64,000 bases of DNA from Sporosarcina sp. E16_8 (lineage in GTDB: Bacteria > Bacillota > Bacilli > Bacillales_A > Planococcaceae), in the NCBI RefSeq assembly GCF_017347095.1, contig NZ_JADPRZ010000007.1, positions 62,001-126,000 of the forward strand. Reading direction: 5' to 3'. The first letter of the stretch is position 1; each line of letters opens with the position of its first letter. A model generated the notes under the pieces. That model ran no database searches. It was given only the letters and a program-made list of their open reading frames with translations, and was not told the DNA's origin. This document shows positions 1 to 64,000 of the stretch, piece by piece. A program made the translations under genes and the position numbers.

Positions 1-52
1 CTTAGTAATGAGTAGTGCGATTTGGGAAATGAATCACAATTGCATAAAGGGT

Positions 53-94
53 GAAAAAGAGTAGATGTGCAATTTAAACTGTCTACTCTTTTTC
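53..94. terminator. Bidirectional terminator-like hairpin
   Basis: A perfect 13-bp inverted repeat, GAAAAAGAGTAGA (53-65) and TCTACTCTTTTTC (82-94), with a 16-nt loop. Both arms end in A/T runs, so it could stop transcription from either side. It probably closes a gene lying left of the window. Confidence 0.7.
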
Positions 95-490
95 GCTTTG
101 TCTTGTTCGGGTACTTATCATTAGTCTACCTATCACTAGACGCGCCTGGATTACCAGTGTGCGACTTAAGTCGATCCGTACAGATTGATATTGTTCATCT
201 CGTAGAGGTATGTTAGAGAGAGTGCTGAGAAGTCGGAATTGCTTGGCGACCAGCTAAAATGCCACCGATGAGAGTGGAAACAGATCCACTAGCAATATTT
301 GGATACAGAATTTTTAGACTAGGGGGATAACATATACTGAATGTCATCTATAAAAAACGTTTGATTGAATGGAAAGTGAGTTCTGCTTCGCCTTATAGTT
401 GGAGAGGGGAGGGGGAAAAGAGCTTACATCGAACTTTAATAAATGATCATAGCAACTCCGTTTTTTTGAAGTATACATTAATAGTCACGT
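95..490. other. Non-coding stretch before the par locus
   Basis: No convincing gene is visible between the left-edge hairpin and the palindromic repeats. A 61-codon open frame at 361-546 has no clear ribosome binding site and runs into the repeat cluster, so it is not called. No tRNA or known riboswitch motif was recognised. Confidence 0.5.
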
Positions 491-623
491 TGTACACATT
501 AGTGTACACGTTTGTAAACATTAACGTGTACAAGTATACAAACTAGTACACAACCAGTGTTTATATAGGTACACATTAATGTTTACAAGTTTACGGATGA
601 GTACACAATATTACATTTGTGTG
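491..623. repeat. parC-like cluster of palindromic iterons
   Basis: An AT-rich stretch packed with variants of TGTACAC-ATTA-GTGTACA. The first copy (491-508) is a perfect 7-bp inverted repeat with a 4-bp spacer. Degenerate copies follow at about 513-532 (TGTAAAC/GTGTACA), 534-561, 570-587 (GTACAC/GTTTAC) and 601-623. It lies directly upstream of an actin-like ParM gene and a ribbon-helix-helix-type gene, where parC centromeres of type II plasmid partition systems sit. Family knowledge: ParR binds such iterons and thereby represses parMR. That this cluster does both is inference. Confidence 0.6.
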
Positions 624-709
624 TTAAGTAGTTGAATAGGATTGACCTGCAAACAAAGTTCCAGTACCATTTCAATAGAAAGCCAGAATAATTGGGGAGG
701 ATGATTTTT

Positions 710-1891
710 ATGACAGAAACTCGCATTGCAGCAATAGACGTAGGAAATGATTCATTGAAAGCCATTTTCGGTAAGTTGGAAGCAGAACTAAATATACCGA
801 ATGTAATTGCACAAGATGTTGCAGATCGTCCGATTATCGGAATTGAAGAACTCGACAACCAAGAGCCTACTGAAGGCATTCATATTCGTTTGCACTCCCC
901 AACACTAAAAGATAACAACGCTATTTATCGTGTTGGGAATCTTGCTACGAAAAGTGGTAATTCAACTGAACTAGATCCAGGTAGCAACAAGTCTGAGGAA
1001 GACCAGACCTTGGTAATGTTGTTCGCGGCACTTGCGTTAGATGCAGCTCGTGACGAGAATAAAGGTATTTTCAAGCGTAATAATAATGTAATCGAAGCTA
1101 CGTATACACTAGGAACAGGACTTCCACTTAGGGAAGTAAAGGAAGGGAAAGACGTTGGTTATCGATCCCAGTTGCTTAGCTCTGTTCACCAAGTAGAGTT
1201 TTTAGTTACACCTAAATATCAAGGTATAAAAGTAAATATTAAATTTGATGAAGTAAAGGTTTATCCGGAAGGATTTGCTGCATTTATCAACCTTGTAATG
1301 GATAATAATTTAAATATCATTAATAAAGAACTAATCGATAAACAAATCTTGATACAAGACATCGGTGGGTTATCAACGGATGTTGCGGTCATTAGAAACC
1401 GTAAAGTTGATGATGATAAGGCACAAGGCTTCAACTTAGGTGTTTCAGAGTCTCTTGATGCTATTCGGGAAGAAATTTATGCTAGACATGGTGTAGAGTT
1501 GGACAGCCGTCTAGACGTTGTGGATATTATTACGAAGAAAAACAACCGTAATCACATCATGGTAAAAGGAAGCCGGACAAGCGTGCATGACATTGTAGAC
1601 CGGATTCTATTGGAATTAGCGAAAAAGCAATACCGTCATTTACGGAATGTGTGGGCAAGAAACTCACAATCTGAGATCTGCTATTTCATCGGCGGGGGCT
1701 CTATTGTCCTGAAAGATTACCTTAAAACACTAAATAATAGCTTAGATGGCTTCAATATTGATTTCTTTGAAGATGAAAAAGAAAGCGTTTGGATGATGGC
1801 CAATGCCTACTACAAATTGATTTCAGACTTTGCAAGAAAAAGCCAGAAAGCAAAATACAAAGAAGAAGAAAAATTAGTTAAAACAAAGTAA
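710..1891 (+). CDS. parM: Actin-like ParM/StbA-family segregation ATPase
   Basis: 393 residues of the actin/Hsp70 ATPase fold. Visible motifs: phosphate-1 loop IDVGNDSLK (residues 9-17), phosphate-2 loop QDIGGLSTD (216-224) and adenosine loop FIGGGS (326-331). Family members polymerise into filaments that push plasmid copies apart once capped by ParR on parC. The start at 710 is chosen because GGGGAGG (694-700) lies 9 nt upstream; an earlier in-frame start would be buried in that site. It is followed after 11 nt by a ParR-like gene and preceded by iterons, so a complete type II partition cassette is present. No replication initiator is seen, so it is either chromosomal or the window edge hides the rest. 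Similarity is to Bacillus plasmid ParM/Alp proteins rather than MreB; the exact subfamily is unresolved. Confidence 0.8.
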   Translation: MTETRIAAIDVGNDSLKAIFGKLEAELNIPNVIAQDVADRPIIGIEELDNQEPTEGIHIRLHSPTLKDNNAIYRVGNLATKSGNSTELDPGSNKSEEDQTLVMLFAALALDAARDENKGIFKRNNNVIEATYTLGTGLPLREVKEGKDVGYRSQLLSSVHQVEFLVTPKYQGIKVNIKFDEVKVYPEGFAAFINLVMDNNLNIINKELIDKQILIQDIGGLSTDVAVIRNRKVDDDKAQGFNLGVSESLDAIREEIYARHGVELDSRLDVVDIITKKNNRNHIMVKGSRTSVHDIVDRILLELAKKQYRHLRNVWARNSQSEICYFIGGGSIVLKDYLKTLNNSLDGFNIDFFEDEKESVWMMANAYYKLISDFARKSQKAKYKEEEKLVKTK

Positions 1892-1902
1892 GGTGATCAT
1901 TC

Positions 1903-2442
1903 ATGAGTGAGACAGGATTGAAGAGGGGTCAGCCCATTACGTTTCGTCTGCCGTCAGACACATCTGACCACACATTAAGGCAACTGCAAAAGTTGAAAGA
2001 AGTCGAAAGAAGAAACTTTTCCAGTAAAATTGCGGAGTTCGTGATAGACGGTGTGAATGATTCTCTAATAAAGCATAAAGAGGTCATCGTAATTCCTTTA
2101 CCAAAAGGACTGACAAAAGCGCAACGTGATTGGTTGAAACATGAACATTCCGAGGCGCTTTTGGGGAGTATCGTGTATCAACTGATGGCTGATCCGAACC
2201 GTACGGCTGCACTCTTTGCATCACTGAATAGCAATGCGATAAACGTAGATGATGCTTTATATCTTCAGGAAGAAACGAGCGCCGACGTAGAACTGGAGAT
2301 AGAAGATCACTTAATAAATACTGATATTGATGATGATTTGGATAACTTTGATTGGGAACAGTTAAAAGGACCAGAAAACACGCTTGTCGAAGAAGAGGAA
2401 GAAGACCCTTTAGGTGAATTTCTTGCTCAGATGAATAAGTAA
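1903..2442 (+). CDS. parR: ParR-like DNA-binding partner of ParM
   Basis: 179 residues. The N-terminal part (about 10-55) reads QPITFRLPSD followed by two predicted helices (HTLRQLQKLKE and NFSSKIAEFVIDGV), the pattern of a ribbon-helix-helix dimer. The C-terminal third is very acidic (DIDDDLDNFDWEQL, EEEEEDPLGEF) and could be the ParM-interacting tail. It starts 11 nt after parM with an AAGGTGAT ribosome site, so the two are co-transcribed. The role is inferred mainly from position, size and fold; ParR proteins diverge strongly. A strong terminator follows, making parM-parR a closed two-gene unit. Confidence 0.65.
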   Translation: MSETGLKRGQPITFRLPSDTSDHTLRQLQKLKEVERRNFSSKIAEFVIDGVNDSLIKHKEVIVIPLPKGLTKAQRDWLKHEHSEALLGSIVYQLMADPNRTAALFASLNSNAINVDDALYLQEETSADVELEIEDHLINTDIDDDLDNFDWEQLKGPENTLVEEEEEDPLGEFLAQMNK

Positions 2443-2450
2443 TAGTGAGT

Positions 2451-2515
2451 GCCTGCATAATAAACCTCCGTGAATGTTTAAATTTTCACGATGGTTTGTT
2501 GTGCAGGCGTTTTTT
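2451..2515 (+). terminator. Rho-independent terminator after parR
   Basis: Long imperfect stem: GCCTGCATAATAAACC and CCGTGAA pair with TTTCACG and TGGTTTGTTGTGCAGGC, followed by GTTTTTTG. It begins just after the parR stop. Confidence 0.85.
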
Positions 2516-2590
2516 GTAATGGTTTTTCCAGTCACTAAAATACAAGTACGTAGGGTATTTTTGAATTTGGATAGTGCTTATCGCAAGTCG

Positions 2591-2599
2591 TGATATAAT
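2591..2599 (+). promoter_or_regulatory. Extended -10 promoter of glnK-like gene
   Basis: TGATATAAT (2591-2599) is an extended -10 element (TGn plus TATAAT) without a good -35. Between it and the start lies a small hairpin with GTGTAA (2628-2633) and TTACAC (2641-2646) as arms. Confidence 0.5.
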
Positions 2600-2681
2600 T
2601 TCAATTAAAGGTAGTTATTATCGCATAGTGTAAGGTTCTTTTACACGCGTCACTATACATAATTTTAAATGGGAGAGTATC

Positions 2682-3956
2682 ATGTTAAAAAAAGTCTGCA
2701 ATCAAAAATTAATTAGGTCGAATGGAGCCGCATTGGTTTTGACGGCAGTATTGACGGCGGTTGTTGGTGAATTTAAAGTGATTCCATTTAGCGGAGAGGT
2801 TTTTCGTTTTGGGATGGGAAGTATTGTTTACTTTCTGTTGATTCTTATTCGACCGCCTGCGTTTCCTATCTTAACGGGACTCGTAACAGGAATAACAGTT
2901 GTTTGTTTTCGTCTATTCATTGACATGACGCTCGTAGAGTTTAATTTATTGGCAAGTTTGCACAATCACTTGCCTACATTCCTATTTTACTTTCTGTTTG
3001 CACTTGGGGTAAGTATCATCAATATAGAGACGTACAAAACGCTACCGTTACTGTTAGGGGCTTGGGTGGCACTATTCGATTTTATAGGTAACAGCGCCGA
3101 GTTCTTGATTCGCGACTTGCTGTTACATCGCGGAGGCTTAAATGCAGGGGACTTAGCATTGGTCAGCGGGGTGGCTTTATTCCGCAGTTACTTTGTTGTG
3201 GGGCTGTATAGCTCCATTACAATATCGGAACAAAAGAAGCGCATGCAAGAAATGCTTGGTGTCGGTTCTGAATTATATGCGGAAACGCTCTATTTGCAGA
3301 AATCGATGAATCATATTGAACAAATTACGGCATCAAGCCATGATCTTTATCGTAAGCTGAAAAAGGGGAACCTTCAGGCGTTAAGTGTACAAGCGTTAGC
3401 CATAGCGCAAGAAATCCATGAAGTGAAGAAGGATTCACAGCGTATTTTGTCGGGGCTTTCCAAAATTACGTACGTAAAAAGGAATGATGTGTTCTTACTT
3501 ACCGAACTGCTTGGATTTGTTGTGACAGCAAATGAAAAATATAGTGAGTTGTTAAAGAGGACGATTACTTTCCGGTTGTCGGCGGCTGTCGATTTTGAAA
3601 CGGACCAACATATCCCACTACTTGCGTTGTTAAATAATCTTACCGCCAACGCTGTTGAATCCATTGCGGATATGGGGGAAATTGATTTTGAAATTCACAA
3701 GGATGGGGAAATCATTTGTTTCAAGATAAAGGATACCGGCAAAGGCATTCCGAAAGAGGATGTTCCAATCATTTTTGAACCGGGCTATACAACGAAGTTT
3801 AACGACCGTGGTGTTGCCGCAACGGGAATCGGTTTATCTCATGTACAGGAAATCCTTCAGACGTTGGAAGGACAAATTCAAATCGAAACTCTGGAAAAAG
3901 GAACGATTTTTTATGTTTGGATTCCGATTCATAACATTCGAAAGAGAGTTGAATAA
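2682..3956 (+). CDS. glnK: Sensor histidine kinase, GlnK (YcbA)-like
   Basis: 424 residues. The first ~185 are hydrophobic with about five to six membrane segments, then a coiled linker, a phosphoacceptor helix with AQEIHEVKKD (His246) and a C-terminal ATPase with the N box (LNNLTANAVES), DTGKGIP (G1) and GIGLSHV (G2). The acceptor helix resembles the B. subtilis GlnK/CitS-like group rather than classical HisKA. It is followed by a GlnL/YcbB-type regulator separated by two bases, then by a glutamate-family symporter. Family knowledge: B. subtilis GlnK-GlnL responds to glutamine and activates a glutamine transport operon. The signal here could be glutamine, glutamate or a dicarboxylate; assignment to GlnK is by similarity and context. 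Confidence 0.75.
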   Translation: MLKKVCNQKLIRSNGAALVLTAVLTAVVGEFKVIPFSGEVFRFGMGSIVYFLLILIRPPAFPILTGLVTGITVVCFRLFIDMTLVEFNLLASLHNHLPTFLFYFLFALGVSIINIETYKTLPLLLGAWVALFDFIGNSAEFLIRDLLLHRGGLNAGDLALVSGVALFRSYFVVGLYSSITISEQKKRMQEMLGVGSELYAETLYLQKSMNHIEQITASSHDLYRKLKKGNLQALSVQALAIAQEIHEVKKDSQRILSGLSKITYVKRNDVFLLTELLGFVVTANEKYSELLKRTITFRLSAAVDFETDQHIPLLALLNNLTANAVESIADMGEIDFEIHKDGEIICFKIKDTGKGIPKEDVPIIFEPGYTTKFNDRGVAATGIGLSHVQEILQTLEGQIQIETLEKGTIFYVWIPIHNIRKRVE

Positions 3957-3958
3957 CG

Positions 3959-4843
3959 CTGCGCTATTTTATAATTGATGATGACATGGCAAGTCGAAGA
4001 ATGTTGGAGAAAGTCATAATGGAGGGGGATCTAGGCATAGTAATTGGCGATGCCGAAAGTGGGATGAAGGCTCTTTCGCCCGTCCTTTCATTGCAACCTG
4101 ATATTGTTTTGGTCGATTTGTTAATGCCGGAGCTGGATGGAATTGAAACGATGGAGCAGTTGAAAAAGCAAGGTTACCAAGGGCAATTCATAATGATTTC
4201 TCAAGTCGTCAATAAAGAAATGGTCGGAGAAGCATATGAAAAAGGGGTAGAGTTTTTTATACATAAGCCAATTAACCGCGTGGAAGTGCAAAGTATCTTA
4301 AGGAAGACCGCAGAGAAATTACGGTTGAAAAATTCGTTGATTGCAATCCGCGAATCATTGGCACATATTGGGCCGGCTGTTAAAACGACGAAGCAGCGAA
4401 ATGTGAAAGAAATCGTTTTATCCATATTGAACGACATGGGGATTATTGGGGAAGCGGGTAGCGACGATATTGTCACGATGATTGAAATCCTAATGAGCCA
4501 GCGAGATCGGGGTAGCCAATTGCCACCATTAAAAGGGCTATATGAAGCGGTTGCAAGCAAGATGAACAATGTTGACGTAGCAAAAGAAAGCAAAGCTATT
4601 GAGCAACGGATTCGCAGAACGATTCTTGCTGCCGTTAATAATTTGGCTTCTTTAGGGGCAGTGGATTACACGACACTGGAGTTTGAGTATTATGCACCTC
4701 GTTATTTCGACTTTCAAGAAATACGCAATCGAATGAAACAGATTCAAGAAGACTGTCATGAGCCCGTAAAAGTGAAAATAAATACTAAAAAATTTATACA
4801 AGTATTATACCTTGAAGCAGTTGATAAACTTGGTCAGTCTTGA
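3959..4843 (+). CDS. glnL: Response regulator GlnL (YcbB)-like, probable CTG start
   Basis: Receiver domain (1-115) followed by a YcbB-type output domain. The first ATG in frame (3986) would delete the acidic pocket. Reading from CTG at 3959 gives (M)RYFIIDDDM, restoring the Asp-Asp pair of receiver domains, with Asp53 (VDLLMPELD) as phosphorylation site and Lys103 (IHKP). No ATG, GTG or TTG lies upstream before the in-frame TGA at 3950-3952, so a rare CTG start, two bases after the glnK stop, is the best fit, probably by translational coupling (AAAGAGAG 3941-3947). The length becomes 294 residues. Likely target: the symporter gene downstream, through direct repeats at 4909-4927. Confidence 0.75.
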   Translation: MRYFIIDDDMASRRMLEKVIMEGDLGIVIGDAESGMKALSPVLSLQPDIVLVDLLMPELDGIETMEQLKKQGYQGQFIMISQVVNKEMVGEAYEKGVEFFIHKPINRVEVQSILRKTAEKLRLKNSLIAIRESLAHIGPAVKTTKQRNVKEIVLSILNDMGIIGEAGSDDIVTMIEILMSQRDRGSQLPPLKGLYEAVASKMNNVDVAKESKAIEQRIRRTILAAVNNLASLGAVDYTTLEFEYYAPRYFDFQEIRNRMKQIQEDCHEPVKVKINTKKFIQVLYLEAVDKLGQS

Positions 4844-4908
4844 TCGGGGAAATATGATTAATTGTCTATATGAAATTAAAGTTTTTTAAAGATACTGAAT
4901 AATTAAAT

Positions 4909-4956
4909 GTCGGATTTCGTCGGATTTGATAAGTTGCCCATAGTATATTCTATAAA
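4909..4956 (+). promoter_or_regulatory. Direct-repeat operator and promoter of the symporter gene
   Basis: GTCGGATTT occurs twice (4909-4917 and 4919-4927) with a 10-bp period, one helical turn. A weak TTGATA (4926-4931) and TATAAA (4951-4956) lie just downstream. It is a good candidate for the binding site of the upstream response regulator, although the sequence differs from the TTTTGT repeats reported for B. subtilis GlnL. Confidence 0.45.
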
Positions 4957-5010
4957 CCTACTTCCGAAGTTGTGGAAGCGGTTTCATTGGGTATAAGGGG
5001 TGAGTTATTG

Positions 5011-6285
5011 ATGAAGAAGAAGTTTAAATTTACTTTAGCCTATCAAATTCTTGCAGGATTAATTTTAGGGATTGCTGTGGGTGGCATTTTTTACGGGAAT
5101 CCGGCGGTGGAAACCTATTTGCAACCACTTGGTACAATCTTCATTAGCATGATTAAAATGATTGTGGTTCCAATTATCGTTTCTACATTAATTATTGGCG
5201 TTGCTGGGACTGGGGATATCAAGCAGTTAGGTAAACTCGGCGGGAAAACATTGATCTATTTTGAAGTTGTTACGACGATTGCGATACTTGTCGGTTTGTT
5301 GGCAGCTAACATATTCCAACCAGGTACGGGCATCGACATGTCTGCGCTTACGAAAACGGATATATCGAAGCATGTTGAAACGACTGAATCGATGGTGGAT
5401 AACGGTCTCATTGACATCATTGTCAATATTGTTCCGACGAATATTATTCAATCCTTGGGTGAGGGGGATATGTTGGCGATCATTTTCTTCTCCGTTTTGT
5501 TTGGTTTAGGAGTTGCTGCGATCGGTGACAGAGGAAAACCGGTGCTGGCATTTTTCCAAGGAACTGCGGATGCCATGTTTTGGGTCACGAACTTGGTTAT
5601 GAAATTTGCGCCCATTGGAGTATTTGGTTTAATCGGTGTAACGGTTTCGAAATTTGGATTGCAATCATTGATCCCACTTGGGAAACTGGCGCTACTTGTC
5701 TATGCGACGATGATATTCTTTATTATTGTTGTATTGGGTATCATTGCAAAGATGGTGGGTACGAGTATTTTCCGTCTTATGAAAGTGCTGAAAGACGAAC
5801 TGCTTTTGGCGTTTACGACAGCTAGTTCAGAAACGGTGTTGCCTAGAATTATGGAGAAAATGGAGAAGTTCGGTTGTCCGAAAGATATCGTCTCATTTGT
5901 TATTCCGACGGGATATTCATTTAACTTGGATGGTTCAACGTTGTACCAGGCGTTGGCGGCAATTTTCATCGCTCAGATGTATGGGATTGAATTGAGTATT
6001 ACGGAACAAATTACATTAGTGTTGGTCTTAATGGTGACGTCAAAAGGAATGGCGGGTGTGCCGGGCGCTTCGTTCGTTGTTTTATTAGCGACTTTGGGAA
6101 CTGTCGGTATACCACTCGAAGGCCTGGCGTTTATTGCAGGAATTGATCGCATTCTAGATATGGCACGAACGGTTGTCAACGTTATCGGCAATTCGCTGGC
6201 GACTGTTGTGATGTCGAAGTGGGAAGGTCGTTTTGACCCTGAGAAAGAGGATACGTACTTCGCTGCTACTGAGAAATTGGCATAA
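5011..6285 (+). CDS. gltT: Glutamate/aspartate:proton (sodium) symporter, DAACS family
   Basis: 424 residues, a multi-span membrane carrier of the dicarboxylate/amino acid:cation symporter family. Family signatures are visible: ASSETVLPRIMEKME (HP1 serine-rich hairpin), the TM7 motif SFNLDGST, and GVPGASFVVLLATL (HP2). These regions bind the acidic amino acid and coupling ions. The start at 5011 is chosen for AAGGGGTGAG 8-10 nt upstream; the open frame extends to 4972 but without a good site and into the promoter region. Placement behind the GlnK/GlnL pair suggests regulated uptake of glutamate or a C4-dicarboxylate. gltT, gltP and dctP types cannot be separated by eye. Confidence 0.85.
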   Translation: MKKKFKFTLAYQILAGLILGIAVGGIFYGNPAVETYLQPLGTIFISMIKMIVVPIIVSTLIIGVAGTGDIKQLGKLGGKTLIYFEVVTTIAILVGLLAANIFQPGTGIDMSALTKTDISKHVETTESMVDNGLIDIIVNIVPTNIIQSLGEGDMLAIIFFSVLFGLGVAAIGDRGKPVLAFFQGTADAMFWVTNLVMKFAPIGVFGLIGVTVSKFGLQSLIPLGKLALLVYATMIFFIIVVLGIIAKMVGTSIFRLMKVLKDELLLAFTTASSETVLPRIMEKMEKFGCPKDIVSFVIPTGYSFNLDGSTLYQALAAIFIAQMYGIELSITEQITLVLVLMVTSKGMAGVPGASFVVLLATLGTVGIPLEGLAFIAGIDRILDMARTVVNVIGNSLATVVMSKWEGRFDPEKEDTYFAATEKLA

Positions 6286-6319
6286 GGCTATGTTTAACTT
6301 ATAAGATAGACAAAAAGTG

Positions 6320-6361
6320 GGCAGCTTCTCTACCCTTATCGGTTTGGTGAAACTGCCTTTT
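6320..6361 (+). terminator. Terminator after symporter gene
   Basis: GGCAGCTTC (6320-6328) pairs, with one G-U, with GAAACTGCC (6349-6357) before TTTT. Confidence 0.65.
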
Positions 6362-6371
6362 GGGGTAAATG

Positions 6372-6581
6372 TTAACTCGATGTAAGACTCCTAATAATGA
6401 CCACTGCGATAATAACGAGTGTCCCGAAAAGACTGAACCACATGGATTTGTCGGGATTATTCGGCCTGCTGTCTGCTCTGTGCATAGGTTTGACCTTCTT
6501 TCGGTTTATGTATTCACCTATACTCTTCCCGAGCCTGGGATAGAATAAACTATTTAGCAGAAATAGACCAATCATTCCCAC
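6372..6581 (-). CDS. Small membrane protein, unknown
   Basis: 69 residues from a GTG start (6581). A short N-terminal hydrophobic stretch (GLFLLNSLFYP), a basic central segment (INRKKVKPMHRAD) and a C-terminal hydrophobic helix (WFSLFGTLVIIAVVIIRSL) are visible. No family was recognised. The ribosome site is weak (GTAGAG), so the start and the gene itself are uncertain. It is convergent with the symporter gene and lies left of the thiamine riboswitch. It could be a small transmembrane protein of Bacillales or a chance frame; the clean hydrophobic helix favours a real gene. Confidence 0.45.
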   Translation of the reverse strand: MGMIGLFLLNSLFYPRLGKSIGEYINRKKVKPMHRADSRPNNPDKSMWFSLFGTLVIIAVVIIRSLTSS

Positions 6582-6630
6582 GTCTCTACATCAACTATGT
6601 TACACTTGCTACAAAGCTGAATAGTTTAAC

Positions 6631-6722
6631 AACCACTAGGGGAGCCTTTTTTAGGCTGAGACGTGCATGAATGCGCGGACCCTTGGAACCTGATCCGGAT
6701 TATACCGGCGTAGGAAAGTGGG
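6631..6722 (+). promoter_or_regulatory. TPP (THI-element) riboswitch
   Basis: The conserved THI-box pattern is intact: ACTAGGGGAGCC, GGCTGAGA, a CCCTT segment, and AACCTGATCCGGATTATACC (up to GTAGGAAAGTGG). It senses thiamine pyrophosphate and is followed by an intrinsic terminator before thiD, so it should act by transcription attenuation of thiDE. Confidence 0.95.
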
Positions 6723-6750
6723 TACGCCTTTTACGAATAGTTAAATGGCT

Positions 6751-6785
6751 AGCCGCTTTCTTACGCCACCGGAAAGCGGCTTTTT
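6751..6785 (+). terminator. Riboswitch expression-platform terminator
   Basis: AGCCGCTTTC (6751-6760) and GGAAAGCGGC (6771-6780) form a strong stem followed by TTTTT. It lies between the TPP aptamer and thiD. Confidence 0.9.
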
Positions 6786-6812
6786 AGTACAAATTAAAGG
6801 GTGGCGAATCGA

Positions 6813-7643
6813 ATGGTACGTGTGGCATTAACAATTGCGGGGTCGGATAGTGGCGGCGGGGCAGGTATACAGGCGGACTTGAAGACGTTTCAGGAACTAG
6901 GTGTGTTTGGTGCGTCAGCATTGACGGCGGTAACGGCGCAAAATACATTTGGAGTGAAGGCGATACAGCCAATTGATGCGGCTATTGTTACAGCGCAAAT
7001 TCAGGCGGTTATGGAAGATTTCGACGTTAAAGCGATAAAGACGGGAATGTTATTTTCGGCGGAAATTATCCATGCAGTGGCCGATGCATTTCATTGGCGT
7101 GGCATTCCGCTCATTATTGATCCGGTAATGATTGCGAAAGGCGGTGCTTCCTTGCTGGAAAAGGATGCGGTTGAAGCATTGAAGGCAGTACTAATACCCC
7201 TTGCGGCTATTGTTACACCTAATATTCCGGAAGCAGAAGTGCTTGCAGGAATGGAAATAAAGACGAATGCAGACATAGAGAAAGCAGCGAAACATATACT
7301 AGCATTGGGTGCGGGGGCGGTCCTTATTAAAGGGGGCCATCGAAAAGATGCGCCCTATGCGGAAGATTTGTTCATGGGATCGGATGGGGAACGGTTTTCG
7401 GTTCGTGCACCGTGGATTGATACGAAAGACACGCATGGAACAGGGTGCACGTATTCAGCGGCACTGACAGCGTTTTTGGCAAATGGGGAAACAGCAGCGA
7501 ATGCAGTTGTTTCTGCAAAGTGTTTCATCCATACAGCAATTGAAGATGGACTTAAAATTGGTGGCGGTCATGGTCCGACGAATCACTGGGCTTATGGACG
7601 CCGCGGCAACAAGACAATGGAAGGGGTTGTAGTTTATGGATAA
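6813..7643 (+). CDS. thiD: Hydroxymethylpyrimidine/phosphomethylpyrimidine kinase
   Basis: ThiD of the ribokinase superfamily phosphorylates HMP and HMP-P for thiamine synthesis. The N-terminus LTIAGSDSGGGAGIQADLK is the substrate/phosphate signature, and the C-terminal DTHGTGCTYSAA carries the catalytic base and anion hole. It is 276 residues, the usual length. The start is ATG 6813 because AAAGGGTGG (6797-6805) is the ribosome site; the GTG at 6801 lies inside it. It is preceded by the TPP riboswitch and overlaps thiE by 8 bp. No thiM or tenA is beside it, so the thiazole branch must be elsewhere. Confidence 0.95.
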   Translation: MVRVALTIAGSDSGGGAGIQADLKTFQELGVFGASALTAVTAQNTFGVKAIQPIDAAIVTAQIQAVMEDFDVKAIKTGMLFSAEIIHAVADAFHWRGIPLIIDPVMIAKGGASLLEKDAVEALKAVLIPLAAIVTPNIPEAEVLAGMEIKTNADIEKAAKHILALGAGAVLIKGGHRKDAPYAEDLFMGSDGERFSVRAPWIDTKDTHGTGCTYSAALTAFLANGETAANAVVSAKCFIHTAIEDGLKIGGGHGPTNHWAYGRRGNKTMEGVVVYG

Positions 7644-8295
7644 GCAAACAGTTAACTTGTATTTCATCATGGGCACAGTGAATTTGGCGGGACGCGATCC
7701 GTTGCATGTCTTAGAAGAAGCGCTAAAGGGTGGCGTAACGAGCTTTCAATTACGTGAAAAAGGGCCTAGCGCATTAGTGGGTGAAGAATTGAAGGCTTTT
7801 GCACTTGCGTGCCAGCAACTGTGTGAAAAGTATAGTGTGCCCTTCATCGTCAATGATGATATAGATCTTGCGATTGAGATTGGTGCGGATGGTATTCATA
7901 TCGGGCAGGAAGACGGATATATATCAGTAGTGCGTGATAAGGTCGGTCCAGATATGCTGATTGGTGTTTCTACGCATAATGTAACTGAAGCGATTGCGGC
8001 AGCTGATGCCGGGGCAGATTATATCGGTCTGGGTCCAGTTTACGAGACGCAAACAAAAGCGGATACGCAACCTGTTATTGGTATCGAAACAATTAGTGAG
8101 GTGGTGTCATTGCTACCTGGATTACCAATTGTTGCTGTTGGGGGAATTACAGAACACAGAGCCGGTGCTGTCATTAAAGCGGGTGCATCTGGGATAGCGG
8201 TTATTTCCGCAATTTCCGGAGAAGAAGATCCCGGAGAAGCAGCAAGTCGTTTAAAAGGCGCAGTTCTTCTGTCATTGACAGGTATCGAAATGTGA
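7636..8295 (+). CDS. thiE: Thiamine-phosphate synthase
   Basis: 219-residue TIM barrel joining HMP-PP and thiazole phosphate to thiamine phosphate. Seen: FQLREKG (pyrimidine/pyrophosphate region), VNDDIDLA, GADGIHIGQED, GVSTHN, DYIGLGPVYETQTK and AVGGI in typical order. It overlaps thiD by 8 bp and is translationally coupled to it. Under the same TPP riboswitch, giving a two-gene thiamine operon. Confidence 0.95.
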   Translation: MDKQTVNLYFIMGTVNLAGRDPLHVLEEALKGGVTSFQLREKGPSALVGEELKAFALACQQLCEKYSVPFIVNDDIDLAIEIGADGIHIGQEDGYISVVRDKVGPDMLIGVSTHNVTEAIAAADAGADYIGLGPVYETQTKADTQPVIGIETISEVVSLLPGLPIVAVGGITEHRAGAVIKAGASGIAVISAISGEEDPGEAASRLKGAVLLSLTGIEM

Positions 8296-8344
8296 TGTTT
8301 AACCGTTCGCAAAATACACCACACTTCCAAACAAGGGGCGTGGT

Positions 8345-9553
8345 GTGTGGATGAAAAAGAAACTGTTTGAAATACAAACTGTTTTGCATGAAACGGATTT
8401 AATCTATTTCACATGGAATGATGTCGGAGGAACCTACAAAGTCTATAAAGACGGGCATCATTTGTATGAAGGAACGGTCTCTGAATTTAGTGACGGTGAT
8501 TTCAAGCATGCGAAACTATATAATTACGTAATCGAACGTATTGAAGACGGCGTCGTTGTTGACGTTATTACCTTGCAGACGTCAGCATTTGCTGAACAGA
8601 AGAACAAAGAAAGTCCGCTCCAGTCGCTCGTCATGACAACGATTGTCGCAAAGACGCAAATTGCATTGTCCTGGGAGGAAATCAGAGATGTCGCTGAATA
8701 TGACATCTACCGAAATGGGACGCATATGACAACGGTGAACGACAATCGTTACATTGACAGGGACTTTTCGTTAGATGAAATCTATACGTATACCATTGAA
8801 TCGAAGCGCTCGCTTGCGAAGTCAGAAGAACGATTCAATGTGTTTCAGTCGATTATCGCCACTATTTTTGGGATGTTGAATCCGGTTTCATCGAAGGAAG
8901 TGGCAGCGATTGAACAGTTTTCGGTGACAAAAGTTATCGCTAAGCCACTTGAGTTGCTGACGTCAGTTCAAGATAGATTCCGTCTCCCAAATGTGGACAG
9001 ATGGGAATTTCGCTACATGACGTTTTTGGAGGAAGACTGGGTGTTGAATCCGAATCCACTGTCATGGAATCGTTATTTCAAAGGAGATGACAGGGGATTC
9101 GATCCAAATGGGCCCCGTTATCGCACATGGGTCGACGTTGAGCTGGCATATGATCTTGAACGTTCTCCGCTGACGTTTACGAGGGATGTTGGGCCGTCGA
9201 TTGCCTATGATGCATTCAAGCGCTTTAGGAAACAAGCAACTGCTTCACACGACGGGATTACGTTGAAACGGACAAATCACGGAGAAGACGAGGCTGGGTT
9301 TCATCTCATGCACGCTGTTGGGAACCCCCTTACAACGGCACCTGACATTAACTATGAAGTACGGGCAGTTATGCGGCGAGACGGAACGTTTGATATGACA
9401 GGCTACCACGATCAGGCGCCTCATCATGAGATTTACTTGATGCGCGGAGCAAGGGATGACTGGAAGCCAATCCACCAGGCGGAAAGTAAGGGGCTTGCGT
9501 GGATGTCGGAAGTAATTGCTTGGCGATACTGGCGGATTTCTAATTTTGAATAG
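8345..9553 (+). CDS. DUF3238-like protein with fibronectin-III-like repeats
   Basis: 402 residues, no signal peptide or membrane helix. The N-terminal half holds two fibronectin-III-like segments (YFTWNDVGGTYKVYKDG, residues ~20-37, and ALSWEEIRDVAEYDIYRNG, ~106-124). The C-terminal half is rich in aromatic residues (RWEFRYMTFLEEDWVLNPNP, DDRGFDPNGPRYRTWVDVEL) and ends in a segment with HDQAPHHEIYL; this resembles the DUF3238 family of Bacilli. Function unknown. The GTG at 8345 has AAGGGG 6 nt upstream; ATG 8351 is the alternative. The start codon lies in an arm of a CACCACAC/GTGGTGTG hairpin (8317-8347). It stands alone between thiE and the mhq operon. Confidence 0.7.
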   Translation: MWMKKKLFEIQTVLHETDLIYFTWNDVGGTYKVYKDGHHLYEGTVSEFSDGDFKHAKLYNYVIERIEDGVVVDVITLQTSAFAEQKNKESPLQSLVMTTIVAKTQIALSWEEIRDVAEYDIYRNGTHMTTVNDNRYIDRDFSLDEIYTYTIESKRSLAKSEERFNVFQSIIATIFGMLNPVSSKEVAAIEQFSVTKVIAKPLELLTSVQDRFRLPNVDRWEFRYMTFLEEDWVLNPNPLSWNRYFKGDDRGFDPNGPRYRTWVDVELAYDLERSPLTFTRDVGPSIAYDAFKRFRKQATASHDGITLKRTNHGEDEAGFHLMHAVGNPLTTAPDINYEVRAVMRRDGTFDMTGYHDQAPHHEIYLMRGARDDWKPIHQAESKGLAWMSEVIAWRYWRISNFE

Positions 9554-9648
9554 TGAATCGAGCACACTTAATACACTGCGAAAAGTGGCAAGAATCAATA
9601 CAACCTTTACACAATGGCATGATTGAGTAGGCAATAAAGAGGTTATCC

Positions 9649-9685
9649 TAACTAACTCGGATAGCCTCTTTATTTGTTTTTTTTT
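9649..9685. terminator. Terminator after DUF3238 gene
   Basis: GAGGTTATCC (9649-9658) pairs with GGATAGCCTC (9659-9668), allowing a G-U, with TTTATTTGTTTTTTTTT following. Confidence 0.8.
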
Positions 9686-9755
9686 GCGTCCTATTGTTGA
9701 TCAAGTTAGCCGTGGTAGTTTTCTTTCACTAATATACGCTCCTTAAGCCAACTGA

Positions 9756-9802
9756 TTGACAATGAAAAGGCCACTTGTTATGATTACCTTGAATTCAAGA
9801 TA
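9756..9802 (+). promoter_or_regulatory. SigA promoter with MhqR-like operator
   Basis: TTGACA (9756-9761), 17 nt, TATGAT (9779-9784) is a near-consensus promoter. Immediately downstream the palindrome TACCTTGAATTCAAGATA (9785-9802) covers the start point. B. subtilis MhqR operators are remembered as TATCTCGAATTCGAGATA-like, so the match is close. The regulated genes are also MhqR targets in B. subtilis (MhqE/MhqD type). The MhqR gene itself is not in the window. Confidence 0.75.
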
Positions 9803-9836
9803 AATAACTTTCTACTAATTTGAGGAGAGATTTGAT

Positions 9837-10775
9837 ATGACGAAGAAATCAATGGGTATTCACCATATAACTGCAATCGTCGGACATCCGCAAGAAAACG
9901 TCGACTTTTACGCGGGAGTTCTTGGGTTACGTCTTGTCAAGAAAACCGTCAACTTCGATGATCCGGGGACGTACCATCTATATTTTGGTGATGGAAACGG
10001 TGCACCGGGTACGATCATTACATTTTTCACATGGGCTAATGCTCGAAAAGGAACAATTGGGGATGGTCAAGTCGGTGTTACGTCGTACGCGGTGCCAGTC
10101 GGGGCAATGACTTTCTGGGAAAACCGTCTTAAGAAATTTAAGATTGCGTTTAGCAAATCAAACCGTTTTGGCGAAACATATGTATCATTTGATGATCCAC
10201 ATGGTTTGAGAATTGAAATTGTCGAGCGAGAAGATGGGGTAAAGAATGAATGGATGATTGGTGAAGTAACTGCGGATGTCGCCATAAAAGGGTTCGGTGG
10301 TGCAACGCTATTATCTACTCAACCTGAAAAAACGGCTCATCTTCTTGAACAGGTTATGGGGCTTGAAAAAATCGGTGAAGAAGGCGAATACATCCGGTTT
10401 CGCTCAACAGCAGACATTGGCAATGTCGTTGATGTGAAAATGACATCATCAGGTCGTGCACAAATGGGTGTAGGCACAGTTCACCATATCGCTTGGCGTG
10501 CTGAAGATGATGCGGATCAACTGGACTGGAAATCACTTGTTGAAGAGAACGGTTACGGTGTGACACCGGTGAAAGACAGAAACTATTTCAATGCGATTTA
10601 CTTCCGGGAACACGGGGATATTTTGTTTGAAATTGCAACGGACACACCAGGCTTTGCACATGACGAGTCAGTGGAAACGATGGGCGAAAATCTTATGCTT
10701 CCAGCGCAATATGAAAAAAATCGCGAACAATTGGAATCGTCTTTGATCCCTTTTGAAGTGCGCGAAATTGATTGA
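9837..10775 (+). CDS. mhqE: Ring-cleaving dioxygenase, MhqE/MhqO-type glyoxalase-fold
   Basis: 312 residues with two vicinal-oxygen-chelate modules, each opening with a histidine motif (IHHITAIVGHPQENVDFYAG at 8-27, and TVHHIAWRAEDDADQ around 215-229). Glu residues of the metal site occur in LRIEIVE and LFEIATD. Family knowledge: MhqE/MhqO/MhqA are induced by methylhydroquinone, catechol and electrophiles and are thought to open hydroquinone-like rings. It starts with GAGGAGAG 8 nt upstream and is the first gene of an operon with mhqD and a WrbA-type quinone reductase. The choice among MhqA, MhqE and MhqO is by operon context, following yodED. Confidence 0.85.
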   Translation: MTKKSMGIHHITAIVGHPQENVDFYAGVLGLRLVKKTVNFDDPGTYHLYFGDGNGAPGTIITFFTWANARKGTIGDGQVGVTSYAVPVGAMTFWENRLKKFKIAFSKSNRFGETYVSFDDPHGLRIEIVEREDGVKNEWMIGEVTADVAIKGFGGATLLSTQPEKTAHLLEQVMGLEKIGEEGEYIRFRSTADIGNVVDVKMTSSGRAQMGVGTVHHIAWRAEDDADQLDWKSLVEENGYGVTPVKDRNYFNAIYFREHGDILFEIATDTPGFAHDESVETMGENLMLPAQYEKNREQLESSLIPFEVREID

Positions 10776-10793
10776 ATAAGGAGAGAGTGAGCT

Positions 10794-11405
10794 ATGAAAC
10801 ATATTTATAAACCAGGAAAAGATGCATCGAAACCGGTGTTGCTATTGCTTCATGGCACAGGGGGCACGGAACAGGATTTACTGGGACTTGCCGACTTGAT
10901 CGACCCGGATGCAGGTGTACTAAGTGTCCGAGGAAATGTCCTTGAAAACGGCATGCCGCGTTTCTTCCGTAGATTGGCGGAAGGGGTATTTGATGAAGAG
11001 GATTTAATCTTCCGTACGAAGGAATTGAATGCATTTTTGGATGAATCTGCAAAAGAAAACGGTTTTGACAGGTTGAATGTCATTGCGGTTGGCTATTCTA
11101 ATGGAGCGAACATCGCAGCAAGTTTGCTGTTCCATTATGCAGAGGCTTTAAAAGGAGCAATTCTTCATCATCCTATGGTTCCGCGACGTGGAATCGACTT
11201 GCCCGATTTAGCTGGCATACCGGTGTTCATCACCGCAGGGAAAAATGATCCGATTTGTCCTGCTAAGGAGTCGGAAGATCTGGATGAATTGTTGGTAGGC
11301 GCGGGTGCGGTGACGGAAGTTCACTGGGAAATGAACGGTCATTCGTTGACGCGTACAGAAGTGGATGCGGCGGCGGAATGGTACAAAACAATTTTCGGGA
11401 AATGA
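10794..11405 (+). CDS. mhqD: Phospholipase/carboxylesterase-like hydrolase MhqD
   Basis: 203-residue alpha/beta hydrolase. Oxyanion strand LLLLHGTGGTEQD (17-29), nucleophile elbow GYSNGAN (serine ~100), acid in KNDPICPA and catalytic His in MNGHSLTR are all present. It resembles the carboxylesterase/phospholipase family of YodD (MhqD). It lies 18 nt after the dioxygenase gene and likely hydrolyses the ring-opened or esterified product; the substrate is unknown. It is co-transcribed under the MhqR-like operator. Confidence 0.85.
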   Translation: MKHIYKPGKDASKPVLLLLHGTGGTEQDLLGLADLIDPDAGVLSVRGNVLENGMPRFFRRLAEGVFDEEDLIFRTKELNAFLDESAKENGFDRLNVIAVGYSNGANIAASLLFHYAEALKGAILHHPMVPRRGIDLPDLAGIPVFITAGKNDPICPAKESEDLDELLVGAGAVTEVHWEMNGHSLTRTEVDAAAEWYKTIFGK

Positions 11406-11427
11406 AACAAGAAGTGGAGACAAAAAA

Positions 11428-12111
11428 ATGAGTTTTTTAGACAGGTTATTCGGCAAGTCCACTACAACAACTAAAGAGGAGACGGTAAACATGACAAAAA
11501 CAAAAACAGCAATCGTATACTACAGTTCAGGCGGTACGAACTATCAATTAGCACAATGGGCGGCAGAGGCTGCTGAAGCAGCAGGTTCTGAAGTTAGACT
11601 GATGAAAGTGGCTGAAACAGCTCCACAAGCTGCAATCGATTCATCTCCAGGCTGGAAAGCTAATGCTGAAGCAACGAAAGACGTTCCTGTTGCAACAGGA
11701 GAAGATCTTGAGTGGGCAGATGCAATTATCTTTAGTGTACCAACGCGTTTCGGTAATGTACCTGGGCAAATCCAAAGTTTCTTTGATACATTAGGTGGTT
11801 TTTGGTTCCAAGGCAAGCTCGCTAACAAAGCAGTAAGCGCAATGTCATCTGCACAAAACCCGCATGGCGGCCAGGAAGCGACAATCCTGTCCCTTTACAC
11901 AACGATGTACCATTGGGGTGCAGTTGTTGCAGCGCCTGGATATACAGACGCGGTTACATTTGCAGCTGGCGGTAACCCGTACGGCACAAGTGTGACAGTC
12001 GGACAAGACGGAAAAATCGCGGACGACGAAGGGGTAATTAAAGCAGCGGTTGCTCATCAAGCTGGACGTACAGTAAAAGTTGGAGCGGCATTGAAGAGTA
12101 TGAACGCATAA
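11428..12111 (+). CDS. wrbA: NAD(P)H:quinone oxidoreductase, WrbA-type flavodoxin-like
   Basis: FMN-dependent two-electron quinone reductase. Flavodoxin-like phosphate loop YYSSGGTNYQLA, PTRFGNVPGQIQSFFDTLG (flavin ring) and HWGAVVAAPGY are typical. Two in-frame starts each carry a ribosome site: ATG 11428 (GTGGAG, 8 nt) giving an N-terminal MSFLDRLFGKSTTTTKEE extension, and ATG 11491 (AGAGGAG, 9 nt) giving the standard WrbA N-terminus. The longer frame is annotated; the shorter may be the main product. It lies 22 nt after mhqD, the third gene of the operon, and reduces quinones to hydroquinones for the dioxygenase. Confidence 0.9.
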   Translation: MSFLDRLFGKSTTTTKEETVNMTKTKTAIVYYSSGGTNYQLAQWAAEAAEAAGSEVRLMKVAETAPQAAIDSSPGWKANAEATKDVPVATGEDLEWADAIIFSVPTRFGNVPGQIQSFFDTLGGFWFQGKLANKAVSAMSSAQNPHGGQEATILSLYTTMYHWGAVVAAPGYTDAVTFAAGGNPYGTSVTVGQDGKIADDEGVIKAAVAHQAGRTVKVGAALKSMNA

Positions 12112-12119
12112 GTGTGACT

Positions 12120-12150
12120 GAAGCCGGCCTGTGATGGGTCGGTTTTTTTG
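12120..12150 (+). terminator. Terminator after wrbA
   Basis: An imperfect GC stem (GCCGGCC and GGGTCGG with a 6-nt loop) is followed by seven T. Confidence 0.6.
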
Positions 12151-12184
12151 TGTTTAGAAATGGGTTGATCTATATTTGGAAAAT

Positions 12185-12594
12185 GACCGATCGTAAACCT
12201 CGCGCGCGCGATCATATAAGTTGTTGCGCGATCGTAAACCTCGCGCGCGCGATCATATAAGTCTTTGCGCGATCGTAAACCCCGCGCGCGCGATCATATA
12301 AGTTGTTGCGCGATCGTAAACCCCACGCACGCGCGATCATATAAGTTGTAAACCGATCATAAACCCCGCACGCGCGATCATATAAGTTGTAAACCGATCA
12401 TAAACCCCGCACGCGCGATCATATAAGTTGTTAAGCGATCATAAACCCCGCACGCGCGATCATATAAGTTGTTAAGCGATCATAAGTCCCGCACGCGTGA
12501 TCATATAAGTTGTAAACCAATCATAAACCCCGCACGCGCGATCATATAAGTTGTTAAGCGATCATAAACTCCGCGCACCCGATCATAAACCAAT
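12185..12594. repeat. Tandem array of ten 41-bp repeats
   Basis: Units begin with GATC(G/A)TAAACC at 12189, 12230, 12271, 12312, 12355, 12396, 12437, 12478, 12519 and 12560. The period is 41 bp except one 43-bp step. Each unit has two related half-sites, GATCRTAAACC and GCGCGATCATATAAG, joined by a CG-rich linker that in the first units is pure alternating CG. A last half-site ends at about 12594. About twenty GATC sites are present; unit nine has lost one (AATC). It lies between the convergent wrbA gene and a membrane protein gene, so it is not a promoter or leader. No open frame crosses it sensibly. Confidence 0.95.
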
Positions 12595-12603
12595 GCAATT
12601 AAC

Positions 12604-13146
12604 CTATTTAACTTTCTTCGGCCGCGGCCAGATGAAGTACGAAATAGAAATAATAAAGTCAATCCCGAGAACGAGTGCCCATACTTTCAAGGTGGCGTAT
12701 AGTACCTCTGTTCTTGCTGGATCCCCGATGAAATAAATCATAGCGACAAGGAAAGCGCCGCCGATTATATAAGCAAGCAGATGTTGCAATGTACCTTTCA
12801 TCGAGTGGCGAGCGTATTCGAATCCGACCTTACGTACAGGTTTTGTGCCCGTTTTTTGAATGTAGAATTGAAACCGTTCATCAGCCCAACGGATCATGCT
12901 TTTGCCGAACGCGATGGAAGAACCGAGATAGATTGCCGCGATGGCGTGTACTTGCGTTGCGGTTGCCCCGTTGTATAGGTCGGTTGCTGTGACGATGAGT
13001 AAGATTAAATCGACAACTGGCGTCAAAGCAAGAAAGAAAAAACCGAGCTTTTTTCGTTTGAAAATGTAGCGAGTGATAAGCCCGAGAGCAATGACGACCC
13101 AGAAACCAATTTCACAGGCGACGATTGTCCAAGCAATGAAATTCAT
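12604..13146 (-). CDS. Integral membrane protein, possibly YmcC-like
   Basis: 180 residues with about four hydrophobic helices (residues ~3-27, 34-53, 68-85, 123-143) and a final one at ~152-172, ending in a basic tail WPRPKKVK. There are no catalytic motifs. I recall similarity to small Bacillus inner-membrane proteins such as YmcC, at low certainty. AGGTGTTCC precedes the ATG on the minus strand and gives the start. It is convergent with wrbA across the tandem array, and 217 bp from the end of prsA with a terminator in between. Confidence 0.7.
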   Translation of the reverse strand: MNFIAWTIVACEIGFWVVIALGLITRYIFKRKKLGFFFLALTPVVDLILLIVTATDLYNGATATQVHAIAAIYLGSSIAFGKSMIRWADERFQFYIQKTGTKPVRKVGFEYARHSMKGTLQHLLAYIIGGAFLVAMIYFIGDPARTEVLYATLKVWALVLGIDFIISISYFIWPRPKKVK

Positions 13147-13241
13147 AGGAACACCTCTTTTTCATCGAGTTGTAGGTAAGTAGGTTTATCATAGCACACT
13201 GATTATATGGTTAACGGTTGCTGATTTATCACCGACAAGCA

Positions 13242-13278
13242 CAAAAAGAACGGAAAAGCTGATTCAGCTTTTCCGTTC
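13242..13278 (-). terminator. Terminator of prsA
   Basis: A perfect 15-bp inverted repeat (13248-13262 and 13264-13278); on the minus strand it is followed by TTTTT. It sits 85 bp beyond the prsA stop, and nothing else on that strand lies between. Confidence 0.85.
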
Positions 13279-13362
13279 CTTCAATCAATCACTTATTCAA
13301 ATAAGCCCACGCAGTATCTATCATTCTGCATTGAAGGGAGTTAAGTTTGATGGATAAGTTTC

Positions 13363-14253
13363 TTATTTTGTTAGTAACGAATTCTCAATTTTATAGTCCA
13401 ACTTAACTTCATCTAACCAATTAACGTACTCTACTTGTACACCTTCTTCTAGTAATAGCCCTTTAATTTCTTCCTTAAGCTCACTTAATACTGCTTTTTT
13501 TGCTGCTTTCTTATCGGTTACGTGAATAATATGATAACCGTGTTCTGTTTTTACAGGGTCGCTAATTGCATCAACTTTCATTGAAAATGCTACATCTTCA
13601 AATTCAGCTACCATTTTACCGCGTGGGAAAAGGCCTAATTCTCCGCCATTTTCTGCACTCATTGTATCCGTTGAGAATTCTTTTGCAAGTGTAGCGAAAT
13701 CCTCTCCGTCTGCAAGTTTCTTCGCAACTTTTTTCGCTGTGGCTTCATCTTCCACTAATATATGGCTAGCTGCTACTTGTTCTTCCTCGTTGAAAGACTC
13801 TTTGTTTTCTTCGAAGTATGCTTTGATATCCTCATCAGTTATCTCAATCCGTGGTTCAATTATTTTTCGGATAGACAAATAATCAACAATATTCTCCTTG
13901 AACTCTTTCTCTGTCATAGCATTTGTCTTGAGTGCAGCGTCAAAAGCTTCCTGCCCACCGGCATTTTCGACGTATATTGCAAGTTCTGCATCTACTTCTT
14001 TATCGGAAACGGAGACTTTTTCTTTTTTTAACTCGAGTACAACGACTTTATCATCAATCATTGCAGTAAGCGCTTCTTGCCCAGCTGATTGAACGAGAAC
14101 TTCATATAATTCATCTTTCGTAATTTTTTCATCACCTATAGTTGCTACGGTTTCATCTGTTGCCTTTGAATCTTTTGAGCAGCCCGTTGTGACAGTTAGA
14201 ATAATTGCGAGTAGACTGACTGCTAACAATGGGAATAACTTCTTTTTACGCAT
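13363..14253 (-). CDS. prsA: PrsA foldase lipoprotein (parvulin peptidyl-prolyl isomerase)
   Basis: 296 residues. Signal peptide MRKKKLFPLLAVSLLAIIL ends in a lipobox TTGC (Cys25), anchoring the protein outside the membrane. Residues ~32-125 are the N-terminal chaperone region, ~155-250 the parvulin domain with AASHILV, GELGLFPRGKMVAEFE and KTEHGYHIIHV. It helps secreted proteins fold after export. The promoter (-10 TAGAAT, + strand 14286-14291) has the same upstream heptad as htrA at the same spacing. This suggests control by the neighbouring two-component system together with htrA and the 28-residue-repeat gene. Threonine at lipobox -3 is unusual but tolerated. Confidence 0.93.
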   Translation of the reverse strand: MRKKKLFPLLAVSLLAIILTVTTGCSKDSKATDETVATIGDEKITKDELYEVLVQSAGQEALTAMIDDKVVVLELKKEKVSVSDKEVDAELAIYVENAGGQEAFDAALKTNAMTEKEFKENIVDYLSIRKIIEPRIEITDEDIKAYFEENKESFNEEEQVAASHILVEDEATAKKVAKKLADGEDFATLAKEFSTDTMSAENGGELGLFPRGKMVAEFEDVAFSMKVDAISDPVKTEHGYHIIHVTDKKAAKKAVLSELKEEIKGLLLEEGVQVEYVNWLDEVKLDYKIENSLLTK

Positions 14254-14285
14254 ATTTTAATTCCTCCAATGTTTGATATACATTC

Positions 14286-14330
14286 ATTCTACAGCAGAAA
14301 TATGAACAAACTATTACAGAGAATGAAATA
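14286..14330 (-). promoter_or_regulatory. prsA promoter with heptad operator
   Basis: On the minus strand, -10 TAGAAT (14291-14286), 17-nt spacer, and a poor -35 ATAGTT (14314-14309). On the + strand the heptads are TGAACAA (14303-14309), TTACAGA (14314-14320) and a weak TGAAATA near 14324. The first begins 12 bp from the -10 edge, exactly as at htrA. Confidence 0.7.
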
Positions 14331-14334
14331 GAAT

Positions 14335-14366
14335 AAAAAAACGGAAAAACAGATTCGTTTTTCCGT
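14335..14366 (-). terminator. Terminator of the 28-residue-repeat gene
   Basis: ACGGAAAAAC (14341-14350) and GTTTTTCCGT (14357-14366) form the stem; on the minus strand a run of T follows. It closes the gene ending at 14389. Confidence 0.85.
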
Positions 14367-14388
14367 TCAGTCGATTTATTTCTGAGTG

Positions 14389-15183
14389 TTATTTTCCTTC
14401 TCGCTCACCTTTGCCATGTTCATGTCCACCTTCAAAATGTTTTCCTTTACCATCACGTGGTCTATCGAAGAAAAAGTCTTTTTTTCCTCTTGAATGGAAG
14501 AGGTCCAATTCTTCAGCTTTGTCGGCGTAATTTGTACGGATTTCATCCATCAGTTCACGTGCGGATTTGTTGGCTGTATTGATGCCTAGTTTTTCTGCAG
14601 CATTGAAAACTTCTTTGTCCCGTACTTCTTCCATCAAGGCATGTTTATCTTTGCCGTCAGTTTCAATACCCAGTTCTTTTGCTTTTTGTAAGACTTTAGC
14701 TTCCCCGACTTCTTTTGCAAGTGCTTTGAAGTCTTTGCCGTTAGTGGAGATGCCAAGTTCTTTCGCTTCTTTCATAATTTGTGTTTCTCGAATTTCTTTT
14801 GCTAACGTTTCTTCATCCTTGCCAGTTGCATCAATGCCTAATTCTGTTGCTTCTCTTTGGAGTTTCACATTCCAAATTTCTTTTTGAAGGGCTTTTATTT
14901 CTTTTCCTTCAGTTTCAATCCCTAGTTCTTTCGCGTGTTTAAGGGTCATGGCTTTTTGTACTTCTTCGAAAATTTCTTTGGCGTTCTTACCGTCAGTTTT
15001 AATTCCAAGTTCTTCTGCTTTCTCCGAAATGAACTTTGTAGCGTCACCTTGTTCTCCGTGTTTATGTTCGAGCGAAGGGGATTTTTTCGTCTCGCTATCC
15101 GCATTCGCATAGGCTGTAGCCGACCCAATTACACCTAGTGTCAACACCGTTGCTAAACCATACTTTATTGCATTCTTCTTCAT
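14389..15183 (-). CDS. Secreted protein with six 28-residue helical repeats
   Basis: 264 residues. Signal peptide (residues 1-28, cleavage near AYANA) without lipobox, then six repeats with the anchor LGI at 59, 87, 115, 143, 171 and 199, exactly 28 residues apart, plus a degenerate seventh (EELDLF at ~224). Repeat consensus: A-K-E-LGI-x-T-x-GK-(D/E)-x-x-AL-x-KE-(V/I). Each unit probably folds as two short helices with a turn, somewhat like SAP/HeH motifs. The C-terminus is rich in Gly, His, Lys and Glu (KHFEGGHEHGKGEREGK) and could bind metal. No known family was recognised. Its promoter shares the three 11-bp-spaced heptads found at htrA and prsA, so I infer a role in envelope protein quality control or stress. 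Confidence 0.85.
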   Translation of the reverse strand: MKKNAIKYGLATVLTLGVIGSATAYANADSETKKSPSLEHKHGEQGDATKFISEKAEELGIKTDGKNAKEIFEEVQKAMTLKHAKELGIETEGKEIKALQKEIWNVKLQREATELGIDATGKDEETLAKEIRETQIMKEAKELGISTNGKDFKALAKEVGEAKVLQKAKELGIETDGKDKHALMEEVRDKEVFNAAEKLGINTANKSARELMDEIRTNYADKAEELDLFHSRGKKDFFFDRPRDGKGKHFEGGHEHGKGEREGK

Positions 15184-15216
15184 TTAATTTCCTCCTTCAG
15201 GGTTCTAATTAATTTT

Positions 15217-15262
15217 AGTATGCCCGATAAATATGAACGAATTATGACCAAGGTGTGAACGA
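15217..15262 (-). promoter_or_regulatory. Promoter of the repeat gene with three heptads
   Basis: On the + strand TGAACGA (15234-15240), TGACCAA (15245-15251) and TGAACGA (15256-15262) recur every 11 bp. The -10 on the minus strand is CATACT (15222-15217), 12 bp from the first heptad, and the -35 (ATAATT) is poor. This is the clearest copy of the shared operator. Confidence 0.75.
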
Positions 15263-15267
15263 GATAT

Positions 15268-15299
15268 AAAAAGGCTGCTATGCGCAATGCATAACAGCT
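15268..15299 (-). terminator. Terminator after the sensor kinase gene
   Basis: GGCTGCTATGC (15273-15283) and GCATAACAGC (15289-15298) pair; the minus-strand product ends in TTTTT (15272-15268). It closes the htrA-regulator-kinase unit. Confidence 0.8.
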
Positions 15300-15310
15300 A
15301 AAACAGATTT

Positions 15311-16726
15311 TTAGTTTTGGTTTTGTGCGGGAAACGACAACGTAAACTTTGTCCCTTTCCCTTTTTCACTAGTGACATCGATTGCGCCGTTATGCATCAT
15401 AACAAGGCTTTTTACAATTGATAAGCCAAGTCCGAATTCGCCGTAGGGATTCGTTGTTCTAGATACAATCGCTTTATAAAATCGACTCCAAATTTTCTCA
15501 ATATCGTCAGGGTCAATGCCGATACCGGTATCTTCAATTTCGATGACACAGTTAGTGTCGCTCATATAACCACGAAGGTAGATCCTGCCATTTTCGGCAA
15601 ATTGGATACTGTTTTTCGTAATGTTGATCAATATCTGGGTGAGTCTGTCGTAATCTGCAAACACTAAAACGGTGGGGTCTACATCCACAAAAATCTCATT
15701 ATTTCGTTCTGCCGCAACGCCATCGAGTTGATCCTTAATAATTTCCAACAATTCAAAGAGCTGGATGTCCTGTTTAATGAGTGTAACTTGGTTGGAGCGA
15801 ATTTTTTCGTAATCCAAATTTTCATTGACCAGACGGATAAGTCGCAACGTTTCATTAGTGGCAAGCTGCAATCCCTTTTCTTTTTCAGATTCAGGGATCA
15901 TATTATTTTTCAGGCCCTCAATCATGCCTCTAATCGTTGTAAGTGGTGTTCGCAATTCGTGTGATACATCGGCCATGAATTGGCGACGCCTGTTTTCAAG
16001 ATTTTCAATTTCCTCCATTGAGGCGTCCAGCTTCTCAACCATTTTGTTGAAATCACCCGCAAGCTCGCTGATTTCATCAAAATTCGAAGAGGGGATACGT
16101 ACCGAGTAATCACCTTGTGCAACGGCAGAAGTTGCTGCTTGAAGCCGTTTAATACGCCTTACGTGGAAAGTCGATAAAATCCAGCTGATTAGAAGCGAAA
16201 TGGCCAGCGCGATGAACGTTGTAATAAGCAAATAAGTGTTCATTTGCGAAATTACTTCACGTGAACCCTTTATGGGAGATGTCAAAAGTATGCCGCCAAC
16301 AAATCGATTATTTTGTACATAGGGAAGAAGAACGAATGTGACGGCTTCGTTGAATCGTTTGAAATCCTGCTTCACAGTTACAGGCTCACCATTTTTAATA
16401 TCGTGCCATTCCTCTTCACTCAGACTAATAAGTGGCGTTTTTATGCCTGTCGAATAAATGATGGCTGAATTCTCGTCGAATAAACTATATTGAATATCCC
16501 GACCATTTAGGACTTGTCCGTAAGCCTTTAAAATCCTGTCAGAACTTCTTTGGTCTTGTTGGATGTCTCGTAAAATAGATTGACCATATGTCGCTAGTTC
16601 TTCTGTTTTATTAGCATAGACAAACCGCTCGATATAGTGTGAAAATAGCAAGCTTAATAATAAAAAGGCTATGACGATTACGCTGAAGTGACTGACAAGT
16701 TGTTGGTATAAATACTTTACTCTCAC
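15311..16726 (-). CDS. Envelope sensor histidine kinase
   Basis: 471 residues: TM1 (~14-34), an extracellular domain of ~130 residues (35-163), TM2 (~164-187), HAMP (~188-240), HisKA with VSHELRTPLTTIRG (His256), and ATPase with N box (NITKNSIQFAENG), DTGIGID and GEFGLGLSI. It is classical kinase architecture, paired with the OmpR-type regulator whose gene it overlaps by 4 bp. The extracellular domain could sense misfolded exported proteins. Context (HtrA upstream in the same unit, PrsA next door) is that of the B. subtilis CssRS secretion-stress system, but sequence does not identify it as CssS; it could be another envelope system. Confidence 0.9.
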   Translation of the reverse strand: MRVKYLYQQLVSHFSVIVIAFLLLSLLFSHYIERFVYANKTEELATYGQSILRDIQQDQRSSDRILKAYGQVLNGRDIQYSLFDENSAIIYSTGIKTPLISLSEEEWHDIKNGEPVTVKQDFKRFNEAVTFVLLPYVQNNRFVGGILLTSPIKGSREVISQMNTYLLITTFIALAISLLISWILSTFHVRRIKRLQAATSAVAQGDYSVRIPSSNFDEISELAGDFNKMVEKLDASMEEIENLENRRRQFMADVSHELRTPLTTIRGMIEGLKNNMIPESEKEKGLQLATNETLRLIRLVNENLDYEKIRSNQVTLIKQDIQLFELLEIIKDQLDGVAAERNNEIFVDVDPTVLVFADYDRLTQILINITKNSIQFAENGRIYLRGYMSDTNCVIEIEDTGIGIDPDDIEKIWSRFYKAIVSRTTNPYGEFGLGLSIVKSLVMMHNGAIDVTSEKGKGTKFTLSFPAQNQN

Positions 16727-17424
16727 TTTGAGTCACCTAAGGTTTCGTCGAATCGGTAACCGACACCCCAAACAGTATGGAAGAATGGCTGTTCATCCGT
16801 TGAGACTTTCGTGCGAAGCCGTTTGATATGCACGTCGACAGTTCGGTCATCGCCGTAAAAGTCATATCCCCAGACATTGTCCAGCAATTGTTCACGTGAG
16901 AAAACTTGTTTCGGATGCTGGACAAAATGGTAGAGCAGATCGAACTCTTTTGGCGTCAGGTTTTGTACGGGCACTCCGTCGAGCAATACATCACGTGTGT
17001 GTAGGTTAATCTTAAAATGGGCTGTTTCGACGACGCCATCTTGCAGCGGTTTGTCTTTCAGTGTTGAATACCTCCGTGTTACCGCTTTAATACGGGCCAT
17101 AAGCGCCAGTGGACTAAATGGTTTTGTGACATAATCATCTGCCCCCATTTCTAGTCCGAGCACCTGGTCTGATTCACCGTCTTTTGCGGTTAGCATAATA
17201 ATTGGCGTAGCAATGCTTGCTAATCGTAGTTTATGGCAAATTGAAATACCGTCCATGCCAGGCAGCATCCAGTCAATAATGATGCAATCCCAGCCGCCCT
17301 GCTTCGCAAGTTCGAAGCCTTCTAAACCGTTTTTAATGAATGAACCATCAATTTCTTCCTTTAAAAAAAATAGCTCAATCATGGTAGATACACTCTCATT
17401 GTCTTCGATTACTAAAATTTTCAC
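16723..17424 (-). CDS. OmpR/PhoP-family response regulator
   Basis: 233 residues. Receiver domain (1-118) with acidic pair IEDN (7-8), Asp51 (IIDWMLPGMDG), Thr79 (MLTA) and Lys101 (VTKPF). A winged-helix output domain (~135-228) has LTPKEFDLLYHFVQHP and VDVHIKRLRTKV recognition helix. Regulators of this family bind tandem direct repeats of about 11-bp period as head-to-tail dimers. Exactly such repeats occur at the htrA, prsA and 28-residue-repeat promoters, so these are its proposed targets. It overlaps the kinase gene by 4 bp and lies 114 bp after htrA. Confidence 0.92.
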   Translation of the reverse strand: MKILVIEDNESVSTMIELFFLKEEIDGSFIKNGLEGFELAKQGGWDCIIIDWMLPGMDGISICHKLRLASIATPIIMLTAKDGESDQVLGLEMGADDYVTKPFSPLALMARIKAVTRRYSTLKDKPLQDGVVETAHFKINLHTRDVLLDGVPVQNLTPKEFDLLYHFVQHPKQVFSREQLLDNVWGYDFYGDDRTVDVHIKRLRTKVSTDEQPFFHTVWGVGYRFDETLGDSK

Positions 17425-17489
17425 TGAAATACGCCTCCTGTTGCACTTCCATTCCTTTCAAGTTAAATCGAAAACGGGAAATTAGCAAC

Positions 17490-17530
17490 TGCAAACACCC
17501 CTCCCATGAAATGAGGGAGAGGTGTTTGCA
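17490..17530 (-). terminator. Hairpin between htrA and the regulator gene
   Basis: TGCAAACACC (17490-17499) and GGTGTTTGCA (17521-17530), with CTCCC and GAGGG inside, form a strong stem. No clear T-run follows on the minus strand, so it is more likely an attenuator or mRNA-processing site giving more htrA than regulator message. Confidence 0.55.
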
Positions 17531-17538
17531 CGAATATA

Positions 17539-18705
17539 TTAATTTGCCGTGGATACATTGCTCGTAAGTAAAACATCAACCGTTTTTAACTCTGCACCGC
17601 GATAGATTGTAAATGTTGCTTTATCACCGACTGAAAGATTCGTGTACAAGAACTTTCGCAGCTCTGTTGAATTCTTCACTTCAGTGCCGTTTATCGCAGT
17701 TATTATATCTTCTACATCGAGGCCTGCTTTTCCTGCTGCGGATGCAGGATCAATAGTTGCAATTACCACACCGGCTGTAACTTCATTTGGAAGACCTTGC
17801 AAGTAGGTACGTGGCACCTGATCAAGATCCGCAAGTCCGATACCGATATAGGGACGTTCAACTTGCCCGTTTGCTGTCATTTCTTCAATAAGTGGAACCA
17901 CTTCGTTACTCGGAATCGCAAAGCCAAGACCTTCAACACCACTTTCTGAAATTTTCAAGCTGTTAATGCCTATAACTTGTCCTGCCGCGTTGAGGAGTGC
18001 ACCACCGCTGTTGCCCGGGTTAATGGCGGCGTCGGTTTGGATAACATTCATTTCCCATTCGCCTGCAGATGTCTTCACATTAATGGATCGATTAACTGCA
18101 CTTACAATTCCTTGGGTCACTGTACCGGAGAAGTCGAGGCCAAGTGGATTACCGATGGCGATAACCTCGTCTCCTGCACGAAGTTTATCGGAGTCGCCGA
18201 ATTCAAGGGAAGTGTCTGCAAACTTAGCATCGATTGTGAGAACAGCGAGGTCGCTTAGTGCATCTTTCCCGACAAGTGTGGCCATCGTTGACTCTCCGTT
18301 TTCAAGTGAAACTTCAATTTTTTCAGCACCTTCAATGACGTGGTTATTCGTCACGATATACGCTTTGTCACCTTTTATTTTATAAATGACACCCGAACCA
18401 GAACCGCTCTTGGCGTTACCGGCTTGCTGTGAAAAAGGATTACTATCTTTTTGGTAATTAACAATCCCGACAATCGCGCTGGATGATTTTTCTACCATAT
18501 CGGATAGTGACGGTGTATCCTTAGTGCCTGTTTGCTGTACAATATAGGGAACTTTATCCGTAGTGACCGGAACCGTTTCGGCAGAACTGCCTTGTAGTAA
18601 ATCTGTATTGACTACGACTGCTAACGTTAATACCGAACCAATAACACCTGCACCTAATGTTGCTAAAAATCGTTTGCCTGGTTTATTTTTAATTTCTGTC
18701 TCCAT
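17539..18705 (-). CDS. htrA: HtrA-type membrane-anchored serine protease with PDZ domain
   Basis: 388 residues: short cytoplasmic N-terminus, one membrane helix (~13-35), linker, trypsin-like domain with His122 (TNNHVI), Asp152 (SDLAVL) and Ser233 (GNSGGAL), and one PDZ domain (~290-380, IGIGLADLD to AGLDVEDIITAING). It degrades misfolded exported proteins outside the membrane. HtrA, HtrB and HtrC (YyxA) paralogs cannot be told apart by eye. It is first gene of a unit with a response regulator and kinase. It is divergent from the LacI-family gene, with the heptad operator in the shared intergenic region. Confidence 0.93.
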   Translation of the reverse strand: METEIKNKPGKRFLATLGAGVIGSVLTLAVVVNTDLLQGSSAETVPVTTDKVPYIVQQTGTKDTPSLSDMVEKSSSAIVGIVNYQKDSNPFSQQAGNAKSGSGSGVIYKIKGDKAYIVTNNHVIEGAEKIEVSLENGESTMATLVGKDALSDLAVLTIDAKFADTSLEFGDSDKLRAGDEVIAIGNPLGLDFSGTVTQGIVSAVNRSINVKTSAGEWEMNVIQTDAAINPGNSGGALLNAAGQVIGINSLKISESGVEGLGFAIPSNEVVPLIEEMTANGQVERPYIGIGLADLDQVPRTYLQGLPNEVTAGVVIATIDPASAAGKAGLDVEDIITAINGTEVKNSTELRKFLYTNLSVGDKATFTIYRGAELKTVDVLLTSNVSTAN

Positions 18706-18737
18706 GCTAATTCCTCCCGTGTCGTCTGATACCCTTT

Positions 18738-18783
18738 ATTTTAGTTGGAATATATGAACAAACTATTACCAAGAAGTTAACAA
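18738..18783 (-). promoter_or_regulatory. htrA promoter with three heptads
   Basis: On the + strand: TGAACAA (18755-18761), TTACCAA (18766-18772) and TTAACAA (18777-18783), period 11 bp. The -10 on the minus strand is TAAAAT (18743-18738); the -35 is ATAGTT, far from consensus, as expected for an activator-dependent promoter. The heptad-to-(-10) spacing equals that at prsA. Confidence 0.75.
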
Positions 18784-18852
18784 TTGATGAAGTAGCCATT
18801 TTGGGGGTATAGTTGAATAAATAATATGACTTTTAAAGGTGTGAGTGAGTTG

Positions 18853-19836
18853 GTGAAATTGATAACAGCGATGGATGTCGCAAAGTATGCGGGTGTCTCT
18901 CAATCATCGGTGTCCAGAGTATACTTTGAAGGTGCTACCGTATCTGCAAAAACAAGGGGGAAGGTTCTAGCCGCCGCGAAAGAATTAGGCTATCGGCCAA
19001 ATGAGTTAGCGAGGAGTTTAATTACGAATCGAACGAAAATCATTGGCATTGTAATGAAGGGGATTCAAAATCCTTTTTATCCTCAAGTTCTAAAGCAATT
19101 TACAACAACCTTTAAAAGTTTGGGCTATAGCATTATGTTTGTGTACACGAATAATGATGAAATACAAAAAGAAGATATTGATACTCTATTTAATTATAAT
19201 GTTGCGGGTGTCATCATTACAGACGCATCACTGTCTTTAAATGCTATCGAGGACTTTAAAAAATATAAAATTCCTTTGGTCCTTTTTAATAGAAAAATTG
19301 CGAGTAATGATTTTTACTCTGTGTGTTGTAATAACTTAGAGGCTAGTAAGGAAATTGGACGCTACCTTATTGATAAAGGTAGTTCGGATATCATTTATAT
19401 CGCAGGGAATCAAAATACATCGACAAGTAAAGAGCGGGAACATGGCTTTACTGAAGTACTTAAGAAAAATAACATCTCCTTGGAGATATTGGAATCGGAT
19501 TATACATATGAGGGCGGATACAGGATTGCTCAGCAAGTGATAAATGAAACTAGAATTCCGGATGCATTTTTTGTAGCGAACGATATCATGGCACTTGGCG
19601 TGTTGGATGCACTGCGTGAAAGTTCGATTACTATTCCAAGAGCTACGAAAGTGATAGGGTTCGATAATATTGAAATGGCTTCATGGCCGTCGTACAGTCT
19701 AACGACTTGGGCACAACCGATTAAAGAAATGGTGGATCAAACAGTCGTTTATTTAATGTCGGAAATAGAAGAGTACACAGGTTTCGCTGAGAATGTGGAA
19801 GTAAATGGTGTTTTGATTGAACGTAAAACAACGTAA
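18853..19836 (+). CDS. LacI-family transcriptional regulator of the catabolic cluster
   Basis: About 327 residues. The N-terminal helix-turn-helix TAMDVAKYAGVSQSSVSRVY and hinge ELARSLITNRT are followed by a periplasmic-binding-protein-like sensor domain (IIGIVMKGIQNPFYPQ onward). GTG 18853 (MKLITAMDVAKYAG) is preferred because AAAGGTG lies upstream within the longer frame from ATG 18826, which has no good ribosome site. It is upstream of, and oriented with, a dehydrogenase/permease cluster, and a perfect LacI-type palindrome at 19890-19903 precedes the first enzyme gene. The effector is probably the substrate of that pathway. Confidence 0.85.
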   Translation: MKLITAMDVAKYAGVSQSSVSRVYFEGATVSAKTRGKVLAAAKELGYRPNELARSLITNRTKIIGIVMKGIQNPFYPQVLKQFTTTFKSLGYSIMFVYTNNDEIQKEDIDTLFNYNVAGVIITDASLSLNAIEDFKKYKIPLVLFNRKIASNDFYSVCCNNLEASKEIGRYLIDKGSSDIIYIAGNQNTSTSKEREHGFTEVLKKNNISLEILESDYTYEGGYRIAQQVINETRIPDAFFVANDIMALGVLDALRESSITIPRATKVIGFDNIEMASWPSYSLTTWAQPIKEMVDQTVVYLMSEIEEYTGFAENVEVNGVLIERKTT

Positions 19837-19843
19837 AAAAAGG

Positions 19844-19903
19844 TTGACTTTCAAGAGTATTTGAAATACTCTTTACCTATAAAGTGTTTTGCATACGTAT
19901 GCA
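19844..19903 (+). promoter_or_regulatory. Promoter and LacI-type operators of the catabolic operon
   Basis: TTGACT (19844-19849), 17 nt, TACTCT (19867-19872). A 21-bp palindrome AAGAGTATTTGAAATACTCTT (19853-19873) overlaps the promoter, and a second perfect palindrome TGCATACGTATGCA (19890-19903), with the central CG typical of LacI-family operators, lies just downstream of the expected start point. Confidence 0.6.
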
Positions 19904-19922
19904 GATAATAGGAGGAAGTAAA

Positions 19923-21203
19923 ATGGTTAGAGTATTGAAAGCTGGTAAATCGCAAGAAGAATTGACTAAAAACAGTCTTGAGGTATCTAAAATTGTAGCT
20001 AATGCTATTCAGGAAATTGAAAGTAGAGGGGACGAAGCGGTTCGTGAGTTCTCCGAGAAATTTGATAAATGGTCACCCGAAGCATTCAGATTAACTGAAG
20101 AACAAATTAAAGAAATCGTAGCGCAAGTACCTGCGGAAGTAATCGAAGACATTAAATTTGCTCAAAAGAATATTCGTGAATTTGCAGAAGCGCAATTAGC
20201 GTCAATGAACGATGTAGAAGTAGAAAATATTCCAGGCGTTATTTTAGGGCATAAAAATATCCCTGTAAGTAGTGTCGGTTGTTATATTCCAGGTGGACGT
20301 TACCCAATGGTTGCTTCGGCACATATGAGCGTGTTGACAGCTAAAGTTGCTGGTGTTAAACGTGTAATCGCTTGCACGCCACCAATTAATGGTGAAATAC
20401 CAAATGCAACAATCACTGCAATGTATTTAGCAGGTGCGGATGAAATTTACTTATTGGGTGGGATCCAAGCGATGGCTGCTATGGCGATTGGAACTGAAAC
20501 GATCCAATCAGTCGATATGATTGTCGGGCCTGGAAACGCTTTCGTGGCAGAAGCAAAAAGACAATTATTCGGTCGCGTAGGAATTGACTTGTTTGCAGGA
20601 CCTACTGAAACATTAGTTGTTGCGGATGAAACAGCAGATGCAGAAATGATTGCTACGGATATTCTTGGACAAGGTGAACACGGTCCAACATCTCCGGGTG
20701 CTTTAATCACTACTTCGGAAAAACTTGCTTACGAAACTGTAGAAGAAATCGAAAGACAACTTAAAGTGCTACCAACGGCTGACGTTGCGCGTGTTTCATG
20801 GGATGATTACGGCCAAATCCTATTAGTGGATAGCATCGAAGAAGCGCGAGTAGAAGCAGACCGACTGGCATTTGAACACGTTGAAATTCTAACAGCAGAT
20901 CCAAATTACTTCTTAGAAAACATGACAAATTATGGTTGCCTATTCTTGGGACCTGAAACAAACGTTGCATACGGCGATAAAGTGATTGGAACGAACCATA
21001 CATTACCAACAAAAGGCGCAGCTCGTTATACTGGCGGTCTATGGGTAGGTAAGTTCATCAAAACGGTAACGTATCAAAAAGTAACGCCTGAAGCGAGTGC
21101 TTATATTGGCGAATATGCAGCGCGTTTATGTCAATTGGAGAACTTTGCAGGTCACGCTGAACAAGCATTATTACGAGTAAGAAGGTACGGAAAGAAAGCA
21201 TAA
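19923..21203 (+). CDS. HisD-family dehydrogenase, HpsN-like
   Basis: 426 residues of the histidinol-dehydrogenase superfamily, which oxidises a primary alcohol through the aldehyde to a carboxylate. Zinc ligands (Gln250, His253, Asp352, His411) and the catalytic pair Glu318-His319 are present. The motif [20 protein letters not shown] differs from true HisD and resembles HpsN (sulfopropanediol 3-dehydrogenase). No other his gene is nearby, and the neighbours are a LacI regulator, a GntP permease and other dehydrogenases, so a catabolic role is inferred. The start at 19923 follows GGAGG (19911-19915); the longer frame from 19884 runs through the operator. The substrate is unknown: sulfopropanediol or another hydroxylated C3-C6 compound. 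Confidence 0.85.
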
Positions 21204-21234
21204 TTTCTTTTCTGCAAAGGGGGCAGGCGATTAG

Positions 21235-22548
21235 ATGTTAGGGATGATAGGGTTATTTGGGGGATTAGCATTATTAATTTTTTTGACGATGAAAGGCATG
21301 AACTTATTAATAGCGGCACCGCTATCAGCGCTTGTCGTTGCGCTATTAAGCGGTTTACCTTTATTCCCGCAACTGGCGGGAGAGGGTGTAGCTAACTTTC
21401 TGACGAACTATATGGGCGGATTTTCAGGATTCATCGGATCATGGTATCTGATGTTCTTGACGGGGGCCATTTTCGGTAAAGTCATGGAAGATAGCGGTGC
21501 AGCTGATAGTGTTTCAAAATGGATTGTGAGCAAGCTCGGTATGAAACGAGCAGCTCTTGCGGTCGTAATCGCATGTGCAATCTTAACGTATGGCGGTGTT
21601 AGCCTATTCGTCGTTGCGTTTTCTGTTTATCCAATGGCGATTAGTTTGTTTAAAGAAGCAAACTTGCCAAGGAGATTCATTCCAGCGGCATTAGCGTTTG
21701 GATCTACAACGTTTACAATGACTTCAGCTGGTTCACCTGAAATCCAAAACTGGATTCCAATTGAATTTTTAGGAACGACTGCGTATGCAGGATTTCAAGT
21801 AAGTGCAATTGTTGCTGTATTTATGGCAGTTTTCGGCTATTGGTGGCTGAAGAAGATGATTGCAAAAGCAATGGCAAAAGGCGAACATTTTGTTGCTAGA
21901 GAAACGGATCGCCATGAGGTGAGGGAAGATTTACCGAATCCCTTATTAAGTGTAATTCCATTACTTGTTGTGTTGATTATTTCATTTATATTCCATAATT
22001 CATTGGGGACATCTGCATTGATTGTTGCACTTACAAGTGGTGTGATTGCAACGTATTTAATCAACAGAAAGTATTTCTTGAACTTCGGGAAAGCGGTTTC
22101 AGACGGAACTATGGGTGCGGTTATTGCGATTGCCAATACGGCTGCGGTTGTAGGATTTGGCGGAGTTGTAAAAGCGACGCCTGCATTTGGGTAAGCAGTT
22201 AGCTTTATGACTGCTATACCAGGTAGCCCACTCATTGGAGGTGGACTTGCAGTTGCTGTTATTGCAGGTTTAACGGGTTCATCCTCTGGTGGGCAGGCAA
22301 TTGCATTGCCATTACTTGCACCGCATTACTTAGATATGGGCGTCGATCCGGATGCGTTACACCGTGTTGTCGCAATTTCTTCAGGTTCGTTGGATTCATT
22401 GCCGCAAGGCGGTTATGTTGTAACGACAATCCGGTCAATTGCCGGTGAAACGCATAAGGATGCTTATCCTGCGTTTGGTGCATTAACAGTTATCGTGCCA
22501 TTATTAGGTGTGATATTGGCTGTCGTATTATTCTCGTTAGGCATGTAA
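21235..22548 (+). pseudogene. GntP-family permease interrupted by an in-frame TAA
   Basis: The two halves (21235-22191 and 22195-22548) are in the same frame, separated only by TAA at 22192-22194. Together they make ~437 codons, the normal GntP-family length. The break falls in the conserved stretch GFGGVVKATPAFG-stop-AVSFMTAIPGSPL; replacing TAA by CAA gives Gln, so a single C-to-T change explains it. The rest shows no decay. GntP carriers import gluconate and other hydroxy acids such as 3-hydroxybutyrate. It lies 31 nt after the HisD-like gene. Options: a recent null mutation, a sequencing error, or readthrough or restart at ATG 22207 producing split halves. Confidence 0.85.
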
Positions 22549-22624
22549 GTAATAGATACCCAACAAGCTATTTGTTATAGTTTGTTGGGTATTTTATCAT
22601 ATGAAAAAACGGAGGTAGACTGTT

Positions 22625-23557
22625 ATGGAAAAACTATCAATCATCGGTTGTGGCACGATGGGACATTCAATTGCGCTATCGGCAGCGTGGGCGGGAATTG
22701 AAGTCGAAATCTCTGGTGTAAATGAACAAGACCTTGCAACGGCCGACAAAGGGCTTCGCACTAAATTAAGGGTGATGGTACAAAATGAGTTGTTTAATGA
22801 AGCAATGGCTGAAGAGATTCGTAAGCGCATTATATTTTCAACTTCATTGGAACAGGTTGTACAAGATGCAACATTTATAATTGAAGTCATTCCGGAGAAT
22901 AGTCAAATGAAGCGGAAATTGTATAAAGAGATTGAAGCAATATGTGGTAAAGATACTATTCTTGCGAGTAATACGTCAGGATTTACACCAACTTCCTTAG
23001 CAGAAGAAATGGCGTACCCGAATCGCTTTATCGTTACACACTTTTGGAATCCAGGACATTTAATCCCTCTTGTCGAAGTAGTTAAAGGGGAAAAGACCGA
23101 TCAAAAAACGGTTGAGCGTACTATGAATCTATTGAACGAAATGAATAAAAAACCGATTTTAATAAACAAAGAAATTCCGGGATTCATTGGGAACCGCCTG
23201 CAGTATGCTCTATTCCGTGAGGCACAATCACTGCTCGATGAAGGTGTTGCGACAAAAGAAGATATCGACGCTGCTGTGACGTATAGCATTGGAAGACGTT
23301 TGCCGATAACCGGACCGTTAATGACTGCAGACATGGGGGGTCTTGACGTTTTCTCCGCGATTTCAAATTACTTGTTTGAAGATCTTAGTACTGAAGATAA
23401 ATCGGGAGCTTACCTATCGAACCTGGTCGATCAACAGAAGTTCGGTGATAAGAGTGGAGAAGGATTCTATATATGGGATCAGGAAACTTCTGAAGCAATC
23501 AATGCAGAGCGGGAGAAAACGCTTATTCACTTCCTGAAAAACGATCGAAAAGAGTAG
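22625..23557 (+). CDS. 3-hydroxyacyl-CoA dehydrogenase-family oxidoreductase
   Basis: 310 residues. N-terminal Rossmann fold with IIGCGTMGHSIA (6-17), then IIEVIPE and ILASNTSG with the catalytic THFWNP (His-containing; about residue 140), and the C-terminal dimerisation domain PGFIGNRLQYALFREA. Length and the FWNPGHLIPLVEVV segment fit the single-module group that includes 3-hydroxybutyryl-CoA, L-carnitine and L-gulonate dehydrogenases. No CoA enzymes are nearby, so a hydroxy-acid dehydrogenase is more likely than beta-oxidation. It is preceded by GGAGGTAG and sits in the LacI-regulated cluster. Confidence 0.8.
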   Translation: MEKLSIIGCGTMGHSIALSAAWAGIEVEISGVNEQDLATADKGLRTKLRVMVQNELFNEAMAEEIRKRIIFSTSLEQVVQDATFIIEVIPENSQMKRKLYKEIEAICGKDTILASNTSGFTPTSLAEEMAYPNRFIVTHFWNPGHLIPLVEVVKGEKTDQKTVERTMNLLNEMNKKPILINKEIPGFIGNRLQYALFREAQSLLDEGVATKEDIDAAVTYSIGRRLPITGPLMTADMGGLDVFSAISNYLFEDLSTEDKSGAYLSNLVDQQKFGDKSGEGFYIWDQETSEAINAEREKTLIHFLKNDRKE

Positions 23558-23568
23558 GAGATGCTAAC

Positions 23569-24333
23569 ATGAAACCATACTTTTCAGATTTAGAAAACAA
23601 AACGGTTATCGTAACAGGCGGAAGTAAAGGGATTGGAAAAGAAATCGCCCGGGTATTTGCCGAACTAAAAGCGAATGTCGTTATCGTAGGTCGAGATGAG
23701 AAAGCGCTACATAGCACGCTGATAGAATTACAAGAGTACAATAAGAAGTGTAAGTCGATACAAGCGGACTTAAAGGATATCAAGCAGGTTCGGGCGATGG
23801 TTGATGAGGCAGCGGCCCAATTTGGAACGGTTGATGTATTGGTGAACAATGCGGGGGTTAATATCGCTAAACCGGCGATAGAAGTGACGGAAGATGATTG
23901 GGATCAAGTGTTGGATACAAATTTAAAGTCTACGTTCTTTTGCAGTCAGGCAGCTGCTACTTACATGATTGCGCAAGGCAGTGGAAGGATTATCACTATT
24001 GTTTCTCAAATGGCATTTGTTGGTTATTATAAAAGGGCAGCTTATTGTGCAAGTAAAGGTGGAGCGGTTCAACTGACAAAAGCGTTGGCAGTCGAATGGG
24101 CGCAAAGTGGAATTAATGTAAATGCTGTTGCTCCAACATTTATTGAAACAGAATTGACAACTAAAATGTTTGAAGATGAAGCATTTAAAAATGATGTAGA
24201 AAGTCGAATTCTTTTAGGGAAACTGGCACAACCGACAGATATTTCGGGAGCTGTTCTTTACTTGGCGTCGAATCTATCGAATTTTGTTACAGGTGAAACG
24301 ATTAAAGTAGATGGTGGATGGACAGCGATTTAA
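23569..24333 (+). CDS. Short-chain dehydrogenase/reductase, gluconate-5-dehydrogenase-like
   Basis: 254 residues. NAD(P) loop TGGSKGIGKE (17-26), NNAG motif, catalytic Ser (IVSQMAF), YxxxK (YCASKGG) and C-terminal VTGETIKVDGGW. Close to the 2-deoxy-D-gluconate 3-dehydrogenase/gluconate 5-dehydrogenase subfamily; HpsO, the SDR partner of HpsN, is of similar type. Eleven nucleotides after the previous gene, co-transcribed. Confidence 0.85.
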   Translation: MKPYFSDLENKTVIVTGGSKGIGKEIARVFAELKANVVIVGRDEKALHSTLIELQEYNKKCKSIQADLKDIKQVRAMVDEAAAQFGTVDVLVNNAGVNIAKPAIEVTEDDWDQVLDTNLKSTFFCSQAAATYMIAQGSGRIITIVSQMAFVGYYKRAAYCASKGGAVQLTKALAVEWAQSGINVNAVAPTFIETELTTKMFEDEAFKNDVESRILLGKLAQPTDISGAVLYLASNLSNFVTGETIKVDGGWTAI

Positions 24334-24353
24334 ATAATAAAGGTGGCAAAAAA

Positions 24354-25121
24354 ATGATACAGGATCAAGTGTTATTTATAACCGGAGCGGCACGGGGAAT
24401 TGGATTCGATATTGCAAAAGCTTTTTCAGAAGCTGGTGCCAAAGTTGTCATCTCTGATTTAACGCAACAAGCAATTGATGAAGCACTTTCCAAATTCGGG
24501 AAAAATGTTGAAGGAATTGTCTGTGATGTAACGAAAGAAGAAGACATTAATAATGCTATTGTATTTACGGTGGAGAAGTTTGGGCGAATTGATATTCTCG
24601 TCAATAACGCAGGGATGCAACATGTATCATTTATCGAAGATTTCCCTACTGAAAAATTTGAACTGCTCGTGAAAATTATGTTGACTGCACCGTTTATAGC
24701 CATTAAACATGCACTGCCTTATATGAAGAAACAACAGTTTGGAAGAATCATTAACATGTCTTCTATTAATGGTGTGATTGGATTTGCGGGAAAGGCCGCT
24801 TACAACTCTGCCAAACATGGGGTAATTGGTTTAACGAAAGTAGCTGCTCTCGAATCTGCTGCAGATGGAATTACTGTCAATGCGATATGTCCGGGATATG
24901 TCGATACACCATTAGTGAGGAACCAGTTTGCGGATCTAGCGAAAACAAGAAATATTGAAGTTGCACAAGTTTTGGAAGAAGTGCTATATCCATTAGTTCC
25001 TCAAAAAAGACTGCTGGATGTGAAGGAGATAACAGATTTAGCTTTGTATATTGCAAGTGGCTCCGCGAAAGGTATGACTGGACAAGCGATTATTTTGGAT
25101 GGCGGCTATACCGCTCAATAA
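24354..25121 (+). CDS. Short-chain dehydrogenase, 3-hydroxybutyrate-dehydrogenase-like
   Basis: 255 residues. TGAARGIGFD cofactor loop (10-19), LVNNAGMQHV, catalytic Ser in NMSSINGV, YNSAKHG (YxxxK), and the active-site lid PGYVDTPLVRNQ typical of D-3-hydroxybutyrate dehydrogenases. The start is ATG 24354 with AGGTGG 9 nt upstream. It is the last gene of the LacI cluster. GntP permease plus BdhA-type enzyme suggests 3-hydroxybutyrate use, but the HisD-like and gulonate-DH-like partners suggest a different, more hydroxylated substrate. Confidence 0.85.
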   Translation: MIQDQVLFITGAARGIGFDIAKAFSEAGAKVVISDLTQQAIDEALSKFGKNVEGIVCDVTKEEDINNAIVFTVEKFGRIDILVNNAGMQHVSFIEDFPTEKFELLVKIMLTAPFIAIKHALPYMKKQQFGRIINMSSINGVIGFAGKAAYNSAKHGVIGLTKVAALESAADGITVNAICPGYVDTPLVRNQFADLAKTRNIEVAQVLEEVLYPLVPQKRLLDVKEITDLALYIASGSAKGMTGQAIILDGGYTAQ

Positions 25122-25136
25122 AACCACTTTTATTTC

Positions 25137-25184
25137 AAGGGCCTTCCAGTAAGTCGATTTATAGACTGATGTGTGGGTCCTTTA
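25137..25184 (+). terminator. Possible terminator of the catabolic operon
   Basis: AAGGGCC (25138-25144) and GGGTCCTTTATTT (near 25173-25185) can pair imperfectly, with AGTC/GACT inside. A weak candidate, but it is the only one before the next gene. Confidence 0.4.
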
Positions 25185-25430
25185 TTTCACCAAACAGCGA
25201 TAGTAATGTAGCTTCCGAAGAACATGTCAATCTATGTCGAACGATTTTAATGGTAAGTAGTTGAAATAATTAATGTAGTCTGACAGAATGGGAGGACAAG
25301 CTTCTTTTTTATTTTAAAAGAGTTGTAAGCGCATACATTACTTTTTTTGGGGTAGGCGTGCATACGGAAGAAGTTTGCGACGTATAGTGGCATTGTGTGA
25401 AAAATTCAACTAACAGGGAGGAATGGAAAT
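25185..25430 (+). promoter_or_regulatory. Leader of the aldehyde dehydrogenase gene with cre/LacI-like site
   Basis: TGTAAGCGCATACA (25324-25337) is a near-perfect palindrome with central CG, similar to catabolite-responsive (CcpA) or other LacI-family operators. A half-site TGCATACG (25359-25366) matches half of the palindrome at 19890-19903. No clear promoter was found. Confidence 0.4.
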
Positions 25431-26972
25431 ATGGTACAAGCGGTAGAAAATCAGATTTATTCTTTTCCGAATACAGAAGGTGCGAAAGTAAACTTTAAGG
25501 AACGCTATGATAACTTTATTGGTGGAAAATGGACAGCGCCAGTTAAAGGGGAATACTTTGATAACGTGACGCCGGTAACGGGGAAAGTATTTACAGAAGT
25601 AGCGCGCTCAACTGCAGAGGATATTGAACTTGCGTTGGATGCGGCACATGCTGCAAAAGATGCTTGGGGAAAAACGTCTGTTACGGTGCGCTCAAATACA
25701 TTACTGAAAATTGCTGATCGCATCGAGCAAAACTTAGAAATGCTAGCTGTTGCTGAAACGTGGGACAATGGCAAAGCGATTCGTGAAACCTTGAATGCGG
25801 ATTTGCCGCTTGCTATCGACCATTTCCGCTATTTCGCTGGTGCGATTCGCGCGCAAGAAGGCGGAGTTAGTCAGATTGACGACGATACAGTAGCGTACCA
25901 TTTCCATGAGCCAATCGGTGTCGTTGGACAAATTATTCCATGGAATTTTCCGATTCTGATGGCGGTATGGAAGCTCGCACCCGCGCTTGCTGCCGGAAAC
26001 TGTGTTGTGCTGAAGCCAGCGGAACAGACGCCGGCATCGATTCTTGTACTTGTAGAATTGATTGCAGATCTATTGCCTCCAGGCGTTCTGAATGTCGTGA
26101 ACGGTTTCGGTCTTGAAGCAGGTAAACCACTTGCATCGAGTTCACGTATTGGGAAAATTGCATTCACAGGTGAAACAACAACAGGGCGTCTGATTATGCA
26201 ATATGCTTCACAAAATGCGATCCCTGTTACGCTTGAATTAGGCGGTAAATCACCGAACATCTTCTTTGAAGACATCATGGACGAAGACGATTCGTTCTTG
26301 GATAAAGCAGTAGAAGGCTTTGTCATGTTTGCACTTAACCAGGGTGAAGTATGTACATGCCCTTCACGTGCGCTGATTCAAGAATCCATTTACGATAAAT
26401 TCATGGACCGTGCAATTGAGCGTGTAAAAGCGATCAAAACAGGAAACCCGCTTGACCCGACTGTTATGATGGGTGCGCAAACGTCAACTGAACAGCTGGA
26501 GAAAATCCTTTCTTATCTGGATATCGGCAAACAGGAAGGCGCGGAATGCCTGATTGGTGGAGAGCAAAATCAACTTGAAGGCGATTTAAAAGACGGCTAC
26601 TACGTCAAGCCGACTGTCTTTAAAGGGGATAATAAAATGCGGATTTTCCAGGAAGAAATATTTGGTCCTGTCGTTTCGGTTACAACGTTCAAAACAAAAG
26701 AAGAAGCGCTTGAAATTGCGAACGATACGCTATATGGCTTAGGATCTGGTGTCTGGACGCGCGACATGAATACGGCATATCGTTTCGGCCGCGGTATCCA
26801 AGCGGGACGAGTCTGGACAAATTGTTATCACATGTACCCGGCGCATGCCGCGTTCGGTGGTTACAAAGCATCCGGTGTCGGTCGTGAAAACCACTTAATG
26901 ATGTTGAGCCACTATCAACAAACGAAAAACATGCTGGTTAGTTACAGCGAAAACAAACAAGGCTTCTTTTAA
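25431..26972 (+). CDS. NAD-dependent aldehyde dehydrogenase, AcoD/AldB type
   Basis: 513 residues. Signatures: [21 protein letters not shown] (cofactor), [10 protein letters not shown], catalytic Glu in [14 protein letters not shown] and catalytic Cys in [11 protein letters not shown], and [13 protein letters not shown]. Length and the Cys-Thr-Cys at the nucleophile match the acetaldehyde/chloroacetaldehyde dehydrogenase group (AcoD, ExaC, AldB). The DUF779 gene downstream is the usual partner of this group. It oxidises acetaldehyde-like aldehydes to acids in the cytoplasm. Ribosome site GGGAGG 9 nt upstream of ATG. Confidence 0.92.
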
Positions 26973-26992
26973 GCGGAAAGCAGGTAGTGCGG

Positions 26993-27349
26993 ATGACGGA
27001 ACGCGTACTGGCAACTGACGCTGCACTGGAACTCATTGCGTTTTTGAAAGAGAAACACGGTCCCCTTATGTTTCACCAGTCGGGCGGCTGCTGTGATGGC
27101 TCATCGCCTATGTGTTATCCGAATGGGGAGCTGATTATAGGTGGTCAGGACGTCCTACTTGGCAATATCGGTGAAACACCGTTCTATATGCACAAAAACC
27201 AATTCGAGTATTGGAAGCATACACAGCTGATCATTGACGTCGTCAAAGGTCGCGGTGGCATGTTTTCGCTCGAAGGGGTCGAAGGCAAACGCTTTTTGAC
27301 CAGGTCACGTGCGTTTACGGTAGAGGAGAACAAAGAATTACAGGTGTAA
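26993..27349 (+). CDS. DUF779 family protein
   Basis: 118 residues from ATG 26993 (AGCAGG 8-10 nt upstream; GTG 26987 is an alternative). It contains a cysteine cluster, SGGCCDGSSPMC (residues ~31-42), suggestive of metal or redox function, then a compact conserved domain. DUF779 proteins regularly follow AcoD/AldB-type aldehyde dehydrogenases; their function is unknown. 20 nt after the dehydrogenase gene. Confidence 0.85.
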   Translation: MTERVLATDAALELIAFLKEKHGPLMFHQSGGCCDGSSPMCYPNGELIIGGQDVLLGNIGETPFYMHKNQFEYWKHTQLIIDVVKGRGGMFSLEGVEGKRFLTRSRAFTVEENKELQV

Positions 27350-27358
27350 GTGAATGAC

Positions 27359-27395
27359 AAAGGAGGCCCCGATGAATACTCGGAGACCTCCTTTT
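27359..27395. terminator. Bidirectional terminator
   Basis: AAAGGAGG (27359-27366) and CCTCCTTTT (27387-27395), with CCCGA/TCGGAG inside, form a stem between convergent genes; both sides carry A/T runs. Confidence 0.85.
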
Positions 27396-27403
27396 GTCGT
27401 TGG

Positions 27404-27796
27404 TTACATAAAACGTTTACGCTGTTCTATTGATGGCAACATACACGCATCTTCTTTCTTACCAAACCATTTATAGCGATTTGCTGCAAAATAATCATAG
27501 AAAATGTCACGGATTTTACGTGGTACGAGTATACATACAAAGAACAGATGCCATAATCCGTCCAGTTTTTTTGCGATACGGAGTGCCGCTGAAGACTTGG
27601 TGAACGCTTTACCGTTTTCAATCAAAACCAAGCTGTCAACGTCTTCCGGAATGGCATATTTTCTCGTGAGTTCGAGCCCTTTTTCGCTTTGCAATGAAGT
27701 AAATAGGAAATGGGCGGTAGGATCTCGCTTGATAATGAATTGCACACTTGCATCACAAAAGTTACAAACACCGTCAAATAAAATAATTCTTTTCAT
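27404..27796 (-). CDS. yuxK: DCC-family (DUF393) thiol-disulfide oxidoreductase-like protein
   Basis: 130 residues. The N-terminal FDGVCNFC (residues 7-14) is the DxxCxxC signature of the DCC family; the rest, including SLQSEKG and KSSAALRI, matches YuxK-type proteins. A redox role is predicted from the CxxC motif but not proven. Single gene on the minus strand; on that strand GGAGGTCATTTT precedes ATG 27796. Confidence 0.9.
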   Translation of the reverse strand: MKRIILFDGVCNFCDASVQFIIKRDPTAHFLFTSLQSEKGLELTRKYAIPEDVDSLVLIENGKAFTKSSAALRIAKKLDGLWHLFFVCILVPRKIRDIFYDYFAANRYKWFGKKEDACMLPSIEQRKRFM

Positions 27797-27990
27797 AAAA
27801 TGACCTCCCGGCGTGCTTATCTCTTATAGTATAGCCTGTTAGTGTATCTATAAAACGGTAAAGTTGTAACTGTTTACAGGTGAGGGAATGTTTAGTATAA
27901 TAGTATGTAGAAGAAATAGTACGTACAATAAGCGTTTGGATGTTTTCCACCGCATTTAGCCCCGGCAAAATGATGAGAGGATGATAGACT

Positions 27991-28173
27991 ATGGAACGTT
28001 TACCTATTGAACCATCTGAAATGGAACTAAGGCGTAACAAGGACTACATCAATAAGTTAAATATGATTGGTGAAGGCGGTCCGATTTATGATCAATCTGA
28101 GATGCTCGAGAAAAGGCGAGAAGAGTCCCATGTTTTCGAGGATGAAGAAAAACTTCCGCGAAATTACCAATGA
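27991..28173 (+). CDS. Small acidic protein, unknown
   Basis: 60 residues, charged, no membrane segment (MERLPIEPSEMELRRNKDYI...). GAGAGGATGATAG precedes the ATG, and a strong terminator follows within 5 nt of the stop, supporting a real monocistronic gene. No family recognised; possibly a Planococcaceae-specific protein. Confidence 0.65.
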   Translation: MERLPIEPSEMELRRNKDYINKLNMIGEGGPIYDQSEMLEKRREESHVFEDEEKLPRNYQ

Positions 28174-28176
28174 TCA

Positions 28177-28203
28177 GACCTCACAGAGATGTGAGGTTTT
28201 TCT
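28177..28203 (+). terminator. Terminator after small acidic protein gene
   Basis: ACCTCACA (28178-28185), 4-nt loop, TGTGAGGT (28190-28197), then TTTTT. Confidence 0.9.
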
Positions 28204-28394
28204 GTTTATATGCGGGCTATATAAGTTGAAATAAAGAGCCCCCATTGAATCTGCCGCAGCGCAGCGGAATTGAATGGAATCCTGATTGCAACATCTATAG
28301 TTAGTAGACTTTCCAATATTCATTAATATCCATAGTGTCTATCGCCCGTTTGTCTTCCTTCTTTTCACATCTACTAGAAGGAGGAGGTGATAGT

Positions 28395-28814
28395 ATGATG
28401 CAACAAGGTAATTGGCAACAAGGTAACCATATGCAACAAGGCAATTGGCAGCAACCAAATTGTAATCAGGGTAATATGATGGGTGGCAACCAAGTGCGGC
28501 CGGTTGTATGTCCGACGCAGTATCGTTGTCACGATCGATTTGTACCGCGTGAAGTTCCTTATATCCATCCGATCGTCAATGTGAATCGGGTGCATACAGT
28601 TGAAATTCCACGTCACTATGTCACAGAAACAACACAGAATGTGATGGGGCAAACACTCCCTGCTCGACCTGGTTTCGGTCCGGGAATGGGCGGAGTCGGT
28701 CAAGGAATGGGTCCAGGAATGGGCGGATACGGTCCACAAGTTGGCGGTATCGGTAATCGACCGGGCTGTGGACATCGACCAGGCTGTGGCTGTGGAAATC
28801 GCCGCGGCTGGTGA
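28395..28814 (+). CDS. CotD-like inner spore coat protein
   Basis: 139 residues. N-terminus of Gln/Asn/Gly repeats (QQGNWQQGNHMQQGNWQQ), a central CotD-like part (VVCPTQYRCHDRFVPREVPY, HPIVNVNRVHTVEIPRHY) and a Gly/Met/Pro-rich tail ending in cysteine pairs (RPGCGHRPGCGCGNRRG). Cys, His and Tyr contents are typical for a crosslinked coat. The start at 28395 follows AGGAGGAGGTGA; the frame continues to 28335 without a ribosome site. Presumably mother-cell expressed (SigK-type), but no promoter could be assigned. Confidence 0.8.
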   Translation: MMQQGNWQQGNHMQQGNWQQPNCNQGNMMGGNQVRPVVCPTQYRCHDRFVPREVPYIHPIVNVNRVHTVEIPRHYVTETTQNVMGQTLPARPGFGPGMGGVGQGMGPGMGGYGPQVGGIGNRPGCGHRPGCGCGNRRGW

Positions 28815-28871
28815 TAGGTCAGAGTTATGGTAGAATAAAGCTACCATAATGATATACAGTAGGTGAATCTA

Positions 28872-29057
28872 TTGAGAGCTTTTAAATTTGTCATTCCAGT
28901 CATGCTACTCGTTGGAGGGTTTGGCTGGATGAAATTGACGAAAGAATTCCAAGAAGTGCCCGGATTAACGCGCTTGGCTATAATAATTGGTGCGATGATT
29001 TTAAGTGGGGTCATTTCTTACTTTTTATTTCCAAAAGACGAAGGCGAAAAATCTTGA
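28872..29057 (+). CDS. Small two-helix membrane protein
   Basis: 61 residues from TTG 28872 (AGGTG 6 nt upstream), or 64 from GTG 28863, which lies in that ribosome site. Two hydrophobic segments (FVIPVMLLVGGFGWM and LAIIIGAMILSGVISYFLF) with a short polar loop and charged tail. No family recognised. Followed at once by a strong terminator. Confidence 0.65.
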   Translation: MRAFKFVIPVMLLVGGFGWMKLTKEFQEVPGLTRLAIIIGAMILSGVISYFLFPKDEGEKS

Positions 29058-29058
29058 A

Positions 29059-29094
29059 AAAGGACCGATAGCGAATTTGCTATCGGTCCTTTTA
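29059..29094 (+). terminator. Strong terminator
   Basis: AAGGACCGATAGC (29060-29072), 6-nt loop, GCTATCGGTCCTT, then TT. Confidence 0.92.
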
Positions 29095-29121
29095 ATTCGC
29101 TTTTAAAAATCACGCCACTTG

Positions 29122-29156
29122 TGTTAACTTGTAATGATTATATGTTGACTCATAAT
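29122..29156 (+). promoter_or_regulatory. BirA-like operator of bioYB
   Basis: TGTTAAC (29122-29128), 15 nt, GTTGAC (29144-29149) resembles the Gram-positive BirA site (TTGTTAAC-N14/16-GTTWACAA), with an imperfect right arm. TTGTAA (29129-29134), 16 nt, CATAAT (29151-29156) may be the overlapping promoter. Confidence 0.5.
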
Positions 29157-29205
29157 GGGTTATCTATTATTCTGTTAAAGACAACATAAACTTTAGGGGT
29201 GTATT

Positions 29206-29808
29206 ATGACAACAACTACAATAACAACGAAAAGTAAAAGTAAAAATGTAATGAGTCCGTTAACACTTGTCTACAGTGGAATGTTCGCGGCGCTGATGAT
29301 GATTGGAGCAAATATTACAGCGTTTGTACCATTTTTAGTCGTTGGTAATGTGCCGATAACATTGCAAACATTTTTCGCGATACTTGCAGGACTTATTCTT
29401 GGCAGTCGCAGGGGCGCACTGGCAATGACGGTTTATATGTTCATCGGGCTGGCGGGGGCGCCTGTATTTGCAAGATTCAGCGGTGGCTTTGGATCGATTA
29501 TCAGTCCGACATTCGGATTTATCGTATCTTTCATTTTGGTAGCGTTCATTGCCGGGAAAATCGTTGAAAAGAATGGTAAATTACAGGGGTACATTATCGC
29601 GGCACTTGTTGCCATGAGTGTGAATTACCTAATCGGAACAAATTGGATGTACTTCGCGTTTAAGTTTTGGGCTGCTGCCCCGGATGCCTTTTCGTATAAA
29701 GTTGCGTGGGCATTGATGGTGCCGCCGCTACCGAAAGACATCATTCTGGCAGTCCTGGCCGGAGTTTTTGGACACCGTATGTACAAAGTGTTGAAAGTGA
29801 GGCGCTAG
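29206..29808 (+). CDS. bioY: Biotin transporter BioY (S component)
   Basis: 200 residues, about six membrane helices. MFAALMMIGANITAF, GNVPITLQTFFAILAGLILG and LAGAPVFARFSGGFG are BioY signatures. It captures biotin and works alone or with an ECF ATPase module (not present here). Followed by bioB after one nucleotide. The rest of the biotin operon is absent nearby, so the cell may import biotin or dethiobiotin precursors. Confidence 0.95.
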   Translation: MTTTTITTKSKSKNVMSPLTLVYSGMFAALMMIGANITAFVPFLVVGNVPITLQTFFAILAGLILGSRRGALAMTVYMFIGLAGAPVFARFSGGFGSIISPTFGFIVSFILVAFIAGKIVEKNGKLQGYIIAALVAMSVNYLIGTNWMYFAFKFWAAAPDAFSYKVAWALMVPPLPKDIILAVLAGVFGHRMYKVLKVRR

Positions 29809-29809
29809 T

Positions 29810-30814
29810 ATGACGAAATATGCTGATTTAGCTGAACGAGTACTCAAGGGGCATGAGTTAACGGATGAGGAAGCACTTTCTGTTCTGAACGTTTCAGACG
29901 AGGACTTACTAACGCTTCTGCATGCAGCTTATACAATTCGAAAACGTTATTATGGGAATAAAGTGAAACTCAATATGATCATGAATACGAAATCTGGCTT
30001 ATGCCCTGAAAACTGCGGTTATTGCGCACAGTCAATCATTTCTACAGCACCCATTGAAAAGTACTCCATGATGAAAAAAGAGGAGATTGTAGCGGGTGCA
30101 GCAAGAGCGGCGGAATTGAATGCGGGAACTTACTGTATCGTGGCGAGTGGGAGAGGACCTCTCAACCGTGAACTTGAAATCGTCATTGATTCTGTGAAGG
30201 AAATCAAGTCGAAACATGAGCGTATGACTGTCTGTGCTTGTCTTGGACTGTTGAAACCGGAACAGGCGTCGCGATTGAAAGAAGCAGGCGTTGACCGTTA
30301 CAACCACAACATTAATACGTCAGCATCCCATCATGAAAGCATCACAACATCTCATACATATGAGGACCGTGTAAACACGGTTGATCTGGTCAAACAGTCG
30401 GGTATTTCACCGTGTTCAGGCGTCATCATTGGGATGCGTGAAACCAAACAAGATGTCGTCTCAATGGCGCGTAGTTTGAACGCGATGGATGCAGATTCAA
30501 TTCCAGTTAACTTTTTACATGCCGTAGACGGGACGCCTCTTGGCGGTACGGATGAATTGACACCGCTTTATTGTTTGAAAGTGTTGTGCTTGTTTAGGTT
30601 CATTAACCCTACAAAGGAAATCAGGATTTCTGGCGGACGTGAAGTGAACTTACGCAGTCTTCAGCCGTTAGGATTATACCCAGCGAACTCAATATTTATC
30701 GGAGATTATTTGACGACAGAAGGTCAGGAAAGCGACAAGGACTATCAAATGTTAAAGGATATGGGATTCGAAATTGATTTAGAACCTTTAGCAAAAAAGC
30801 CTGTTTCAGTGTGA
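29810..30814 (+). CDS. bioB: Biotin synthase
   Basis: 334 residues, radical-SAM enzyme inserting sulfur into dethiobiotin. The CxxxCxxC cluster motif CPENCGYCAQS (residues 65-75), RYNHNINTS and SGVIIGMRET fit BioB, with ligands of the second cluster expected in VCACLG and PCSG. Starts one nucleotide after the bioY stop (translational coupling). No bioA, bioD or bioF is adjacent. Confidence 0.95.
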   Translation: MTKYADLAERVLKGHELTDEEALSVLNVSDEDLLTLLHAAYTIRKRYYGNKVKLNMIMNTKSGLCPENCGYCAQSIISTAPIEKYSMMKKEEIVAGAARAAELNAGTYCIVASGRGPLNRELEIVIDSVKEIKSKHERMTVCACLGLLKPEQASRLKEAGVDRYNHNINTSASHHESITTSHTYEDRVNTVDLVKQSGISPCSGVIIGMRETKQDVVSMARSLNAMDADSIPVNFLHAVDGTPLGGTDELTPLYCLKVLCLFRFINPTKEIRISGGREVNLRSLQPLGLYPANSIFIGDYLTTEGQESDKDYQMLKDMGFEIDLEPLAKKPVSV

Positions 30815-30817
30815 ATG

Positions 30818-30857
30818 AAAAATGGACATCCCATTTCAACGGGATGTCCATTTTTTC
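30818..30857. terminator. Bidirectional terminator between bioB and GNAT gene
   Basis: AATGGACATCCC (30821-30832) and GGGATGTCCATT (30841-30852), flanked by A and T runs. Confidence 0.93.
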
Positions 30858-31440
30858 ATTCGAGTGTATCAAACGGTTGCAGAATATCTCTTTTGCCCTT
30901 TGTGTGAAAAACAAGTACCTCATGAGTCGGATCGTATTTTTTACCGTAAAACGTTTCATCTTTATAGGTGTGGATTTCATCGTAAGTTTGTGTCATCGCA
31001 TTATAGATTTCTTCTTCACCAGAATGAGTGGGTGACCAGTATAAAATTTCAAGTACTGTGTTTTCACCTGTTGCAAGAGAACGGCGATTATAGCCAATAC
31101 GCTGTGCGTGAGTGAAGTTCTCGCGTGAGTAAAATTTGAGTCGTTTTGCGGTATCTGTATCTTCATAATCGACCGGCTCCACTTCAAGGAGGATCGGTTT
31201 ATTCTTGGCCTTTAACATCGTTAACAATTTGCCGCCAAGTCCCATGCCGCGAGATTGTGTTGAAACAAATAAGTAGTCGACGAAAATAAACTTCTCGAAC
31301 TCGACATACATGAGTACATGATGGGGTCCTTCATCCTTCTTGTAAACGCTCATCTTGTCTGTTAGTAACGCATCCATATGTTCCTTTGACTTCATTTCTT
31401 CAACGGGGAAGTATTCATTTAGCTTCTCATACCAATTCAA
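30856..31440 (-). CDS. GNAT-family N-acetyltransferase
   Basis: 194 residues. Acetyl-CoA-binding loop QSRGMGLGGKLL (residues ~82-93, Q/RxxGxG/A) follows the strand FIFVDYLFVS; LLEVEPVDYED and RLKFYSRENF complete the fold. The C-terminal ~60 residues extend beyond the core. The substrate is unknown. Single gene, convergent with bioB; GGAGGTAAC lies upstream of its ATG. Confidence 0.85.
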   Translation of the reverse strand: MNWYEKLNEYFPVEEMKSKEHMDALLTDKMSVYKKDEGPHHVLMYVEFEKFIFVDYLFVSTQSRGMGLGGKLLTMLKAKNKPILLEVEPVDYEDTDTAKRLKFYSRENFTHAQRIGYNRRSLATGENTVLEILYWSPTHSGEEEIYNAMTQTYDEIHTYKDETFYGKKYDPTHEVLVFHTKGKRDILQPFDTLE

Positions 31441-31667
31441 AATGTGTTACCTCCAATGGTTTATTTACCCCGGAGTTTTTTGTTTTGGATTGTGAGACCG
31501 AGGAAAAAAGAAGGGCAGAAAAAAATCCTCTTACTCTACTGTCTACCCATTATTTCAAATAAGTAAACTTGCTTGGTTTTAATAAAGGATTAATGAAACT
31601 ATTCCCCTGATTATCCGTATACTTAGCTATCAACAAAAAATCTTGATTAATGGAAAAGGGTGTATTT

Positions 31668-33374
31668 ATGTTTAACTTACTTATATTCTCAATTATTGTG
31701 GGCATCGTGTTCAGTCTAGTGATTGTCCCGTTTATTCTAAGTACACAAGCGAAAAATAGTACGGATGAGGCAAAGGCGACTGTAAGAGTTCCCTTTAATA
31801 GAGGAGCGGCAATTGCTTCTGTAGCCATATTGTCTGCAGTAGTCGTGTTCGTGTTTTACTATGCTACAAACATGGACCGCAACTGGACGTCTCTCTGGAT
31901 GGCGATTTTAGTAGTTACTTTGTTGGGTGCATTGTCAGCAGGTGGCAAAGACCGAAAAGTGAAGCTGGTTCTGTTCCTGGGGGCGCTTGTTTTTGGAGCA
32001 TATATACTCAGCGCGCCGCTATTCAATGCCGATAAGAAATACAAAGCGGTTGAAATGGATCAGCAAGTGGAAATCACAGCGTTCGATGAAACAAAAACAC
32101 CTGCTAGTGTTCCACCGAAGTTTGCACGCAATAAGATGAAGAAAGCATTCGGGCAAGTTCCGAATACGAGTTACTATGAGCTCGGCAGTCTGCAAATTCA
32201 AAAAGTCGATGGCAAATTTGTCTACATTGCACCCGTAGAGTTTTCGGGCTTCTTTAAATGGTTAAGTGCTGATACTACGCCGGGATATTTCACTATGAGT
32301 GCGACTGATTCAGCAGATAACCCGAAATTTGTGAAAGCTGAAATGGCTTATACACCATCGTCATTCTTCCACAAACAAGTGGAGCGTCATATACGGATGA
32401 AAATGCCGAACCTCATCTTTTACGGGGATGTTCAACTTGAAATTGACGATGAAGGAAAACCGCATTATATCCGTTCTTATGGGGAATTCATTTCCGCGCG
32501 TAATGGCTTTGATGTAAAAGGGATTGTAACGGTCGATCCTGCTACTGGCGAGGTGAAAAAATATGCGCTTGCAGATGTACCAGACTTTATCGACGGAGCT
32601 GTTTCGCCTGAAGCGGTTAGCTTGCAAAATAGTTACTTCGGGAACTATATCCACGGTTTCTGGAATTCAGTCATAGGGAAGAAAGATGTCAAGCTGCCAT
32701 CTGATGAAGGAACAGAGGCGAATGTCAGTCCGATCTTCGATGAAAATGGGCATATGTATTACTTCACAGATTTCACAAGTCCAAAAGAAGGTGTCGACTC
32801 GATGCTTGGCTATGCGTTGACGGATGGTAAGACAGGAAAAGCAACGTATTATTCAGGTAATCTGGAAGAGTCATATATGGATTCACAAGGTGCACTGCAG
32901 ATTATTGAAAAGAAATTCATCGAAAAGAAATGGTCCGGTGAAATGCCGGTCTTGTATAACTTCTACGGAGAAGCGAGTTGGCTAACGCCGGTGCTCGATT
33001 CGAATGGATTCCTGCAAAATTACTTTATTGTATCAGCTGCTAATCCGGAGATATCGGTATACGGTAACTCGCCGAACGAAGCATTGAAGCTATATAAGAC
33101 AGCGCTGCAACGCGGGGGGAGTAGTGTAGAAGGTAGCTCTAGTGCGGAAGAGGCGAAAGCCGCGGTAACGGTCGTGCGTGTTTTCAAAGAGCGCGTCGGT
33201 GACTTTACACTAATTTCGTTTTTAGCGGATGATGGACGCAACTTCATCGTGACTTCGGAAACTGTGCCACTCTCGATCTATATTCAACAAGGCGATAAGC
33301 TTGTTGTGACGTATTTAGAGACGGGTGAACTATTCTTGCCTGTGAAAGAGTTGACGAATGTTAGCATGGAATAA
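31668..33374 (+). CDS. Large membrane protein with extracytoplasmic domain, unknown
   Basis: 568 residues from ATG 31668 (AAGGGTG 6 nt upstream; the frame extends to 31650). Four N-terminal membrane helices (~1-25, 46-64, 75-92, 99-117) precede a ~440-residue globular part (from ~125), probably outside the membrane. It contains repeated beta-rich stretches (ELGSLQIQKVDGKFVYIAPV, YIRSYGEFISARNGFDVKG, DPATGEVKKY) and a small C-terminal OB-like stretch (DFTLISFLADDGRNFIV). No family was recognised with confidence. It stands alone, directly upstream of the ctsR operon, with its own terminator. A sensory or cell-surface role is possible but speculative. Confidence 0.75.
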   Translation: MFNLLIFSIIVGIVFSLVIVPFILSTQAKNSTDEAKATVRVPFNRGAAIASVAILSAVVVFVFYYATNMDRNWTSLWMAILVVTLLGALSAGGKDRKVKLVLFLGALVFGAYILSAPLFNADKKYKAVEMDQQVEITAFDETKTPASVPPKFARNKMKKAFGQVPNTSYYELGSLQIQKVDGKFVYIAPVEFSGFFKWLSADTTPGYFTMSATDSADNPKFVKAEMAYTPSSFFHKQVERHIRMKMPNLIFYGDVQLEIDDEGKPHYIRSYGEFISARNGFDVKGIVTVDPATGEVKKYALADVPDFIDGAVSPEAVSLQNSYFGNYIHGFWNSVIGKKDVKLPSDEGTEANVSPIFDENGHMYYFTDFTSPKEGVDSMLGYALTDGKTGKATYYSGNLEESYMDSQGALQIIEKKFIEKKWSGEMPVLYNFYGEASWLTPVLDSNGFLQNYFIVSAANPEISVYGNSPNEALKLYKTALQRGGSSVEGSSSAEEAKAAVTVVRVFKERVGDFTLISFLADDGRNFIVTSETVPLSIYIQQGDKLVVTYLETGELFLPVKELTNVSME

Positions 33375-33381
33375 TGGGGAG

Positions 33382-33418
33382 TGGAGTGCAAGGCGAATTC
33401 GCCCTGTGCTCCATTTTT
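33382..33418 (+). terminator. Terminator before ctsR
   Basis: TGGAG...GCGAATTCGC...CTCCA stem (33382-33413) followed by TTTTT. Confidence 0.85.
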
Positions 33419-33479
33419 AGTTGCTACGGTTAAAAGGTATTGCCTCATGCCGATACTGGCTAAGTCTGGTGCGTATCGA

Positions 33480-33534
33480 TTGCAGAACATGCGGAATATC
33501 ATGTACAATCAAGTCAAAGATAGTCAAAGTCAAC
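33480..33534 (+). promoter_or_regulatory. ctsR promoter with CtsR operator
   Basis: TTGCAG (33480-33485), 18 nt, TACAAT (33504-33509), then AGTCAAA (33512-33518) gat AGTCAAA (33522-33528) GTCAA. The two heptads with a 3-bp spacer are the canonical CtsR box, placed over the start point, giving autorepression of the heat-shock operon. Confidence 0.9.
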
Positions 33535-33565
33535 GGCTTATCCCCCGTATGAAAGAGGTGAGGGC

Positions 33566-34036
33566 ATGAGAAACATTTCCGACATTATTGAAGGGTATTT
33601 GAAGGCAATAATTGAAGAGGGACAGTGTGGCACCATCGAAATTAAGCGTAATGAAGTCGCCGAGAAGTTCCAGTGCGTCCCGTCTCAGATCAATTACGTC
33701 ATTAAGACCCGCTTCACGGCGGAGCGTGGTTATGCGGTTGAATCGAAGCGTGGAGGCGGTGGCTACATACGTATTTTCCGCGTTCAGGCGAATTCCCGTA
33801 AAGAATTAATAGAACATATTTTAGATGGTATCCAATCGGGAGCCTCTTATACGATGGCTTTGGATGTCGTTTATAGACTAATTGAAGAAGAAGTCATAAC
33901 GGAGCGCGAATCAAAGCTCATTCTTGCTGCGGTTGATCGAAGGACTATCCATCAGCCACTACCAGACCGAGATATCATGCGTGCACGCATTTTACAAGCA
34001 ATGCTCTTGACGCTTATTTACGAGCAGCTTAACTAA
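33566..34036 (+). CDS. ctsR: Class III heat-shock repressor CtsR
   Basis: 156 residues. Winged-helix domain with the glycine-rich wing ESKRGGGGYIRI (residues ~53-64) and C-terminal dimerisation domain carrying the arginine-phosphorylation/ClpC-targeting region. It represses clp genes in the absence of stress; McsB inactivates it on heat. A GAAAGAGGTGAGGGC ribosome site precedes the ATG. First gene of ctsR-mcsA-mcsB. Confidence 0.97.
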   Translation: MRNISDIIEGYLKAIIEEGQCGTIEIKRNEVAEKFQCVPSQINYVIKTRFTAERGYAVESKRGGGGYIRIFRVQANSRKELIEHILDGIQSGASYTMALDVVYRLIEEEVITERESKLILAAVDRRTIHQPLPDRDIMRARILQAMLLTLIYEQLN

Positions 34037-34068
34037 TCACCAATCCAACTGATATGAGGTGGCTTTCG

Positions 34069-34623
34069 ATGATCTGTGAAAATTGTAAAGAACGACCTGC
34101 GTCCATTACGATCACGCAAGAAAGTGTAGTCGGGTCGCTAGAACGTCATTTGTGCGAAAAGTGCGCATTCCAATCACAAACATTCCATTTCGACCCTAAT
34201 CAAGAACCGTTGTCTATTCAACAGTTCCTATCTCACTGGTTTAGCGGCTCTGATCCTTTCCAGGTACAACCGCAAACGCGGGGAGAATCAATAGAAGGAC
34301 CCAAATGTCCCTCGTGTGGTCTAACGTTTCCAAAGTTCCTCGATATAGGTAAGTTTGGCTGTGCCGACTGTTATGACACATTTCGTGGCAGCTTACCGCA
34401 AGTTTTTGGCAAGCTTCACAATGGTCATTCAACTCATACAGGGAAAGTACCGGTTTCATTTAATGAACTATATGCAGTTAAAAAGAAAATTGAAGAGATC
34501 CGGGTGAAGATGAAAGAGGCTGTAGAAGCTGAGCATTTTGAAGAAGCGGCAGCTTTGCGTGATGAAGCGAATACACTAAAGGAACACCTTTCCCTTGGAG
34601 GTGAAGAAGACGATGTCAATTGA
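34069..34623 (+). CDS. mcsA: McsA, activator of arginine kinase McsB
   Basis: 184 residues. Two pairs of CxxC in the N-terminal zinc region (CENCKERP, CEKCAF) and another two further on (CPSCGLTF, CADCYDTF). The C-terminal UVR-like coiled segment VKKKIEEIRVKMKEAV...EAAALRDE ends it. It binds and activates McsB. The start is ATG 34069 (AGGTGG 6 nt upstream), not the ATG at 34054. It overlaps mcsB by 11 bp. Confidence 0.95.
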   Translation: MICENCKERPASITITQESVVGSLERHLCEKCAFQSQTFHFDPNQEPLSIQQFLSHWFSGSDPFQVQPQTRGESIEGPKCPSCGLTFPKFLDIGKFGCADCYDTFRGSLPQVFGKLHNGHSTHTGKVPVSFNELYAVKKKIEEIRVKMKEAVEAEHFEEAAALRDEANTLKEHLSLGGEEDDVN

Positions 34624-35701
34624 AAAATTTATGCGTAACGCGGTAACTCCTTGGATGACTGCTTATGGAGAGCACTCAGACATCGTTATGTCGACGCGGA
34701 TTCGCCTTGCGCGCAACTTGACGGGTTATCGTTTTCCTATCGCGTTCACTGAAGAAGAAGCGATGGCGGTAGACAGAGCGGTTACGGGTGTTTTGCTAGA
34801 TACCATGCAGAGTGGCTATTCCTACACCAAGATGTCTGATCTTCCTGCGTTGGAACGTCAAGTACTTGTTGAAAAGCATCTAATTAGTCCGCAACTCGCA
34901 ACTCCTGATCGGCACGGCGCAGTTCTTCTATCAGAAGATGAGACCATAAGTGTCATGGTGAATGAGGAAGATCATATCCGTATCCAGTGCATCTATCCTG
35001 GATTGCAACTCGAGGACGCCTATAAACAGGCTGATCAGGTTGATGATTACCTTGAAAAAGAACTACCGTATGCTTTCGATGAAGACTTCGGTTATTTGAC
35101 GAGCTGTCCATCGAATACGGGAACGGGCATGCGTGCATCGGTGATGATGCATTTACCGGCACTCACAATGACAAAACAGATTGACCGTATTATCCCGGCT
35201 ATCTCGCGGCTCGGAATCATCGTCCGAGGGAGTTATGGCGAAGGAAGTGAAGCACCTGGCAACGTCTATCAAGTGTCAAATCAGACGACGCTTGGTAAGA
35301 CGGAGCAGGAGATTCTTATGGATCTCGAAAACATTGCATCTCGGTTAATTGGGCATGAGCGGAAATCGCGGGAACTGTTACTTTCGAAGTCGCGAATTGC
35401 GCTTGAGAACAGGCTATTCCGATCGTTGGGTACGATTAGTTATGCGCGACTTCTGCCGTCAGGCGAGGCAGCACGGTGTCTATCGGACGTCAGACTGGGT
35501 ATTGACCTTGGCATCATCCAAGACGTTGATATGTCGATTTTGAACGAACTGATGATTTTCATGCAGGCAGGTTTCCTACAACAATATGCAAGCACGGAGT
35601 TATCACAAGAAGAACGGGATATATTCAGAGCGAAACTGTTTCGAGAACGACTCAATGTGGAGAAACCCTCGCCTCCGACTGAGATTAATTCGGAAGAGTG
35701 A
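34613..35701 (+). CDS. mcsB: Protein-arginine kinase McsB
   Basis: 362 residues, ATP:guanido phosphotransferase family. VMSTRIRLARNLTGYRFP (nucleotide-binding region), the catalytic Cys in CPSNTGTGMRASV (about residue 167), and RGSYGEGSEA are conserved. It phosphorylates arginines, marking proteins for ClpCP and inactivating CtsR. The start is ATG 34613 after GGAGGTG; it overlaps mcsA. A full promoter and CtsR box follow before clpC, unlike the compact B. subtilis operon. Confidence 0.97.
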   Translation: MSIEKFMRNAVTPWMTAYGEHSDIVMSTRIRLARNLTGYRFPIAFTEEEAMAVDRAVTGVLLDTMQSGYSYTKMSDLPALERQVLVEKHLISPQLATPDRHGAVLLSEDETISVMVNEEDHIRIQCIYPGLQLEDAYKQADQVDDYLEKELPYAFDEDFGYLTSCPSNTGTGMRASVMMHLPALTMTKQIDRIIPAISRLGIIVRGSYGEGSEAPGNVYQVSNQTTLGKTEQEILMDLENIASRLIGHERKSRELLLSKSRIALENRLFRSLGTISYARLLPSGEAARCLSDVRLGIDLGIIQDVDMSILNELMIFMQAGFLQQYASTELSQEERDIFRAKLFRERLNVEKPSPPTEINSEE

Positions 35702-35710
35702 GCAGGTATT

Positions 35711-35762
35711 TTGCAGATTACCTTTCGTTTAGGTATAGTTAGGTCAAAGATAGTCAAAGTCA
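35711..35762 (+). promoter_or_regulatory. Separate clpC promoter with second CtsR operator
   Basis: TTGCAG (35711-35716), 17 nt, TATAGT (35734-35739), then GGTCAAA (35742-35748) gat AGTCAAA (35752-35758) GTCAA. The layout copies that at ctsR. It drives a ~350-nt leader upstream of clpC. Confidence 0.9.
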
Positions 35763-35830
35763 ATTTTTCCAATAAAGGAGTTCCTGCGTGCTCGGTTGAA
35801 TACGTATAAAAGGGTGGAAGTTTTCTTACA

Positions 35831-36023
35831 CCTTTCTAGAAAAGCAAGAAAGTATAAGTTTTTCTACATGGATTTGTGTCAAGACGCCAGCCCTTAGAGT
35901 CGCTTTAGTCTTGCCGAAAAGGCATAGTACGCCTTTATCTTTAAGGCTTTCAGCAGGGAGGGATTGAACTGCATCCCACCTCCTTGTCGGGGCTAAACGG
36001 TGCCCTGCACTTTTCTAGAAAAG
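35831..36023 (+). repeat. Degenerate interspersed element in the clpC leader
   Basis: The segment between CTTTCTAGAAAAG (35832-35844) and CTTTTCTAGAAAAGG (36009-36023) begins with GTATAAGTTTTT and ends with TGTCGGGGCT...GCACTTTTC. It matches, in degenerate form, both ends of the element at 42031-42170. It contains AAAGGC/GCCTTT pairings that could fold. No gene is present. Confidence 0.5.
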
Positions 36024-36097
36024 GTATCAATTTGAGTAATGTACGGGTTTTTGGGGAATGGATTGTATATATATAGTATAGAAGGAGAGGACTGAAT

Positions 36098-38572
36098 ATG
36101 ATGTTTAATCGATTTACACAGCGTGCACAGAAAGTATTGCAACTTGCCCAAGAAGAGGCAATCCGGATGAAACACGAGTCCATTGGAACAGAACATATTT
36201 TACTTGGACTAATTCGTGAAGGCGGAGGCATTGCTGCAAAAGCGCTTGAAGCGATAGGTGTCAACTTTGAAACAATCGTACAAGGTGTAGAAAAACTTGT
36301 AGGTGCTGGAACAAAGGATGTCGGTCCAATCGTTCATTACACACCTAGGGCTAAAAAGGTTATTGAATTATCGGTGGATGAGTCACGTAAGCTGGGTCAT
36401 TCTTACATCGGAACAGAACACATCTTGCTAGCACTTATCCGTGAAGGAGAAGGTGTCGCAGCGCGTGTCTTGAATAACGCTGGAGTTAGTCTAAATAAAG
36501 CGCGTCAACAAGTACTTCAGTTGCTGGGAAGTAATGATAGCTCTGCTACAGGTCAAGGCGTTTCGAATTCTGCTGCGACGCCGACATTGGATAGCTTGGC
36601 ACGTGATTTAACAGAAGTAGCACGTGAAGGATTGCTCGATCCGGTTATCGGACGTAGCAAGGAAATCACGCGTGTTATTGAAGTATTAGCACGCCGAACG
36701 AAAAATAATCCAGTACTTATCGGGGAACCAGGTGTTGGTAAAACTGCAATTGCAGAAGGCCTTGCACAGCAAGTTATCAATAACGAAGTCCCGGAAATTC
36801 TCCGTGACAAGCGTGTTATGACACTTGATATGGGAACAGTAGTCGCGGGTACAAAATACCGTGGTGAATTTGAAGATCGTATGAAAAAAGTAATGGAAGA
36901 GATTCGCCAAGCGGGCAATATCATCCTGTTCATCGACGAACTGCATACGCTGATTGGAGCAGGGGGAGCTGAAGGTGCAATAGACGCTTCTAATATCCTA
37001 AAGCCTTCGCTGGCACGCGGTGAATTGCAATGTATCGGTGCAACGACGCTTGACGAATACCGTAAATATATTGAAAAAGACGCAGCGCTTGAACGACGCT
37101 TCCAACCGATTCAAGTCGACGAGCCAACTGTCGATGAAACAATCCAAATTCTTTACGGTTTGCGTGACCGTTATGAAGCGCATCACCGTGTGAAAATCAC
37201 GGATGCTTCAATCGAAGCAGCTGCAAAAATGTCGGATCGTTATATATCTGACAGATTCCTTCCGGATAAAGCGATTGACTTGATCGACGAAGCGGGTTCA
37301 AAAGTACGCCTTCGTTCATATACGACACCACCGAACCTGAAAGAGCTCGAATTGAAACTGGAAGCAATTCGTTCCGAAAAGAATGCCGCTGTTCAGAGTC
37401 AAGAATTCGAAAAAGCGGCATCGTTCCGTGATAAAGAACAAAAGATGAAAGAAGAACTTGAGACAACGAAAACAGATTGGAAAGAAAAGCAAGGCCAAAA
37501 AGAGTCCGAAGTGACAGTTGAAGATATCGCAGAAGTCGTAGCGATGTGGACTGGGATACCGGTATCTAAAATAGCTGAAACAGAATCCGCTAAACTACTC
37601 AATATGGAAGAAATGTTGCACGAACGCGTCATTGGCCAAAGTGAGGCAGTAACAGCCATTTCCCGGGCAATACGTCGAGCACGTGCAGGTTTGAAAGATC
37701 CGAAACGCCCGATTGGCTCGTTCATTTTCCTCGGTCCAACAGGTATCGGGAAAACGGAATTGGCAAGAGCGCTCGCAGAAGTCATGTTTGGCGATGAAGA
37801 TGCAATGATTCGTGTTGACATGTCCGAGTACATGGAGAAACATTCGACATCACGTCTAGTCGGCTCACCTCCAGGGTATGTAGGTTACGAAGAAGGCGGA
37901 CAGTTAACAGAAAAAGTTCGTCGCAAACCTTATTCAGTTGTATTGTTAGATGAAATTGAGAAAGCTCACCCAGATGTCTTTAACATCCTTCTTCAAGTGC
38001 TGGAAGATGGCAGATTGACGGATTCAAAAGGACGCTTAGTGGACTTCCGAAACACAGTTCTTATTATGACTTCAAACGTAGGGGCACAAGAATTACGGAA
38101 AAATCGTTATGTCGGCTTCAATCTGGGTGATGCAGGACGTGATTATGAAGGCATGAAAACAGCTATGCTTGAAGAGTTGAAGAAAGCGTTCCGTCCAGAG
38201 TTTTTAAACCGTGTGGATGAAATGATTGTTTTCCATGCACTCGAAAAAGAACATTTGCGTAAAATCGTCACGCTTATGTCGAATGAATTGACGAAACGCC
38301 TAGGTGAACATGACATTGAACTAGAGTTGACAGATGAGGCGAAAACAAAAATCGTTGATGTTGGTTATGATCCGGAATATGGTGCTCGGCCACTACGCCG
38401 CGCCATCCAAAAACACATCGAAGACCGTTTGTCAGAAGAACTTCTAAAAGGCACGGTTTTAGCAGGTAGTAAAGTACTTATCGATGTGGTTGATGGAGAG
38501 TTTGTCGTCAAGACAGGAATTGACGCTGAGCAACTGGAAATTACGAAAGTAGAAGAAGTACTCGAAAAATAA
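36098..38572 (+). CDS. clpC: AAA+ unfoldase ClpC
   Basis: 824 residues. Clp-N repeats (1-145), D1 with Walker [15 protein letters not shown] (~211) and Walker [12 protein letters not shown], a UVR-containing middle domain ([18 protein letters not shown]), and D2 with [14 protein letters not shown] (~547) and [15 protein letters not shown]. It unfolds arginine-phosphorylated and adaptor-delivered substrates for ClpP. GAAGGAGAGG precedes ATG 36098; [14 protein letters not shown] matches the family start. Transcribed from its own CtsR promoter, perhaps also by readthrough from mcsB. Confidence 0.98.
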
Positions 38573-38580
38573 AGTGTGAA

Positions 38581-38634
38581 CTGGATAGTCCATCCCACCG
38601 ACAGTTCTTTTCGGTGGGAATGGGCTGTCCTTTT
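38581..38634 (+). terminator. Terminator between clpC and radA
   Basis: GGATAGTCCATCCCACCGA (38583-38601) pairs with TCGGTGGGAATGGGCTGTCC, then TTTT. This is a strong stem inside an otherwise conserved operon. Confidence 0.8.
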
Positions 38635-38651
38635 CGTGTTCGGAGGATTCC

Positions 38652-40028
38652 ATGGCGAAAAGAAAATCGAAGTTTATGTGCAAATCATGTGGTTATGAAT
38701 CAGCGAAGTGGATGGGCCGGTGCCCAGGCTGCGGGGAATGGAATACAATGGAAGAGGAAGTTGAAATAGCCGTACAAAAAGGGCCACGGGGCGCATTTCA
38801 GCATACAGAGGGCATCCGTCAAAAGGCGCTGCCCATCAGTTCAATCGAAATGATAGAAGAACCAAGAATTGGCACGGATTTGGAGGAGTTCAACCGCGTT
38901 CTAGGTGGGGGAATAGTCCCCGGCTCACTTATTCTAATCGGTGGAGATCCGGGTATAGGAAAGTCGACACTCCTTCTTCAAGTATCTTCACTGCTTGCGA
39001 ATCAAGGGCAGCGTGTTCTTTATATTTCAGGTGAGGAATCAATCCGTCAGACAAAATTGCGTGCAGAACGACTTGGCGTAAAATCAGATGAACTTTATAT
39101 TTATGCAGAAACGGATTTGGGCTTAATTCACGAAACGATAGCCGATGTGAAACCAACGTTTGTTGTTGTCGATTCCATCCAGACCGTTCATCATCCAGAA
39201 GTAGCGTCAGCACCAGGAAGTGTATCTCAAGTGCGTGAATGTACAGCGCAGCTGATGCGCATTGCTAAAACGCAAAACATCGCTATTTTCCTGGTTGGCC
39301 ACGTAACGAAAGACGGACAGATTGCAGGACCGCGGTTGCTGGAGCATATGGTGGATACCGTTCTCTATTTTGAAGGGGAGCGTCATCATACGTACCGGAT
39401 TTTACGTAGCGTGAAAAACCGTTTTGGCTCTACGAACGAAATTGCGATATTTGAAATGTTGCAATCCGGTTTGAAAGAAGTACTGAATCCGTCCGAACTG
39501 TTCCTGCGGGAAAGATCCCAGGGCGGGGCAGGTTCAACGGTTGTCGCTTCCATGGAAGGAACCCGGCCGATTCTCGTTGAAATACAAGCACTTGTTACAC
39601 CATCTAGTTTTAACTATCCGAAACGTATGGCTACGGGGCTCGATCAGAACCGTGTGTCATTGTTAATGGCCGTGCTTGAGAAACGTATGGGGATGCTGTT
39701 ACAGGCACAGGATGCCTATATTAAAGTGGCAGGCGGCGTGAAATTGGATGAGCCGGCAATCGACTTGGCTGTGCTTATGAGCATCGTTTCCAGTTATCGC
39801 GACTTAGCGGCTGGTTTGTCTGATTGCTTTATCGGTGAAGTCGGGTTGACGGGTGAAGTGCGACGGGTCTCTCGGATTGAGCAACGTGTGACCGAAGCCG
39901 CAAAACTCGGTTTTGAGCGAGCGATAATTCCTGCTTCAAATATTGGCGGCTGGGAATATCCGAAAGGCATTCGCGTAGTAGGCGTAGAAACAGTCAGTGA
40001 TGCGCTGAAAATTGCTTTTAAAGATTAA
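38652..40028 (+). CDS. radA: DNA repair protein RadA (Sms)
   Basis: 458 residues. C4 zinc finger [18 protein letters not shown] (residues 9-26), Walker [15 protein letters not shown] (~97), KNRFGSTNE motif (~253) and a C-terminal Lon-like domain. It promotes D-loop branch migration in recombination. CGGAGG lies 7 nt upstream. In B. subtilis disA follows; here yacL follows directly. Confidence 0.97.
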
Positions 40029-40035
40029 CTATAAA

Positions 40036-40070
40036 GACAGGGCTACAATTATGGCGGCCCTGTCACTTTT
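40036..40070 (+). terminator. Terminator after radA
   Basis: GACAGGGC (40036-40043) and GCCCTGTC (40057-40064), then ACTTTT. It fills the place where disA would normally begin. Confidence 0.8.
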
Positions 40071-40216
40071 CAACTGTAAAGATACAATGAATGGGAAACT
40101 TTCGTATGAGGCAGGGAGTCCTAACAGAATAGAAGGAAATATCGCATTTAACTGACCTTATCAAGGCGGTTTGAAACGGAAACATGTATAATTAAGAATT
40201 AAAGGAGGTGGTTCAT

Positions 40217-41320
40217 ATGTTGAAAAAGGTAGTTCAAGTTTCATTTCTGCTTATTGGTGGAACACTGGGTGTATTATTTTTACCGCATTTATTTAAATTA
40301 TTTTCTTTTACGACGAGCCCATGGATTAATAATCCGTATGTGTCAGCAATCTTAGGGGCAGTTTTGCTCTTTGTGCTCAGCCTATTCCTAACAGAACCAA
40401 TTATTAATTTTATTAAGTGGATGGAAGAGCGATTATTGAAAGCGCCGGTTTTTGATTTGATATTCGGGACACTCGGTCTTATTGTCGGTTTGAGTGTCGC
40501 GTTCCTTGTCAGTTTTGGTTTGAGTGGTATTCAGATACCAATTATCACGTCTGTCCTTCCGATACTGTTCTCGATTATACTTGGCTATTTAGGTTTTCAA
40601 GTTGGGTTTAAGAAGCGGGAGGAAATTATCCATACGCTCCAATCTACAAAAAACAGTGGACTCAAAAAGAGAGATGTGGAGGATACATCCACTCAAACAA
40701 AAGGTAAGCTTTATAAGATATTGGACACAAGTGTTATTATAGATGGTCGGATTGCTGATATTTCGGCAACCGGTTTCCTTGAAGGAGTGCTTGTGGTACC
40801 TCAGTTTGTGTTGACGGAATTACAACATATTGCTGATTCCTCAGATACGTTAAAGCGGACGAAAGGCAGACGCGGACTGGATGTTCTGAAACGTATGCAA
40901 ACTGATGACGGTCCGAATATCTTAATCACAGATGAGGATTTTGTTGGCGTTCCTGAAGTCGATATGAAGCTCGTCCATCTAGCGAAGAAGATGGGTGGAC
41001 TCGTTGTGACTAATGATTTTAATTTGAATAAAGTCGCAGATTTACACGGTGTATTCGTGCTGAACATTAATGACCTTGCAAATGCAGTGAAACCGGTTGT
41101 TATTCCTGGTGAAGATATGCATGTTGTTATCGTCAAAGACGGAAAAGAACATAATCAGGGTGTCGCTTATTTGGATGATGGCACAATGATTGTCGTTGAA
41201 GATGGGAAATACCACGTTGGCAATGCAATCGACGTTGTCGTCACAAGTGTCTTGCAGACATCGGCAGGACGAATGATTTTTGCGAAACTTAAAAATGGTA
41301 AGATTTTGAAGGTAAATTAA
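40217..41320 (+). CDS. yacL: Membrane-anchored PIN/TRAM domain protein YacL
   Basis: 367 residues. Four membrane helices (~1-135), then a PIN nuclease-like domain from ~170 (LDTSVIIDGRI, TELQHIADS, GLVVTNDFNLNK with conserved acids), and a TRAM domain at the C-terminus (~300-367). Likely an RNA-binding or RNA-cleaving membrane protein; its physiological role is unknown. The start is ATG 40217, 6 nt after AAAGGAGGTG. Confidence 0.93.
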   Translation: MLKKVVQVSFLLIGGTLGVLFLPHLFKLFSFTTSPWINNPYVSAILGAVLLFVLSLFLTEPIINFIKWMEERLLKAPVFDLIFGTLGLIVGLSVAFLVSFGLSGIQIPIITSVLPILFSIILGYLGFQVGFKKREEIIHTLQSTKNSGLKKRDVEDTSTQTKGKLYKILDTSVIIDGRIADISATGFLEGVLVVPQFVLTELQHIADSSDTLKRTKGRRGLDVLKRMQTDDGPNILITDEDFVGVPEVDMKLVHLAKKMGGLVVTNDFNLNKVADLHGVFVLNINDLANAVKPVVIPGEDMHVVIVKDGKEHNQGVAYLDDGTMIVVEDGKYHVGNAIDVVVTSVLQTSAGRMIFAKLKNGKILKVN

Positions 41321-41357
41321 GTAGTAGGTAATCATGAAAAGAAAAGGAAGAGAAGTC

Positions 41358-42041
41358 TTGAACTATACAGTTATGATGCCGGCAGCTGGAAGTGGTCAGC
41401 GAATGGGCGCCGGTTACAATAAACTTTTTTTGAAACTAAATGACAAACCGATTCTGATTCATACACTTGAAGTGTTCGAAGATGATCCAGCGTGTGAGGG
41501 AGTTATTCTTGCGGTAAAACCGGACGAACGTATGCAAATCCAGTTAATGCTTGAACAGTTTGCCATTACGAAAGTTGTAGCAATGGTAGATGGTGGTGGG
41601 GAGAGGCAAGATAGCGTTGCGGCATGTATGAAAGCGCATGACTTGGGCGGCATTGTCCTTGTCCATGATGCTGCAAGGCCCTTCATTCGTCGAACAGTTA
41701 TTTCTGAGCTTGTAAAAGTGGCTGACGAGCACGGTGCGGCAATCGTAGGTGTGCGGGCAAAAGATACGATGAAATATGCAGAGGCTGGCATCGTTGAGGA
41801 GACGGTGGATCGTGGCAGGTTATGGATCATCCAGACGCCTCAGGCATTTCGATATGCTTTGCTGAAAGAAGCGTCTGACGAAGCACAAGCGCAAGGTTTC
41901 CTGGGGACGGATGAATCGATGTTGGTCGAACGTTTTGGCGAGTCTGTGCGAATCGTTGAAGGTACGTATGACAATGTGAAGATGACCACGCAGGAAGATC
42001 TCCTATTCGGAGAGGTTTTATTGAAAAGAAAGAATGTATAA
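41358..42041 (+). CDS. ispD: 2-C-methyl-D-erythritol 4-phosphate cytidylyltransferase
   Basis: 227 residues in the MEP isoprenoid pathway. CTP-binding loop MMPAAGSGQRMG (near the N-terminus), VHDAARPFI and GVRAKDTMKYA fit IspD. TTG 41358 is preferred: it follows GGAAGAG, and the family begins close to MNYTVMMPAAG. ATG 41334 adds MKRKGREV, which reads like a translated ribosome site. Confidence 0.93.
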   Translation: MNYTVMMPAAGSGQRMGAGYNKLFLKLNDKPILIHTLEVFEDDPACEGVILAVKPDERMQIQLMLEQFAITKVVAMVDGGGERQDSVAACMKAHDLGGIVLVHDAARPFIRRTVISELVKVADEHGAAIVGVRAKDTMKYAEAGIVEETVDRGRLWIIQTPQAFRYALLKEASDEAQAQGFLGTDESMLVERFGESVRIVEGTYDNVKMTTQEDLLFGEVLLKRKNV

Positions 42042-42178
42042 GTTTTTAACCTGAACTTGTGTCTAGGAGCTAGGGTCATAAGTCAGCCCGGCTAAGTGGC
42101 AAAGGACGCCACGTCGCCGTTCTGTCTTATGCCTGTCGCTCCTGAACAGGCGCTTGCGCTTTTCAGGAGAATAAAAAT
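42029..42178 (+). repeat. Interspersed repeat element between ispD and ispF
   Basis: From GTATAAGTTTTT and TTGTGTCTAGGAGC to CAGGCGCTTGCGCTTTTC. Internal GGTCATAAGTC and GTCTTATGCC are complementary and give a cruciform. The core is shared, inverted, with 44690-44780 and in degenerate form with the clpC leader. No coding sense; elements of this kind are common in Bacillales intergenic DNA. Confidence 0.75.
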
Positions 42179-42191
42179 AGGAGGTTTTTTG

Positions 42192-42668
42192 ATGATTCGT
42201 ATAGGACAAGGTTTTGATGTGCATAAATTCGAGGAGGGGCGTCCACTTATCATTGGTGGCATAACGATACCGCATGACAGGGGACTGACGGGCCATTCCG
42301 ATGCAGACGTGCTCTTACATACAATTACTGACGCGGCGCTTGGTGCGATTGCTGAAGGGGATATCGGACGTCATTTCCCGGATACAGATGCGGAATTCAA
42401 AGATGCTGATTCTGCGGTGCTATTAGAAAAAATTTGGACACTTGTAGAAGACAGAGGCTATAAACTTGGGAATATCGACTGCACGATTATCGCACAAAAG
42501 CCGAAGATGGCACCTTATATTGAAGTAATTCGTAAACGTGTTGCTGATTTATTAAAAGCGGATGTCTCACAAGTGAATGTTAAAGCTACGACAACGGAAC
42601 AATTAGGTTTCACTGGAAGAGAAGAAGGAATTGCTTCCATGGCGACGATTCTGCTTGTTAAGGCGTAA
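42192..42668 (+). CDS. ispF: 2-C-methyl-D-erythritol 2,4-cyclodiphosphate synthase
   Basis: 158 residues. Metal ligands in GFDVHKF (Asp8, His10) and the DADVLLH motif with a further His (about 42), plus [14 protein letters not shown] for the CMP site. Follows IspD in the MEP pathway. The start is ATG 42192 after ATAGGAGG; the upstream frame (from 42096) lies in the repeat element and is not coding. Confidence 0.96.
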
Positions 42669-42738
42669 CACCTTTTAAACAGCCCCGCCAAGTGGTAAAA
42701 TAGCAAACAGTAGTAAAATTAGATTGGAGAGAATTCAT

Positions 42739-44202
42739 ATGACTTCAGAAGTACGCGTACGTTACGCGCCAAGTCCAACCGGCCATTTACATATTGGAGG
42801 AGCACGGACAGCGCTTTTTAATTATCTTTTCGCACGTAACCACGGTGGGAAATTCATTGTTCGAATCGAGGATACTGATATTGAACGTAATATCGAAGCG
42901 GGGGAACTTTCCCAACTTGAAAATTTAAAATGGCTTGGCATCGATTACGATGAGTCAGTCGACATTGGAGGTCCATACGGTCCCTATCGTCAAATGGAGC
43001 GTCTTGACATTTATACGAAATATGGTCAAGAGATACTGGAAAGCGGTAATGCTTATAAATGTTTCTGTACATCAGATGAATTGGAAGCAGAGCGTGAAGC
43101 GCAGAAGGCTGCTGGAATTGCAGCGCCCATGTATGGCGGTAAATGCCGTAATTTAAGTGCGGAAGAAGCGGCAGGAAAAGAAGCTGCTGGACTTTCACAT
43201 ACAATTCGCATGCGTGTACCAGAGAACGTAACGTATAAAGTGGAAGACCTAGTTCGTGGTACAGTATCATTCGAATCGAAAGATGTAGGTGACTGGGTTC
43301 TTGTTAAAGCGAATGGCATCCCAACTTACAACTTTGCGGTTGTCATCGATGATAATCTAATGAAAATCAGCCACGTATTCCGCGGTGAAGAACATTTGAC
43401 GAATACACCAAAACAACTGATGATTTTTGACGTCTTTGGCTGGCAGTATCCGCAATACGGTCACATGACGCTAATCGTCAACGAAGACCGTAAAAAACTT
43501 TCAAAACGTGACGAATCGATCATTCAATTTATCTCTCAATATAAAGATCTTGGGTATCTCCCTGAAGCAATGTTCAACTTCTTTGCGTTGCTTGGCTGGT
43601 CGCCGGGTGGAGAAGAGGAGATTTTCACGCACGAAGAACTTATCAAGATGTTTGACGTAAGTCGTCTATCTAAATCACCTTCAATGTTCGATAAACAAAA
43701 ATTGACATGGACGAACAATCAATACGTGAAAAAGATGAGTCTTGAAGAAGTAATTGATTTCGCATTGCCACATCTGCAAGATGCGGGTCTAATCAATAAA
43801 GAAATGACTGAATCAGAAGCTGCATGGGCACATGATTTAATCGCCCTTTATCAGGATCAGTTAAGCTTTGGTGCGGAAATTGTTGAATTATCTGCCCAGT
43901 TTTTCGACCACGAGATTGAATATGATGAAGAATCCCAAGCGGTACTCGCTTCTGAGCAAGTGCCTGAAGTAATGGCTTCATTCAAAGAAAAGCTGGAAGC
44001 ACTTGAAACATTCGATGCACCGTCCATTAAAGACGCGATTAAAGCAGTCCAAAAGGAAACGGGCCATAAAGGAAAAAACTTATTTATGCCGATTCGTGTT
44101 GTGACAACTGGTCAAATGCATGGTCCTGAATTACAGGCGTCTATTGCGTTGATCGGGAAAGAAAAGTCAATTGAACGAGTTGCTAAATACGCAAAACAAT
44201 AA
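42739..44202 (+). CDS. gltX: Glutamyl-tRNA synthetase
   Basis: 487 residues, class I synthetase. HIGH motif [20 protein letters not shown] (residues 10-29), KLSKRD (KMSKS-like, ~255), a cysteine-containing loop (CFCTSDELE...GGKC). As Bacillales lack GlnRS, it probably charges both tRNA-Glu and tRNA-Gln (non-discriminating; family knowledge). Ribosome site TTGGAGAG 9 nt upstream of ATG 42739. Confidence 0.97.
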
Positions 44203-44204
44203 CG

Positions 44205-44232
44205 TTGACTTTCATCGTTTGAAATGTAAAAT
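44205..44232 (+). promoter_or_regulatory. Promoter of the cysE-cysS unit
   Basis: TTGACT (44205-44210), 16 nt, TAAAAT (44227-44232), immediately after gltX. It precedes a T-box leader. Confidence 0.75.
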
Positions 44233-44261
44233 GAAAGCTAATAACTATGGGAGAGCGTTTC

Positions 44262-44355
44262 AAGGAACGCGGTCTAAAATCGCGACGTCCTGTCGCAACG
44301 AAGAGGGATGAAGTTCGATCCGTCTCCACTGCATGACCTACCTCCTGTAGGCCCA
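44262..44355 (+). repeat. Paired-hairpin repeat element in the cysE leader
   Basis: GCGAC-gtcct-GTCGC (44282-44296) and CCTAC-ctcct-GTAGG (44337-44351) are two hairpins with similar loops. The stretch CTGCATGACCTACnTCCnGTAGGCCC recurs at 44670-44696. It lies between the promoter and the T-box proper. Confidence 0.65.
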
Positions 44356-44369
44356 AACCGTAGAAAAGG

Positions 44370-44598
44370 ATAAGTACACATTGCAAGCTCTTCAGAGAGG
44401 ATCATCATCGGCTGTAAATGATCTGTGCCTCTGTAATGTGGAAATGCCCCTTTGAGTGCCGTGCCGAAAGTGTAAGTAGGCCGGACGCATCGCCAGCGTT
44501 ATGGGCGTCAAGCGGGAAGGCCAACACCTTCCAAGCGGAGTGGAACCGCGCATACAATGCGTCTCTGTCATTTATTTGACGGGGACGTATTTTTTTTA
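44370..44598 (+). promoter_or_regulatory. T-box riboswitch of cysE-cysS, with terminator
   Basis: CACATT (44378-44383) can pair with AATGTG (44435-44440) as stem I base. The T-box core GCGGAGTGGAACCGCG (44535-44550) is conserved and the terminator follows: GCGTCTCTGTC (44559-44569), GACGGGGACGT (44578-44588), then T8. It should sense uncharged tRNA-Cys, given the genes; UGC triplets at 44426-44428 and 44445-44447 are candidate specifiers, not resolved by eye. Confidence 0.85.
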
Positions 44599-44599
44599 T

Positions 44600-44838
44600 G
44601 AGACAAGAAATGCGGAAGCGGCCTTTACAAAGGAATGCAGCTTAAGTGCGCCACTTCCTGTGGCAACAGCTGCATGACCTACATCCAGTAGGCCCGCGAC
44701 CGGCATAAGACGGACTGGCGAAGCGGGGCTCTTTCCCGCGTAGCCAGTTCGGCTTATGACCCGAGCATCTGGCCGCTGGAGCTAGACAAGAAATGCGGAA
44801 GCAGCCGCATCTGGCCGCCGTAGCTAGACAAGAACTTA
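44600..44838 (-). repeat. Interspersed repeat elements before cysE (inverted copies)
   Basis: Two nested copies oriented against the genes. GCTAGACAAGAA occurs at 44781-44792 and 44822-44833, ACAAGAAATGCGGAAGC at 44603-44619 and 44785-44801. The core GGCATAAGAC...GGCTTATGACCCGAG (44703-44765) is the inverse of the core at 42074-42135. Confidence 0.75.
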
Positions 44839-44852
44839 AGGGGGGGAACAAG

Positions 44853-45515
44853 TTGTTTCAGAGAATGAAAGAAGACGTTCGATGCATATTTGAACAGGAC
44901 CCGGCAGCGCGTACTATTTTTGAAGTTGTTCTAACTTATTCAGGTTTACATGCATTATGGTCTCATCGAATTGCACATGCTTTATACAAGCGGAAGTTGT
45001 TGTTTTTGGCACGGCTCGTTTCACAAATTAGCCGATTTTTCACAGGTATCGAAATTCATCCCGGTGCAAAAATAGGACGTAGGTTTTTCATAGATCATGG
45101 AATGGGTGTTGTTATTGGGGAAACCTGTGAAATCGGCAACGACGTAACGATTTACCAAGGTGTGACCCTCGGTGGTACAGGTAAAGAATGCGGCAAGCGG
45201 CATCCGACACTTCATGATAATGTCCTTGTTGCATCTGGTGCGAAAGTGCTCGGTTCGATCACGATCGGTGAAGGTAGTAAAGTGGGAGCTGGTTCAGTTG
45301 TGCTGAAAGATGTTCCGCCCGAATCGACGGTTGTAGGTATTCCGGGGAAAGTCGTCATTTCGAACGGTGTTAGAGTGAAGAGCAAACATGATCACCGTGA
45401 CATGCCGGATCCTGTGGCAGATAGATGCCAGATGCTTGAAGATGAAATTAGCGAATTGAAAAATAGGTTCAATCAATTAGAGGGTTCTAAAGTAAAGGAA
45501 GGAGATTTATCATGA
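44853..45515 (+). CDS. cysE: Serine O-acetyltransferase
   Basis: 220 residues from TTG 44853, 6 nt after [17 protein letters not shown] matches the CysE start. Hexapeptide-repeat enzyme: [21 protein letters not shown] and [17 protein letters not shown], with catalytic His/Asp pair in IDHG. It makes O-acetylserine for cysteine synthesis. Overlaps cysS by 4 bp (ATGA). Controlled by the T-box upstream. Confidence 0.96.
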
Positions 45516-46912
45516 CAATTCAAATCTACAATACGCTGACACGCAAAAAAGAGCCTTTCATTCCATTGGAAGAGGGCAAAGTGAAAATGTACGTCTGCGG
45601 TCCGACTGTGTACAACTACATTCATATAGGAAATGCGCGACCGGTTATCGCTTTTGATACAGTGCGACGCTACCTTGAATATCGTGGGTATGATGTAACA
45701 TACGTTTCGAATTTCACAGACGTTGACGATAAGATTATTAAAGCGGCAAATGAGCTAGGGGAAGAGGTCGGTGAGCTGACAGACCGCTTCATCGCCGCTT
45801 ACTTTGAAGACGTCTCGGCACTCGGCTGCAGTAAAGCGGACGTTCATCCGCGAGTAACGGATCATATCGAGGACATCGTCCAATTCGTGAAAGTACTAAT
45901 TGATAAAGGTTTCGCTTACGAATCGCAAGGGGATGTCTACTATCGTACTCAGAAATTCGAAGGCTACGGAAAGTTGTCTCACCAATCGACGGATGAGCTG
46001 AAGGTTGGTGCGCGTATCGAAGAAGGTATCAAGAAAGAAAATCCACTGGACTTCGCCTTATGGAAAGCTGTTAAGGTTGGTGAAATATCATGGGAAAGTC
46101 CATGGGGATTGGGCCGTCCGGGTTGGCATATCGAATGCTCGGTTATGGCAAGAGAACACCTCGGCGATACAATAGATATTCACGCAGGTGGCCAAGATTT
46201 AACGTTTCCGCATCATGAAAACGAAATTGCTCAATCCGAAGCGATGACAGGCAAGCAATTTGCACGCTATTGGATGCACAATGGTTACATTAATATAGAC
46301 AATGAAAAAATGTCTAAATCACTTGGCAATTTTGTACTTGTGAACGATATAAGAAAGCAAATTGATCCGAAAGTACTTCGTTTCTTCATATTATCTGTTC
46401 ATTACAGACACCCAGTCAACTTCTCACAAGATCTAGTTGTAAGTGCAGAGAATGGACTTGCGCGCATTCGTACAGCGTACAACAATTTGAAACACCGACT
46501 TGCGACGTCCGCAGATCTTGGTGATCAGAAGGATATCTGGAATTATAAAGTGAATGAAATTAAAAACAATTTTGAATTGGCGATGGATGATGATTTTAAC
46601 ACGGCTAACGCTATTGCATCGGTATTCGAATTATCAAAACTTGCAAACGTCTATTTAGTAGAAAAAAACACACAATCTGATGTACTTAAGCATTTCATCC
46701 ATACATTTGATGGACTAATGACAGTTCTCGGATTGCCGATGGATGAAGAAACAGGGCTATTGGATGAAGATGTCGAAACGTTAATCGAAGAACGAATCAC
46801 GGCACGTCGTAACAAAGATTTCAAACGGTCGGATGAAATTCGTGATGAATTGAAAGCGCAAGGTATCATTCTAGAAGATACAGCACAAGGCATGCGTTGG
46901 AAAAGAGGATGA
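45512..46912 (+). CDS. cysS: Cysteinyl-tRNA synthetase
   Basis: 466 residues, class I synthetase. Zinc ligands and HIGH-like motif in [19 protein letters not shown] (residues 26-44), [18 protein letters not shown] and KMSKSLGNF (~265). Coupled to cysE through ATGA and to mrnC through another ATGA. Confidence 0.97.
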
Positions 46913-47340
46913 GCAACGTATATAACTTACGAGATATAGATGTGAAACAACTAAAAGCGCTGGCCCTTGCTTACATGGGTGACGCGGTGTATGAACAGGC
47001 GATACGGGAGCATCTCCTGCGTTCAGGTCGTGTAAAACCGAATGTACTGCACAGAGAAGCAACGCATTATGTTTCAGCGAAATCACAGGCAGCTACACTT
47101 AAGATGATGCAGGCGTCGGGGTTTCTGACGGAAGAAGAAGAGGCGGTCATGAGACGTGGCCGCAACGCGAAGTCTGGCTCAGTCCCTAAAAATACGGATG
47201 TTGTAACGTATAATTACAGTTCAGGATTTGAAGCGGTCATCGGTTATCTACACTTATTAGGGAGAACAGAACGCGTGCAAGAAATTATCGTTGAGTCAAT
47301 ACGGTTTATCGAAATGCCAAAGGAGGAAGAGTCGAAATGA
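46909..47340 (+). CDS. mrnC: Mini-ribonuclease 3
   Basis: 143 residues, an RNase III catalytic domain without ds[24 protein letters not shown] carries the signature acidic residues. It matures 23S rRNA ends with L3 as cofactor. Start ATG 46909 after AAAGAGG, overlapping cysS; the stop overlaps rlmB. Confidence 0.95.
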
Positions 47341-48113
47341 ATGAACACGAAAACGAAAACGAAGTTGAATCCGAATTAATCGGTGGGAAAAATCCCGTCG
47401 TAGAAGCACTGCGCTCGGGCAGGGAATTAAATAAGATATGGGTTGCTGAGGGACTAAATATGAAAAGTATTGGTGAAATCCTATCTTTAGCAAAAAAAGC
47501 AGGAATTATCGTGCAGGCAGTACCAAAACAAAAATTGGATGGTTTGCTTGATATAAATCACCAAGGGATTGTCGCTTCGGTTGCCGCTTACGAATATGCG
47601 GAACTTGAAGATCTATTTACTGTTGCGACTGAGCGTGGGGAAGATCCATTCTTCCTTATTCTCGATGAACTTGAAGATCCTCATAATCTGGGTTCCATTC
47701 TGCGGACAGCTGACGCATCGGGTGTGCACGGAGTCATTATTCCGAAGCGTCGCGCTGTCGGATTGACAGGTGTTGTTGCGAAGTCATCGACTGGTGCAAT
47801 CGAACATATCCCTGTCGTTCGTGTGAATAATCTTTCACAAACGGTGGAGGACCTGAAAAAACGGGGTGTGTGGATCGCGGGTACAGATGCTGCGAAATCG
47901 GTGGATTACAGACTGATGGATGCGACACTACCACTTGCCGTCATTATTGGAAGTGAAGGGAAAGGAATGTCACGTATTTTGAAAGAGAAATGTGATTTCC
48001 TATACCATTTGCCGATGATTGGGCATGTTACATCATTAAACGCATCTGTTGCAGCTTCGCTTCTTATGTATGAGGTCCTGCGCAAACGTCAACCGCATAC
48101 ATCTGGCAGATGA
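47337..48113 (+). CDS. rlmB: 23S rRNA 2'-O-methyltransferase, TrmH/RlmB family
   Basis: 258 residues. N-terminal substrate-binding domain ([13 protein letters not shown]), then the SPOUT knot: [32 protein letters not shown] and [16 protein letters not shown]. Corresponds to YacO. The target guanosine is presumed to be that of RlmB. Overlaps neighbours on both sides by 4 bp. Confidence 0.94.
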
Positions 48114-48625
48114 CAACAGATATACTCCTGGTCGATGGTTACAACATCATTGGCGCATGGGAGGAACTGGGTGGCATGAAGCGAAAAAAGCTAGCGGATG
48201 CACGTGACCGCCTAATTGAACGGATGGCGGAATACAAGGCGCATACCGGGTGGCGGGTTATTATTGTTTTTGATGCGCATCTTGTGCCGGGTATCGAAAA
48301 GAAGAAACGGCATCATAATGTCGAAATTGTCTTTACTCGAGAAAAGGAAACAGCCGATGAAAGAATTGAAAAGCTTGTCTCTGAATTGGGAGGGCGACGT
48401 GTACAAATTCATGTAGCTACATCGGACTTGACAGAACAATGGGTCATTTTTGCGCATGGAGCTCTCCGAAAATCAGCTCGTGAGCTAGAACTTGAAGTAA
48501 ATAAAATTGATGATCTCATTTCGGCGAAAGTGAAGGCTATCAAAGGGCAGCGGCCACTTTCGAAGATCCCTTTAACTGACGAAGTTGCAGAAATATTTGA
48601 AAAATGGCGGCGTGGGATGAAATGA
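48110..48625 (+). CDS. rae1: Ribosome-dependent mRNA endonuclease Rae1 (YacP)
   Basis: 171 residues, NYN/PIN domain: ILLVDGYNIIGAW (residues 5-17), IIVFDAHLV and FTREKETADERIEKLV with conserved Asp/Glu. Rae1 cleaves mRNA in the ribosomal A site in B. subtilis. The last gene of the cysE-started run before the sigH promoter. Confidence 0.92.
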   Translation: MTTDILLVDGYNIIGAWEELGGMKRKKLADARDRLIERMAEYKAHTGWRVIIVFDAHLVPGIEKKKRHHNVEIVFTREKETADERIEKLVSELGGRRVQIHVATSDLTEQWVIFAHGALRKSARELELEVNKIDDLISAKVKAIKGQRPLSKIPLTDEVAEIFEKWRRGMK

Positions 48626-48629
48626 ACGG

Positions 48630-48670
48630 TTGACGTAAAAATTTCCCATACGGTATACTTGTTATATAAT
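48630..48670 (+). promoter_or_regulatory. sigH promoter region
   Basis: TTGACG (48630-48635), 18 nt, TATACT (48654-48659). A second TATAAT (48665-48670) lies 6 bp further and could serve another polymerase form. Confidence 0.65.
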
Positions 48671-48699
48671 AGTGATAACGAACCGGGGTGATCCAGGTG

Positions 48700-49347
48700 G
48701 TGGAGAAAACTTACGTTGAAGGTAGCATATCAGATTTCACCGGATTATCAGACGGGGAAATCATAGCAATCATCCACGAAGGCAATACGGATGCGCTTAA
48801 TTTCCTTATTAGGAAGTACCAATCTTTTGTTAGATTGAAAGCACGCTCATATTTTCTTATCGGTGGAGACCGGGAAGATATCATTCAAGAAGGTATGATC
48901 GGTCTATACAAAGCAATACGTGATTTTAAAGAGGATAGATTGAGTTCATTCAAGGCGTTTGCGGAACTTTGCATCACGCGGCAGATTATCACGGCAATTA
49001 AAACTGCAACAAGACAGAAGCATATCCCGCTTAACACGTCGGTGTCATTGGACAAGCCGGTATTTGACGAAGAATCCGACCGCACATTACTTGACGTAAT
49101 TGCAGGACCAGTACTGGATGACCCTGAAGGACTGATGATTCACCGAGAAGATTTTGTCCAAATGGAAGATGAAATGAACAAAGTACTAAGTGGTCTTGAG
49201 AAGCAAGTGCTAGCACTATACTTAGATGGTCAGTCTTATCAGGAAATTTCTGAGGAGCTGAACAGGCAAGTTAAGTCTGTGGACAATGCGCTTCAGAGGA
49301 TAAAACGTAAACTCGAGCGGTATATGCAAGTAGACGCAGTGCGGTAA
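48700..49347 (+). CDS. sigH: RNA polymerase sigma-H factor
   Basis: 215 residues. Region 2 with FVRLKARSYFLIGGDREDIIQEGMIGLYKAIRDF, region 4 with LSGLEKQVLALYLDGQSYQEIS and RQVKSVDNALQRIKRKL. It directs early sporulation and transition-state genes. Three GTG codons are possible (48688, 48697, 48700); 48700 gives MEKTYVEG with GGGGTGAT 7 nt upstream. Confidence 0.95.
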   Translation: MEKTYVEGSISDFTGLSDGEIIAIIHEGNTDALNFLIRKYQSFVRLKARSYFLIGGDREDIIQEGMIGLYKAIRDFKEDRLSSFKAFAELCITRQIITAIKTATRQKHIPLNTSVSLDKPVFDEESDRTLLDVIAGPVLDDPEGLMIHREDFVQMEDEMNKVLSGLEKQVLALYLDGQSYQEISEELNRQVKSVDNALQRIKRKLERYMQVDAVR

Positions 49348-49365
49348 TCCTTCATTTTCCTCGTA

Positions 49366-49394
49366 TTGACATCATGTATGCTAGATGGTACGCT
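49366..49394 (+). promoter_or_regulatory. Promoter for rpmG-secE
   Basis: TTGACA (49366-49371), 17 nt, TACGCT (49389-49394). The leader contains AACGCAT/ATGCGTT (49479-49498), a hairpin upstream of rpmG. Confidence 0.6.
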
Positions 49395-49545
49395 TTAGAA
49401 AGACTATGAGAAGATGTTCAAGAAGTCCGGGGACATAAGGTTGCAGCGCTATTTATCAGCTTATATCTCCGCTCCTAACGCATTTTAATATGCGTTATCT
49501 CGACTCTTTTCGAATTAAGAACACTGAGTCGTAAGGGGTGAGGGA

Positions 49546-49695
49546 ATGTCTAAAAAAATTATTTTAAGTTGCGATACATGCGGATCACGAAACTATTCCG
49601 TGCCGGCACGGAAAGATAAGCCAACAGAACGTTTGTCAATTAATAAGTTTTGCAGGCATTGCAATGCACATACACTGCATAGGCAAACGGCATGA
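49546..49695 (+). CDS. rpmG: Ribosomal protein L33 (zinc form)
   Basis: 49 residues, MSKKIILSCDTCGSRNY to CRHCNAHTLHRQTA, with two CxxC pairs, so the zinc-containing paralog. GTAAGGGGTGAGGG precedes the ATG. Found between sigH and secE as in B. subtilis. Confidence 0.95.
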   Translation: MSKKIILSCDTCGSRNYSVPARKDKPTERLSINKFCRHCNAHTLHRQTA

Positions 49696-49747
49696 AGCGG
49701 TTAGTTAGGAAGCAGAATCATACTTATATTCGGAGGTTTACGGTATA

Positions 49748-49933
49748 ATGAGCAAGTTAACTGGTTTTTTCAAAGACGTTGTCTCGGAAATGAGAAAAGT
49801 AAGCTGGCCGAGACGTAAAGAATTAACGCGTTACACAATTGTTGTTCTTTCGACAGTCGTATTCATGGCAGTTTACTTCGGACTCGTTGACCTTGGCATT
49901 TCACGAGTGTTGGAATGGTACATTGCGTTATAA
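49748..49933 (+). CDS. secE: Preprotein translocase subunit SecE
   Basis: 61 residues with an amphipathic N-terminal helix (FFKDVVSEMRKVSWPRRKEL) and one membrane helix (YTIVVLSTVVFMAVYFGLVDL). Typical short form; essential part of SecYEG. CGGAGG upstream of the ATG. Confidence 0.97.
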   Translation: MSKLTGFFKDVVSEMRKVSWPRRKELTRYTIVVLSTVVFMAVYFGLVDLGISRVLEWYIAL

Positions 49934-49960
49934 TAAAGCACTATAAATATTCCCCTTGAA

Positions 49961-49996
49961 AAATATCCCGTCTGACAGTATGAACGGGATTTTTCA
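49961..49996 (+). terminator. Terminator between secE and nusG
   Basis: ATCCCGT (49965-49971) and ACGGGAT (49984-49990), then TTTTT. These genes are normally read together. Confidence 0.75.
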
Positions 49997-50046
49997 ATTG
50001 TCTAAACTCCAACGTCTTTAGTCCAGGCGCTTGCGTTTTTATTTAA
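49997..50046 (+). repeat. Truncated interspersed element before nusG
   Basis: TTGTCTAAACTCCAACG...CCAGGCGCTTGCGTTTTT keeps both ends of the element found at 42031-42170 (TGTCTAG..., CAGGCGCTTGCGCTTTT) without its middle. Confidence 0.55.
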
Positions 50047-50055
50047 TTGTAGGGA

Positions 50056-50088
50056 AAAAGGAGGGACGGACGTTTAGTCCTCGTCACT
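50056..50088 (+). promoter_or_regulatory. Unusually distant nusG ribosome site with hairpin
   Basis: The only good Shine-Dalgarno (AAAAAGGAGGG, 50055-50065) is 24 nt from ATG 50089. Between them GGAC (50068-50071) and GTCC (50077-50080) form a hairpin that would shorten the gap. An alternative fold, GAG(G)GAC with GTCCTC, would bury the site. Confidence 0.55.
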
Positions 50089-50628
50089 ATGGATATGGAA
50101 AAAAATTGGTACGTCGTTCATACGTACTCCGGTTATGAGAATAAGGTGAAAGCCAATCTGGAAAAACGTGTTGAAACGATGGGTATGTCTGATAAAATAT
50201 TCCGCGTTGTCATCCCGGAAGAAGAAGAAACAGATTTCAAAGATGGTAAGAAACGTGTTCTCCTCAAAAAGACTTTCCCAGGTTATGTTCTTGTGGAAAT
50301 TATTATGACGGACGATTCCTGGTATGTTGTACGTAATACACCGGGCGTAACGGGTTTCATCGGTTCGTCAGGCGGCGGCGCCAAGCCGACACCATTACTT
50401 CCTGAAGAAGTCGATTTCATCCTCAAACAAATGGGTGTGAAAGAGCGTAAAGTAGAGATTGACTTCGCTGTTGGCGAAATGGTTGAGGTACTTGAAGGGC
50501 CATTTGCGAACTTCCAAGGTAAAGTGGAAGAAATTGATGAAGATAAAGGTAAAGTGAAGGTATCTGTCGATATGTTCGGCCGAGAGACAAATATGGAACT
50601 CGACTTCGAACAAGTTCAAAAGATATAA
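50089..50628 (+). CDS. nusG: Transcription antitermination/pausing factor NusG
   Basis: 179 residues. NGN domain (WYVVHTYSGYENKVKANLEKR, KKTFPGYVLVEI, VRNTPGVTGFIG) and KOW domain (GPFANFQGKVEEIDEDKGKVKV). The family start is at MEKNWYVVH (50095); ATG 50089 adds Met-Asp. The ribosome site is far upstream, see the separate entry. Confidence 0.96.
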   Translation: MDMEKNWYVVHTYSGYENKVKANLEKRVETMGMSDKIFRVVIPEEEETDFKDGKKRVLLKKTFPGYVLVEIIMTDDSWYVVRNTPGVTGFIGSSGGGAKPTPLLPEEVDFILKQMGVKERKVEIDFAVGEMVEVLEGPFANFQGKVEEIDEDKGKVKVSVDMFGRETNMELDFEQVQKI

Positions 50629-50639
50629 ACGTTTACTAC

Positions 50640-50668
50640 TTGCATATATCGTGAAATAGTGGTATCAT
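50640..50668 (+). promoter_or_regulatory. Promoter for rplK-rplA
   Basis: TTGCAT (50640-50645), 17 nt, TATCAT (50663-50668), directly after nusG. Confidence 0.75.
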
Positions 50669-50744
50669 TTCAAAGGTCAGACTGTAAACAAATGGTTTGG
50701 ACGAACTATCAAATTCTACCGGCGTAAGTCGGCAGGCACATATG

Positions 50745-50770
50745 AGTGGGAGGGGCAACCCTATTACCAC
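50745..50770 (+). promoter_or_regulatory. Possible L1-binding leader site before rplK
   Basis: AGTGGGAGGGGCAACCCTATTACCAC can fold with GTGG pairing CCAC, resembling the L1 site of 23S rRNA used in feedback control of the L11-L1 operon. A similar motif precedes rplA. Confidence 0.55.
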
Positions 50771-50796
50771 ATCACGGACTTAAGGAGGTGTGTCTC

Positions 50797-51222
50797 GTGG
50801 CTAAAAAAGTCATAAAGGTTGTTAAATTGCAAATTCCTGCAGGAAAAGCGAATCCGGCTCCACCAGTTGGACCGGCGTTAGGACAAGCAGGTGTGAACAT
50901 CATGGGATTCTGTAAAGAATTCAATGCGCGTACTGCAGATCAAGCAGGTCTTATTATTCCTGTTGAAATCTCTGTATTCGAAGACCGTTCATTTACATTT
51001 ATTACAAAAACTCCACCGGCAGCAGTTTTGCTGAAGGTTGCAGCTAATCTTACAAAAGGTTCAGGTGAACCGAATAAAAAGAAAGTTGCTACTGTGAAAC
51101 GTGATAAAGTTCGCGAAATAGCAGAACAAAAGATGGAAGATTTAAACGCGGCGTCAGTTGAAGCAGCGATGGCAATGGTTGAAGGTACTGCTCGCAGTAT
51201 GGGAATCACGATCGAAGACTGA
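50797..51222 (+). CDS. rplK: Ribosomal protein L11
   Basis: 141 residues from GTG 50797 (TAAGGAGGTG 6-8 nt upstream). [34 protein letters not shown] is the RNA- and thiostrepton-binding N-domain; C-domain typical. Part of the GTPase-associated centre. Confidence 0.98.
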
Positions 51223-51257
51223 TTATGATTTTATAAATCAATAGTTGTTTGTAGTGG

Positions 51258-51322
51258 GGGTTGCGCTTGTTCTCCGGAGCGCGCAACCCTTATTCGTGGG
51301 AGGTTTAACCCGTTAAAACCAC
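51258..51322 (+). promoter_or_regulatory. rplK-rplA spacer: hairpin and second L1-like site
   Basis: GGGTTGCGC (51258-51266) and GCGCAACCC (51281-51289) form a strong hairpin. GTGGGAGGTTTAACCC...AACCAC (51296-51322) repeats the motif seen before rplK and is a candidate L1 feedback site. Confidence 0.55.
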
Positions 51323-51342
51323 AATCGAGGAGGAAATTTTAA

Positions 51343-52044
51343 ATGGCTAAAAAAGGTAAAAAGTTCACAGAAGCTGCAAAGCTAGTTGAACACATGAAAG
51401 CATACGGCGCTGCTGAAGCGATCGAACTTGCGAAAAAAACAAGCACAGTTAATTTCGACGCAACAGTCGAAGTTGCATTCCGTCTTGGAATCGACACTCG
51501 TAAAAATGACCAACAAATCCGTGGGGCAGTTGTACTTCCAAACGGTACTGGTAATACTCAACGCGTTCTCGTTTTTGCTAAAGGCGAAAAACTTAAAGAA
51601 GCTGAAGCTGCTGGTGCAGACTATGCAGGAGATGCGGAATATATCGCTAAAATTCAATCAGGTTGGTTCGACTTTGACGTTATCGTTGCAACACCTGACA
51701 TGATGGGTGAAGTAGGGAAAATTGGTCGTGTTCTTGGGCCAAAAGGACTTATGCCTAACCCGAAAACAGGAACAGTAACATTTGACGTAGCGAAAGCTGT
51801 AGCAGAAATCAAAGCTGGTAAAGTTGAATACCGTGCGGACAAAGCTGGAATTATCCACGCTCCAATCGGAAAAGTTTCATTCGACGATGCTAAACTTGCG
51901 GAAAACTTCGCAACTGTTTTTGAAACTGTTCTAAAAGCGAAGCCAGCTACTGCAAAAGGAACATACATGAAGTCGGTTAACATTACGACAACAATGGGTC
52001 CTTCTGTAAAAGTTGATCCTTCAAGCGTAGTAGTTAATAAATAA
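51343..52044 (+). CDS. rplA: Ribosomal protein L1
   Basis: 233 residues. [29 protein letters not shown] and [19 protein letters not shown] are diagnostic. Binds the L1 stalk of 23S rRNA and may repress its own operon. GAGGAGG 9 nt upstream. Confidence 0.98.
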
Positions 52045-52046
52045 TA

Positions 52047-52075
52047 TTGACAAACAGATAATCTTTTGATAAGAT
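52047..52075 (+). promoter_or_regulatory. Promoter for rplJ-rplL
   Basis: TTGACA (52047-52052), 17 nt, TAAGAT (52070-52075), near-consensus, immediately after rplA. Confidence 0.9.
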
Positions 52076-52081
52076 GACTCT

Positions 52082-52223
52082 TGTTGTGAATATAATCATT
52101 TGTACCGTAGACAGCAGGAGCGCATGCGCTTAAATATTCCTGCCGAGGACAAGACGCTCTTTTTCTTTTAAAAGATGACGACTTTTCAGCCCTCAGTCTA
52201 CTTCTGTAGATTGAGGGCTTTTC
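52082..52223 (+). promoter_or_regulatory. L10 leader RNA with attenuator
   Basis: ACCGTAGACAGCAGGAGCG...ATTCCTGCCGAGG (about 52104-52148) is the conserved L10(L12) binding leader of Firmicutes. A terminator follows: AGCCCTCAGTCTAC (52188-52201) and GTAGATTGAGGGCT (52206-52219), then TTTT. Excess L10-L12 complex should favour termination. Confidence 0.9.
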
Positions 52224-52265
52224 ATATCGGTATAAGTGACCCAAACTTTTTTAGGAGGTGTCCAA

Positions 52266-52766
52266 ATGAGCACAGTATTAGAAGCTAAACAAGCAGTAGT
52301 TGGTGAAATTACTGATAAGTTGAAATCAGCAGCTTCTGTTGTTGTTGTCGACTACCGTGGTCTGACTGTAGGTCAAGTAACGGAACTTCGTAAACAACTT
52401 CGTGAAGCAGGTATTGACTTCAAAGTTTATAAAAACTCGATGTCACGCCGTGCTGCTGAAGCTGCAGGACTTGAAGGGTTGAGCGAACACCTAACGGGCC
52501 CTAATGCAATTGCATTTTCAAATGAAGACGTTGTTGCTCCTGCAAAAATCCTTAACGATTTTGCAAAGAAAAACGACAAGCTTGAAATTAAAGCTGGCGT
52601 AATCGAAGGCGTACTTGCATCAGAAGCAGACATTAAAGCATTGGCGGAACTTCCGTCACGCGAAGGTCTACTATCTATGCTTCTCAGCGTACTTCAAGCT
52701 CCAATGCGCAACTTTGCGCTTGCAACAAAAGCAGTTGCAGAGCAAAAAGAAGAACAAGGCGCTTAA
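52266..52766 (+). CDS. rplJ: Ribosomal protein L10
   Basis: 166 residues; [25 protein letters not shown] (rRNA binding) and the C-terminal helix for L12 dimers. Start ATG 52266 after TTAGGAGGTG. Confidence 0.98.
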
Positions 52767-52833
52767 TAAAGCAGCCTGAAATACCACTTGCGGGTTAAGC
52801 CCGACAAAAAAAGAATATTAGGAGGAAATTATA

Positions 52834-53193
52834 ATGACTAAAGAAAACATCCTTGAAGCGATCAAAGAAATGACAGTACTTGAACTTAACGACCTTGTAA
52901 AAGCAATCGAAGAAGAATTTGGCGTAACTGCTGCTGCACCTGTTGCAATGGCTGGTGCTGGTGCTGCTGTTGAAGAGGAGCAAACTGAATTCGACGTAAT
53001 TCTTACTGCTGCTGGACAAGAGAAAATCAAAGTTATCAAAGCAGTTCGCGAAATTACAGGCCTTGGCTTGAAAGAAGCGAAAGCAGTTGTTGATGAAGCT
53101 CCAAAAGCAATCAAAGAAGGCGTATCTAAAGACGAAGCTGAAGAAATCAAAGCGAAGCTTGAAGCTGTAGGCGCAGGTATTGAAGTTAAGTAA
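52834..53193 (+). CDS. rplL: Ribosomal protein L7/L12
   Basis: 119 residues: dimerisation domain, Ala/Gly hinge ([16 protein letters not shown]), and factor-binding domain ([21 protein letters not shown]). TAGGAGG upstream; the terminator follows. Confidence 0.98.
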
Positions 53194-53205
53194 TTTTTGA
53201 ATAAT

Positions 53206-53250
53206 GAAGAAAAGCTTGTCGGATTTGGGCGAGCTTTTCTTCGTTTTTTT
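53206..53250 (+). terminator. Terminator after rplL
   Basis: GAAGAAAAGCT (53206-53216) and AGCTTTTCTTC (53232-53242), then GTTTTTTT. Confidence 0.92.
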
Positions 53251-53347
53251 ATCTGGACTTGTGACAAACAGGTCATTTAACCGATAGTGTACGTAAGCTA
53301 TCTTATTTTTTTGCGTTTCAAGTCTCTATACGAGGGGGAAGACTGTT

Positions 53348-53950
53348 ATGTCTGAACATTACTACTCGGAAAATCCGAAAGTGAAGAGTAATCCGAAAGA
53401 ATGGTCTGCAGAGTTACGTGGAAAAACATTCCGATTCAAGACGGATGCTGGCGTGTTTAGTAAAGGTGAAGTGGATTTCGGTTCGCAACTCTTGGCTGAG
53501 GCTTTTATCATACCGGAAACGGATGGTTTAATTCTTGATATTGGTTGTGGCTATGGTCCGATTGGTTTATCGATTGCCGCATCTTTTCCGGAACGGAGCA
53601 TTCACATGGTTGACGTGAATGAACGTGCACTCGCTCTTGCTGCGCATAATGCAAAACAAAACGGCATTTCAAATGCAGAGATTTATCCAAGTGATGCATT
53701 ATCCGATGTCACGGCAGAGGGGTTTGCTGCAATTTTGACGAATCCGCCTATCCGTGCAGGAAAAGAGACGGTATTCAAGTTTTACGAAGGCGCTTTTTCG
53801 AAACTTAAAGTTGGCGGTGAGTTGTGGATCGTCATCCAAAAGAAACAGGGTGCACCTTCGACGATAGATTGTTTAACAGGGCTTTTTGGTAATGTTGAGA
53901 CAGTCGTAAAGAAGAAGGGTTATTATATTTTAAGAGTCGAAAAAAATTGA
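53348..53950 (+). CDS. rsmC: RsmC-like class I methyltransferase (YbxB)
   Basis: 200 residues. SAM-binding ILDIGCGYGPIGLSIA (residues ~62-77), MVDVNERAL and catalytic NPPI in LTNPPIRAGKE. Family methylates 16S rRNA guanine; the exact target in Bacillus is not certain. Same place as ybxB of B. subtilis. GAGGGGGAAG upstream. Confidence 0.93.
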   Translation: MSEHYYSENPKVKSNPKEWSAELRGKTFRFKTDAGVFSKGEVDFGSQLLAEAFIIPETDGLILDIGCGYGPIGLSIAASFPERSIHMVDVNERALALAAHNAKQNGISNAEIYPSDALSDVTAEGFAAILTNPPIRAGKETVFKFYEGAFSKLKVGGELWIVIQKKQGAPSTIDCLTGLFGNVETVVKKKGYYILRVEKN

Positions 53951-53975
53951 CTCGATAGTTTTGATATGGTAATGT
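53947..53975 (+). promoter_or_regulatory. Promoter candidate for rpoBC
   Basis: TTGACT (53947-53952), 17 nt, TAATGT (53970-53975), overlapping the rsmC stop. Confidence 0.6.
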
Positions 53976-54073
53976 TATAAAATGCATAAATTATTATAGT
54001 GCGGTCGTATGCCCTTTTGCATGAATAATGGAAATGAAAGGCATACTGACAATGTATAAAAGATGGTAAAACC

Positions 54074-54115
54074 GAAAATGAGCTCTTGCCAGAACTCGTT
54101 TTCTTTTTGTTTTTT
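54074..54115 (+). terminator. Attenuator/terminator in the rpoB leader
   Basis: GAAAATGAG (54074-54082) pairs with CTCGTTTTC (54095-54103), then TTTTTGTTTTTTT. It lies 67 nt before rpoB. Confidence 0.8.
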
Positions 54116-54181
54116 TCGATATCATACACTATTTTTGTGGTTTCGCAAAGAACTAATATTGTTTTATAAGGGGTGAAAGAG

Positions 54182-57100
54182 TTGACAGGTCATCTAGTAC
54201 AGTATGGTCAACACCGTCAGCGGAGAAGTTTCGCACGGATCAGCGAAGTGCTCGATCTGCCGAATCTGATTGAAATCCAGACGGCATCTTATGAGTGGTT
54301 CTTAGAAGAAGGACTGCTGGATATGTTCCGCGATATTTCTCCGATTCAAGACTTTACGGGAAATTTATCGTTGGAGTTCATCGATTATACTCTTGGGGAT
54401 CCTAAATACCCTGTTGAGGAATCGAAAGAGCGTGATGTAACGTTTGCAGCTCCGCTACGTGTAAAAGTACGTCTCCACAATAAAGAGACGGAAGAAGTAA
54501 AAGAGCAGGATGTCTTTATGGGTGATTTTCCGCTCATGACAGAAAACGGTACATTTGTTATTAATGGTGCGGAGAGGGTAATTGTCTCCCAGCTTGTCCG
54601 GTCTCCAAGTGTTTATTACAGTGACAAAACGGACAAAAATGGTAAACGTGGTTTCGGGGCAACTGTTATTCCGAATCGCGGTGCTTGGCTTGAATATGAA
54701 ACAGATGCAAAAGATGTTGTTCACGTCCGTATTGATCGGACACGTAAGTTGCCGGTTACGGTACTCCTTCGTGCACTCGGATTCTCATCCGACCAGGAAA
54801 TCATTGATTTAATCGGTGATAATGAGTATCTGCGCAACACACTTGAAAAGGACAACACTGAAAGCTCTGAAAAAGCATTGCTTGAGATATACGAACGCCT
54901 TCGCCCGGGTGAACCACCAACACTAGATAGCGCGAAGAACCTTTTGTTCTCACGATTTTTCGATGCGAAACGGTATGATTTAGCGAATGTGGGTCGCTAT
55001 AAGATGAATAAGAAGCTTCATGCACAAAATCGCTTGTTCAACCAGGTTGTTGCTGAAACACTTGTCGACCCTGAAACTGGTGAAATACTGCTTGAAAAAG
55101 ATCAACTCATCGATCGCCGTGCATTGGACCGTCTTCTTCCGCATTTGGAAAAAGGAATCGGTTTCGAAGAGATTACTCATGCAAGTGGAGTTCTTGACGA
55201 AAAAATAACAATTCAGTCCATCAAAATTTATTCTCCGAAAAGTGAAGAAAAACAAGTAATCAACGTAATATCGAACGCATATGTAGATGATTCTATCAAG
55301 CATGTAACGCCGGCAGATATCGTTGCTTCAATTAGTTATTTCTTCAACCTTCTTCATGGCGTTGGTAATACGGATGATATCGATCATCTCGGTAACCGTC
55401 GTCTGCGTTCAGTAGGTGAACTTCTTCAAAACCAGTTCCGTATTGGGCTTTCTCGTATGGAACGTGTCGTAAAAGAACGTATGTCTATTAATGATACGCA
55501 GTCAATCGTACCTCAGCAGTTGATTAATATTCGTCCTGTTATCGCATCAATTAAAGAGTTCTTTGGTAGTTCACAACTTTCTCAGTTCATGGATCAGACG
55601 AATCCGCTTGCCGAATTAACACATAAACGCAGGCTGTCTGCACTAGGACCTGGTGGTTTGACAAGGGAACGTGCAGGAATGGAAGTACGTGACGTGCATT
55701 ACTCCCATTACGGACGCATGTGTCCAATTGAAACGCCAGAGGGACCGAATATTGGACTGATTAACTCACTCTCTACGTTTGCGAAAGTGAATAAGTTTGG
55801 ATTTATTGAAACACCATATCGGAAAGTTGACCCTATCTCTGGTCGCGTTACTTCTAGAATCGATTACTTGACTGCGGATGTAGAGGATAACTATGTCGTA
55901 GCACAAGCAAACGCAATACTTGCAGAAGATGGTTCTTTTGTTAATGAAGGAGTCGTCGGTCGTTTCCAAGGAGACAACACTGTCTTTAAACGTGAACAGA
56001 TTGACTACATGGATGTTTCGCCTAAACAAGTAGTTTCTGCGGCAACAGCATGTATTCCTTTCTTAGAGAATGATGACTCCAACCGTGCCCTTATGGGAGC
56101 GAACATGCAACGTCAAGCAGTCCCTCTTCTCAATCCAGAATCACCATTTGTAGGAACTGGTATGGAACACATATCAGCACGCGATTCGGGTGCCGCTGTA
56201 CTTGCGAAGTTTGACGGAATTGTCGAGCATGTCGAGGCTAGAGAGATTCGTGTTCGTCGTATTGAAACAGTTGATGGAAAAGAAGTTAAAGGCGATCTTA
56301 CAATATATCGTCTTGAAAACTTTATCCGTTCGAACCAAGGGACATGTTATAACCAACGTCCAATTTGTAGTGTAGGGGATCGCGTTAAACCTTTTGATAT
56401 TCTTGCAGATGGTCCTTCAATGGAGCAAGGAGAGCTAGCGCTTGGTCGCAACGTCTTGATGGCATTTATGACATGGGACGGCTACAACTATGAAGATGCA
56501 ATAATCATGAGCGAACGTCTTGTAAAAGATGATGTCTATACTTCGGTCCATATCGAAGAATACGAATCTGAAGCAAGGGATACGAAACTTGGTCCTGAAG
56601 AAATTACGCGCGATATTCCGAACGTGGGTGAAGATTCGCTACGTAACTTGGATGACCGTGGAATCATTCGTATCGGAGCCGAAGTTCGTGATGGTGATAT
56701 TCTTGTCGGCAAAGTGACTCCTAAAGGTGTAACTGAACTGACTGCTGAAGAACGACTTTTACATGCAATTTTCGGTGAAAAAGCACGTGAAGTCCGTGAT
56801 ACATCCCTCAAAGTACCGCATGGCGCTGGTGGGATTGTGTTAGACGTGAAAGTGTTTAATCGTGAAGATGGCGATGAATTGCCACCGGGCGTTAACCAAT
56901 TGGTCCGCGCATACATCGTCCAAAAACGGAAAATTTCCGTTGGGGACAAAATGGCAGGACGTCATGGAAACAAAGGGGTTATTTCCCGCATCTTACCTGA
57001 AGCGGATATGCCTTATTTACCGGACGGCACGCCAATTGACCTAATGCTTAACCCACTTGGTGTTCCATCACGTATGAACATCGGACAGGTATTAGAAATG

Positions 57101-57715
57101 CACCTTGGTATGGCGTCTCGTACCCTTGGCATCCATATGGCGTCACCTGTATTTGATGGGGCGAACGAACGGGATGTTTGGGAAACGATGGAAGAAGCCG
57201 GGATGGACCGTGATGGAAAAACTATTCTGTATGACGGTCGTTCAGGAGAAGCTTTCGATAACCGTGTATCAGTCGGTGTCATGTATATTATCAAACTGGC
57301 CCACATGGTCGACGATAAGCTTCACGCTCGTTCAACAGGACCATATTCACTCGTCACACAACAACCACTGGGCGGTAAAGCTCAGTTCGGTGGACAACGT
57401 TTCGGTGAGATGGAAGTGTGGGCACTTGAAGCCTATGGAGCAGCTTATACGCTTCAAGAGATTCTTACTGTTAAGTCGGATGACGTCGTAGGACGCGTGA
57501 AGACGTACGAAGCGATTGTTAAAGGTGAAAGTGTTCCACAACCAGGTGTTCCAGAATCCTTTAAAGTTCTTATAAAAGAACTTCAAAGTCTTGGTTTAGA
57601 TGTTAAGATGCTGTCGATTGATTTTGAAGAAATCGAGTTACGCGATCTTGATGAAGACGATGATATGCAACCAACAGATGCTTTGAATCTTATAAAAGAA
57701 AATCAGCCTGTTTGA
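54182..57715 (+). CDS. rpoB: RNA polymerase beta subunit
   Basis: 1177 residues from TTG 54182, 6 nt after [24 protein letters not shown] matches B. subtilis. The rifampicin pocket [20 protein letters not shown] and RLSALGPGG is wild type, so rifampicin sensitivity is expected. Conserved [20 protein letters not shown] at the C-terminal clamp. The acidic tail is short. Confidence 0.98.
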
Positions 57716-57744
57716 GTAGCCTAGTGAATGATATAAATGAATCC

Positions 57745-57770
57745 GGGGGAAAATCAACATTTTCCCCCTT
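57745..57770 (+). terminator. Hairpin between rpoB and rpoC
   Basis: GGGGGAAAAT (57745-57754), CAAC loop, ATTTTCCCCC (57759-57768). Followed by TTCTCTTTT. Perhaps processing or partial termination. Confidence 0.6.
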
Positions 57771-57844
57771 CTCTTTTGAATATAAAGTGTGCGCTTGCTC
57801 GGAAAAGCCAATTGCAGCGATAAGACTAGAGGGAGGTAGGCTCC

Positions 57845-60800
57845 TTGATAGATGTAAACAATTTTGAGTATATGAAGATAGGGCTTGCTTCATCTGATAA
57901 GATCCGTTCATGGTCATATGGTGAAGTAAAAAAGCCGGAAACAATTAACTACCGAACTTTGAAACCCGAAAAAGATGGTCTGTTCTGTGAACGTATTTTT
58001 GGACCTACAAAAGATTGGGAATGTCATTGCGGGAAGTATAAACGCGTTCGTTATAAAGGCGTCGTTTGTGACCGTTGTGGAGTAGAAGTGACGCGTCAAA
58101 AAGTCCGTCGTGAACGTATGGGACATATTGAACTAGCAGCTCCAGTAACACATATTTGGTACTTCAAAGGAATTCCAAGCCGAATGGGCCTTATCCTTGA
58201 TATGACACCACGTGCTCTGGAGGAAATTATCTATTTCGCGTCTTATGTAGTCGTTGATCCTGCGGATACTCCGCTTGAAAGAAAGCAACTGCTTTCCGAA
58301 CGCGAATACCGTATCTACCGCGAAAAGTATGGTTCTAAATTCCAAGCGCTTATGGGCGCTGAAGCAATTGAACGTCTTCTTGCAGCTATCGATCTTGAAA
58401 AAGAGATGGAGTTCTTGAAAGAAGAATTGAAAACTGTTCAAGGGCAACGTCGTACGCGTGCAATCAGACGCCTAGAGGTTGTTGAAGCATTCCGTAACTC
58501 GGGCAATAAGCCTGAATGGATGGTTCTTGAAGTGTTACCAGTCATCCCGCCGGAGCTTCGCCCGATGGTACAACTTGATGGTGGACGATTTGCAACATCC
58601 GACTTGAACGACCTGTACCGAAGGGTCATCAACCGGAACAACAGATTGAAACGCCTATTAGATTTAGGAGCACCAGGGATCATTGTTCAGAATGAGAAGC
58701 GGATGCTGCAAGAAGCAGTCGATGCGCTCATTGATAATGGTCGTCGTGGCCGTCCGGTTACAGGACCTGGTAACCGTCCACTTAAATCCCTTTCTCATAT
58801 GCTGAAAGGTAAGCAAGGACGCTTCCGTCAAAACTTACTAGGAAAACGTGTTGACTATTCTGGTCGTTCCGTTATCGTTGTTGGACCTAACCTGAAAATG
58901 TATCAGTGTGGTCTGCCGAAAGAAATGGCGATTGAACTGTTTAAACCGTTTGTTATGAAAGAACTCGTTGAACGTGGTCTTGCGCACAACATTAAGAGTG
59001 CCAAACGTAAAATTGAACGCCTTCATTCAGAAGTATGGGACGTTCTTGAAGAAGTCATCAAGGAGCATCCGGTCCTATTGAACCGTGCCCCGACTCTTCA
59101 CCGACTTGGTATTCAAGCATTCGAACCAATCCTTGTAGAAGGACGTGCGATTACGCTTCACCCACTCGTTTGTACAGCTTATAACGCTGACTTTGATGGT
59201 GACCAAATGGCAGTCCACGTTCCGTTATCCGCAGAAGCACAAGCGGAAGCGCGTCTACTTATGCTAGCAGCACAAAACATTTTGAACCCGAAAGACGGAA
59301 AACCAGTCGTTACGCCTTCACAGGATATGGTTTTAGGAAACTATTACCTTACACTGGAACGTATAGGCGCGTCAGGAGAAGGTAGCTCATTCCGTGATGC
59401 GGATGAAGCACTAATTGCTTATCATAACGGTCACGTGCATCTTCATTCGCGTATCGCTGTGCAGGCAAGGTCTCTCAATAACCCTACTTTCACAGAGGAA
59501 CAGAATGCCAAACTTCTTATAACAACAGTCGGAAAAGTGATTTTCAACGAGATTTTGCCGAAATCGTTCCCGTATATTAACGAGCCGTCAGACTTCAACT
59601 TGCAAATTGAAACACCAGACAAGTATTTTGTTTCTGGGACTGTCAATATAAGAGAACATGTTGCTGAACAGGAATTGATCGAACCATTTAAGAAAAAAAT
59701 CCTTGGAAATATCATTGCGGAAATCTTCAAACGTTTCCATATTACAGAAACGTCAAGAATGCTTGACCGTATGAAAAATCTTGGATTCAAATACTCTACT
59801 CGTGCAGGAATTACAATTGGTATATCCGATATTGTCGTCTTGCCGAATAAAGATGCAATCTTGAGTGAAGCACAAGAAAAAGTGGATAAAGTGTTGCAAC
59901 AGTTCCGTCGTGGTCTCATTACAGAGGAAGAGCGATATGATCGCGTTATCTCTTACTGGAGCCATGCTAAGGATGTAATCCAAGACAAACTGATGGACTC
60001 ACTTGACCACTCAAACCCGATTTATATGATGAGTGACTCGGGTGCCCGGGGTAACGCGTCAAACTTTACGCAGCTTGCTGGTATGCGTGGTCTGATGGCC
60101 AATCCGGCCGGCCGAATCATTGAACTACCAATCAAATCGTCATTCCGTGAAGGTCTGACGGTGCTTGAATACTTCATATCAACGCACGGTGCTCGTAAAG
60201 GACTTGCAGATACTGCTCTTAAGACGGCTGACTCAGGTTACTTAACACGTAGACTTGTCGATGTTGCACAAGACGTAATTGTCCGTGAAGATGATTGTGG
60301 TACAGATCGCGGATTGGATATCGGAGCACTTATGGATGGAACGGAAGTAATCGAAGGTCTGGATGAACGTATCGAAGGCCGTCACACGAAGAAAACGATT
60401 TATCATCCTGAAACAGGTGCTTTAATTCTTAAACGAGATGGCTTGATCACTGCTGATGCAGCTCGTGCCATTTTGGATGCAGGATTTGAACAAATAACAA
60501 TCCGCTCTGCGTTCACATGTAATACGAAACACGGCGTTTGTAAACTATGTTACGGCATTAACTTGGCAACAGGTGAAACAGTTGAGGTTGGTGAAGCGGT
60601 TGGTATTATCGCTGCACAATCTATCGGTGAGCCGGGTACACAGCTTACAATGCGTACGTTCCATACAGGTGGAGTTGCAGGGTCTGACATAACGCAAGGT
60701 CTTCCACGTATCCAGGAAATTTTCGAATCACGTAATCCTAAAGGGGTTGCAGTTATTTCGGAAATCAAAGGTCAAATCATTGAAATTGATGAAATACGTG

Positions 60801-61432
60801 AAGGTCAAAAAGAAATTACGATTGAAGGCGAAGTAGAAACGCGGAAATATCTGACGCCATACAACGCCCGTCTAAAAGTTGATGTCGGTGATTTAATTGA
60901 CCGGGGTGAAGTCATAACAGAAGGTTCTATCGATCCGAAAGAACTTATTGTTGTCAAAGACGTTGTTACCGTTCAAGTCTATCTATTGAAAGAAGTTCAA
61001 AAAGTTTACCGTAGCCAGGGTGTTGAAATTGGTGATAAGCACATTGAAGTAATGGTTCGCCAAATGCTTCGTAAGGTGCGTATCATCGAAGCAGGGGACA
61101 CGAATCTATTGCCGGGTTCACTACTCGACATCCACCAATTCTCGGATGCAAATGCGGAAGTACTAAAAGTTAATAAAATTCCGGCGACTTGTCGTCCTGT
61201 TATTCTCGGTATTACGAAAGCTTCACTTGAAACGGAATCCTTCTTATCGGCAGCATCATTCCAAGAGACAACTCGTGTCTTGACGGATGCAGCTATCAAG
61301 GGGAAAACGGACGAGTTACTTGGCTTGAAAGAAAACGTTATTATCGGAAAACTAGTTCCGGCTGGAACAGGAATGCAGCGTTACCGTCATATTGTAATGG
61401 ATCAAGAAAAAGAAAAAGCTACAACTAAGTAA
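57845..61432 (+). CDS. rpoC: RNA polymerase beta' subunit
   Basis: 1195 residues from TTG 57845 (GGGAGGTAGG upstream). Zinc finger [20 protein letters not shown] (~60-79), catalytic [12 protein letters not shown], bridge/trigger regions ([40 protein letters not shown]), and second zinc site ([13 protein letters not shown]). Confidence 0.98.
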
Positions 61433-61459
61433 GTTATGGTTCTGTAACTTAAACTGAAA

Positions 61460-61495
61460 ACGGGGGAATACGAAAGTAACTCCCCCGCCTTTTCG
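61460..61495 (+). terminator. Terminator after rpoC
   Basis: CGGGGGA (61461-61467) and TCCCCCG (61481-61487), then CCTTTTCGTTT. Confidence 0.8.
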
Positions 61496-61503
61496 TTTAT
61501 GTG

Positions 61504-61532
61504 TTGACAGTTTACCTTACAGATGATAAAAT
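61504..61532 (+). promoter_or_regulatory. Promoter of the str operon
   Basis: TTGACA (61504-61509), 17 nt, TAAAAT (61527-61532), for rplGB-rpsL-rpsG-fusA. Confidence 0.88.
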
Positions 61533-61577
61533 ACAAAAGGTTGATAGTTGGATGTCTGTACTTTGGAGGATATGGAA

Positions 61578-61826
61578 ATGTCTTATGAAAAAGTCGAGCA
61601 GGCAAAGAAAACAATCATCGGTACAAAGCAGGCAGTGAAAGCAATCCGTGCAGGGATAGTGATAGAAATTATTATTGCGCAGGATGCAGAAGAACGGATT
61701 ATTGCTCCAGTAATGGAGGAAGCCAGACTTCATGACATTCAAGTGACGTATGTTGATTCGAGGGAGAAACTCGGAAATGCATGTGGCATTCAAGTCGGTG
61801 CAGCTGTGGTTGTGATTACTGATTAA
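61578..61826 (+). CDS. rplGB: L7Ae-family ribosomal protein (YbxF)
   Basis: 82 residues, MSYEKVEQAKKTIIGTKQAVKAI, KLGNACGIQVGAA. K-turn-binding fold. Start ATG 61578, 8 nt after GGAGG; the longer frame from 61548 lacks a site. Confidence 0.95.
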   Translation: MSYEKVEQAKKTIIGTKQAVKAIRAGIVIEIIIAQDAEERIIAPVMEEARLHDIQVTYVDSREKLGNACGIQVGAAVVVITD

Positions 61827-61928
61827 TAGTTTTTGTGCATTGAAGCACAAAGACTTTGTTTTTACCCCAAAAATGAACCACCTGGATGTGTGGTCTTACA
61901 AAAAGAAGTTCGAAAGGAGGAATAACCG

Positions 61929-62351
61929 ATGCCTACAATTAATCAATTGGTCCGTAAACCACGTAAATCAAAAGTGACGGGATCTAAATCACCAGCACTC
62001 GGAAAAAGCTATAACAGCTTCAAAAAGTCAATGACAAACGTAAACTCACCACAAAAAAGAGGTGTTTGTACGCGTGTTGGCACAATGACACCGAAGAAGC
62101 CAAACTCGGCTCTTCGTAAATATGCACGTGTACGCTTGACTAACCAATTGGAAGTCAATGCATACATCCCTGGTGAAGGCCACAACCTTCAAGAACACAG
62201 TGTTGTTCTACTTCGCGGAGGACGCGTAAAAGACTTACCAGGTGTTCGTTACCACATCGTTCGTGGAGCACTTGATACAGCTGGTGTAACTGGTCGTATG
62301 CAAAGCCGTTCTATGTACGGAGCTAAAAAACCTAAAGTTAAAAAAAGCTAA
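61929..62351 (+). CDS. rpsL: Ribosomal protein S12
   Basis: 140 residues. [11 protein letters not shown] and [17 protein letters not shown] with the lysines that are changed in streptomycin-resistant mutants are wild type. AAAGGAGG upstream. Confidence 0.98.
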
Positions 62352-62420
62352 TTAAAATAATCATGAATGATGGTTATTTAAGCGGAAAACGCTTAAAAAC
62401 CTTGAAAGGAGGAATACAAC

Positions 62421-62891
62421 ATGCCACGTAAAGGCCCTGTTGCAAAACGTGACGTACTTCCGGATCCGATTTATAATTCGAAGCTCGTTTCACGTCTAAT
62501 TAATAAAATGATGGTGGACGGTAAAAAAGGTACATCTCAGAAAATCCTCTATGGTGCGTTCGAGCTTGTGAAAGAACGTTCTGGGAAAGATGCACTTGAA
62601 GTATTCGAAGCGGCTCTTACTAACGTAATGCCAGTTCTTGAGGTTAAAGCACGCCGTGTAGGTGGAGCAAACTATCAAGTACCAGTTGAAGTACGTCCTG
62701 ATCGCCGTACAACTCTTGGACTTCGTTACCTTGTTAACTACTCACGCACACGCGGAGAAAAAACAATGGTAGAACGTCTTGCGAATGAAATCCTTGATGC
62801 TTCTAACAACACTGGTGCTTCTGTGAAACGCCGTGAAGAAATGCACAAAATGGCTGATGCTAACAAAGCATTTGCTCACTATCGCTGGTAA
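62421..62891 (+). CDS. rpsG: Ribosomal protein S7
   Basis: 156 residues; [22 protein letters not shown] start and [15 protein letters not shown] end. Nucleates assembly of the 30S head. AAAGGAGG upstream. Confidence 0.98.
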
Positions 62892-62942
62892 GATTCAGCG
62901 ATTCATTACTACTCTAATCCGAGACGGAAGGAGATCATATCA

Positions 62943-64000
62943 TGGCTAGAAAATTCTCCTTAGAGAATACACGTAACATTGGTATCATGGCTCACATCGA
63001 CGCTGGTAAAACAACAACGACTGAGCGAATCCTTTATTATACTGGTAAAATCCACAAAATCGGAGAAACGCACGAAGGTGCATCTCAAATGGACTGGATG
63101 GAGCAGGAGCAAGAACGCGGAATCACAATCACTTCAGCAGCTACAACTGCTGAATGGAAAAATCACCGCGTAAACATCATTGATACTCCAGGTCACGTAG
63201 ACTTCACTGTTGAAGTTGAACGTTCACTTCGTGTTCTTGATGGAGCTGTAACGGTACTTGATGCTCAATCGGGCGTTGAACCGCAAACAGAAACAGTATG
63301 GCGTCAAGCGACTAACTACGGCGTACCGCGCCTAGTTTTCGTAAACAAAATGGACAAAACTGGTGCTGATTTCCTTTATTCTGTAGGTACACTTGTTGAC
63401 CGTCTTGGAGCAAACGCTCATCCAATTCAATTACCAATTGGCGCAGAAGATACTTTTGCAGCAATTATTGATTTAGTTGAAATGAATGCAGTTTTCTACG
63501 AAGATGATACAGGTTTAAATGCTGAAATAAGAGAAATTCCAGAAGAATATCGTGCTCAAGCAGAAGAATACCGTGAAAAACTAATTGAAGCGGTTGCTGA
63601 ATTCGATGAAGCTCTTATGAACAAATTCTTGGATGAAGAAGAAATTACAAACGTGGAAATCAAAAAAGCTATTCGTAATGCGACATTAGCTGTTGAGTTC
63701 TATCCGGTTGTATGTGGAACTGCTTTCAAAAACAAAGGTGTACAACTTGTTCTTGATGCTGTTATCGACTACCTTCCATCACCACTTGATATTCCGCCTA
63801 TGAAAGGGACAGATCCTGATACTGACGAAGCTATTGAGCGTCACTCAGATGACTCTGAGCCGTTCTCGGCACTTGCTTTCAAAGTTATGACTGACCCTTA
63901 TGTTGGTAAATTAACATTCTTCCGTGTGTATTCTGGTGTTCTTCAATCAGGATCATACGTACAAAACTCTTCTAAAGGTAAGCGTGAACGCGTAGGACGT
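62943..64000 (+). CDS. fusA: Elongation factor G (5' part; runs off window)
   Basis: 352 codons to the window edge, no stop. G1 [15 protein letters not shown] (residues ~17-31), G3 DTPGHVDF, G4 NKMDKTGAD, then G' and the start of domain II ([24 protein letters not shown]). GGAAGGAG precedes ATG 62943. Translocase of the ribosome; last visible gene of the str operon. Confidence 0.98.

What the first reader, a model, noticed from the sequence alone, without database searches (positions are those of the whole stretch)
13363..18783. Three promoters in one locus share a phased heptad operator: a local secretion-stress regulon
htrA, prsA and the 28-residue-repeat gene each have upstream heptads with 11-bp period. 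htrA has TGAACAA 18755, TTACCAA 18766, TTAACAA 18777; the repeat gene has TGAACGA 15234, TGACCAA 15245, TGAACGA 15256; prsA has TGAACAA 14303, TTACAGA 14314 and a weaker third. In all three the first heptad is 12 bp from a recognisable -10, and the -35 is poor. OmpR/PhoP-family activators bind repeats of this kind, and such a regulator with its kinase sits in the same locus. Protease, foldase and an unknown secreted protein would be raised together. In B. subtilis CssRS controls htrA and htrB; adding prsA and this repeat protein would be a different wiring.
Basis: partly seen in the sequence, partly recalled or inferred. Interest (0 to 1): 0.75.

Follow-up and report, generated by a model that had tools for sequence, protein, structure and literature searches.

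The report
Conserved PieR-type operator at secretion genes
Three neighbouring genes for handling exported proteins share the same on-switch sequence, which most likely belongs to the regulator encoded beside them; the same switch recurs in relatives and in Listeria, where this regulator is already known to control such genes.

Summary
All eight named heptads lie at the stated coordinates, 11 bp apart, with a -10 another 11 bp downstream. A matrix trained on other genomes' htrA/prsA promoters ranks these three sites first in the window (41.1, 35.5, 31.2; next non-overlapping 5.3; simulated maximum 16.5). In the genus the site precedes htrA in 53 of 53 genomes with the kinase, prsA in 16 of 16 and the repeat gene in 2 of 2; 7 htrA and 6 prsA paralogue controls lack it. 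The 15 genomes without the kinase lack this htrA too.

The regulator groups with Listeria PieR and Bacillus YclJ. A pattern built without Listeria sequences hits htrA, an lmo0881-type gene and the permease beside pieRS in 5 of 5 Listeriaceae genomes, prsA1 in 2 of 5; reversed control 0. prsA2 lacks a clear site.

So 'foldase, HtrA and unknown secreted protein' is the published PieRS wiring, here packed into one locus with a lineage-specific helical-repeat protein as an extra target. Two further candidate sites exist elsewhere in this genome. Binding, direction and signal are inferred; 'secretion stress' as the trigger is unproven.

The parts
18738..18783 (-). operator-promoter of htrA: three heptads at 11-bp steps, 11 bp from TAAAAT
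   Evidence: matrix score 41.1, rank 1 of the window; equivalent site upstream of htrA in 53 of 53 genus genomes with the kinase, this one included
17539..18705 (-). htrA, trypsin-like protease with PDZ domain
   Evidence: Pfam Trypsin_2 and PDZ_2; NCBIfam Do-family 293 bits, below the curated cut-off of 416
17490..17530 (-). strong hairpin between htrA and the regulator gene, without a clear T run: weak terminator or attenuator
   Evidence: 16-pair stem in the fold of the 121-nt stretch containing it (whole stretch -45 kcal/mol); not called as a terminator
16723..17424 (-). response regulator, PieR/YclJ orthologue
   Evidence: best NCBIfam hit PieR, 347 bits, below the cut-off of 450; starred clade with Listeriaceae and B. 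velezensis regulators
15311..16726 (-). sensor histidine kinase, PieS/YclK orthologue
   Evidence: best NCBIfam hit PieS, 539 bits, below the cut-off of 850; 47% identity to Listeriaceae PieS over 470 positions
15274..15298 (-). terminator-like hairpin after the kinase gene, just before the repeat-gene operator
   Evidence: the scan's total of 5 terminator-like hits equals its shuffle mean of 5.0, so position is the argument
15217..15262 (-). operator-promoter of the repeat gene
   Evidence: matrix score 35.5, rank 2; 24.7 in G020
14389..15183 (-). protein with an apparent signal peptide (by eye) and 28-residue helical repeats, family unnamed
   Evidence: 58 homologues among 8000 scored candidates, mostly hypothetical or unnamed, a few with inconsistent automatic names; about one helix per repeat predicted, block pLDDT 71-89 over residues 51-230, overall 68, pTM 0.53
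14339..14368 (-). terminator-like hairpin after the repeat gene, just before the prsA operator
   Evidence: same caution as above
14286..14331 (-). operator-promoter of prsA
   Evidence: matrix score 31.2, rank 3; site upstream of prsA in 16 of 16 kinase-positive genus genomes with a locus-type prsA, this one included
13363..14253 (-). prsA, parvulin peptidyl-prolyl isomerase, lipoprotein-like by eye
   Evidence: Pfam Rotamase_3 and SurA_N_3; the PrsA equivalog cut-offs of NCBIfam are not reached

Best explanation
The locus is a compact PieRS/YclJK regulon. The kinase at 15311-16726 senses an unknown envelope cue and phosphorylates the regulator at 16723-17424. The regulator binds direct repeats of about TTGTTCA spaced 11 bp, about one DNA turn, on one face, in front of htrA, the repeat gene and prsA. 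The last repeat ends 11 bp before the -10 and so covers the -35 position, as in other OmpR/PhoB-type activated promoters (recalled); this suggests direct activation of promoters that lack a good -35. Outcome: a surface protease, a foldase and a secreted helical-repeat protein rise together. Shown: the sites, their spacing, their conservation, the orthology of regulator and kinase, and a match to most of the published PieRS targets that could be located. Inferred: DNA binding, activation rather than repression, and the signal.
For: Ranks 1-3 of the window with a matrix from other genomes; simulated maximum 16.5 in 47.3 million positions. Genus: htrA site in 53 of 53 kinase-positive genomes (lowest 28.9), prsA 16 of 16 (lowest 21.5), repeat gene 2 of 2 (the window is one of each, and 4 of the 53 genomes also supplied training sites, judged by equal contig lengths). 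Named loci (30 examined): htrA 22 of 22, of which 17 are training sites; prsA 5 of 10 at 20 or more, all 5 training sites. Controls: best score -5.6 in 7 stretches around htrA paralogues and 1.8 in 6 around core prsA. Kinase (E up to 1e-100) and locus-type htrA co-occur: 53 with both, 15 with neither, of 68. Strict pattern: a hit in 40 of 53 kinase-positive genomes (39 at the locus) against 1 of 15 kinase-negative. Regulator tree: 65-row PieR/YclJ clade, support 100/99, apart from 13 own-genome paralogues; recognition helix near-identical. Listeriaceae: pattern hits at htrA 5 of 5, lmo0881-type gene 5 of 5, permease beside pieRS 5 of 5, prsA1 2 of 5 (matrix 13.0-19.9 in 5 of 5), reversed control 0; published PieRS targets include prsA1, lmo0881, lmo1505 and lmo1506.
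Against: No binding or expression data. The gene taken as Listeria prsA2, a published PieRS target, has no clear site in 5 of 5 genomes, and lmo0442 could not be located. The pattern also hits a NUDIX gene (3 of 5) and an arylsulfotransferase (1 of 5) that are not in the published list. The prsA1 scores of 13.0-19.9 overlap the upper end of the simulated range. The kinase-negative genome G019 still has a half-good site (22.2) before its prsA. The prsA site is missing or weak in 5 of 10 named loci, though in three of those prsA lies within about 50 bp behind htrA. Two other own-genome sites at 21.5 and 22.7 precede a multicopper oxidase and another kinase, so either the regulon is wider or a related regulator reads similar sequences. 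PieR and PieS scores fall below the NCBIfam cut-offs. Kinase, htrA and site may be co-inherited as one block, so co-occurrence alone does not prove that this regulator reads the site. The matrix is ungapped, so the constant spacing is partly built in.
Confidence: 0.86

Rival explanations
1. The heptads are read by another OmpR-family regulator, such as WalR or PhoP, whose recalled boxes also use TGT-rich repeats at 11 bp, and the neighbouring pair is incidental.
For: The recalled WalR box TGTWAH-N5-TGTWAH resembles TGTTAATAGTTTGTTCA. Similar sites occur at a kinase gene and a copper oxidase on contig C13 of the own genome.
Against: Strict sites are in 40 of 53 genomes with this kinase and 1 of 15 without, although the latter keep an htrA paralogue; that those 15 keep WalR was not tested. 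In Listeriaceae the same operator marks published PieRS targets. In B. velezensis and Metabacillus it sits before the permease divergent from the orthologous pair.
Confidence: 0.07
2. The regulator is a CssR equivalent and the locus is a CssRS secretion-stress regulon.
For: HtrA-type targets are shared; a review says CssRS raises htrA1 and htrA2 in B. subtilis (passage).
Against: The closest named families are PieR and PieS, and the regulator groups with Listeriaceae and B. velezensis regulators. No CssR sequence was compared directly.
Confidence: 0.03
3. The regulator represses rather than activates these promoters, by sitting on the -35.
For: The last heptad overlaps the -35 position; the sequence alone does not give the sign.
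Against: The -35 is poor, and YclJ is reported to activate yngABC and ykcBC in B. subtilis (passages).
Confidence: 0.06

Closest known systems
Listeria monocytogenes PieRS and its regulon (PrsA1, PrsA2, Lmo0442, Lmo0881, Lmo1505, Lmo1506; htrA per a review)
   Same: Orthologous kinase and regulator; targets include prsA, htrA and an unknown secreted protein; the operator found here also lies before htrA, prsA1, the lmo0881-type gene and the permease in Listeriaceae.
   Different: In Listeriaceae the hits are scattered over the genome and the permease adjoins the pair; here the targets flank the pair, no permease adjoins it, and the third target is a 28-residue-repeat protein.
Bacillus subtilis YclJK
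   Same: Orthologous pair in B. velezensis (named YclJK by recall from its divergent permease); that permease is 52% identical to the Listeriaceae one and carries the operator. B. subtilis itself matches the PieS model (control). The YclJ box TTCATANTTT is recalled only; the library gave no hit.
   Different: The passages read name yngABC and ykcBC (glycosylation) as YclJ targets and induction of yclJK via ResDE at low oxygen; htrA and prsA are not named there.
Bacillus subtilis CssRS
   Same: A two-component pair linked to an htrA gene and to surface protein quality control.
   Different: Closest-family hits and the regulator tree place this pair with PieRS/YclJK.
PhoB/OmpR-type operators (recalled)
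   Same: 7-bp direct repeats at 11-bp steps covering the -35, with a -10 about 11 bp downstream.
   Different: The heptad here is TTGTTCA-like.

Membership tests
PieRS/YclJK two-component system | Regulator in the orthologous clade with Listeriaceae PieR and B. velezensis YclJ, apart from paralogues | tested here: met
   65-row clade at 100/99 against 13 own-genome paralogues; 78 of 111 collected rows were used, the window's own copy and the distant L066-L097 being left out, and one own-genome OmpR-type hit (L013) gave no row. Long branches are flagged by the program
PieRS/YclJK two-component system | Score above the NCBIfam equivalog cut-offs for PieR and PieS | tested here: not met
   347 of 450 and 539 of 850 bits, although both are the best hits. 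The PieS cut-off is passed by 29 of 395 genomes, all in one family (Listeriaceae by inference), and by 0 of 398. It is therefore filed as an orthologue, not as a Listeria-type PieRS
PieRS/YclJK two-component system | Operator shared with published PieRS targets | tested here: met
   htrA, lmo0881-type gene and permease in 5 of 5 Listeriaceae genomes, reversed control 0; prsA1 2 of 5 by pattern; prsA2 fails in 5 of 5
PieRS/YclJK two-component system | Permease divergent from the regulator | tested here: not met
   not beside the pair here; present in B. velezensis, Metabacillus and Listeriaceae. The rest of this genome was not searched for it
PieRS/YclJK two-component system | Regulator controls prsA and htrA transcription | not testable with these tools
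   needs expression data
CssRS | Orthology to B. subtilis CssR/CssS | tested here: inconclusive
   no CssR sequence was fetched; the regulator is firmly placed in another clade
OmpR/PhoB-type direct-repeat operator | Direct repeats with an 11-bp period at a fixed distance from the -10 | tested here: met
   self-similarity of the 53 genus htrA sites is highest at lag 11 (0.454; next lag 14, 0.41); T, A and final T of the -10 invariant at 11 bp in all 53, with an ungapped matrix

The most novel reading that the evidence does not exclude
PieRS and YclJK are one ancestral envelope system of the Bacilli, parallel to CssRS, whose portable 11-bp-phased operator has been attached to different surface-protein genes in different lineages; in Sporosarcina and relatives it has become a compact protein-quality-control island (protease, foldase and a new secreted helical-repeat factor) that is gained and lost as one unit.
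Probability: 0.5. Interest if true: 0.68.

Novelty: new variant of a known kind. Interest (0 to 1): 0.55.

Why it matters
The biological role of YclJK in B. subtilis is called unknown in the paper consulted (passages), and no cue of PieRS is established in the passages read. A single operator that predicts targets in Listeriaceae, Bacillaceae and Planococcaceae joins the two systems, gives a testable target list in any of these genomes, and points to protein quality control outside the membrane as a common theme. The repeat protein, with the same switch as HtrA and PrsA, becomes a candidate quality-control factor.

Tried and rejected
Chance: rejected by null and controls; the null covered one strand only, so one search repeated it on both. 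CssRS as the system: not supported. Autoregulation of the pair in this genus: no site of 20 or more in front of the regulator in the 52 genus loci nor of 5 or more in the window; in several Bacillaceae an opposite-strand site lies about 75-140 bp upstream of the regulator, not resolved. Wide regulon: not supported by the strict pattern (11 off-locus hits against 8 reversed), but two looser sites in the own genome remain open (one search gave 8 places, 3 of them the window's, against 2 for the reversed pattern). Of 32 named-locus promoters examined, 10 failed the first cut and were re-examined: all 5 htrA cases had a site further upstream; the 5 prsA cases did not reach 20. Repeat-protein structure: helical repeats, but no Foldseek match at E 0.001 or better and only weak PDB sequence hits, E 0.005-0.009. 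The primary PieRS paper was not held, so its regulon is taken from the follow-up paper PMC12234432 (parts 1 and 2 of 6 read, passages elsewhere) and reviews (passages). No paper in the library holds 'TTCATANTTT', YclJ with 'direct repeat' and 'binding', or Sporosarcina with htrA, prsA and two-component. The search was badly set (one term sufficed); none of its 15 listed papers holds both YclJK and PieRS, nor does any of the 10 listed hold YclJ.
Full report
What is there. Five genes lie on the minus strand: htrA (17539-18705), response regulator (16723-17424), histidine kinase (15311-16726), a 264-residue protein with an apparent signal peptide and 28-residue repeats (14389-15183), and prsA (13363-14253). 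Terminator-like hairpins follow the kinase and the repeat gene, so the repeat gene and prsA probably each start from their own promoter; a strong hairpin without a clear T run follows htrA. The window lies in a 4.38-Mb genome; the nearest named regulator is from a Sporosarcina psychrophila assembly, 88% identical.

The sites. All eight heptads are at the stated positions. In gene direction each promoter reads heptad-N4-heptad-N4-heptad-N11-(-10). With a rough heptad score from the window I examined 32 htrA/prsA promoters in named relatives (22 htrA, 10 prsA); 22 passed (17 htrA, 5 prsA) and gave a 46-column matrix. In the window it returns the three sites as ranks 1-3 (41.1, 35.5, 31.2), then shifted overlaps (14.7, 11.1) and 5.3. 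Simulated sequence reaches 14.6 in 256 kb and 16.5 in 47.3 million positions on both strands, none at 20. Re-scoring all 32 with longer upstream stretches gives htrA 22 of 22 and prsA 5 of 10 at 20 or more; of the failing five, two score 13.1 and 14.9 and three are negative and lie within about 50 bp behind htrA, probably co-transcribed.

Genus test. Of 68 genus genomes, 53 have the kinase and the same 53 have the locus-type htrA (57% identity or more); the other 15 keep only a distant htrA paralogue (42-46%). The site precedes htrA in 53 of 53 (28.9-44.6), prsA in 16 of 16 (21.5-49.3) and the repeat gene in 2 of 2 (24.7, 35.5) (the window is one of each; four of the 53 also supplied training sites). 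In the 53 htrA sites the block TAA-TA(A/G)T-TTGTT(C/A)A is invariant but for its two bracketed columns, three bases of the -10 are invariant, and self-similarity is highest at lag 11. Controls: 7 stretches around paralogous htrA genes score at most -5.6 and 6 around core prsA at most 1.8. Of 3 kinase-negative genomes with a locus-type prsA, two have no site of 10 or more and one (G019) has 22.2, perhaps a remnant. A strict pattern finds 65 places in 41 genomes: 54 at this locus and 11 elsewhere, against 8 for the reversed pattern. A looser pattern in the own genome gives 8 places, 3 of them the window's, against 2 reversed; two of the others score 21.5 and 22.7 and stand before a multicopper oxidase and a kinase on contig C13, above anything simulated, so they are probably sites of this or a related regulator.

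Which regulator. The best NCBIfam models are PieR and PieS, below their cut-offs. In a tree of 78 regulators the window protein falls in a 65-row clade (100/99) with Listeriaceae and B. velezensis proteins, apart from 13 paralogues of its own genome; the region GD(D/E)RTVDVHIKRLR is the same in window, B. velezensis and Listeriaceae proteins, while the own paralogues shown differ. In B. velezensis and Metabacillus the pair stands divergent from an FtsX-type permease with the operator in front of it; the B. velezensis permease is 52% identical to the one beside the Listeriaceae pair. That the B. velezensis pair is YclJK is recalled.

Listeria test. Genomes taken as Listeriaceae were found by the PieS model (33 of 395 matched, 29 above the cut-off). 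In 5 of these 33, a pattern built from non-Listeria sites with up to 3 mismatches gave 21 places, reversed control 0: lmo0881-type gene 5 of 5 (in G695 two primer stretches from PMC12234432 match lmo0881 without mismatch; in G742 likeness by eye only), htrA 5 of 5 (48-49% to the window htrA), permease 5 of 5, prsA1 2 of 5 (matrix 13.0-19.9 in 5 of 5), a NUDIX gene 3 of 5, an arylsulfotransferase 1 of 5. The other PrsA gene, taken as prsA2, has no clear site in 5 of 5. The published PieRS regulon is PrsA1, PrsA2, Lmo0442, Lmo0881, Lmo1505 and Lmo1506 (PMC12234432, parts 1-2 read); a review adds htrA (PMC12826053, passages). Lmo0442 could not be located.

Mechanism. Most likely the phosphorylated regulator sits as tandem monomers on the three repeats, covers the -35 and recruits polymerase to a promoter with a good -10 only. 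Sign and binding are inferred; YclJ is reported as an activator of yngABC and ykcBC (PMC7961091, passages). Signal: unknown. yclJK is reported to be raised by ResDE at low oxygen and PieRS is proposed to answer harsh gut conditions (PMC11236296, passages), so 'secretion stress' is a guess from the targets.

The repeat protein. 2 of 261 family genomes carry it, both at this locus; relatives occur beside the pair in Lederbergia-type and Niallia loci and among 58 database proteins (8000 candidates scored), mostly hypothetical. In two Lederbergia-type loci its promoter shares an ATCGGGCAT block and one heptad with the window. The model gives about one helix per repeat without a convincing structural match. 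A client-binding or scaffold role is a guess.

Verdict. Real, conserved and best read as a compact PieRS/YclJK regulon. What I did not find in print, within the searches named, is the operator joining both systems, its concentration at this locus in the genus, and the repeat gene as a target; the wiring itself is known from Listeria.

Noticed in passing
window 12145-12620: About 11-12 imperfect tandem units of 41 bp (nine overlapping copies reported, which searched 12100-12700 only) beside the locus, with GC-rich palindromic cores.
   Followed up: partly
L191:2995-3040 and L192:3022-3067 (own genome C13, about 39.4 and 24.8 kb): Two sites similar to the operator (21.5, 22.7) before a CueO-like multicopper oxidase and another histidine kinase, near regulator L015: further targets, or a related system with a similar box.
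   Followed up: partly
L023, L028, L029, L038, L042, L065, upstream of the regulator on the opposite strand: Operator-like repeats about 75-140 bp upstream of the regulator without a matching -10 or an obvious divergent gene: possible autoregulation in Bacillaceae.
   Followed up: no
L030:8305-8350, L034:8096-8141 and L233:4200-4245: Operator-like sites (17.8-21.3) about 210-230 bp before a gene that by eye resembles peptide release factor 3 in Metabacillus-type genomes.
   Followed up: no
L275, L286, L289 (Listeriaceae): Operator-like sites 110-133 bp before a NUDIX gene in 3 of 5 genomes, a possible PieRS target not in the regulon listed by PMC12234432.
   Followed up: partly
L057:9616-9661 and L051:8322-8367: Weak operator-like sites (17.4, 10.7) near membrane-protein-like genes in Enterococcus loci that encode a distant orthologue of the pair.
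   Followed up: no
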